Shown here piece by piece: positions 1 through 35,226 of a DNA stretch of 35,226 bases; the stretch's first letter is position 1; every line of letters starts with the position of its first letter. The notes under the pieces are model-generated. The model did no database searches, was not told the origin of the DNA, and saw nothing but the letters and a program-made list of their open reading frames with translations. The stretch lies in the NCBI GenBank assembly GCA_026003935.1, contig BPIE01000003.1, forward strand, positions 1-35,226, in the 5' to 3' direction. A program made the translations under genes and the position numbers. Source of the DNA: Tepidiforma sp. (lineage in GTDB: Bacteria; Chloroflexota; Dehalococcoidia; Tepidiformales; Tepidiformaceae).

Positions 1-20
1 CCAGAACGGTGAATGACGAC

Positions 21-50
21 GCCCCGCGGGAAATCCCGCGGGGCGTTTTG
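21..50 (+). terminator. Rho-independent-like terminator of a gene left of the window
   Basis: A perfect 10-bp GC-rich stem (21-30 with 35-44) encloses an AAAT loop and is followed by GTTTTG. The short T-run lies only on the + side, so it most likely ends a rightward transcript entering from outside the window. That transcript would converge on the leftward gene ending at 74. Confidence 0.75.
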
Positions 51-73
51 CTGCGGCGTTGGAAGGGGCGGGG

Positions 74-892
74 TCAGGCGACCGCGGAGCGGGAGTTCTC
101 AGCTGGAGCGGGGTGCTGGGGGCGGGCGCGGACGGCGGCGGCGATGCGGGCGCCGGGCTCGTGGTTGCGCGCTGCGACGAGGTCGCGCTGGGCGCGGCGG
201 AGGAAGTCGCGGACTTCGAGTTCGCCTTCGTAGCCGGTGAGGGAGACCACGGGGGTGAGCCGCGTGGCGTACTCGTTCGGGATGCAGGCTGCGAGGGCCG
301 GGAGGAGCGCCTCGGCCTTCATCGCGGTCGTGGCGAGGCGGTCATCGGCGATGATGGCAGCGAAGATCGGACCCTGGAGGTGGGCGACGAAGTCGCCTTC
401 GCCGATGGCCTGGCGGAGCGCCCGGCCGACAGCGGGCAGGAACCGCTCCTCCGGATTCTTGAGCGCCTCGTAGCCGGTCACATCGGTGAGGGCGAGAGAG
501 AAACCGCGGCCGTTGCGGACGGAGCGCATCATCTGGCGGCGGAGTTCGAAGACGAAGTGGCGGCTGTTCGGCAGGCCGGTCACCTCATCTTCGTAGATGC
601 GGCCGCGGAGCCGGTCGATGGCGCGGTGGAATCGGCGGCCCTGTTCGGATTCCTCGTACCAGAACTGGAGGTGGACCACGGTGAAGAGGAGGGTAGTGAA
701 GCCAAGCACGAACCAGTTCGTGCCGCCGCCCCGGGCGATGACCGTTTGAGCCTGGACGCAGAAGACGAGCAGCCACACGGCAAAGGTGGCCGGGCGAAGG
801 AGGCGGACGACGAGCGGCGTTTCGACGGAGCCGAGTGCGGACTGCTCGGTCGAGGGCAGGAGGAAGGCGTTAAGGACGGGCGGTTTGTTCAT
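74..892 (-). CDS. Membrane protein with degenerate GGDEF domain
   Basis: This 272-residue protein has two predicted membrane helices (about 35-53 and 60-78) followed by a cytoplasmic domain of diguanylate-cyclase fold. The GGDEF entry motif DEVTGLPN is clear at about 102-109. The metal-binding stretch (LALTDVTGYEAL, from about 133) is altered, and the signature loop reads QGPIF (about 163-167) in place of GGDEF. GGDEF domains need that loop to bind GTP and make cyclic di-GMP, so this one is probably catalytically inactive and may act as a sensor or scaffold; that role is inference. It lies downstream of the gltD-like gene on the same strand with a 92-nt gap. No clear ribosome binding site precedes the ATG, and a long hairpin sits immediately upstream. 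The C-terminal tail is Ala/Pro/Arg-rich. Confidence 0.75.
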   Translation of the reverse strand: MNKPPVLNAFLLPSTEQSALGSVETPLVVRLLRPATFAVWLLVFCVQAQTVIARGGGTNWFVLGFTTLLFTVVHLQFWYEESEQGRRFHRAIDRLRGRIYEDEVTGLPNSRHFVFELRRQMMRSVRNGRGFSLALTDVTGYEALKNPEERFLPAVGRALRQAIGEGDFVAHLQGPIFAAIIADDRLATTAMKAEALLPALAACIPNEYATRLTPVVSLTGYEGELEVRDFLRRAQRDLVAARNHEPGARIAAAVRARPQHPAPAENSRSAVA

Positions 893-896
893 GGGC

Positions 897-937
897 GGCC
901 CCGTTCGGTCTCACTGGTAGAGATCGAACGGGGGGCC
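897..937 (-). promoter_or_regulatory. Long imperfect hairpin directly before the GGDEF-like gene
   Basis: Read on the - strand, GGCCCC, GTTCG and TCTC pair with GAGA, CGAAC and GGGGCC across a 7-nt loop, interrupted by a 2-nt bulge and one mismatch. The hairpin ends 4 nt before the ATG at 892. No T-run follows on either strand, so it is not a classic terminator. It could be a degenerate terminator of the gltD-like transcript or a structure that limits translation of the following gene. Confidence 0.5.
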
Positions 938-984
938 ACCCTTCCGCAGGGAGCATGTGTAAACGGTGTGTAATTCGTGGAGGG

Positions 985-2433
985 CTAGCGCCGCGGTGCG
1001 GGCAGGCTCATGAGGTATTCGTGGATGGCTTCGGCGGCGCGGCGCCCGTCGGCGAGGGCGGTGACGACGAGGTCGGCGCCGTTGACGTTATCGCCGCCGG
1101 CGAAGACGCCGGGCCGGGTAGTGCGGCCTTTCTCGTCGACCTGGATGAGGGCCTTCCGGTCGGTGCGGATGCCGGAGGTGGTCTGCGGGACGACGGGGTC
1201 GGCGCCGTAGCCGATGGCGATGACGACGGCGTCGGCGGGAATGACGAATTCGCTGCCGGGGACGGGGATGGGCCGGCGGCGGCCGGTCTCGTCCGGTTCG
1301 CCAAGCTGCATGCGCTGGCATTCGACGGCGCGGACGCGGCCGTTTTCGTCGCCGAGGATGCGGGTGGGCAGGGTGAGCATTTCGAAGCGGACGCCTTCTT
1401 CGCGGGCGTTCTTGCGCTCCTCTTCGCGGCCGAGCATTTCGGCTTCGGTGCGGCGGTAGACGCAGGTGACGTTCTGGGCGCCGAGGCGGACGGCGGTGCG
1501 GACGCAGTCCATGGAGGTATCGCCGCCGCCGATGACGACGACGTCGTTCAGCTTCGGCAGGGGGGTGCGCAGGCGTTCGGGGAGCATTTCGGGGGCGAGG
1601 TTGCCGCGCACGAGGAACTCGGTGGCGGAGTAGACGCCCTCGAGGTCTTCGCCTTCGATGCCCATTTCGTTGCCGACGCCGGCTCCGGTGCCGATGAAGA
1701 CGGCGTGGAAGCCCTGCTCGAAGAGTTCGTCGATGGTGATATCGCGGCCGACGTAGGTGTTGCAGATGAACCGGACGCCCATCGCCTCGAGGTGGGCGAT
1801 GTACTCGTCGACGATGTTCTTGCGCATTTTGAAGTTGGGGATGCCGTAGACGAGGACGCCGCCGGGCTCGGGCCAGTATTCGTAGACGGTGACGCTGTGG
1901 CCCTTATCGGCGAGCTGCTCTGCAACGGCGAGGCCGGCGGGGCCGGAGCCGATGACGGCGACCTTGAAGCCGGTCGGCTCGGGCATATAGCGGGGCATGG
2001 GGTAGCCGCCGAGCTGCTGGCGCTGGTAATCGGTGCAGAAGGCTTCGAGCTTGCCGATGGTGACGGGCGGCTCCTGCTTGCCGCCGGGCCGGATGGCGAA
2101 CCCGACGACGCAGGCGCCCTCGCAGAGCTTCTCCTGGGGGCAGAGGCGGCCGCACATCTCGGGGAGGTTGGAGGTCTCGCGGAACTTGTCGGCGGCGCCG
2201 AGGATGTCGCCGGCTTCGATGAGGGCGAGCGCGCCGGGGATGTCGTTGTGGACGGGACAGGCCTCCTGGCAGGGCGCAGAGGGGCACTGGATGCAGCGCG
2301 AGGCCTCGATGCGGGCGGCGTTCAGGTCGAAGCCGAGGTAGGTTTCCTCGAAGTTGCGCTTGCGTTCTTCGGGGTCCTGCTTCGGAACGGGCTGGACGCT
2401 GATGGCGAGGCGGCGGGCGACGTCGTTGGCCAT
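985..2433 (-). CDS. GltD/NfnB-type NAD(P)H-dependent FAD and Fe-S oxidoreductase
   Basis: This 482-residue flavoprotein belongs to the glutamate synthase small subunit family. The N-terminal Fer4_20 domain has two cysteine clusters, C47/C50/C55/C59 and C94/C98/C104/C108, expected to hold [4Fe-4S] centres. An FAD Rossmann motif (GSGPAG) is at 162-167 and a second, NAD(P)H-binding motif (IGGGDTSMD) at about 300. The C-terminal GVFAGGDNVNGADLVV block closes the FAD site. The family passes electrons from NAD(P)H to a partner: GltB in glutamate synthase, or NfnA in electron-bifurcating transhydrogenase. Stand-alone homotetrameric forms also exist. No large GltB subunit or NfnA lies beside it, so the partner is unresolved and no symbol is given. 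A GGAGA sequence lies close before the ATG, with a candidate -10 further upstream. Confidence 0.85.
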   Translation of the reverse strand: MANDVARRLAISVQPVPKQDPEERKRNFEETYLGFDLNAARIEASRCIQCPSAPCQEACPVHNDIPGALALIEAGDILGAADKFRETSNLPEMCGRLCPQEKLCEGACVVGFAIRPGGKQEPPVTIGKLEAFCTDYQRQQLGGYPMPRYMPEPTGFKVAVIGSGPAGLAVAEQLADKGHSVTVYEYWPEPGGVLVYGIPNFKMRKNIVDEYIAHLEAMGVRFICNTYVGRDITIDELFEQGFHAVFIGTGAGVGNEMGIEGEDLEGVYSATEFLVRGNLAPEMLPERLRTPLPKLNDVVVIGGGDTSMDCVRTAVRLGAQNVTCVYRRTEAEMLGREEERKNAREEGVRFEMLTLPTRILGDENGRVRAVECQRMQLGEPDETGRRRPIPVPGSEFVIPADAVVIAIGYGADPVVPQTTSGIRTDRKALIQVDEKGRTTRPGVFAGGDNVNGADLVVTALADGRRAAEAIHEYLMSLPAPRR

Positions 2434-2477
2434 GCTTCTCCGGTGCCGGGATTGCGGCGTGATTCCAGGGTCACCTG

Positions 2478-2483
2478 ATCGTA
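2478..2483 (-). promoter_or_regulatory. Candidate -10 box (TACGAT) of the gltD-like gene
   Basis: On the - strand TACGAT lies 44 nt before the ATG at 2433. This predicts a leader of roughly 38 nt that contains GGAGA near the start. No convincing -35 is visible. Confidence 0.4.
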
Positions 2484-2522
2484 CCTGAGGGGAGGGAGGA
2501 AGTGAACCGGGCTGCTGCGGCC

Positions 2523-3014
2523 TCAGGCGCCGGCGGCGCGCTGCTGGTACTCGCGGTCGGCGCGCTTGCCGCGGTAGACGCGCATGTCGATGGCGCGGGT
2601 GACCTGGGGTTCAAGGCGGAAAAGGAGCCGCGGCTCGGTCTGCATGTTGGCGAAGAAGGCATCGACCGCAGGGGCGTTGGCAGGGTCACCGCGGCCGACG
2701 TACTTTTCGACGAGGAGGCGGGAGATCGGCCAGATGTCGAAGCCCGGGAGTTCGAAGGGGGTGACGCGGCCGTCGAACTCGACATGGCCGGTTAGGGGCG
2801 GGCCGGACTCGATGCAGAGCGAGGCGCGGGGGTCGCGCAGGAGGTGCCTGCACCAGACGCGGTTGTAGGTGCCGGTGATCCAGATGCCATCGTCGCGGTA
2901 GAGCCACCAGACGGGGACGGTGTAGGGCATGCCGTCGCGGCGGAGGGTGGCGATGACGCCGACGACCGGCAGCTGGAGGAATTCGGCGAGGGTTTCAGGC
3001 GTCATGCGGGGCAT
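2523..3014 (-). CDS. PPOX-family split-barrel flavin/F420-dependent protein
   Basis: This 163-residue protein has the FMN-binding split-barrel fold of the pyridoxamine 5'-phosphate oxidase superfamily. The typical opening runs from an N-terminal helix into a VIATLRRDGMPYTVPVWW strand pair, and the core RDPRASLCIE strand follows. Members use FMN, F420 or haem cofactors, and the exact substrate cannot be read from sequence; annotation as pdxH is not justified. The gene overlaps the end of the GNAT gene by 20 bp, so translation is probably coupled. The first ATG (3014) is preferred because GAGGAG lies about 10 nt upstream; a second in-frame ATG is at 3005. The C-terminus is basic. Confidence 0.8.
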   Translation of the reverse strand: MPRMTPETLAEFLQLPVVGVIATLRRDGMPYTVPVWWLYRDDGIWITGTYNRVWCRHLLRDPRASLCIESGPPLTGHVEFDGRVTPFELPGFDIWPISRLLVEKYVGRGDPANAPAVDAFFANMQTEPRLLFRLEPQVTRAIDMRVYRGKRADREYQQRAAGA

Positions 3015-3579
3015 GGGCGGCGGGCTCCTCGGGAGCTGGCGGCGCGGGTTCCGCGGGAGGTTCGCGGAAGGCGGCCATCAGGATGCGGTCATCGTACCGC
3101 CCGTCGACCCAGGTGTGGGCGCGCTGGCAGCCTTCGACGGCGAACCCTGCGGCTTCGAAGCAGCGGCGGGCGCGCTCGTTGGAGGCGGGCACGGCGAGCC
3201 AGATCTTGCGGAGGTTCCGGAGCCGGAAGGCGTACTTAAGGAGAAGCCGGACGACATCGCGGCCGTACCTGCGGTTGATGTAGTCGCGGTCGCCGATGGT
3301 AATACGGAGCTCGGCGGTGCGGGCGGCTTCGTCGATGTTGCGCAGCATGCAGTGGCCGATGATCTTGCCGCCCTGGACTTCGATGGCGAACCAGGAGGGC
3401 CGGGGCGACTGGCCGGCGTAGAGGGCTTCGAAGCGCTCGGCGAGGTGCTCGGGCGTGAGCGGAACGGGGACATCTTCGCCGCCGAGGAGCTGGAGTTCGA
3501 CGTCGTTATGGAAGTCGAGCAGCCGCTCGAGGTATTCGCGGCGCATGGGCCGGAGGATGGTGCGTTCGCCCTTGAGCAT
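2995..3579 (-). CDS. GNAT-family (RimJ/RimL-like) N-acetyltransferase
   Basis: This 194-residue protein matches the RimJ/RimL-type GNAT fold. It begins with a GERTILRPMRREYLERLL strand-helix unit. The central region has IGHCMLRNIDEAARTAEL followed by ITIGDRDYINRRYGRDVVRLLL, which forms the acetyl-CoA pyrophosphate loop, and ends with the NERARRCFEAAGF helix typical of the family. Such enzymes transfer acetyl from acetyl-CoA to an amine on a protein or small molecule; the substrate is unknown. A Pro/Ala-rich tail of about 20 residues closes the protein and overlaps the start of the PPOX gene. The gene starts a two-gene unit that is divergent from the DUF389 gene. The ATG has only a distant purine-rich stretch (GAGGGGG) upstream. 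Confidence 0.85.
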   Translation of the reverse strand: MLKGERTILRPMRREYLERLLDFHNDVELQLLGGEDVPVPLTPEHLAERFEALYAGQSPRPSWFAIEVQGGKIIGHCMLRNIDEAARTAELRITIGDRDYINRRYGRDVVRLLLKYAFRLRNLRKIWLAVPASNERARRCFEAAGFAVEGCQRAHTWVDGRYDDRILMAAFREPPAEPAPPAPEEPAAHAPHDA

Positions 3580-3623
3580 GGCGTGGCCGCCCCCTCGGGG
3601 TTGCGGAGTTGAGGTGCTACCGG

Positions 3624-3629
3624 AAGGTA
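3624..3629 (-). promoter_or_regulatory. Candidate -10 box (TACCTT) of the GNAT-PPOX unit
   Basis: TACCTT on the - strand lies 44 nt before the ATG at 3579, in the 125-nt divergent intergenic region shared with the DUF389 gene. No clear -35 is visible, and nothing else recognisable lies in this gap. Confidence 0.35.
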
Positions 3630-3704
3630 TCGGCTGGACCGGTGGCGGGGAGCAGGGGAGTTACCGGGGCGACTGAAGGGACGCGGTGAGCGAAACTCCT
3701 GTTC

Positions 3705-4910
3705 GTGCCGAATCACGCCGTGCTTCCCAAAGGCCGACTGCGTGCCGAGATTTTCCGGTCGGCGCGGCCGGACCTGCGCTTCCGGCTGCTGGTGTGGTTC
3801 TCTTGCGTGATTGCGACGCTGGGCCTGATTGCAGATTCGCCGGCGGTGGTGATCGGCTCGATGCTGGTTGCGCCGCTGCTGGGGCCGATTATGGCACTCG
3901 GGCTGGCTTTGCTTGGCGGGGCCCGGAAGGAGCCCCTTCCGCCGCTGTGGGCGCTGGCAGAGGGGGTAGTGGCAGCGATCGTGCTGTCGTATGTCATTGC
4001 CGAGCTCCTGCGCGCTTCTCCATTTGCGGTCCTGGAGACGCTCCCTGGGGAGGTACAGGCGCGGACGCGGCCAAACCCGCTGGACCTTGGTATTGCGCTG
4101 GCCGGCGGCGCAATCGGCGCATACGGCCTGGTGCGCATGCGCGCAGCGGACGCACTTCCCGGGGTGGCGATCGCGACAGCGCTCATGCCGCCGCTGTGCA
4201 CGGTCGGCATCGGACTTTCGCTGGGCGACCGCGGCGTCTGGGGCGGTGCGATGCTGCTGTTCGCCACGAACCTGAGCGCAATCCTGACGGCCGCCGCCGT
4301 CGTGTTTTTGCTGAGCGGGGTCCGGCACAAGACCCCGACGCATCCCGGGCCCCGTTTGGTGCTGGGCGCAATCCCCGTTGTCGTGCTTGGTGTAGCCCTT
4401 GCCGGGCTGACAACGCGGGCAGTGCAGGAGGCGAGGGAGGAGGACCAGCTGGCGGCAGCAGCGCGGGAGGCCGTGGTGAACCTGTTCCCCGGCGGCTCCG
4501 TGGAGCGAGTGAGCCGGACGTCGGGGGATGACGGGAGCTTGCGCGTGCGCGTGGAGGCGCAGGTCGACCGGGAGCCGACTATTACCGATGCAGAGACAAT
4601 CCAGGCGTATATCGCCCAGCAGACCGGCAAGCGAGTCCAGCTCGTCCTGGTGACGACGCCGGTGCTGGTGCTCGACCCGCTCAACCCGCCGCCCCCGGAT
4701 GTCCGGCTTTTGACCCCAACCCCGACACCAACTGCTACACCGACGCGCACGCCCACGCCCACACCGACGGCGACTTCCACCAGGACGGGGACCCCGGGAG
4801 CGACGTCATCGGACCTGCGAACGCCGGGCTCCGGCGGCGCAGCGGGTGAGCCCGGGCGGAACGCGTCGGCAACTCCGACAAGGAGTTCGACGCCGGGGCC
4901 GACGCCCTAG
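3705..4910 (+). CDS. DUF389 multi-pass membrane protein with Thr/Pro-rich tail
   Basis: This 401-residue protein belongs to the DUF389 (TIGR00341) membrane family, whose function is not established. The family signature is plain near the N-terminus: RPDLRFRLLVWFSCVIATLG leads into SPAVVIGSMLVAPLLGPIMA. Several further hydrophobic helices extend to about residue 245. A soluble domain of about 90 residues follows, and the last 70 residues are a low-complexity Thr/Pro/Ala/Ser tail of the kind common on Chloroflexota surface proteins. The GTG at 3705 is the first start in frame and has no ribosome binding site. GAAACT sits 7 nt before it, which fits the leaderless pattern seen elsewhere in the window. 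The stop shares CTAG with the convergent MBL gene. Confidence 0.8.
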   Translation: MPNHAVLPKGRLRAEIFRSARPDLRFRLLVWFSCVIATLGLIADSPAVVIGSMLVAPLLGPIMALGLALLGGARKEPLPPLWALAEGVVAAIVLSYVIAELLRASPFAVLETLPGEVQARTRPNPLDLGIALAGGAIGAYGLVRMRAADALPGVAIATALMPPLCTVGIGLSLGDRGVWGGAMLLFATNLSAILTAAAVVFLLSGVRHKTPTHPGPRLVLGAIPVVVLGVALAGLTTRAVQEAREEDQLAAAAREAVVNLFPGGSVERVSRTSGDDGSLRVRVEAQVDREPTITDAETIQAYIAQQTGKRVQLVLVTTPVLVLDPLNPPPPDVRLLTPTPTPTATPTRTPTPTPTATSTRTGTPGATSSDLRTPGSGGAAGEPGRNASATPTRSSTPGPTP

Positions 4911-5911
4911 CGGGCGGCATCGGCGGCGGTGCCGATGAGTTCGTAGCGGGGCGGCTCTATCCACTCGGCGGTCGGGGGGTTTTCCTGCCTGCGGAGCTCT
5001 TCGCGGCGCTTCTGTGTTTCGAGTTTGCGGGCTTTGGCGATGAGGAGGTCGCGCTGGCGCGCGTGCTCTTCGGCGCGCTGGATGGCGCGAGGGGACGGCG
5101 GACGGCGCGGAATGCCGGGGTACTCGCGGATGCGGCCCTCCTCGGCGAGCTGTTTCAGGTGGGCGCGCACGTTGTTGTCGGCGGCGCGCCGGAGCCGAGG
5201 GTCGATGTCGGGGTAGAGCTGGAGCATGATGTCCCAGCTGGAGAGGGCGCCGCCCCCTTCGAGTACCTGCAGGATCTGGCGCTCGCGCATGTCGCGGTGG
5301 TCGATGTACATCTGGAGGCGCTCGCGGGGGTCGCGGACGATGCGACCGTGGCCGGGGCAGATGACGCGGAGGTTCGGCAGTTCGAGGAGGCGCCGGAGGG
5401 TGCGGCGGTAGCTGGCGAGGTCCCAGACGGTGGTGGTGGAGCTGCCGAGGAGGGTGTCGCCGGTGAAGAGGACGCCCTCTTCTTCGATGTAGTAGCAGAG
5501 TGAGTCGACGGAGTGGCCGGGCGTTGCGAGGACGCGGACGCGGACGCCGCCGTCGAGGTCGATGACGTCGCCGTCGCGGAGGGCCTCGACGTCGCGCGGG
5601 ATGCGGCCCTTGAGGAGCTGGCGGCCGTTTGCCGGGATGGCGACCTGCGCGCCGAGCTCCTCTTTGGCCCACTTGAGGTTGCCGGAGTGGTCGGCGTGGT
5701 GGTGGGTGATGGCGGCGATGGCGATCTCCTCGCGTTCGACGGCGGCGAGGTAGCCCTTGAGGAACCAGCGGTAGCGGTCGATCGCTTCGCCGGAGTCGAT
5801 GGTGAGCGCCTGCCGGCCCGGGGCGCCGACGAGATAGATGCAGGTGAATTCGGGGTGCATCGGATTGTCGTCGGGGACGAGGACGGCGCGGACGGACGGC
5901 GAAATCTGCAT
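4907..5911 (-). CDS. MBL-fold metallo-hydrolase with C-terminal winged-helix region
   Basis: This 334-residue metallo-beta-lactamase-fold hydrolase carries the HxHxDH metal motif in THHHADHSGN (about residues 70-75). Further ligands lie in TPGHSVDS, TGDTLLG and CPGHGRIV. The domain order, an MBL core followed by a DPRERLQMYIDHRDMRERQI helix and a small winged-helix-like region, matches the LACTB2-like group, which includes ribonucleases and thioester hydrolases. The basic C-terminal helix (about 270-310) could contact nucleic acid; this is inference and the substrate is unassigned. The gene lies downstream of tRNA-Arg on the same strand. Its stop codon overlaps that of the DUF389 gene within a CTAG tetranucleotide. 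Confidence 0.85.
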   Translation of the reverse strand: MQISPSVRAVLVPDDNPMHPEFTCIYLVGAPGRQALTIDSGEAIDRYRWFLKGYLAAVEREEIAIAAITHHHADHSGNLKWAKEELGAQVAIPANGRQLLKGRIPRDVEALRDGDVIDLDGGVRVRVLATPGHSVDSLCYYIEEEGVLFTGDTLLGSSTTTVWDLASYRRTLRRLLELPNLRVICPGHGRIVRDPRERLQMYIDHRDMRERQILQVLEGGGALSSWDIMLQLYPDIDPRLRRAADNNVRAHLKQLAEEGRIREYPGIPRRPPSPRAIQRAEEHARQRDLLIAKARKLETQKRREELRRQENPPTAEWIEPPRYELIGTAADAAR

Positions 5912-5941
5912 GGGCTGGCAACCGGGGAGCGAGGTTGGGGA

Positions 5942-5947
5942 AGTGTA
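5942..5947 (-). promoter_or_regulatory. Candidate -10 box (TACACT) of the MBL gene
   Basis: TACACT on the - strand lies between the tRNA-Arg 3' end and the MBL start codon and predicts a leader of about 24 nt. No Shine-Dalgarno sequence is obvious in that leader. Confidence 0.4.
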
Positions 5948-5960
5948 CGGGAGGGCTGGC

Positions 5961-6032
5961 GCCCCCGGCAGGATTCGAACCTGCGGCCAAACGCTTAGAA
6001 GGCGTCTGCTCTGTCCTCTGAGCTACGGGGGC
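5961..6032 (-). tRNA. tRNA-Arg (anticodon UCU)
   Basis: The - strand sequence folds into a complete 72-nt cloverleaf. The acceptor stem is GCCCCCG/CGGGGGC and the D stem is GCTC/GAGC. The anticodon stem is GACGC/GCGTT, with one G-T pair, around loop CTTCTAA, giving anticodon TCT. The T arm is GCAGG-TTCGAAT-CCTGC. The anticodon reads AGA (and AGG by wobble), codons that are rare in this GC-rich genome. The 3' CCA is not encoded, so it must be added after transcription. A TACAAT box lies 10 nt upstream. Confidence 0.96.
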
Positions 6033-6041
6033 CTGCTGCCA

Positions 6042-6047
6042 TTGTAC
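6042..6047 (-). promoter_or_regulatory. -10 box (TACAAT) of tRNA-Arg
   Basis: TACAAT on the - strand ends 9 nt before the first tRNA base, placing initiation just upstream of the mature 5' end. The -35 region is GC-rich and not recognisable. Confidence 0.55.
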
Positions 6048-6092
6048 CGGTGCGCCGCCCGGGGGCGGCTCGCGGGGAGCCGGCGGCGGGGG

Positions 6093-6122
6093 TAAGCTCA
6101 GCGGCCAAACGGGAGCAGGAGG
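6093..6122 (+). promoter_or_regulatory. -10 box and strong ribosome binding site of the serine hydrolase gene
   Basis: TAAGCT (6093-6098) is a candidate -10. AGGAGG (6117-6122) lies 8 nt before the ATG at 6131 and fixes that start over the upstream in-frame possibilities. This is one of the few textbook Shine-Dalgarno sites in the window. Confidence 0.6.
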
Positions 6123-6130
6123 GCAAAGCG

Positions 6131-7306
6131 ATGGCGCTGGAGCAGTATCTCGCGGCGAGGCCGGAGGACGTCGGCATCGACAGTGAGAAGCTGGAGGCGG
6201 TGTTCGCGCGGGCGAAACGGGACGTCGACGACGGCACCCTGAAGAGCGCGCAGGTTGCCGTGGCGCGGGAGGGGCGGCTCGCCGGGGTGCGGACGTTCGG
6301 AACGGTGCGCCACGAGGGGCGCGAGGGGGAGGTGCCGGCGACGAACGAGACGCTCTACACGATTTTTAGCTGCACAAAGGCGATCGTCGGGGCAGCGGCA
6401 TGGGCGCTCTGCGAAGACGGGCTGCTCCGGGTTGAGGAGCGGGTGGCGGCGATCATTCCGGAGTTCGGCACGAACGGGAAGGAGCAGATCACGGTGGAGC
6501 AGGTGATGCTCCACATTGCAGGATTTCCGTACGCGCCGTTTTCGCCGCTCGACTGGGACGACCGCGAGCGGCGGCTGCAGCGATTTGCGGCCTGGCGCCT
6601 GAACTGGGAGCCGGGGACGCGGTTCGAGTACCACGCGACGAGCGCGCACTGGGTGCTTGCGGAGATTATCGAGCGGCGGACTGGGAAGGACTTCCGGGCG
6701 TATATCCGTGAACGGGTTCTCGAGCCGGCGGGGGTGGAGGAGCTGTATGTCGGCCTGCCGGCGGAGGAGAACCGGCGGGTGGCTGACGTGCGGTATCTCA
6801 TCCCGCCGACGCCGCCGCCGGGGGGCTGGGGCGAAGTGACGCCGGAGGCGATCCTCCAGTTCAACCGGCCGGAGGTGCGGGCGGTCGGGGTGCCGGGAGG
6901 CGGCGGAATTGGGGGCGCGGCGCAGCTGGCGCTGTTCTACCAAACGCTGGTCAATGGCGGCGTGGGACCGAGCGGGAGGCGGGTGCTGAAGCCGGAGACC
7001 ATCGAGTGGGCGACGATCGTTCGGACGAAGGAGCACCACCGGGTGCCGATCCTCGATTACCCCGTAAACCGGGCGCTGACGGTAGTGGTTGCCGGCGACG
7101 ACGGCTTCATGCACCTGCGGGGGTTCGGGCGGACGGCGTCACCGCGGGCGTTCGGGCACGGCGGCGCCGGCGGCCAGATTGGGTGGTGCGACCCCGCGAC
7201 CGGGATCTCGGTCGGCTACTGCACCGACGGGTTCCTCGACGAAGTGCAGCAGGGGCGACGGATCACGGCGATCAGTTCGCTTGCGGCCCAGTGTGCGGTG
7301 GAATAG
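6131..7306 (+). CDS. Serine beta-lactamase-like hydrolase (class C/esterase family)
   Basis: This 391-residue protein belongs to the beta-lactamase/transpeptidase-like superfamily (PF00144). The catalytic S-x-x-K is SCTK at 80-83 in YTIFSCTKAIVG. The usual Y-x-N motif appears altered, as YHA in FEYHATSAHW, so the third residue is not Asn. The C-terminal HGGAGGQIGW block supplies the family's HxG-type motif. Families of this type are mostly esterases, amidases or D-aminopeptidases rather than antibiotic-resistance enzymes, and no signal peptide is visible, which argues for a cytoplasmic esterase-type role. The substrate is unknown. The start at 6131 is chosen for its AGGAGG; a longer in-frame reading from 6050 would run through arginine/alanine-rich non-coding-like sequence. 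Confidence 0.85.
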   Translation: MALEQYLAARPEDVGIDSEKLEAVFARAKRDVDDGTLKSAQVAVAREGRLAGVRTFGTVRHEGREGEVPATNETLYTIFSCTKAIVGAAAWALCEDGLLRVEERVAAIIPEFGTNGKEQITVEQVMLHIAGFPYAPFSPLDWDDRERRLQRFAAWRLNWEPGTRFEYHATSAHWVLAEIIERRTGKDFRAYIRERVLEPAGVEELYVGLPAEENRRVADVRYLIPPTPPPGGWGEVTPEAILQFNRPEVRAVGVPGGGGIGGAAQLALFYQTLVNGGVGPSGRRVLKPETIEWATIVRTKEHHRVPILDYPVNRALTVVVAGDDGFMHLRGFGRTASPRAFGHGGAGGQIGWCDPATGISVGYCTDGFLDEVQQGRRITAISSLAAQCAVE

Positions 7307-7332
7307 CCACAGCGGCCCATGCCGGGCGGTAG

Positions 7333-8175
7333 TCAGCCGCCGGGATCCCCGTCCGGCGGGGTCCAGAAGCGGGGCTCGCGTTTTTCAAGGAGGGCGGCGA
7401 CGCCCTCGCGGAAGTCGGGGCCGGCAGTCAGTTCGTCGAGGAGGCGCTGGGCTTCGCTGACGGCAGGGCCGACGCCGCGGTGGAGGTCGATGTAGACCTG
7501 GCGGCGGGTCTCGCGCAGGGAGGAGGGCGCCACGGTGCGCGCGAGCGTGCGGGCGTACTCGTAGACCGAGGGGAGGAGGTCGTCCCGGGGAAGGACGCGG
7601 TGGACGAGGCCGAGCCGCTCGGCCTCTTCGGCGAGGAAGATGCGGCTGGAGAGAAGGAGCTCCGTCGCCGGGGCCAGGCCGATGAGGCGTGGCAGCAGCC
7701 AGGAGAGGCCGTACTCGGCGGGGAGGCCGAGCTTCCCGTGGGCCGTGGTCAGCTTTGCGCCGGCGGCCGCGAAGCGGATATCGCAGAAGCAGGCGAGGAC
7801 GAGTCCGACGCCGGCGGCGGGGCCGTTGATGGCGGCGATGGTGGGCTTCGCGAGGCCGAAGTGATAGGCGAAGTCGTGGTCGAACTCGGGATGGACGCCG
7901 AAGCCGGGCCGGGGGATGTCGGGCGGGGTGCCCGGGTCGTAGCCGCCCTTTTCGACGTGGCCCTCGAGGGCGCGGGCATCGGCGCCTGCGCAGAATCCGC
8001 GGCCGGCGCCCGTGACGACGATTACCCGGACGGCGGGGTCGGCGTCGGCCTGCGCGAGGCACCAGCGGTACTCGGTGTGCATCCGCCCGGTCCATGCGTT
8101 GAGCCGTTCGGGGCGGTCCAGGGTGATGGTGGCGACCGGTCCATCGACCTCGTAGCGGGTGACTTTTAACTCCAT
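7333..8175 (-). CDS. Enoyl-CoA hydratase/isomerase (crotonase) family protein
   Basis: This 280-residue crotonase-fold enzyme shows the N-terminal VATITLDRPERLNAW strand and the oxyanion-hole segment GAGRGFCAGAD. The second hallmark block is INGPAAGVGLVLACFCDIRF, followed by GKLGLPAEYGLSWLLPRLIG, where crotonases carry catalytic acids. These enzymes hydrate or isomerise 2-enoyl-CoA esters, usually in fatty-acid or aromatic-acid breakdown. The chain length handled here cannot be told. An insertion of about 30 residues after the oxyanion segment (HVEKGGYDPGTPPDIPRPGF) is typical of one large subgroup rather than classic short-chain ECH. The ATG lies 6 nt after TACAAT, so the mRNA is probably leaderless. 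The gene is divergent from the acyltransferase operon and convergent with the serine hydrolase. Confidence 0.88.
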   Translation of the reverse strand: MELKVTRYEVDGPVATITLDRPERLNAWTGRMHTEYRWCLAQADADPAVRVIVVTGAGRGFCAGADARALEGHVEKGGYDPGTPPDIPRPGFGVHPEFDHDFAYHFGLAKPTIAAINGPAAGVGLVLACFCDIRFAAAGAKLTTAHGKLGLPAEYGLSWLLPRLIGLAPATELLLSSRIFLAEEAERLGLVHRVLPRDDLLPSVYEYARTLARTVAPSSLRETRRQVYIDLHRGVGPAVSEAQRLLDELTAGPDFREGVAALLEKREPRFWTPPDGDPGG

Positions 8176-8181
8176 AGGCGG

Positions 8182-8187
8182 ATTGTA
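8182..8187 (-). promoter_or_regulatory. -10 box (TACAAT) predicting a leaderless enoyl-CoA hydratase mRNA
   Basis: TACAAT on the - strand is separated from the ATG at 8175 by only CCGCCT. The transcription start would fall on or next to the A of the start codon. No Shine-Dalgarno sequence could fit. Confidence 0.6.
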
Positions 8188-8211
8188 CCGGGAGTCTTAC
8201 AGGCAGCCGGG

Positions 8212-8217
8212 TACACT
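8212..8217 (+). promoter_or_regulatory. -10 box (TACACT) predicting a leaderless start for the glycolipid operon
   Basis: TACACT followed by GAACGGG and then the ATG at 8225 puts the predicted transcription start at the start codon. It lies 24 bp from the divergent TACAAT box, so the two promoters share a very short region and may compete. Confidence 0.55.
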
Positions 8218-8224
8218 GAACGGG

Positions 8225-9175
8225 ATGGGGATTTCGCCGGGAACGGAGGGTGCGCGGGAGCTGCCCCGGCGGTTGCCGAGTCCGGGGTTGGGCACGCTGC
8301 AGTACTGGAGCTGGCGGGCGGCGCGGGCGACGATCGGCCGGACGCCGGCGCCTGCGGCGTACCGGATCGCCGGGGGGCTCGGCGCTGCGGCGTACTGGCT
8401 CTGGCCGCGGGGCCGCCGGGCGATGCGGGCGAATTTCGCCCGGGTCCTGGGGACGGCCGAACAGGGGTTGGTCGACCGGGTGGGGCGCGCGTCGCTTGCG
8501 GCGTACTTCCGCTACCTGCTGGACTTCATGCGGCTGGGGAGCGGCAGGGCGCAGCTGCCGCGGGTGGATGGCGATGGGGCGTTCGCGGCGCTCGACCGGC
8601 TGCTGGCGCGGGGACGCGGCGCGGTGATTGTGTGCATGCATTATGGCAACTGGGATGCCGGGGCTGCCTACGCGGCATCGCGCGGCTATCCGCTCGCGGT
8701 CGTCGCGGAGGGATTCGGCGACCCGCGGCTAGATGCGCTGGTGCTAGGAACCCGGGAGCGGCTGGGGATGCAGGTCATCCGGATGGAGCGCGCGGGGCCA
8801 TCGATGGTGCGCGTGTTAAAGCGGAACGGGCTGCTCGCTCTCCTCATCGACCGGCCCGTGCCGGGGGAGGGGGTCGAGGTGGAGTTTTTCGGCGAGGCAG
8901 TGCAGGTGCCGGCCGGGCCGGCCCGCCTGGCGCTTGCAACCGGTGCAGCCCTCGTGCCCGTGGCGTTCCGGAGGGTCGACCCCCTGGGCGAGCGGATGGA
9001 GGTCGTCGGCGACTTCTCGATCGTCCCCTGCGATGATGCGCGGCCGGAGTGCGTCCAGGTGCTGACGCAGCGGGTGATGCGGGCGCACGAGGCGTTCATC
9101 CGGGAGCGGCCCGAGCAGTGGTATATGTTCCGGGAGCTGTGGCGGGGGCCGGCGGACCGCCGGGGCGGAATATGA
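8225..9175 (+). CDS. LpxL/HtrB (PatA-like) lysophospholipid acyltransferase 1
   Basis: This 316-residue protein belongs to the LpxL/HtrB acyltransferase family. The catalytic HX4D motif is H139-Y-G-N-W-D144, with downstream RPVPGEGVEVEFFG and PAGPARLALATGAALVPV blocks that shape the acyl-donor site. In Gram-negatives the family acylates lipid A. In mycobacteria the homologue PatA acylates phosphatidylinositol mannosides. No lipid A genes are seen here, while a PimA-like glycosyltransferase and a CDP-alcohol phosphotransferase lie downstream, so a PatA-like role is the better inference. The ATG at 8225 is preferred to the GTG at 8159 because the longer form would run back through the divergent promoter and into the enoyl-CoA hydratase gene. 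It is the first gene of a five-gene overlapping operon. Confidence 0.82.
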   Translation: MGISPGTEGARELPRRLPSPGLGTLQYWSWRAARATIGRTPAPAAYRIAGGLGAAAYWLWPRGRRAMRANFARVLGTAEQGLVDRVGRASLAAYFRYLLDFMRLGSGRAQLPRVDGDGAFAALDRLLARGRGAVIVCMHYGNWDAGAAYAASRGYPLAVVAEGFGDPRLDALVLGTRERLGMQVIRMERAGPSMVRVLKRNGLLALLIDRPVPGEGVEVEFFGEAVQVPAGPARLALATGAALVPVAFRRVDPLGERMEVVGDFSIVPCDDARPECVQVLTQRVMRAHEAFIRERPEQWYMFRELWRGPADRRGGI

Positions 9176-10047
9176 GCGCGCAGGCGTGGGCGATGCGGGC
9201 AGCGCGTCTCGTGGCTGGCCGGCGGCCGGGGCCGTTCTATGCGGTGGCCCCGGCGGTTGCGCGGGTGACGTGGTGGCTGAATCCGCGGGTGCGTCGGCGT
9301 CTGACCCGGAACATGCTGCCGCTCTGCGAGGGTGACCGCTCGCGCGCACGGCGGGAGGGGCTCCGGGCGCTGCAGCATGTCCTGGAGTACTACCTCGACC
9401 TCGTGACGCTCCCCGGGCGGGATATGTCGCGGTTCGAGGCGGAGCACCTGGAGATTTTCCACGTCGAGCGGCTCGAGCTGCTGCGGACGAACGGCGCGGT
9501 GCTGCTGGTGAGCGCCCACACGGGCAATGCGGAGCTGGCGATCCAGGCGTTGACGTACCGCGGGCGGTCGTTTGTGGCGCTGGTCGAGCGGCTGGAACCG
9601 CGGGACTGGGCGGAGTACATGCTGAAGCTGCGCTCCTCGGCGGGGGGCACCTTTCTCGAGACAAACTTCGGCGGCGTTCGGACGTGCATCGAAACGCTGC
9701 GCGCGGGAGGGGTCGTGGGGATGATGGGCGACCGGGACATCCAGCACACGGGGGTGTGCACGCGGCTGTTCGACCGGCCGGTGCGGCTGCCGCGTGGGCC
9801 GTGGGAGCTGGCGCGCCGGACCGGGGCGCTGGTGATTCCGATCTTTTCGAGCCGGAAGCGAGGTGACCAGTTCCGGATCGATGTCGAAGAGCCGTTCAGG
9901 GTCGAGGAGACGGAGGACGCGGATGGCGATATCCGAGCCGCGGTGGAGCGGTTTGCGGGGCTGCTGGAGCGGCACCTGCGGCGGGACCCGGGCCAGTGGG
10001 CGGTGCTCGAGGATTTCTGGAGGGTGCACGCCTGTGGGGAAGGCTGA
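9172..10047 (+). CDS. LpxL/HtrB (PatA-like) lysophospholipid acyltransferase 2
   Basis: A second, divergent member of the same family, 291 residues long. The catalytic motif is HX4E (H116-T-G-N-A-E121), where the first copy has HX4D; both forms are known in LpxL-type enzymes. GMMGDRDIQHTG and LPRGPWELARRTGALVIPIF correspond to the conserved downstream blocks, and the C-terminal PGQWAVLEDFW matches the usual QWYMF/W ending. The start ATG overlaps the previous stop as ATGA, which fixes it and implies translational coupling. Two neighbouring acyltransferases would allow two successive acylations of one glycolipid, as seen for tri- and tetra-acylated PIMs; this is inference. Confidence 0.82.
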   Translation: MSAQAWAMRAARLVAGRRPGPFYAVAPAVARVTWWLNPRVRRRLTRNMLPLCEGDRSRARREGLRALQHVLEYYLDLVTLPGRDMSRFEAEHLEIFHVERLELLRTNGAVLLVSAHTGNAELAIQALTYRGRSFVALVERLEPRDWAEYMLKLRSSAGGTFLETNFGGVRTCIETLRAGGVVGMMGDRDIQHTGVCTRLFDRPVRLPRGPWELARRTGALVIPIFSSRKRGDQFRIDVEEPFRVEETEDADGDIRAAVERFAGLLERHLRRDPGQWAVLEDFWRVHACGEG

Positions 10048-10756
10048 CCTCCACCTCCACACGCGCGTGAGCGACGGCTTCGCGACGGTCGAGGAGCTGC
10101 TCGAGTGGGTGGAGCATGCCACGGACCTCGACGTCATCGCGGTGACGGACCACGAGGACGTCCGCGGCGGCCTGCGGGCGCGCGAGCTGGCCGCCCGGCG
10201 GAGCTACCGGTTCGACGTCATCCCGGGTGCGGAGATTACGACGCTGCAGGGGCACGTGCTGGCGCTCTTCGTGGAGCGGGACCTGCCGAGCTTCCGGGGG
10301 GTAGAATCGACGCTCGCGATGATCCATGACGCCGGCGGCATCGCCATCGCGCCGCACCCGCTGAGCTGGCTGACGCGGTCGGTCGGCCGGCGGACGCTCG
10401 ACGGCCTCCGGGAGCGGGCTGAGGCGGGCGTGCAGTTCGATGCCATCGAGCTGGCGAACCCGAGCCCGGCGGGCGTGCGGACGGGAGCGAAGGCTGCACG
10501 GCTGAATGCGGAGCTGTGGCGTTTGCCGGCGACGGGGAGTTCGGATGCGCACCACCTCGAGCATGTGGGCAGCGGCTGGACTGAGTTCCCGGGCCGGACG
10601 GCGGCCGAGCTGCGGCAGGCGATCGCCGACGGGACAACGCGGGCGGCAATGCGCCACCCGTCAGCGGTGCCGGCGGGCCGGCTGGCGCTCGGGCTGGCGT
10701 GGGGCTACACGGCAACTCCGCGCAAGGTGGTGCGGATGCTGGGAGGCCGGCGGTGA
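10034..10756 (+). CDS. PHP-domain metallo-phosphoesterase
   Basis: This 240-residue protein is a PHP-domain phosphoesterase. All metal-binding motifs are present: DLHLHTRVSDG (H7, H9, D14), VTDHEDV (about 37-43), PGAEITT (E67), APHP and SSDAHH near the C-terminus. Relatives include nucleotide and histidinol phosphatases, the YciV/RNase AM group and polymerase-linked domains; the substrate here is unknown. The GTG at 10034 is chosen because the family motif starts four residues later and upstream sequence in this frame is non-coding-like; it overlaps the preceding gene by 14 bp. Its position between the acyltransferases and the PimA-like gene suggests a dephosphorylation step in the same lipid pathway, for example on phosphatidylinositol phosphate; that is a hypothesis only. 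Confidence 0.82.
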   Translation: MGKADLHLHTRVSDGFATVEELLEWVEHATDLDVIAVTDHEDVRGGLRARELAARRSYRFDVIPGAEITTLQGHVLALFVERDLPSFRGVESTLAMIHDAGGIAIAPHPLSWLTRSVGRRTLDGLRERAEAGVQFDAIELANPSPAGVRTGAKAARLNAELWRLPATGSSDAHHLEHVGSGWTEFPGRTAAELRQAIADGTTRAAMRHPSAVPAGRLALGLAWGYTATPRKVVRMLGGRR

Positions 10757-11907
10757 AAATCGCGCTTGTCAGCCCGTATGACTGGTGCGTCGAGGGCGGG
10801 GTGAAGACGCATATCCGCCACCTTGCGGCGTCGTTCCGGGCATGGGGCCACGAGGTGGTGATCTTCGCGCCGGCGTCGGACGCGGAGCGGGTGAGGGACG
10901 AGGTTCACGTGATGGGGCGGCCGTTTTCGATGCGGGTAAGCGGGTCGGTTGCGCGGATTACATTCGCCTGGAAGTCGCCGGAGGTGAAACGGGTGCTGCA
11001 GGAGCACCGTTTCGATGTGGTCCACCTGCACGAGCCGCTGATGCCGCTGCTGCCGTACCACTTCCTGCGATATTCACAGGCGGTGACGGTGGGGACGTTC
11101 CATGCAGCCAAGGACGGCGGGAACCGATTCTACGGGTACACTACGCCGCTCACGCGGCGATGGTTCCGGAAAATCGAGGGGAAGATCGCGGTTTCGCCGG
11201 CGGCGGCGAAGCTGGTAAGCCGGTACTTCCCGGGGTACTTCAACATCATCCCGAACGGGATCGATTACGAGCACTTCGCCGGGCCGGCGGAACCGTTCCC
11301 GGAGTTTATGGACGGCCGGAAGAACATCCTGTTCGTGGGACGGCCGGAAAAGCGGAAGGGGCTCAAGTATCTCCTGAAGGCGTACCTGCGCATCCGGCAG
11401 CAGGAGCCGAACACGCGATTGATTGTTGTTGGCGCGGGCGATTTTTCGCGGTACGAGCGGGTCATGGCGCCGTTCCCCGACGTGGTGTTCCGTCCGAACG
11501 TGCCGTACGCGGACCTGCCCCGCTACCACAAGAGCTCGACGGTCTTTTGTGCGCCGAACACGGGGAACGAGAGCCAGGGGTATGTGCTGCTGGAGGCGCT
11601 GGCGGCCGGCGACGCGGTGGTGGCGAGCAATATCGAGGGGTTCGCCGGGGTGATGACGAACGAGGTCGAGGGGCTGCTGGTGCGCCCGAAAGACCCGGAT
11701 GCCATCGCGGAGGCGGTGATCCGGCTGCTGCGGAACCCGACGCTGCGGGAGACGTTCGGCGCACGGGGCCGGGAGCTGGCCCGGCACTACAGCTGGGACA
11801 ACGTCGCGCACCGGGTGATGTCGTACTACGAACGGCTGCTCTACGAGCGGCAGCAGGTAGCGGAGACGCGGGCGCGGCGGGCTGCGCTGGCCGGGTCGGG
11901 CCGCTGA
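10753..11907 (+). CDS. PimA-like GT4 glycosyltransferase
   Basis: This 384-residue GT-B glycosyltransferase of family GT4 resembles phosphatidylinositol mannosyltransferase PimA in length and block order. The N-terminal domain has VSPYDWCVEGGVKTHIRHLA, GHEVVIFAPAS, SGSVARITF and VVHLHEPLMP, where the glycine-rich loop and HEP segment match the PimA acceptor side. The C-terminal domain has NILFVGRPEKRKG, a CAPNTGNESQGYVLLEAL block containing the EX7E nucleotide-sugar motif, and GDAVVASNIEGF. PimA moves mannose from GDP-mannose to phosphatidylinositol at the inner membrane face. Other GT4 lipid glycosyltransferases share these features, so the sugar and acceptor are inferred. The GTG overlaps the preceding stop as GTGA. 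Confidence 0.82.
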   Translation: MKIALVSPYDWCVEGGVKTHIRHLAASFRAWGHEVVIFAPASDAERVRDEVHVMGRPFSMRVSGSVARITFAWKSPEVKRVLQEHRFDVVHLHEPLMPLLPYHFLRYSQAVTVGTFHAAKDGGNRFYGYTTPLTRRWFRKIEGKIAVSPAAAKLVSRYFPGYFNIIPNGIDYEHFAGPAEPFPEFMDGRKNILFVGRPEKRKGLKYLLKAYLRIRQQEPNTRLIVVGAGDFSRYERVMAPFPDVVFRPNVPYADLPRYHKSSTVFCAPNTGNESQGYVLLEALAAGDAVVASNIEGFAGVMTNEVEGLLVRPKDPDAIAEAVIRLLRNPTLRETFGARGRELARHYSWDNVAHRVMSYYERLLYERQQVAETRARRAALAGSGR

Positions 11908-12497
11908 TGGGCGTGACGCTGCTGCCGACGCGGCTGCCGAAGGGCGTGCAGGATGCGATCGGCCGCTCGGTCGGCGGGCTCGGGATTACCCCGAACATGA
12001 TTTCGCTCGCGGGCGCCGGGGGGAACGTCGCTGCGGCGGTGCTGGTGGCGCGTGGGCAGCTCCTGCCTGCGGGGCTCGTGTACCTGCTGTTTTCGGCGCT
12101 GGACCTGGTTGACGGGGCGGTCGCGCGGGCGACAGGGAAGGCGAGTCCGTTCGGGGCGGTCTTCGATGCGGTGCTCGACCGGGCGAGCGAGGCGATCGTG
12201 CTGGCCGCCTGCGCGTGGTACTTCGCGGAGCGCGGCGAGCAGTGGCAGACAGCGGCCTGCTTTGCGGCGCTCCTCGGCAGCGTATCGGTGAGCTACCTGC
12301 GGGCGCGGGCCGAGGTGGCAGGCGTACCCATGCGGGAAGGGCTGTTCCGCCGGCAGGAGCGGGTGGCCGTGCTCGGAGTGGGGCTGGTGCTCGGCTGGCT
12401 GACGGCGGCGATGGCCGTGCTGGCGGTGCTTTCGAACCTGACGGCGATCCAGCGGGCCTGGATGCTGGCGCAGGCGCTCCGGGACGAGCGCGGCTGA
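11907..12497 (+). CDS. CDP-alcohol phosphatidyltransferase (PgsA1/PIP-synthase-like)
   Basis: This 196-residue integral membrane enzyme has the full CDP-alcohol phosphotransferase signature DLVDGAVAR-x8-G-x3-D-x3-D (GAVFDAVLD), which binds the divalent metals and the CDP headgroup. Five or six hydrophobic helices follow. The later SYLRARAEVAG segment resembles the block found in actinobacterial phosphatidylinositol-phosphate synthases. The family joins CDP-diacylglycerol to glycerol phosphate, inositol phosphate or related alcohols. Adjacency to a PimA-like gene and acyltransferases favours the inositol phosphate type, as in the mycobacterial pgsA1-patA-pimA order. The ATG overlaps the glycosyltransferase stop as TGATG. 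The gene ends the lipid operon, 44 bp before prfB. Confidence 0.83.
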   Translation: MGVTLLPTRLPKGVQDAIGRSVGGLGITPNMISLAGAGGNVAAAVLVARGQLLPAGLVYLLFSALDLVDGAVARATGKASPFGAVFDAVLDRASEAIVLAACAWYFAERGEQWQTAACFAALLGSVSVSYLRARAEVAGVPMREGLFRRQERVAVLGVGLVLGWLTAAMAVLAVLSNLTAIQRAWMLAQALRDERG

Positions 12498-12541
12498 GCG
12501 GCCGGCTCGATCGTCGCGGGGCGGCGTGCGAGGATGGAGCC

Positions 12542-13649
12542 ATGAACGAACTGCAGGCGCGCGCGCGCGAGCTTTCGGACCGGATCTCTGACCTCCTGGT
12601 GCGTCTTTGACCTCGCCAGGGATGAAGCTCGCGTAGCAGAACTCGAACAGCAGACCCTCGCACCCGGCTTTTGGGACGATGCAGCGACTGCGCGGAAGGT
12701 GATGCAGGAGCTGGCCGCCCGGCGTGAGCGCGTCGAAACGTGGCGCGGGCTGGAGCGGCGCGCCCGCGAGGCGGGTGAGCTGCTCGAGATGGCGGCAGCG
12801 GAGGACGACGAGCAGACGGCCGAGGAGGTGCGGAAGGAGCTCGACGCCATCGAGGACGAGCTGCGGCGGCTCGAGTTCCAGCTGCAGCTCTCGGGGCCGT
12901 ACGACATGCGGAACGCCATCCTGGCGGTACACGCCGGCGCCGGCGGGACAGATTCGCAGGACTGGGCCGAGATGCTGCTGCGGATGTACCTGCGCTGGGC
13001 CGAGCGGAAGGGGTTCGAGACCGAGATTCTCGACCTGACCGAGGGCGAGGAGGCGGGCATCAAGAGCGCGACGGTGGAGGTACGCGGGCCGTACGCCTAC
13101 GGGTACCTCAAGAGCGAGCGCGGGGTCCACCGGCTGGTGCGGCTTTCGCCGTTCAACTCAGCGGCGACGCGGCAGACCAGCTTTGCGAAGGTGGAGGTGA
13201 TGCCGGAGGTGGACGAGGTCGGCGAGATCGAGATCGACCCCGACGACCTGAAGATCGACGTGTTCCGCTCGAGCGGGGCCGGCGGCCAGAACGTGCAGAA
13301 GAACTCGACGGCGGTACGCATCACGCATATCCCGACGGGGATTGTGGTGACGTGCCAGAACGAGCGGTCGCAGGCGCAGAACAAGGAGAGCGCCATGAAG
13401 GTGCTCGAGGCACGGCTGCTGGAGCTGGAGCTGAACCGGCAAGAAGAAGAAAAGGCGCGGCTGAAGGGCGAGCACGTTGACGTTTCGTTCGGGAGCCAGG
13501 TCCGCAATTACGTGCTCCACCCGTATAAGCTGGTGAAGGACCTGCGGACGGGGTACGAAACGACGGACACGACAGCCGTTCTCGATGGCGAAATCGACCC
13601 GTTCATCGAGGCGTATCTGCGGGCGCAGGTCGGGCAGGAGGAGTCATGA
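12542..13649 (+). CDS. prfB: Peptide chain release factor 2, programmed +1 frameshift
   Basis: RF2 recognises UGA and UAA stop codons and triggers hydrolysis of peptidyl-tRNA. It is read in two frames: 12542-12607 encodes 22 residues and meets an in-frame TGA at 12608-12610. A +1 slip at CTT-TGA continues at GAC (12609) for 346 more residues, giving 368 in total, close to the usual size of about 365. Upstream of the slip, GGTG can pair with the 16S anti-Shine-Dalgarno, a weaker stimulator than the classic AGGGGG. Release-factor hallmarks are SPF (in RLSPFNSAATRQTSF), which reads the stop codon, and GGQ (in SSGAGGQNVQKN), which acts in the peptidyl transferase centre. The next gene overlaps as ATGA. 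The slip is autoregulatory: low RF2 favours frameshifting. Confidence 0.96.
12605..12611 (+). promoter_or_regulatory. RF2 autoregulatory frameshift site (CTT TGA C)
   Basis: The slippery CTT codon is followed by the in-frame stop TGA and a C, the poor-termination context that is conserved in prfB genes. Coding continuity resumes exactly one base on. Confidence 0.93.
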
Positions 13650-15025
13650 GGCGCGGGGCGCTTGCTGCGGCAGCGGCGCTGCTCGTGCTGGCGGCCGCCG
13701 GGCTGCCGCCGCGGGGTGCGGCTGCGTCTGCGGTGATCGAATCGATGACGGTGGAAAACGGCTATCCGCGGACGCTGACCTTTCGGGTGACGGCGCGGGC
13801 GGACGTTGACATCACCGACGCAACCCTGTCGTACGCGATCAAGGGCAGGGGGACGCTGGCGCTGGGTAAGCCGGACAGTCTTACGCCCGGGCGGACGGTG
13901 ACCGCCGAGGTGGTGCTCCAGGTGAACTCGGGCCAGAGCTACATCCCCGTCGGCTCGGAGTTCACCTATTCGTGGGAGATTCGAACGGCGGACGGCCAGG
14001 TGACACGGAGCGAGGAGCGGCAGTTCCTCTACCTGCCGCCGGACCGCCAGTGGAAGTCGGTGGCGAACGACTTCATGGTGGTGTACTACCACGGGGACCG
14101 GGAGACGCTGGCGAAGGCGTACCTCGACGCCGGGTCGGACACGTACCAGCGCATCGGCCGGGAGCTGTACGGGACCGAGCTGACGACGCTCCCGGTGAAG
14201 GTCATCCTGTTCGCGAACGAGGCAGAGATGGACCCGGCGCGGCCGGGCACGGGCGGGCGGTTCGATGCAGCTGTGACCACCTGCGGCACCAAGGTGACGA
14301 ACGACATCCTGCTGATGATCCCGGTGCAGTGCGGTTCGACCGACCGGACGGACACGCTGCGGCACGAGCTGGGGCACATCCTGAACGACATCGCGGGGCA
14401 GGGTACGCTGGCGAAACTGCCGGCGTGGCTGGACGAGGGCGCGGCAGTCTACGCGCAGTCGTCGCCGGGGGATTACGAAGGCGCATTCCGGGCGGCGGTG
14501 CGGGCGGACCGGCTGATTCCGTTCAACCAGATGGTGGTGCCGACCAGCAATCCGCAGCTCGTGGGGGTGTTCTACGGCCAGGCGTATTTCATGGTGAAGT
14601 TCCTGGTTGACCGCGAGGGTCCCGGGAAGTTCGCTGAGCTGATGCGGACGATGAAGAGCGGAGTCCGCTACGACCAGGCGATTCAGCGGGTGTACGGGCT
14701 GACGATGCAGCAGTTTGAGGACGCGTTCCGCGCGGCGTACGGCCTGGCGCCGCGCTCGGCGCCGACTGCGGCGCCTACGGCAGCGCCGACGCAGCGCCCG
14801 CAGCAGGCGCAGCCGACTCCGGCCCCGACGAAGGCGCCTGCCCAGGCGGGCGGGAGCGCGGGCGGGGACTCCGGGGTCGACCGCGGGCTGCTGATCATCC
14901 TGGGGCTGGCGTTGCTCCTGGCCCTTGCGGCGGTCTTCAGCTGGCTGGTGGCGATGCTGCTGGCGAACAACCGCGAGCGGGGCGCCGGCGGCGGGCCAAG
15001 CGCGCCGGGCTCAGGCGGAAGCTGA
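13646..15025 (+). CDS. Secreted, membrane-anchored HELGH metallopeptidase (peptidase MA-like)
   Basis: This 459-residue protein starts with a signal peptide (MRRG, then a hydrophobic Ala/Leu run, with a likely cut near AAASA, residue 28). A beta-rich N-terminal domain (about 30-135) precedes a gluzincin-type catalytic domain with HELGH at 240-244 and the third ligand E264 in WLDEGAAVY, matching peptidase MA-like proteins. A Pro/Thr/Ala/Gln-rich linker (about 370-405) leads to a single C-terminal membrane helix (about 412-440) and a short Gly-rich tail. The catalytic domain therefore faces outside and is tethered to the membrane. The start overlaps the prfB stop (ATGA), so expression is probably coupled to RF2. 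The substrate is unknown. A single cysteine pair (C213, C229) may form a disulfide. Confidence 0.85.
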   Translation: MRRGALAAAAALLVLAAAGLPPRGAAASAVIESMTVENGYPRTLTFRVTARADVDITDATLSYAIKGRGTLALGKPDSLTPGRTVTAEVVLQVNSGQSYIPVGSEFTYSWEIRTADGQVTRSEERQFLYLPPDRQWKSVANDFMVVYYHGDRETLAKAYLDAGSDTYQRIGRELYGTELTTLPVKVILFANEAEMDPARPGTGGRFDAAVTTCGTKVTNDILLMIPVQCGSTDRTDTLRHELGHILNDIAGQGTLAKLPAWLDEGAAVYAQSSPGDYEGAFRAAVRADRLIPFNQMVVPTSNPQLVGVFYGQAYFMVKFLVDREGPGKFAELMRTMKSGVRYDQAIQRVYGLTMQQFEDAFRAAYGLAPRSAPTAAPTAAPTQRPQQAQPTPAPTKAPAQAGGSAGGDSGVDRGLLIILGLALLLALAAVFSWLVAMLLANNRERGAGGGPSAPGSGGS

Positions 15026-15108
15026 GAACCAAAGCCGGGCTGGGGAGTGCGGGCTTATCGGCAGCGCCGGCGCAGCGAAGGTGCCTGTCTGCGTATTGGA
15101 GCGCCACA

Positions 15109-15135
15109 CGGCCGCCCTGCTGAGCAGGGCGGCCG
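15109..15135. terminator. Bidirectional GC-rich hairpin between convergent genes
   Basis: A perfect 12-bp stem (15109-15120 with 15124-15135) with a TGA loop lies between the peptidase stop and the acyl-CoA dehydrogenase stop. There is no U-tract on either side. It is the only recognisable element in the 140-bp gap 15026-15165. Confidence 0.65.
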
Positions 15136-15165
15136 CGCAATGGTTCGCCGGATGCGACAGCTGCG

Positions 15166-16350
15166 TCAGCCGCGCGGGAGGCCGAGGCCGCGGGTCGCGA
15201 TGATGTTCCGCTGGATTTCGCTGGTGCCGCCTTCGATGGTGTTGGCGACGGAGCGCAGGTACATGTACTTGATGCGCCCGCGCAGCGGGGGCTTCGGGCC
15301 GTCGGTCTTTGCATCGAGCTGACCGTAGAGGCCGAGGACCTTCATGCCGGTGCGGTAGATGCGCTGGTTCAGCTCGGTGCCGTAGAGCTTGGCGACGGCG
15401 GCTTCGTGGCCGGGGGCGACGCCTTCCTTCGCCTGGATGGAGACGATCTTGAAGCTCATCATCTGGGCGACGCCGGCCTCGACGTAGCGCTCGACGAGCT
15501 CGTGGCGGATGGCCGGGTTATGCGCGAGGGTGCTCTGCCCGTTCGTGGCATTTTCGCGGGCGAACTTGATGAGGTCTTCGACGGCCTGGCGGGCGCCGAC
15601 CGACCCGCCGATGTTGGAGCGCTCGAAGGAGAGGGTGGTCTGGGCGAGGTACCAGCCGCGGTTCTCCTCGCCGATGATGTTCTCGCGGGGAACGCGGACG
15701 TCCTCGAAGAAGACTTCGTTGAACTCGTGGGTGTAGGCGAGGTTGACGAGCGGGCGAACGGTGATGCCCGGGCTCTTCATATCGACGATGAAGTAGGTGA
15801 TACCGCGGTGCTTGGGGGCATCGGGGTCGGTGCGTGCGAGGAGGATCATGTACCTGGCGAGGTGGCCGCCGGAGGTCCAAATCTTCTGGCCGTTGATGAT
15901 GTAGTCGTCACCGTCGCGGACGGCGCGGGTCTGGAGGGCGGCGAGGTCGGAGCCGGCGCCGGGTTCGGAGTAGCCCTGGCACCAGATGTCTTCGCCGCTG
16001 AGGATCCCGGGGAGGTACTTCTTCTTTTGCTCCTCGGTGCCGTGGACGATGAGGGTGGGGCCAGCGAAGCCGACGGCGATGCCGCCGGGGCGCGGGAGGC
16101 GGGCCTCGGCGAGCTCCCAGTTGAAGATGAACTGCTGCATGACGGAGAGGCCGGCGCCGCCGTACTCCTTCGGCCAGGCGGGTGCGACCCAGCCGCGGGC
16201 GGCGAGGGCCTTCGTCCACTCTTTGCTGCCGCCGAAGAAGGCGCGTTCGCCGTCGTCGTCACGGATGCGGGCCTTGTGGCCCTCTTCTTCGATAAACTTG
16301 CGAACTTCGGCGCGGAACGCGGCCTCTTCCGGGGTGTCTCGGAAGTCCAT
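15166..16350 (-). CDS. Acyl-CoA dehydrogenase
   Basis: This 394-residue FAD-dependent dehydrogenase introduces a trans-2 double bond into an acyl-CoA and passes electrons to electron-transfer flavoprotein. Family blocks in order are WPKEYGGAGLS, the FAD/substrate segment WCQGYSEPGAGSDLAALQT, GQKIWTSGGHLARYMILLART, FFEDVRVPRENIIGEENRGW, and the C-terminal NTIEGGTSEIQRNIIATRGL, which closes the FAD site. The sequence cannot fix the chain length; the form resembles FadE-type enzymes of Actinobacteria and Chloroflexota. Residues upstream of M at 16350 in the same open frame are not coding-like and overlap the opposite aminotransferase gene. An AGAGGT ribosome binding site and a TACAAT box support the 16350 start. 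It could work with the enoyl-CoA hydratase at 7.3-8.2 kb. Confidence 0.92.
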   Translation of the reverse strand: MDFRDTPEEAAFRAEVRKFIEEEGHKARIRDDDGERAFFGGSKEWTKALAARGWVAPAWPKEYGGAGLSVMQQFIFNWELAEARLPRPGGIAVGFAGPTLIVHGTEEQKKKYLPGILSGEDIWCQGYSEPGAGSDLAALQTRAVRDGDDYIINGQKIWTSGGHLARYMILLARTDPDAPKHRGITYFIVDMKSPGITVRPLVNLAYTHEFNEVFFEDVRVPRENIIGEENRGWYLAQTTLSFERSNIGGSVGARQAVEDLIKFARENATNGQSTLAHNPAIRHELVERYVEAGVAQMMSFKIVSIQAKEGVAPGHEAAVAKLYGTELNQRIYRTGMKVLGLYGQLDAKTDGPKPPLRGRIKYMYLRSVANTIEGGTSEIQRNIIATRGLGLPRG

Positions 16351-16378
16351 GGAGCAACCTCTCGACTGTAGTGGCTCG

Positions 16379-16393
16379 ATTGTACACGCGTGT
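16379..16393 (-). promoter_or_regulatory. -10 box (TACAAT) abutting a 10-bp palindrome, acyl-CoA dehydrogenase promoter
   Basis: TACAAT (16384-16379 on the - strand) lies 28 nt before the ATG, giving a leader of about 22 nt with AGAGGT. The perfect palindrome ACACGCGTGT (16384-16393) abuts the -10 on its upstream side and could be an operator half-site pair for a fatty-acid regulator. It is short enough to arise by chance. Confidence 0.45.
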
Positions 16394-16442
16394 CGAAAAA
16401 CGGGCTGTGGGCGAGCGGGGAGCGGCTGGGGCAGTGAGCGGG

Positions 16443-16448
16443 TAGGAT
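16443..16448 (+). promoter_or_regulatory. -10 box (TAGGAT) predicting a leaderless aminotransferase mRNA
   Basis: TAGGAT, then GTTCGGC, then ATG at 16456. The spacing matches the other leaderless starts in this window and favours 16456 over the ATG at 16447, which overlaps the box itself. Confidence 0.5.
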
Positions 16449-16455
16449 GTTCGGC

Positions 16456-17634
16456 ATGCCGACGACTACGTTTACTCCCCCGACTCGTATCCTGATGGGC
16501 CCGGGCCCGAGCGGGGCGCATCCCCGCGTGCTGACAGCGATGACGCGGCCGCTGCTCGGCCACCTCGACCCGGATTTTCTCCGCGTGATGGACGGCTGCC
16601 GGGCGATGCTGCGGGAGGTGCTCCAGACGGAGAACGAGGTCACGCTCGCGACGCCGGGAACCGGCACCAGCGGGATGGAAGCCGCGGTGATGAATCTCGT
16701 GGAGCCGGGCGACCGGGTGGTGGTCGGCATCTGCGGGTACTTTGGGGAGCGGATTGCGCAGATGGCCGAGCGGGCCGGCGGCGAGGTCACGAGGGTGCAG
16801 TCGCCGTGGGGGCAGCCGGTCGATGCGGCGGTCGTCGAGGCCGCGGTGAAGGCGGCCGGCAGCGTGAAGCTGCTCGCTATCGTACATGCGGAGACCTCGA
16901 CGGGGGCGGAGACGCCGGTGGAGCCGTTCGCGCGGATCGCCCGTGAGAACGGCGCCCTGCTGCTGGTGGACTGCGTGACGTCGCTGGGCGGCATGCCGGT
17001 GCGGGCCGACGCGTGGGGCGCCGATGCGGTGTATTCGGGGACGCAGAAGTGCCTGAGCGCGCCGCCGGGGGTGGCGCCGATCACGGTGTCGGCGCGGGCG
17101 TGGGATGCGGTGCGCCGCCGGGAGACGCCGTGCAATACGTGGTACCTCGACCTGCAGCTGCTGGAGGCGTACTGGGACGAGCGGCGGACCTACCATCACA
17201 CGGCGCCGATTTCGATGGTCTACGCGCTGCACGAGGCGCTGTCGCTGGTGCTCGAGGAGGGGCTGGAGACGCGCTGGGCCCGGCATGAGCGGAACGGGCG
17301 GGCGCTGCAGGCGGGGCTTGAGGCGATGGGGCTGACGCTGCACGCCCAGGCGGGCTACCGGCTGCCGGTGCTGACGACGGTCCGAATCCCGGAGGGGGTG
17401 GAGGACACGGCGGTGCGGGGTGCGCTGCTCCACCGCTACGGCATTGAGATTGGCGGCGGGCTCGGAGAGCTGAAGGGCCGTGTGTGGCGCATCGGACTGA
17501 TGGGGGAGAGTTCGACGCCGGGGAACGTGCTCCTGCTGCTCAACGCGCTTGGGAAGCTGCTGCGGGAACAGGGGTTCAGGGCAGACATCCGGGCAGGGCT
17601 GGACGCGGCGACGGAGCGGCTCGGGGCGGGCTAG
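16456..17634 (+). CDS. Class V aminotransferase, alanine-glyoxylate type
   Basis: This 392-residue PLP enzyme belongs to the alanine/serine-glyoxylate aminotransferase group of class V. The N-terminal MGPGPSGAHPRVLTAM motif and GHLDPDF are characteristic. TPGTGTSGMEAA binds the PLP phosphate, VDCVTSLGG contains the Asp that contacts the pyridine ring, and SGTQKCLSAPPG carries the Schiff-base Lys (K198). NTWYLDLQLL and the late VWRIGLMGES strand are also typical. Members move an amino group from alanine or serine to glyoxylate; some relatives are desulfurases of other small molecules, so substrate choice is not certain. The last four bases (CTAG) are shared with the stop of the convergent sugar dehydrogenase gene. 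Confidence 0.9.
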   Translation: MPTTTFTPPTRILMGPGPSGAHPRVLTAMTRPLLGHLDPDFLRVMDGCRAMLREVLQTENEVTLATPGTGTSGMEAAVMNLVEPGDRVVVGICGYFGERIAQMAERAGGEVTRVQSPWGQPVDAAVVEAAVKAAGSVKLLAIVHAETSTGAETPVEPFARIARENGALLLVDCVTSLGGMPVRADAWGADAVYSGTQKCLSAPPGVAPITVSARAWDAVRRRETPCNTWYLDLQLLEAYWDERRTYHHTAPISMVYALHEALSLVLEEGLETRWARHERNGRALQAGLEAMGLTLHAQAGYRLPVLTTVRIPEGVEDTAVRGALLHRYGIEIGGGLGELKGRVWRIGLMGESSTPGNVLLLLNALGKLLREQGFRADIRAGLDAATERLGAG

Positions 17635-18908
17635 CCGCCGGCGGGCGTCGGCGGACGGCCAACGCCGAGGTAGCGGACACCGGCCGCTTCGACGGCGGTA
17701 CGGTCGAGGGCGTTGCGGGCGTCGACGATGACGGGTGCGACCTGCGCCCAGTCGAGGCCGGCGTAGGCCCGGTGGTAGCTGTGGACGATGGCGGCATCGT
17801 AGCCGCGGAGCGGTTCGGCGGCGCGCTGAAAGCCGAGCGAGGCGACGCCCTCGGGCGTGAGGAGGGGGTCGTGGCCTTCGACGACGGCGCCGAGGGCTTC
17901 GAGCTCGCGGCGGAGGTCGACGGCGTTGGTGTGGAAGGTGACGGCAACATCGGGCCGGAAGGTGAGGCCGAGCACGACGACGCGGCGGCCTTCGAGCCCG
18001 CCGAGGAGCGCGGCGAGGCGGCGGACGACGTAGCCGGGCATGGCGTCGTTAACGGCGCGGCCGAGCGCTGAGAGGGCGGAGGGGCCTTCGCCCTGCATGA
18101 GGAAGCGGGGGTAGACGGGGATGCAGTGGCCGCCGACGCCGGTGCCGGGAACGTGGATATGGGAGTAGGGCTGGGAGTTGGCCGCGCGGATGACCTCGGC
18201 GATATCGAGGCCATGGACATCGGCGACCATGGCGAGCTCGTTGGCGAGGGCGATGTTGAGGTCGCGGTAGGCGCCCTCGGCGAGCTTCGAGAGCTCGGCG
18301 GCCTCGGCGCTGGAGAGGAGGAGGACCTCGCCGCCGAACGTCTGGCGGTAAAACTCAGCGGCGAGCCGGCCGCCTTCGGGGTCGACACCGCCAACCACCT
18401 TGGGGTACTTGGTCAGGTCTTCGATCACGCGGCCCATGAGGAGGCGCTCGGGGGAGAAGGCGACGTGGAGGTCAACGCCGAGCTTCCGTCCGCCGGCTTC
18501 GAGGCGGGGGGCGAGCACACGGCGAGTGGTTCCGACCGGGAGGGTGGTATCGAAGATGCAGAGGGCGCCAGGACGGAGGGCGGCAGCGACGGTGTCGACG
18601 GCGGCGAGCAGGTGGGAGAGGTCGGCGCGGCCGTCGGCGTCGACATCGACGCGCACGGCGAAGAGGACCACGTCGGCGTCGGCGACGCCGGCGGCCGTGT
18701 CGGTCGTTGCGCGGAATGAGCCGTCGGCGATGGTCCGGGCGAGGAGTTCACCGAGGCCCGCTTCATCGGGGAGCGGGTTTTGTGCCCGGTTGATCCGTTC
18801 GACGTGGGCGGCATCGATATCGCAGCCGGTGACGCGGTGGCCGCGGGAGGCGATGGTGACGGCGAGCGGGAGGCCGATGCGGCCGATGCCGACGACGGCG
18901 ACATTCAT
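17631..18908 (-). CDS. UDP-sugar 6-dehydrogenase (WbpA/WecC type)
   Basis: This 425-residue nucleotide-sugar dehydrogenase oxidises C6 of a UDP-hexose to a carboxylate with two NAD+. The N-terminal Rossmann fold is VAVVGIGRIGLPLA. The central domain has the SPERLLMG loop and an EAAELSKLAEGAYRDLNIAL helix containing the conserved Lys. The catalytic Cys lies in GVGGHCIPVYP (about residue 261). The C-terminal UDP-binding domain starts at GRRVVVLGLTFRPDV. It overlaps the WbpB-like gene by ATGA and is the last gene of the cluster. By context (WbpB, WbpE and WbpD types upstream) the likely substrate is UDP-GlcNAc, giving UDP-GlcNAc uronic acid; UDP-ManNAc or UDP-glucose cannot be excluded. Confidence 0.87.
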   Translation of the reverse strand: MNVAVVGIGRIGLPLAVTIASRGHRVTGCDIDAAHVERINRAQNPLPDEAGLGELLARTIADGSFRATTDTAAGVADADVVLFAVRVDVDADGRADLSHLLAAVDTVAAALRPGALCIFDTTLPVGTTRRVLAPRLEAGGRKLGVDLHVAFSPERLLMGRVIEDLTKYPKVVGGVDPEGGRLAAEFYRQTFGGEVLLLSSAEAAELSKLAEGAYRDLNIALANELAMVADVHGLDIAEVIRAANSQPYSHIHVPGTGVGGHCIPVYPRFLMQGEGPSALSALGRAVNDAMPGYVVRRLAALLGGLEGRRVVVLGLTFRPDVAVTFHTNAVDLRRELEALGAVVEGHDPLLTPEGVASLGFQRAAEPLRGYDAAIVHSYHRAYAGLDWAQVAPVIVDARNALDRTAVEAAGVRYLGVGRPPTPAGG

Positions 18909-19918
18909 GGGAGGGTGGCGACCTCATCGAGGCTGACGGGGAGGCCGGTTTCGCCGGAGCGGACGAGCGCCTCGGCGACGGCGAGGGCAGCGATGCCGGC
19001 GCTGGCGGGCACCGGGGGCGGCCCGCCGGCGAGGATGGCGTCGCGGAAGGCCTCAAGTTCGACGCGGAGCGGCTCGCGGCTGGCGATGGGGTAGCGGGTC
19101 ATCGGGCCCTCGGTCACCGAGGCGTAGACGCCTTCGCGGGCGGCGGCGGCGTAGTTCTCGTAGAAGCAGAGCACCTGGGCGGCGTAGTCGACGGTGAACA
19201 TGCCGCGCTCGCAGAGGACGGTGAGCGAGCGCTCCTTCGTCGGGGTAAGCCAGTTGATATCGAGGAGGCCCATCGCGCCGCCGCGGAAGCGGAGCATGCC
19301 GGCGAAGAGGTCCTCGTTGCCGGTGGCGATGTGGGAGCGGGACTCGGCGTAGACGCGCTCGACCTCGTCGTCGAGGAGGTAGCGCATGATGTCGATGTCG
19401 TGCGGGCCGAGGTCGTGGATGACGCCGACGTCGCGGATGCGGTGGGGGAAGGGGCCAACGCGGCGGGCGCGGACCTGGAGGACGCGGCCGCCCTGGCCTT
19501 CGTCGAGGCGGCGCTTGAGTTCGCGGACGGCGGGATTGAAGCGCTCGATGTGGCCGACGGTGAGGAGGACCCCGGCGCGTTCTGCGGCGTCGGCGAGTCG
19601 GCGCGCGGCATCGAGGGTGGCGGCGATCGGTTTTTCGACGAGGACGTGGGCCCCGGCCTCGATGCAGGCCAGGGCGACCTCTTCGTGGAGGCCGGTGGGG
19701 ACGACGACGCAGACGAAATCGGGCCGGGTTTCGGCGAGGAGGGCCGCGGCTGTTTCGAAGCCGGGAATCGGGCGGCCCTGGACGGCCTTGCGGACCCGCT
19801 CGGCGTCGGGGTCGGCGACGGCGACGAGTTCGACGCCGGGGGTATCGGCGAGGACGCGGGCATGGTTTGCGCCCATGGAACCGAGCCCGATGACGGCTGC
19901 GCGGAGCGTTCGACTCAC
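18905..19918 (-). CDS. Gfo/Idh/MocA-family sugar 3-dehydrogenase (WbpB type)
   Basis: This 337-residue NAD(P)-dependent oxidoreductase has the N-terminal AAVIGLGSMGANHARVL dinucleotide fold, the family hallmark EKPIAAT, and the GHIERFNPAVREL segment seen in UDP-GlcNAc-type 3-dehydrogenases such as WbpB. DLGPHDIDIMRYLL carries the catalytic His region. In the Wbp pathway the enzyme oxidises C3 of UDP-GlcNAc uronic acid to a 3-keto sugar that the next aminotransferase aminates. The GTG at 19918 is chosen because the Rossmann fold begins a few residues later. TACCCT stands 7 nt before it, so the wbpB-wbpA pair probably has its own leaderless promoter although it lies only 53 bp behind the aminotransferase gene. 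Confidence 0.85.
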   Translation of the reverse strand: MSRTLRAAVIGLGSMGANHARVLADTPGVELVAVADPDAERVRKAVQGRPIPGFETAAALLAETRPDFVCVVVPTGLHEEVALACIEAGAHVLVEKPIAATLDAARRLADAAERAGVLLTVGHIERFNPAVRELKRRLDEGQGGRVLQVRARRVGPFPHRIRDVGVIHDLGPHDIDIMRYLLDDEVERVYAESRSHIATGNEDLFAGMLRFRGGAMGLLDINWLTPTKERSLTVLCERGMFTVDYAAQVLCFYENYAAAAREGVYASVTEGPMTRYPIASREPLRVELEAFRDAILAGGPPPVPASAGIAALAVAEALVRSGETGLPVSLDEVATLP

Positions 19919-19925
19919 GGGTTCG

Positions 19926-19931
19926 AGGGTA
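19926..19931 (-). promoter_or_regulatory. -10 box (TACCCT) predicting a leaderless start for wbpB-wbpA
   Basis: On the - strand TACCCT is followed by CGAACCC and the GTG at 19918. No Shine-Dalgarno sequence is present. The box sits in the only real gap inside the sugar cluster. Confidence 0.5.
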
Positions 19932-19971
19932 GCGCGGGATGGGCGGAGGTGCACGGGCAGGTCAGCCGGGG

Positions 19972-21066
19972 TCAGCCGCGGAGGCGGTTGAGGGTGGCCG
20001 CGATGTACTCGACGTCCTCGGGTTCGAGGCCGGGATGGACGGGGAGGGAGAGGACCTGGGCGGCGGCCGCCTCGGCGACGGGGAAGGCGCCTTCGCCGAG
20101 GCCTAGCTCGCGGATGATCGGCTGCTGGTGGATGGGCACGGGGTAGTGGATGGCGGTGCCGATGCCAGCCTCCTGGAGCTGCTGCTGGAGGCGGTCGCGG
20201 TCGCGCGGCACGCGGATGGTGTACTGGTGGAAGACGTGGCGGTCGCCTTCGCGGACGCGGGGGGTTTCGAAACCGCGGATGAGGCTGCTGAGGTGCTCGG
20301 CGTTGGCAATGCGCGCGCGGGTCCAGCCTTCGAGCTGCTCAAGCTGGGCGAGCCCGATGGCGGCGTTGAGGTCCTGCATGCGCCAGTTCAGGCCGAAGAG
20401 GTCGTGCCGGTAGCGGACCTCCTGGCCGTGGTTGCGGATGATGCGGGCGCGGCGGGCGATTTCGTCGTCGTTGGTGGTGATCATGCCGCCTTCGCCGGTG
20501 GTCATGTTCTTCGTCGGGTAGAAGCTGAAGCAGCCGGTGCCAAAGGTGCCGACGCGGCGGCCGGCGTGTTCGGCGCCGTGCGCCTGGGCGGCGTCTTCGA
20601 TGAGTGCGAGGGAGAAGTCCTCGGCAAGCTCGGCGAGTTCGCTGATCCGGGCCGGGTGGCCGTAGAGGTGGACGGGCAGGATGGCCTTCGTCCGCTCGGT
20701 GATGGCGTCTTCGACCTTCTCGGGGTCGAGGTTGAGGTCGAAGGGGTCGATATCGACGAAGACCGGGGTAGCGCCGCAGGCGATGATGCTGGTCGCGGTG
20801 GCGATGAAGCTGAAGGGGGTGGTGATGACCTCGTCGCCGGGGCCGACGCCGTGCGCCTGGAGTGCGACGACCAGGGCGGCGGTGCCGGAGTTGACGGCGA
20901 TGGCGTGGCGGGCGCCGATGTAGGCAGCGAAGGCGCGCTCGAAGGCTTCGACGCGGGGGCCGGCAGCGAGCTGGCCGGAATCGAGCACCTCCATGACGGC
21001 GCGCTTTTCAGCTTCGCCGACGTGGGGGCGGGCGACGGGGATAAACGGGCGGGGAACGGTCGTCAT
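19972..21066 (-). CDS. DegT/DnrJ/EryC1 sugar aminotransferase (WbpE type)
   Basis: This 364-residue PLP-dependent aminotransferase acts on keto-sugars bound to UDP. Hallmarks are FIPVARPHVGEAEKRAV at the N-terminus, NSGTAALVVALQA for phosphate binding, LIEDAAQAHGAEHAGR with the Asp and Gln that hold PLP, and FYPTKNMTTGEGG with the Schiff-base Lys K186. LNWRMQDLNAAIGLAQL follows, as in all DegT enzymes. In the Wbp pathway this enzyme uses glutamate to place an amino group at C3. The ATG overlaps the stop of the WbpD-like gene (ATGA), which fixes the start; the same frame stays open upstream only as an arginine/proline-rich shadow. Confidence 0.9.
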   Translation of the reverse strand: MTTVPRPFIPVARPHVGEAEKRAVMEVLDSGQLAAGPRVEAFERAFAAYIGARHAIAVNSGTAALVVALQAHGVGPGDEVITTPFSFIATATSIIACGATPVFVDIDPFDLNLDPEKVEDAITERTKAILPVHLYGHPARISELAELAEDFSLALIEDAAQAHGAEHAGRRVGTFGTGCFSFYPTKNMTTGEGGMITTNDDEIARRARIIRNHGQEVRYRHDLFGLNWRMQDLNAAIGLAQLEQLEGWTRARIANAEHLSSLIRGFETPRVREGDRHVFHQYTIRVPRDRDRLQQQLQEAGIGTAIHYPVPIHQQPIIRELGLGEGAFPVAEAAAAQVLSLPVHPGLEPEDVEYIAATLNRLRG

Positions 21067-21671
21067 GGGGACTCCGGGCCTGAGACTGGTTCGAGGATAG
21101 CGGGCGATTCGCCGGCGAGGCGGTAGCGGCGCCCGCAGGCGGGGCAGACGAGGTCGGCGCCCAGGGGGCGGGCGCAGACGCAGGCCCAGCCGACCTGGCG
21201 GGCGGGGTTCCCGGCAACAAGGGCGAAATCGGGGACGCTGCGGGTGACCACGGACCCGGCGGCGACGAGCGCCCAGCGGCCGATGACCAGGCCCGGGAGC
21301 ACGACCGAGCGGGCGCCGATGGCTGCGCCGTAACAGATGCGGGAGCCGGAGAGCTCCCAGTCTGCGGCGGCCTTGAGGGTGCCGTCGGGGTTGATGGCGC
21401 GCGGGTAGCGGTCGTTGGTGAGGACGACTTCGGGGCCGATGAAGACGCCGTCCTCGAGGGTGTTGCCCTCGTAGACGCAGGAGTAGTTCTGAACCTTGCA
21501 GTTGGCGCCGACGGTGACATCGGCGCCGATGTAGACGCCTTTGCCAATGATGCAGCCGGGGCCGACGTCGGCGCGCTCGCGGACCTGGGCGTGGTGCCAG
21601 ATGCTGGCGCCGGCGCCGATGCGGGCGGCGGGGGAAACCTCGGCGGTGGGGTGGATGCGCGGCGCAGTCAC
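21063..21671 (-). CDS. Hexapeptide-repeat sugar N-acetyltransferase (WbpD type) with zinc-ribbon tail
   Basis: This 202-residue left-handed beta-helix acetyltransferase is built from hexapeptide repeats (AEVSPAARIGAGASIWHHAQV, GPGCIIGKGVYIGADVTVG and onward). NYSCVYEG and the loop PEVVLTNDRYPRAINPDG match the WbpD-type family that acetylates the C3 amino group of the UDP-sugar uronic acid using acetyl-CoA. VAGNPARQVGW ends the helix. An extra C-terminal segment has two CxC/CxxC pairs (CVCARPLG and CPACGRRY), a likely zinc ribbon. The GTG overlaps the previous stop as GTGA; the first 35 residues of the longer open frame are arginine/proline shadow sequence. Confidence 0.87.
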   Translation of the reverse strand: MTAPRIHPTAEVSPAARIGAGASIWHHAQVRERADVGPGCIIGKGVYIGADVTVGANCKVQNYSCVYEGNTLEDGVFIGPEVVLTNDRYPRAINPDGTLKAAADWELSGSRICYGAAIGARSVVLPGLVIGRWALVAAGSVVTRSVPDFALVAGNPARQVGWACVCARPLGADLVCPACGRRYRLAGESPAILEPVSGPESP

Positions 21672-23572
21672 GACGGGAGGGCCTCGCTTTCGGGGGCGTC
21701 GGCGGCGGCATCGTCGCGGGAGAAGCGGCGGGCGACGAGGTGGATGCGGCGGCGAACTTCCTCGGGGTCGCCCCACATGACCTGCCGGATTTCGTCGATG
21801 AGCCGGAGGATTTCGCGCTCGGTGACTTCGACGGAGGCGGTGAGGCGCATGACTTTAGGGTGCGCGGTCGGCTGGAGGTGTTCGAAGTCGGCGACGAGCT
21901 CTTCGCGGAGCTTTTCGCCGGGGCGCGGGCCGGTGAAGACGACCTGGATATCCTGGCCGGGGCGAAGCCCGCGCAGGCGGATCATCCGCTCGGCGAGTTC
22001 GAGGATGTTGATCTCCTCGCCCATGTCGAGCATGTAGATATCGCCGCGGCCGCCGAAGGTGCCGGCCTGGATGACGAGGGAGACGGCCTCGGGGATGGAG
22101 ATGAAGTAGCGCTGCATCTCGGGGTGCATGACGGTGACGGGACCGCCGCGCTCTATCTGCTTCATGAAGGTGGGGACGACGGAGCCGCGGGAGCCCATGA
22201 CGTTCCCGAAGCGGACGGCCGCGAAGCGGGTGTGCGTGGATTCGCGGGCAAGGGCGATGACAAGGAGCTCGGCGATGCGCTTGGTGGCGCCCATGACGCT
22301 GCTGGGCCGGACCGCCTTGTCGGTTGAGATGAGGACGAAGGTGCCGACCTGGAATTCGCGGGCGGCGCTGGCGCAGTAGAGGGTGCCGAGCACATTGACG
22401 CGGAAGGCTTCGGCGGGGTGCTCTTCCATGAGCGGGACGTGCTTGAGGGCTGCGGCGTGGTAGACGAGGTCGGGCCGGGTGCGGGCGAAGATTTCGCGGA
22501 CGCGGGGCTCATCGGTGACACTGGCAACCCAGAGGCGGATGGCCGTCTCGGGAGAGACGCCGGCGAGCTCGAGGGAGAGGTCGTGCAGGCCGGTTTCGTT
22601 GTTGTCGAGGAGGTGGAGCTCGCGCGGACGGAAGGTGAGGACCTGGCGGCAGAGTTCGGAGCCGATGGAGCCGGCCGCGCCGGTAACGAGGACGACGCGG
22701 TCGCGGACGGACTGGCTGCAGGCGGCGAAATCGACCTGAACCGGTTCGCGGCCGAGGAGGTCGTCGAGGGTGATTTCGCGCAGGGTGTCGTGGCCGTGGC
22801 CGAGGACCCAGTTATCGACGCCGGGGACCATGCGGACGGGAATGTTGAGCCGCTGGCAGGTGCCGACGATCTGGCGGACGAGCTGGCCGCTGGGCCGGTC
22901 GAGCGCGATGGCGACGATTTCGGCGTCCATGCGCTCGAGGACGTGCTCGAGTTCGGCGATGGTGCCGTGGACCTTGAGGCCGTGGATGCGGTGATGGAGG
23001 AGCTTTTCGTCGTCGTCGACGAACCCGACGGGCTGGTAGGGGAGCGAAGGGTTGGCCTGCAGTTCGCGGGCGAGGAGCTGGCCGGTATGGCCGGCGCCAA
23101 CGATGAGGAGGCGGCGTTCGCCGGTATCGACCCAGGGGAGGCGGACCAGCAGGCGGGTGCGCATCTTGACGACGGCCATCCCCGGGAAGACGAGGGCGCC
23201 AGCGATGAGGATGACGGAGAGGGGGAGGAGCCGTTCTTCGAGCCAGAAATTGATGCCGAAGAGCAGCAGGGTGACGAGCAGAACCGGCCGGAAGAGGCCG
23301 ATGATGTCGCCGATGCTGCCGTAGGCCCAAACGGTGCGGTAGACACCGAAGACGAAGTTGCCGAACACGTAGGCGGCGGCGATGAGCGGGAAGACGCGGA
23401 GGACGAATTCGGCGTTGCGGCGGGGCACCTCGGCATCGAAGCGGAGGAGCATCGCGCAGGCGAGGGCGGCGCCGACAACGAGAACATCGAGAGCGACCGC
23501 CAGGAGGGTGGCCAGCGGGTCGCCGGGGGCGAGCCGGCGGAGGGCGGCGAGGGGACCGGCGTGGCGGTTCAT
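21668..23572 (-). CDS. Membrane UDP-sugar 4,6-dehydratase (WbpM/PglF/CapD type)
   Basis: This 634-residue protein has four predicted N-terminal membrane helices (about 20-145), a first Rossmann domain (LLIVGAGHTGQLL, about 155) and the catalytic SDR domain from VLVTGAAGSIGSEL (about 294). The active site reads LISTDKAVRPSSVMGATKR (about 412-428): Ser, Met in place of the usual Tyr, and Lys. This Ser-Met-Lys set is the mark of large membrane WbpM-type inverting or retaining 4,6-dehydratases. They convert UDP-GlcNAc to a 4-keto-6-deoxy sugar that feeds a further aminated or reduced sugar. The start overlaps the PglC-type gene stop by ATGA. None of the usual 4-aminotransferase or reductase partners are in the window apart from the DegT protein. 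Confidence 0.9.
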   Translation of the reverse strand: MNRHAGPLAALRRLAPGDPLATLLAVALDVLVVGAALACAMLLRFDAEVPRRNAEFVLRVFPLIAAAYVFGNFVFGVYRTVWAYGSIGDIIGLFRPVLLVTLLLFGINFWLEERLLPLSVILIAGALVFPGMAVVKMRTRLLVRLPWVDTGERRLLIVGAGHTGQLLARELQANPSLPYQPVGFVDDDEKLLHHRIHGLKVHGTIAELEHVLERMDAEIVAIALDRPSGQLVRQIVGTCQRLNIPVRMVPGVDNWVLGHGHDTLREITLDDLLGREPVQVDFAACSQSVRDRVVLVTGAAGSIGSELCRQVLTFRPRELHLLDNNETGLHDLSLELAGVSPETAIRLWVASVTDEPRVREIFARTRPDLVYHAAALKHVPLMEEHPAEAFRVNVLGTLYCASAAREFQVGTFVLISTDKAVRPSSVMGATKRIAELLVIALARESTHTRFAAVRFGNVMGSRGSVVPTFMKQIERGGPVTVMHPEMQRYFISIPEAVSLVIQAGTFGGRGDIYMLDMGEEINILELAERMIRLRGLRPGQDIQVVFTGPRPGEKLREELVADFEHLQPTAHPKVMRLTASVEVTEREILRLIDEIRQVMWGDPEEVRRRIHLVARRFSRDDAAADAPESEALPS

Positions 23573-24162
23573 CGGGCGCCGCTCCCCTTGAGGACTGCGA
23601 GGAGGGTCTTCAGGAGGATGGCGATATCGCCGCGGAGGGAGTGGTTATCCACGTAGGCGAGATCGTAGGTAATCGTTTCGTCATAGGTCAAATCCGAGCG
23701 GCCGTTAAGCTGAGCGAGCCCGGCGATGCCGGGGAGGACGTCGTGGCGGCGGTGGTAGTGCGCCGGGTACTGGGCGACGATTTCCGGGATCTCGGGCCGG
23801 GGACCGACGAGGCTCATTTCGCCCTTGAGCACGTTGATGAGGTTGGGGAGCTCATCGATCGAGGTCTTGCGGAAGAAGGCGCCGAGGCGGGTGATGCGGG
23901 GATTGGGTTTATCCGGGGGTGAGAAGACGAAGGTGCGAAAGTCGTCGATGACGTAGCGGTCTTCCTTCCCGGGACGGGCGTGACGCATGGTGCGGAGCTT
24001 GTACATCGTGAACGGCCTGCCGTGGAGGCCGATGCGCTGCTGGAGGAAGAAGGGATTGCCGCCGAGGTCGATGGCGAGGAGGAGGGCGGCGAGGAGCATG
24101 ATGGGCACCCAGACCGGGGCGGTGACGAGCACGAGGGTGACATCGAACAGGCGTTTGCCCAC
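23569..24162 (-). CDS. Initiating phosphosugar transferase (PglC/bacterial sugar transferase family)
   Basis: This 197-residue monotopic phosphoglycosyl transferase moves a sugar-1-phosphate from a UDP-sugar to undecaprenyl phosphate, the first membrane step of glycan assembly. It is the small PglC form: KRLFDVTLVLVTAPVWVPIM forms the N-terminal membrane helix, PFFLQQRIGLHGRPFTMYKLRTM is the hallmark block, and TSIDELPNLINVLKGEMSLVGPRPE contains the catalytic Asp-Glu pair and the PRP motif. NGRSDLTYDE and YVDNHSLRGDI follow. The GTG at 24162 lies 6 nt after TAGGCT. It is the first gene of the six-gene surface-glycan cluster. Confidence 0.92.
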   Translation of the reverse strand: MGKRLFDVTLVLVTAPVWVPIMLLAALLLAIDLGGNPFFLQQRIGLHGRPFTMYKLRTMRHARPGKEDRYVIDDFRTFVFSPPDKPNPRITRLGAFFRKTSIDELPNLINVLKGEMSLVGPRPEIPEIVAQYPAHYHRRHDVLPGIAGLAQLNGRSDLTYDETITYDLAYVDNHSLRGDIAILLKTLLAVLKGSGAR

Positions 24163-24168
24163 GGTTTC

Positions 24169-24174
24169 AGCCTA
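24169..24174 (-). promoter_or_regulatory. -10 box (TAGGCT) predicting a leaderless start for the glycan cluster
   Basis: On the - strand TAGGCT is followed by GAAACC and the GTG at 24162. It lies in the 59-bp gap after ispF and has no Shine-Dalgarno sequence. Confidence 0.45.
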
Positions 24175-24221
24175 TCCCCGGGCGGGGCTACGGGCACGAG
24201 GAGCGCGGGCGTTTCCGTTCG

Positions 24222-24698
24222 CTACCGGTGAAGGAGGACAACGGCGACGGCGGCCATCGCCTCGCCGCGGCCGACGGCATCGAGCCCTTCGCCGGACTTG
24301 GCTTTGACGCTGACGGCGCCTGTTTCGATGCCGGCGATCTCGGCGATCCGCTCGCGGATGTGAGGGATGTACGGGGCAAGCCGGGGCCGCTCGGCCCGGA
24401 CGGTGGCGTCGATGTTGCCGAGGGTCCATCCGGCTTCGCGGGCGAGGCGGAGGGCGGTGCGGAGGAAGTCGGCGCTGTCGGCGTGGGCGTAGCGGGGGTC
24501 GCTCGGAGGGAAGTAGGCGCCGATATCGCCGAGGGCGGCAGCGCCAAGGACGGCGTCGGTGATGGCGTGGAGGAGGACATCGGCGTCGGAGTGGCCGCGC
24601 AGGCCGGGGCCTTCTTCGATAATGACGCCGCCGAGGACGAGCGTGCGGCCGTCGTCGACGGGGTGGAGGTCTTCGCCGATGCCGACCCGGATGTTCAC
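24222..24698 (-). CDS. ispF: 2-C-methyl-D-erythritol 2,4-cyclodiphosphate synthase
   Basis: This 158-residue enzyme is IspF, which closes CDP-methylerythritol phosphate to the cyclic diphosphate with loss of CMP in the MEP isoprenoid pathway. The zinc ligands are in GIGEDLHPV (DxH) and in HSDADVLLHAI, a block found in all IspF proteins. GDIGAYFPPSDP, INIDATV-like GNIDATVRAERP and VSVKAKSGEGLDAVGRGEA follow in the canonical order. Length is normal. The GTG at 24698 overlaps the ispD stop as GTGA; the upstream open frame is a shadow of ispD. MEP products feed undecaprenyl phosphate, the carrier used by the adjacent PglC-type enzyme. Confidence 0.96.
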   Translation of the reverse strand: MNIRVGIGEDLHPVDDGRTLVLGGVIIEEGPGLRGHSDADVLLHAITDAVLGAAALGDIGAYFPPSDPRYAHADSADFLRTALRLAREAGWTLGNIDATVRAERPRLAPYIPHIRERIAEIAGIETGAVSVKAKSGEGLDAVGRGEAMAAVAVVLLHR

Positions 24699-25369
24699 CG
24701 GGCAGCCTCCCGGGCGGCGAGGAGGCGGGCGGCGAGGTCGAGGTCGAGCGGACGGGTGACCTTGAGGTTGTCGTAGGAGCCTTCGACGACGGCGCATTCG
24801 AGGCCGAGGCGGCTGAGCATCGCGGCGTCGTCGGTTTCGTCGTTGTCGGACATGGCGGCGGCATCGAGCCAGGCCTGGCGGAGGACGACCTGCGGCGTCT
24901 GGGCGGCCCAGAGGAGGGAGCGGTCGGGGTGGCCGACGATACGGCCGCCGCGGACCTCCTTGATGGTGTCGGTGACGGGCACTGCGGCGATAGCGCCGGG
25001 AAGCCCCTGGGCGGCTTCGATGGTCCGCTCGATGAGCGCGGGCGTGACCAGCGGCCGGGCGCCGTCGTGGATGGCGACGTAGCGGCTGGAGCAGGCGCGG
25101 AGGCCGGCCTCGACGCTGTCGCGGCGGCGGGCGCCCCCGGCCACGACGCGGAAGCAGACGCGGGGGCACCAGGTCCGGGCTAGTTCCTCGAATTCGGCTT
25201 CGCGGCCGGGCGCGGCGACGACGACGAGGCAGCCGAGGCCGCGGACGGCCTCGAAGGCGGCGAGCGACCAGGCGATGAGCGGGCGCCCGGCGAGGTCGGC
25301 GGTGAGCTTGTCGGCGCTGCCGAAGCGGGTGGAGGCGCCGGCGGCGACGATAACGGCATCGGTCGGCAC
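24695..25369 (-). CDS. ispD: 2-C-methyl-D-erythritol 4-phosphate cytidylyltransferase
   Basis: This 224-residue enzyme is IspD, which joins CTP and methylerythritol phosphate in the MEP pathway. The nucleotide-binding opening VIVAAGASTRFG is slightly relaxed from AAGxGxRMG, and K21 in SADKL follows. GGARRRDSVEAGL, HDGARPLVTP, PVTDTIKEV and AAQTPQVV are the conserved family blocks, and ETDDAAML with GSYDNLKVTRPLDL completes the C-terminal part. Length is normal. The GTG at 25369 sits 7 nt after a good sigma70-like promoter, so the ispD-ispF mRNA should be leaderless. Confidence 0.95.
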   Translation of the reverse strand: MPTDAVIVAAGASTRFGSADKLTADLAGRPLIAWSLAAFEAVRGLGCLVVVAAPGREAEFEELARTWCPRVCFRVVAGGARRRDSVEAGLRACSSRYVAIHDGARPLVTPALIERTIEAAQGLPGAIAAVPVTDTIKEVRGGRIVGHPDRSLLWAAQTPQVVLRQAWLDAAAMSDNDETDDAAMLSRLGLECAVVEGSYDNLKVTRPLDLDLAARLLAAREAAR

Positions 25370-25376
25370 GTCCTTG

Positions 25377-25405
25377 AGTATCGCCGACCGGCGGCCAGGG
25401 GTCAG
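25377..25405 (-). promoter_or_regulatory. Sigma70-like promoter of ispD-ispF, leaderless
   Basis: On the - strand CTGACC (25405-25400), a 17-bp spacer and GATACT (25382-25377) form the best -35/-10 pair in the window. Seven bases (CAAGGAC) separate the -10 from the GTG at 25369, so the transcript should start at the start codon. AAGGA within those bases is too close to act as a ribosome binding site. Confidence 0.65.
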
Positions 25406-25437
25406 CCCGGGGCGTGCTATGGATGGGGGGCGCCGGC

Positions 25438-25486
25438 TGCTACGATGGGATCTTGCCTGCGGTGCTGCTCACCCACTGCATGGAGG
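25438..25486 (+). promoter_or_regulatory. -10 (TACGAT) and ribosome binding site of the radical SAM gene
   Basis: TGC-TACGAT (25438-25446) resembles an extended -10. GGAGG (25482-25486) lies 8 nt before the ATG at 25495 and decides that start over the earlier in-frame ATG at 25414. Confidence 0.55.
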
Positions 25487-25494
25487 ATTGTTTG

Positions 25495-27405
25495 ATGGCA
25501 ACGGTTGCAATCGACGGACTGCTCGCGCGGGTTTCGAAGCCCTCGCGGTACACGGGCGGGGAGTGGAACAGCGTGGTGAAGGACTGGGAGTCGACGAACG
25601 TCCGGATTGCGCTGGCCTACCCCGACGCCTACGACATCGGGATGTCGAACATGGGGCTCGGCATCCTGTACGACATCCTGAACCGAATTGAGGATGTGGC
25701 CTGCGAGCGGGTCTTCGCACCATGGGACGACATGGAGGCGGAGATGCGGCGAGCGGGGATTCCGCTCTGGAGCCTCGAGACGCGGCATCCGCTGCGGGAG
25801 TTCGACCTGGTGGGGTTCACGTTCCAGTACGAGATGACGTACACGAACGTGCTGAACATGCTGGACCTCGCCGGGATCCCGGTGCTTTCGCGGGAGCGGA
25901 CGGACGAGGACCCGATCGTGATTGCTGGCGGGAGCGGGGCGTTCAACCCGGAGCCGATGGCGCTGTTCATCGACGCGTTCGTGCTCGGGGAAGGCGAAGA
26001 GGTGGTGGTCGAGCTGACAGACCTGGTGCGGAACTGGAAGCGGGAAGGGGCGCCGCGGGAGCGGCGGCTCCGCGACCTGCTTCGAGTTCCGGGGGTGTAC
26101 GTGCCGGCGTTCTACGAGGCGCGGTATGACGATGCCGGGCATTTCCTTGCGCTGGAGCCGACGGTGCCCGAAGCGCCGCGGATCATCCGGCGGCGGATCG
26201 TGGAGAAGCTGCCGCCGCCGCTGGTGAAGCCGATCGTGCCGTTCCTGCAGACGGTGCACGACCGTGCCGCGGTCGAGATCCAGCGGGGCTGCACGCAGGG
26301 GTGCCGGTTCTGCCAGGCGGGGATGATCTACCGGCCGACGCGGGAGCGTTCGCCGGAGGAGGTGGTGCGGGCGGCGGCGGACCTGATGGCGAACACCGGG
26401 TACGACGAGCTGTCGCTCCTTTCGCTGAGCACGACGGACCACAGCGAGATTGTGCCGATGGTGCAGATGCTCACCGAGCGGTTCCCGAACCTGAAGGTGA
26501 GCCTGCCGAGCACGCGGGTCGACACGTTCTCGGTCGACGTGGCGAACGCGATTGCGAAGGGGAAGAAGCACACCCTGACGCTGGCCCCTGAGGCGGGGTC
26601 GCAGCGGCTGCGGAACGCGATCAACAAGCTCGTGAGCGATGCGGACCTGCTGGGCGCCGCCGAGAACGCGTTCCAGCGGGGCTGGACGGGCATCAAGATG
26701 TACTTCATGGTGGGCCTGCCGACGGAGACGATGGAGGACGTGGCGGGGATTGTGGAGCTGGGGAAGCAGGTGAAGGCGATTGGGAAGAAGTACGTCGGCG
26801 GGCGCGCGCGGGTGCGGGTGAGCACGAGCAACCTGGTGCCGAAGCCGCACACGCCGTTCCAGTGGGCGCGGCAGGATACGGCCGAAGAGCTGGAGCCGAA
26901 GCACTTCCTGCTGAAGGACGGCTGCCGGGCCGCCGGTGTGGAGTTCAGCTGGAACGACCCGCGGGACAGCTTCATCGAGGCCGTGCTTTCGCGGGGCGAC
27001 CGCCGGGTCTCGGAGGCGGTCTACGAGGCGTGGCGCCGGGGCGCGAAGTTCGACGCCTGGAGCGAGCACTTCAGCTTCGAGACCTGGCAGGCCGCCTTTG
27101 CCGCGGTCGGGGTCGACCCGGCGTGGTTCGCGCACCGGGAGTGGGATACGCGCGAGCCGCTGCCCTGGGACCATATCGACTGCGGGGTGACGAAGGCGTA
27201 CCTGCGGGGGCAGTGGCAGGCGGTGCATTCGACGAAGACGGTGGGCGACTGCCACCACGGTGCGTGCAACGTCTGCGGGATGCAGAACTTCGATGCGCTG
27301 CGGGGGGAGAAGGGCGTTGCGGATTGCGTGGTGAAGGTGGGGAAGCTGGCGGAGCTGCGCCGCGGCGCCCGGAAGTACGAAGGGGAGCTCCTGGAGCTCG
27401 TGTAG
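25495..27405 (+). CDS. TIGR03960-type radical SAM protein with B12-binding-like N-terminus
   Basis: This 636-residue protein has an N-terminal B12-binding-like domain (IALAYPDAYDIGMSNMG leading to DLVGFTFQYEMTYTN) and a radical SAM core with the [4Fe-4S]-AdoMet motif CTQGCRFC (C266, C270, C273). LSLLSLSTTDHSEI and GIKMYFMVGLPTET are further core strands. A C-terminal block GDCHHGACNVCGMQ adds a Cys/His cluster that probably binds an extra metal centre. The family is often encoded beside, or fused to, a DUF2344 (TIGR03936) domain, but none follows here. The exact reaction is unknown. The gene is divergent from ispD and convergent with rpoC. Confidence 0.88.
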   Translation: MATVAIDGLLARVSKPSRYTGGEWNSVVKDWESTNVRIALAYPDAYDIGMSNMGLGILYDILNRIEDVACERVFAPWDDMEAEMRRAGIPLWSLETRHPLREFDLVGFTFQYEMTYTNVLNMLDLAGIPVLSRERTDEDPIVIAGGSGAFNPEPMALFIDAFVLGEGEEVVVELTDLVRNWKREGAPRERRLRDLLRVPGVYVPAFYEARYDDAGHFLALEPTVPEAPRIIRRRIVEKLPPPLVKPIVPFLQTVHDRAAVEIQRGCTQGCRFCQAGMIYRPTRERSPEEVVRAAADLMANTGYDELSLLSLSTTDHSEIVPMVQMLTERFPNLKVSLPSTRVDTFSVDVANAIAKGKKHTLTLAPEAGSQRLRNAINKLVSDADLLGAAENAFQRGWTGIKMYFMVGLPTETMEDVAGIVELGKQVKAIGKKYVGGRARVRVSTSNLVPKPHTPFQWARQDTAEELEPKHFLLKDGCRAAGVEFSWNDPRDSFIEAVLSRGDRRVSEAVYEAWRRGAKFDAWSEHFSFETWQAAFAAVGVDPAWFAHREWDTREPLPWDHIDCGVTKAYLRGQWQAVHSTKTVGDCHHGACNVCGMQNFDALRGEKGVADCVVKVGKLAELRRGARKYEGELLELV

Positions 27406-27432
27406 CGCGGGCTGCCCGGGCGCAGGATGAGA

Positions 27433-27460
27433 GGGGGCGGGGCCGAATGGCCCCGCCCCC
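27433..27460. terminator. Bidirectional GC-rich hairpin between radical SAM gene and rpoC
   Basis: A perfect 12-bp stem (27433-27444 with 27449-27460) closes on a GAAT loop in the 90-bp gap between the two convergent stops. There is no U-run on either side, as with the hairpin at 15.1 kb. Confidence 0.7.
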
Positions 27461-27495
27461 TGGTGTGTGGGTGCGGCGGTGGGACGGGACCGGAC

Positions 27496-31918
<4,423 letters not shown>

Positions 31919-31935
<17 letters not shown>

Positions 31936-34900
31936 TGAAGAAATCCTCCTCGCGTTCGAAACCGGTCAGGTTGAGGCCGAGCTCGGGCAGGTCGTTGGCG
32001 GAGTCGTCGATGAAGGAGACGGAGCTGCCTTCGTCGTTGGAGACCTCGACGGCGAGGCCGAGGCTCTGGAGTTCTTTGACGAGGACCTTGAAGGACTCGG
32101 GGACGCCCGGTTCGAGGACGTCCTCGCCCTTGACGATGGCCTCGTAGGTTTTGACGCGTCCGACGACGTCGTCGGATTTCACGGTGAGGAGTTCCTGGAG
32201 GATGTGGGCGGCGCCGTAGGCTTCGAGGGCCCAGACCTCCATTTCGCCGAAGCGCTGGCCGCCGAACTGGGCCTTGCCGCCCAGGGGCTGCTGGGTGATG
32301 AGGCTGTAGGGGCCGGTGCTGCGGGCGTGGATTTTGTCTTCGACGAGGTGGATGAGCTTGAGCATGTAGATGTAGCCGACGGTGACCGGCTGGTCGAAGG
32401 GTTCGCCGGTGCGGCCGTCGTAGAGGCGCATCTTGCCGAAGAGGGGCGGCGGCACGTTGGTGTCGCGGTAGACCTCTTTGGCGAGCTCATCGAGCTCCTC
32501 GCGGGAGTAGCGGCCGGGCTCGATGGGGGGCTGGCCGGTTTCTTTGCGGTGGCGGTTGAGCCAGATTTCGAGGCAGGCGCGGGCGGGTGCCCCGTCCTCC
32601 GGGCTGGTGTAAATGGCGTCGGGGTCGTAGCCCTGCTCGGCGATCCAGGCCTTGAGGCGTTCGGGGTCGAAGCCGCGGTCGCGGGGGTCGACGTAGTAGT
32701 AGGCGCCGGCCTCGTGGGCCATCCAGGCGAGGGCGAGGGCGTCATCGATCTCGTAGTCGCGGGCGCCATCGAAGACCGGGCTGATCGCGCGGAACCCGAG
32801 GGTATTGGCGGCCCAGCCGAGGTGGGTTTCGAGGACCTGCCCGATGTTCATGCGGCTGGGGACACCGATGGGATTGAGGATGATATCGACCGGGGTGCCG
32901 TCTTCGAGGTAGGGCATGTCCTCGCGGGGGAGGATGCGGCTGATGACGCCCTTATTGCCGTGGCGGCCGGCCATCTTGTCGCCCTCGGAGATTTTGCGGC
33001 GCTGGGCGATGGAGACGCGCACGAGCTTGTTGACGCCGGCGGGCAGGCCATCGTGGTTGTTGCGGTCGAAGACCTTGACGTCGATGACCTTGCCGCGCTC
33101 GCCGTGGGGGACGCGGAGGGAGGTGTCCTTCGTTTCGCGGGCTTTTTCGCCGAAGATGGCGCGGAGCAGCTTTTCTTCGGCGGTGAGTTCGGTTTCGCCC
33201 TTGGGAGTGACCTTGCCCACGAGGATGTCACCTTCGCGGACTTCGGCGCCGATGCGGATGATGCCGTCTTCGTCGAGCTGGGCGAGGGCGTCGTCGCCGA
33301 CGTTGGGAATGTCGCGGGTGATTTCTTCGTCGCCGAGCTTGGTCTGGCGGGCTTCGACCTCGTGCTTCTCGATGTGGATGGAGGTGAACTTGTCTTCGCG
33401 GACGAGGTTTTCGGAGAGGATGATGGCGTCCTCGAAGTTGTAGCCCTCCCAGCTCATGAAGGCGCAGAGGATGTTCTGGCCGAGCGCGAGGTCGCCGCCC
33501 TGGGTGCTGGAGCTATCGATGATGGGCTGGCCGGCGGCGACGCGTTCGCCGCGGAAGACGATCGGCCGCTGGTTGAGGCAGGTGCCCTGGTTGGAGCGGG
33601 TGAACTTGGTGAGGCGGTAGGTGCGGCAGGCACCGCCGTCGTCGGTATTCAGGGCAGGGTCGTCGTAGCGGATTTTGATGTGGGTGCCGGTGGCTTCGAG
33701 GACTTCGCCGGGGCCCTCGGCGAGGATGACGTGGCCGGAGTCGACAGCGGCGCGGCGCTCCATGCCGGTGCCGACGAGCGGCACCTCGGGACGGACGAGG
33801 GGGACGGCCTGGCGCTGCATGTTGGCGCCCATGAGCGCGCGGTTTGCGTCGTCGTGCTCGAGGAAGGGGATGAGCGCGGAAGCGACGGAGACCATCTGCT
33901 TGGGGGAGACGTCGATGTAGTCGACCTCGATGGGCGGGACGGTCATGAACTTTTCGAAGAGGCGGATTTCGACGCGCTCATCGATGAAGTGGCCGTCGTT
34001 GTCGATGCGGGTGTTGGCCTGGCCGACCTTGAACTTGTCCTCTTCGTCGGCGGTGAGGTAGACGATCTCGTTCGAGACCCACGGCTGGATCGCCACCGTT
34101 CGGCCGGCGGCGGCGAGCTTCTCGGCGAGGGCGGCATCGATGCGCGTGCCGCGGGGCGCGATGACATTGCCGTCGCGGTCGAGGGCGTCTTCGCGGAGGA
34201 TGCGGCCGACGAGGTTCGGGTTATCGGAGACCATTTCGCGGTAGACGCGGCGGTAGGGGGTCTCGATGAAGCCGAACTTATTCAGCCGGGCGTAGGTCGC
34301 GAGGGACCCGATGAGGCCGATGTTCGGGCCTTCGGGGGTTTCGATGGGGCAGATGCGGCCGTAGTGGCTGTGGTGGACGTCGCGGACGTCGAAGCCGGCC
34401 CGGTCGCGGGAGAGGCCGCCGGGGCCGAGCGCTGAGAGGCGGCGCTTGTGGTTGAGCTCGGAGAGCGGGTTCGTCTGGTCCATGAACTGGGAGAGCTGGC
34501 TGCCGCCGAAGAACTCCTTCATGGCCGCGACGACGGGCCGGATGTTGATGAGGGCGCTGGGGGTTGCCTCTTCGGGGTCGGTGATGGTCATCCGTTCGCG
34601 GACGACGCGCTCCATGCGGAGGAGGCCGACCCGGAACTGCTGCTGGATCAGTTCGCCGACTGCGCGGACGCGGCGGTTGCCGAGGTGGTCGATATCGTCG
34701 TGGTGGCCGCGGCCGTTGTTGATGTTGATCTGCTCGCGGATGATGGCGACGAGGTCGTAGGGGCGGAGCCAGCGCTGGTCGGTGGGGTCTTCGAGCTCGA
34801 GGCGCTTGTTGAGCTTGTGGCGGCCGACCCGGCCGAGGTCGTAGCGGCGGGGGTCGAAGAAGAGCTGCTTGAGGAGGTTGCGGGCGTTGTCGGTTGTGGG

Positions 34901-35226
34901 CGGGTCGCCGGGGCGGATTTTGCGGTAGAAATCGAGCAGGGCGTCGTGCTTGTTCTGGACGCCGGGGTCGCGCGGCTCTTTTTCGAGGGTAGCGCGGACA
35001 TACTGGCGGATATCGCTCGTGTCGACGGCCTCGAACATGGCGAGGATACGTTCGGCGGTGCCGAGCTCCTGTTCGAGGTCGCGGAGGGCGGCTTCGCGGG
35101 CACGCTCATCACCGGAATCGACGGCCTTCCAGTACTTTTCGAAGCGGGGGTTGTCGCGGTCGCCGGGGACGCAGGCCGGGGACGTCGATGGCGCGGATGA
35201 AGGTGGTTACGGGGACCTTGCGCTTG
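31919..35226 (-). CDS. rpoB: DNA-directed RNA polymerase subunit beta, 5' partial, with a frame break near 35.17 kb
   Basis: The 5' end lies beyond the window. From 35038 downward 1039 residues are intact and include the rifampicin region ([20 protein letters not shown] and [16 protein letters not shown]), [20 protein letters not shown], the [12 protein letters not shown] block, [13 protein letters not shown] and the C-terminal [20 protein letters not shown]. The reading frame continues upstream as [16 protein letters not shown]. It then meets a TAA (35209-35207) before reaching the conserved [13 protein letters not shown], which is in a different frame; that upstream frame itself stops at 35108-35106. 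The switch falls in 35162-35183, where the 9-bp sequence GTCCCCGGC occurs twice, 13 bp apart. As rpoB is essential, an assembly error, a real indel or recoding must be distinguished. Rifampicin-site residues matching E. coli D516, H526 and S531 are the sensitive forms. Confidence 0.93.
31945..31950 (-). promoter_or_regulatory. Ribosome binding site of rpoC inside rpoB
   Basis: AGGAGG on the - strand, 9 nt before the rpoC ATG and inside the last codons of rpoB, allows independent ribosome entry despite the overlap. Confidence 0.75.
35162..35183 (-). repeat. 9-bp direct repeat with 13-bp period in rpoB
   Basis: GTCCCCGGC occurs at 35183-35175 and again at 35170-35162, separated by CTGC. Deleting one 13-bp period joins IDVPG directly to DRDNPRF in one frame. 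Confidence 0.85.

Follow-up and report, generated by a model that had tools for sequence, protein, structure and literature searches.

Phosphatidylinositol (PI) mannosides, or PIMs, are best known from mycobacteria and their relatives. Inositol lipids in bacteria as a whole had been regarded as confined for the most part to Actinobacteria and Spirochaetes (PMC9246714, excerpt). In the operon of mycobacteria and other Corynebacterineae, pgsA (Rv2612c) is followed by an acyltransferase gene (Rv2611c) and pimA (Rv2610c) (PMC3229680, excerpt), in agreement with the grouping given in the earlier note on the DNA described here. The mycobacterial phosphatase that converts PI phosphate (PIP) to PI is described as not yet identified (PMC6506517, excerpt), as is a further PIM acyltransferase (PMC9490103, excerpt). 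The same three enzyme types are encoded by a five-gene set in the hot-spring bacterium Tepidiforma (Chloroflexota), within a stretch of 35,226 nucleotides that was analysed as a whole (the window), and on sequence grounds we consider it probable (roughly 0.8) that this operon makes an acylated PIM. Its genes are:

8225..9175, plus strand: acyltransferase 1 (A1), predicted PatA-type PI-mannoside acyltransferase (PF03279, match to PatA, tree)
9172..10047, plus strand: acyltransferase 2 (A2), paralogue with the LpxL/PatA fold (PF03279, match to PatA, tree)
10034..10756, plus strand: PHP-fold phosphoesterase, GTG start (PHP_C 3.9e-13, conserved residues, predicted fold)
10753..11907, plus strand: predicted PimA-type GT4 mannosyltransferase, GTG start (solved match and tree)
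11907..12497, plus strand: predicted PIP synthase-type CDP-alcohol phosphotransferase, PgsA1-like (profiles, solved matches, tree, arginines)

Every gene of the set (8225-12497) overlaps its successor, by 4, 14, 4 and 1 bases in turn, and all five have a start codon and one stop, at the end only; the coordinates and single direction reported earlier were exact to the base. The families named before are those recovered by Pfam, with PF03279 at E 2e-35 (A1) and 1e-25 (A2), PHP_C at 4e-13, the GT4 domains at 8e-32 and PF01066 at 1e-12. The suspected Chloroflexota host is a metagenome-assembled genome (MAG) of the genus Tepidiforma with a completeness of 72.55%, and its GT4 protein is 92-99% identical to named Tepidiforma records, the 99% value coming from a partial match of 180 residues only. 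The arrangement is not due to chance, since the GT4 gene adjoins the phosphotransferase gene in 28 of 30 loci (30 genomes returned, the window's own included); in the two exceptions, G022 and G027, the PHP gene lies beside the phosphotransferase gene instead.

The phosphotransferase finds its best solved matches among mycobacterial PIP synthases (E 7e-19), and in the tree it falls with characterised or solved PIP synthases, split from the phosphatidylglycerophosphate (PGP) synthases at 100/100. R94, S132, Y133, R152, R155 and R195 are present in all 22 operon-type rows of the alignment, while R94, R155 and R195, which structural papers on PIP synthase link to inositol phosphate, occur in none of the five PGP-synthase-type rows. 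The window protein has these three arginines and all four aspartates, and deviates from PIP synthase in that K135 is replaced by R and P153 by Q. The PgsA1-like identity proposed earlier is thus upheld by the tree, and the glycerol-based head group that had been offered as an alternative is disfavoured. The protein scores 123 bits against NF045883 (PIPSynth), below the cut-off of 170, and none of the 151 genomes in a sample of the phylum passes this model, so its cut-off seems to omit the Chloroflexota branch. A1 similarly reaches 171.9 bits against NF005919 (PI-mannoside acyltransferase; cut-off 209), and both proteins are, judged by their sequences, kin of these NCBIfam equivalogs rather than members. 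A plasmid search with the phosphotransferase returned five weak, scattered matches.

The GT4 protein resembles PimA with E 6e-54, the next enzyme type following at 4e-16, and PimA, the window GT4 and 15 other operon GT4s group together in the tree (97/99), to the exclusion of five other GT4s of the family. The PimA-like label is thereby confirmed, and the protein is a predicted PimA, the first mannosyltransferase of the PIM pathway. Both acyltransferases are of the LpxL/PatA type, as described; A1 groups with PatA and A2 lies on a branch of its own. PatA is the best solved match of A1 (E 4e-27), which lies on the PatA side of the split between A1 and A2 sequences and keeps H126, D131, E149 and R164, with E200 replaced by D, H284 by Y and the catalytic pair intact; it is predicted to be the PatA acyltransferase of the pathway. 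A2, whose best solved match is likewise PatA (E 1.5e-14), is by its position in the tree a separate old lineage: its side stands apart at 96/96 and the catalytic H and D are kept. A second acylation is its proposed role. Relatives of A1 or A2 adjoin a PimA-type gene in clusters of Tepidiforma's own class and of other classes.

The search for inositol-3-phosphate synthase found none in the window's own, 72.55% complete MAG, but all five other Tepidiforma genomes carry one, and on both counts a conclusion that inositol is lacking was rejected. PF01658 matched in 52 of 61 genomes, PF07994 in just 21 of 61, the latter model also being silent in C. glutamicum; a genus (g13) that seemed to be without the synthase in the PF07994 search was accordingly attributed to this blind spot. 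Six of the 61 genomes, the window MAG among them, match neither model, and they include two (G021, G030) that are about 95% complete. Two Ino1-type synthases scored 534 and 546 bits, with an NCBIfam cut-off of 638. An Ino1-type synthase gene lies on the same strand, at most 7 kb upstream of the phosphotransferase gene, in 31 of the 34 genomes with that synthase type, and ino1 leads the operon in many relatives. Four genomes (G049, G040, G044, G050) have a minimal core of ino1, GT4 and PIP synthase genes, with no acyltransferase there, and in G026, whose synthase is of the other type, an ino1 remnant with an internal deletion persists upstream of A1. Other possible users of the synthase product are an MshA-like enzyme and a pair resembling IPCT/DIPPS (inositol-1-phosphate cytidylyltransferase and di-myo-inositol-phosphate phosphate synthase). 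CDP-diacylglycerol synthase was present in all eight genomes searched.

The kinship to PIP synthase, PimA and PatA makes a PIM-type pathway (PI, PIM1, acylated PIM1) most likely, as does the outcome of the synthase and tree searches, which left the earlier proposal of an inositol-based glycosylated lipid supported. Inositol-3-phosphate would be supplied by a synthase encoded elsewhere in Tepidiforma and within the operon in many relatives, as gene linkage suggests, and would be coupled to CDP-diacylglycerol by the CDP-alcohol enzyme to form PIP. Next, the PHP enzyme may strip the extra phosphate to give PI, onto which the PimA-type GT4 would add one mannose, probably from GDP-mannose, forming PIM1. 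Subsequently, A1 would acylate the mannose; for this step, as for the coupling and mannosyl transfer, kinship and residues are the basis. A2 might add a further acyl chain, perhaps on inositol or mannose. PimB' was not identified: of the six GT4 matches in G005, two outside the operon were compared with solved structures, and neither was closest to PimB'. Hence, the pathway may stop at the monomannoside, whose final form is expected to be mono- or diacylated. Mannose was present in hydrolysates of whole T. flava and T. thermophila cells, and neither 'inositol' nor 'lipid' appears in the main text of the same report (PMC10284905, excerpt); PI ranks among the major polar lipids of Dictyobacter halimunensis, another member of the Chloroflexota (PMC12453558, excerpt).

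A phosphotransferase that makes PGP or acts on some other polyol phosphate, with the GT4 and acyltransferases building a glycosylated glycerol-based lipid, is a very improbable alternative. In its favour, phosphatidylglycerol is widespread among bacteria, the window protein stays under the PIPSynth cut-off, the MAG itself has no inositol synthase match, and a second CDP-alcohol enzyme was the one further PGP synthase candidate seen in Tepidiforma; set against this are the tree split, the conserved arginines, the proximity of ino1 and the lack of any match of the window protein to TIGR00560 (PGP synthase, PgsA) at E 0.001. The second gene was itself rejected as a PGP synthase: it follows a nucleotidyltransferase gene (locus L063), both match the IPCT/DIPPS model, and the inositol-phosphate arginines are kept (four rows, R195 being covered in three). 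It scores higher with the archaetidylinositol phosphate synthase model (108 bits) than with IPCT/DIPPS (94 bits), so a role in lipid synthesis is possible. Since no PGP synthase is recognisable in Tepidiforma, inositol may be the only head group attached there by CDP-alcohol enzymes. We also regard it as unlikely, though less so, that the operon yields plain PI and mannosyl-PI while both acyltransferases have another task, such as general phosphatidic acid synthesis. The PatA fold does resemble glycerol-3-phosphate acyltransferase (PMC4792965, excerpt), the minimal clusters manage without an acyltransferase gene, and one of their genomes, G049, has no PF01553 match. However, acyltransferases of PF01553, the family of PlsC, were found in nine of ten genomes searched, two Tepidiforma included, so that phosphatidic acid synthesis need not depend on A1 and A2; moreover, A1 groups with PatA, and the adjacency of A1 or A2 relatives to PimA-type genes also speaks against this reading.

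More evenly balanced is the function of the PHP protein, for which a nuclease, nucleotidase or lipid phosphodiesterase travelling with the operon has about even odds. The fold is certain: His, Asp and Glu positions are conserved in an alignment of 26 and the AlphaFold model has a pLDDT of 92.9, although the Pfam PHP model itself stays below its cut-off. The best Foldseek matches, TM0559 and RNase AM, do not decide the substrate; the closest solved folds include, besides RNase AM, one whose structure was determined with AMP and phosphate. The gene is absent from G023 and the minimal clusters, so PHP is not the universal PIP phosphatase, and the Bacteroides PIP phosphatase is PgpA-like rather than PHP (PMC9246714, excerpt). 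On the other side, the gene overlaps both neighbours, belongs to clusters in a number of families within the class and the phylum, and stays with the PIP synthase gene in G022 and G027 though the GT4 gene is gone from those operons. The PHP protein is retained here as a candidate PIP-to-PI phosphatase in what is most likely a PIM-type pathway, common in Tepidiforma's class and recurrent in other Chloroflexota.

A recurrent operon of the same enzymes in this phylum would alter the evolutionary picture of PIMs, and Tepidiforma, without a recognisable PGP synthase, would suggest bacteria with mainly inositol-lipid membranes; the operon also supplies candidates for two open enzymes, the PIP-to-PI phosphatase and the further PIM acyltransferase. 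Tentatively, and with the odds somewhat against the picture as a whole, Chloroflexota might have their own, possibly ancient PIM system, in which inositol is the only CDP-alcohol phosphatidyltransferase head group in Tepidiforma and much of its class, phosphatidylglycerol is lacking, PI, mannosylated or not, is the bulk phospholipid, PHP is the PIP phosphatase not yet identified in mycobacteria and A2 is a second PIM acyltransferase.

Thermomicrobia, also Chloroflexota, contain diol-based phosphoinositides that carry mannose and are acylated, which would be a chemical precedent in the phylum for the Tepidiforma product; among the literature matches listed, none tied genes to mannosylated phosphoinositides in Chloroflexota. 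IPCT/DIPPS, of which Tepidiforma has a pair elsewhere, includes a related CDP-alcohol phosphotransferase acting on inositol phosphate, whereas the operon enzyme adjoins a PimA-type gene instead of a nucleotidyltransferase and scores 123 bits as a PIP synthase versus 64. In Bacteroides thetaiotaomicron, inositol-phosphate synthase, PIP synthase and PIP phosphatase are likewise clustered (BT_1522-BT_1526), but there the phosphatase belongs to the PgpA family, synthesis continues to an inositol sphingolipid, and PimA and PatA are not named for this cluster in the available part of the report (PMC9246714, excerpt); with the BT_1523 model, whose cut-off is 350, the window phosphotransferase reaches 98.8 bits. 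Compared with the mycobacterial operon, whose Rv2614c, Rv2613c and Rv2609c types (PMC3229680, excerpt) are not among the five Tepidiforma genes, the order here is patA-A2-PHP-pimA-PIP synthase, a second acyltransferase and a PHP gene are added and, unlike in mycobacteria, ino1 heads the operon in many relatives.

The five genes described in the earlier note as an overlapping operon like that of mycobacterial phosphatidylinositol mannoside (PIM) synthesis lie precisely at the position given there, on the plus strand with overlapping ends, and agree with Pfam for each family.

8225-9175, plus strand: acyltransferase A1 (Pfam family confirmed)
9172-10047, plus strand: acyltransferase A2 (Pfam family confirmed)
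10034-10756, plus strand: PHP phosphoesterase (Pfam family confirmed)
10753-11907, plus strand: PimA-type glycosyltransferase GT4 (Pfam family confirmed)
11907-12497, plus strand: CDP-alcohol phosphotransferase (Pfam family confirmed)

In the window, an enoyl-CoA hydratase gene lies upstream on the minus strand, and a prfB-type release factor gene follows downstream (12540-12720); its in-frame TGA after CTT looks like the programmed frameshift known for release factor 2. By sequence identity the host is Tepidiforma, which NCBI classifies within Chloroflexota: its GT4 shares 92% identity with that of T. flava and 99% with that of a Tepidiforma MAG (partial alignment, 180 residues), and all five proteins match at 100% (after rounding) in G005, another genome from the genus, assembled as one contig. 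The host MAG (G000) holds three operon versions, of which the stretches L075 (G000:C4) and L076 (G000:C5) are 82-93% like the window's, and a further, identical PHP copy lies on a fourth contig (G000:C6 584-1303), so that the MAG probably mixes strains or species. In the complete genome of T. flava, the phosphotransferase gene is split over two reading frames (L043 9158-9725), by sequencing error or a real break.

The solved structures nearest to the window phosphotransferase are the PIP synthases of M. tuberculosis and M. kansasii. A phylogeny of 34 rows, comprising 22 of the operon type, four second copies, three solved PIP synthases and five of PGP-synthase type, separates the last five from all others at 100/100, and the tree comparison proposed earlier thus sides with PIP synthase. 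Residues R94, R155 and R195, linked to inositol phosphate by structural work (PMC6506517, PMC4634129), are kept in 22/22 operon-type and 0/5 PGP-type rows. K135, described there as a partial-effect residue (PMC6506517, PMC4634129), is replaced by R in 20 of the 22, including the window enzyme, which has Q at the P153 position. Searches with PF01066 returned one CDP-alcohol enzyme in the class member G049 (1.5 Mb, single contig) and two in each of five Tepidiforma genomes, one borne by the operon and the other directly after a nucleotidyltransferase gene (L063 8668-9989 in G005; likewise L066 and L077). Both proteins of the latter pair match the IPCT/DIPPS model in G005, which suggests a di-myo-inositol-phosphate-type solute or other CDP-inositol use in Tepidiforma, although the best single model of the second CDP-alcohol enzyme is archaetidylinositol phosphate synthase. 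The PGP synthase model TIGR00560 scored above cut-off in 2/61 genomes (G043, G050; G045 slightly below) and in 0/8 of a separate earlier set, and CDP-diacylglycerol synthase was found in 8/8 genomes searched. Judged from CDP-alcohol enzymes, this suggests that inositol may be the main phospholipid head group. In genome G020, the protein after GT4 (L188 5588-6112) resembles the phosphotransferase over part of its length only, at 38%, the usual CDP-alcohol motif was not found in the part inspected, and it may be a decayed copy.

For the window GT4, PimA is the nearest solved structure (E 6e-54; next type 4e-16). The proposed tree comparison with characterised PimA bore out the kinship: among 22 rows, 16 operon GT4s and M. 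smegmatis PimA group together (97/99), and five further family GT4s, including two that resemble MshA, fall outside; the exact place of PimA is unsure because its branch is long. The search for PimB' in G005 identified none: the genome has six GT4 matches, five outside the operon; of these five, two were compared with solved structures, and neither was nearest to PimB'. The solved structure nearest to A1 is PatA, and a 26-row acyltransferase tree separates A1 and PatA from A2 at 96/96. Of the PatA residues described in PMC4792965, H126 is present in 25/25 Chloroflexota rows, and position 200 is likewise acidic in all 25 (Asp in place of the Glu of PatA). Since the A2 side includes L230, L245 and L056, from outside the window's class or from unplaced Chloroflexota, A2 is an old separate lineage and not a recent duplicate.

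Inositol-3-phosphate synthase was not found in the window's own MAG (no PF01658 or PF07994 match; 72.55% complete, 1.6 Mb vs 2.5-2.8 Mb in the genus), yet it is present in 5/5 other genus members, which answers the check proposed earlier. PF01658 matched in 52/61 genomes, and in 34/36 of the better ones. In 34 genomes the synthase is of Ino1 type (a PF01658 match without a PF07994 match); two examples score 534 and 546 bits with the inositol-3-phosphate synthase model TIGR03450, below its cut-off of 638. The Ino1-type gene lies at most 7 kb upstream of a CDP-alcohol gene, on the same strand, in 31/34; in the remaining three it adjoins GT4 (G042), adjoins A1-A2-PHP-GT4 (G052) or has no operon genes in the stretch read (G053). 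A second kind, with a PF07994 match, occurs in 21 genomes, carries an extra N-terminal domain in the one example scanned, and shares no genome with the first among the 61. In the 18 genomes of this group where PF01658 locates the synthase too, it never lies 10 kb or less from a CDP-alcohol gene of its own contig, though in 11 the synthase contig has no CDP-alcohol hit and hence no measurable distance. In G005 such a synthase (L064 8945-10465; domain NCBIfam 'carph-isopro') shares its region with a GT4 resembling MshA and, recognised by eye, a gene like cysteine synthase, a hint of a thiol or some other glycoside of inositol. G026 has a synthase of the second kind but seems to keep a shrunken ino1 just upstream of A1 (L073 5777-5941), with 13-16 start residues (E 0.003-0.02, weak alone), the last 35-37 residues (E 3e-13) and the middle deleted; ino1 was therefore probably once in the operon of this lineage and then replaced.

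Sequence comparison extends the operon pattern beyond the genus to many Chloroflexota. Class members carry a core of ino1, GT4 and PIP synthase (G049, G040, G044, G050; a PF01553 acyltransferase search gave no match in G049, L173), the core with one acyltransferase (G038, G041), with acyltransferase and PHP (G047, G043, G039), or the complete series ino1-A1-A2-PHP-GT4-PIP synthase (G017, G006, G037, G054, G058, G059). Outside the class, 20 regions were hand-picked, some cut by contig or region ends. All 19 that were placed on PIP synthase hits have a CDP-alcohol hit, and 13 of them have a PimA-like GT4 as well. Eight combine ino1, GT4 and phosphotransferase; six have the phosphotransferase alone. 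In a phylum sample of 151 genomes (18 from the window's class, its own genome included), the best PIPSynth match reached E 1e-28 or better in 145 and passed the curated cut-off in none. Because E 1e-3 matches turn up in 13/14 control genomes too, one of them above cut-off, this survey alone is no proof of PIP synthase.

We hypothesize that the phosphotransferase would form PIP from inositol-3-phosphate and CDP-diacylglycerol, PHP would convert PIP to PI, GT4 would turn PI into PIM1, A1 would acylate the PIM1 mannose and A2 would add one more acyl chain. Gene content, kinship, residues and linkage are observed; every reaction is predicted from them, above all the roles of PHP and A2. That PHP is the PIP phosphatase, an enzyme called 'yet-unidentified' in mycobacteria as of 2019 (PMC6506517), is consistent with its staying beside PIP synthase where the operon has lost GT4 (G022 and G027, with no GT4 at this operon position), but in G023 no PHP gene stands between A2 and GT4, and the minimal clusters have none either; in G011 a 45% relative lies on another contig. 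PMC9490103 describes the second PIM acylation enzyme as still to be identified in 2022, and its authors' speculation that it is periplasmic and unlike PatA counts against A2 as the counterpart.

Comparative genomics gives the PIM-like interpretation good support. PI has been published for Dictyobacter in Chloroflexota and mannose for Tepidiforma hydrolysates; among the matches listed from open-licence literature, none reports PI-mannosides in Chloroflexota. Thermomicrobia reportedly contain mannosylated diol-phosphoinositides; if so, the lipid type has precedent in the phylum and the genes are the new part. The mycobacterial operon, as described in PMC3229680, includes pgsA, an acyltransferase gene and pimA. 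Its enzyme types are the same as in the window, whereas gene order and partner genes differ; the window operon itself is real, and as a PIM-type operon it is a variant of a known pathway.
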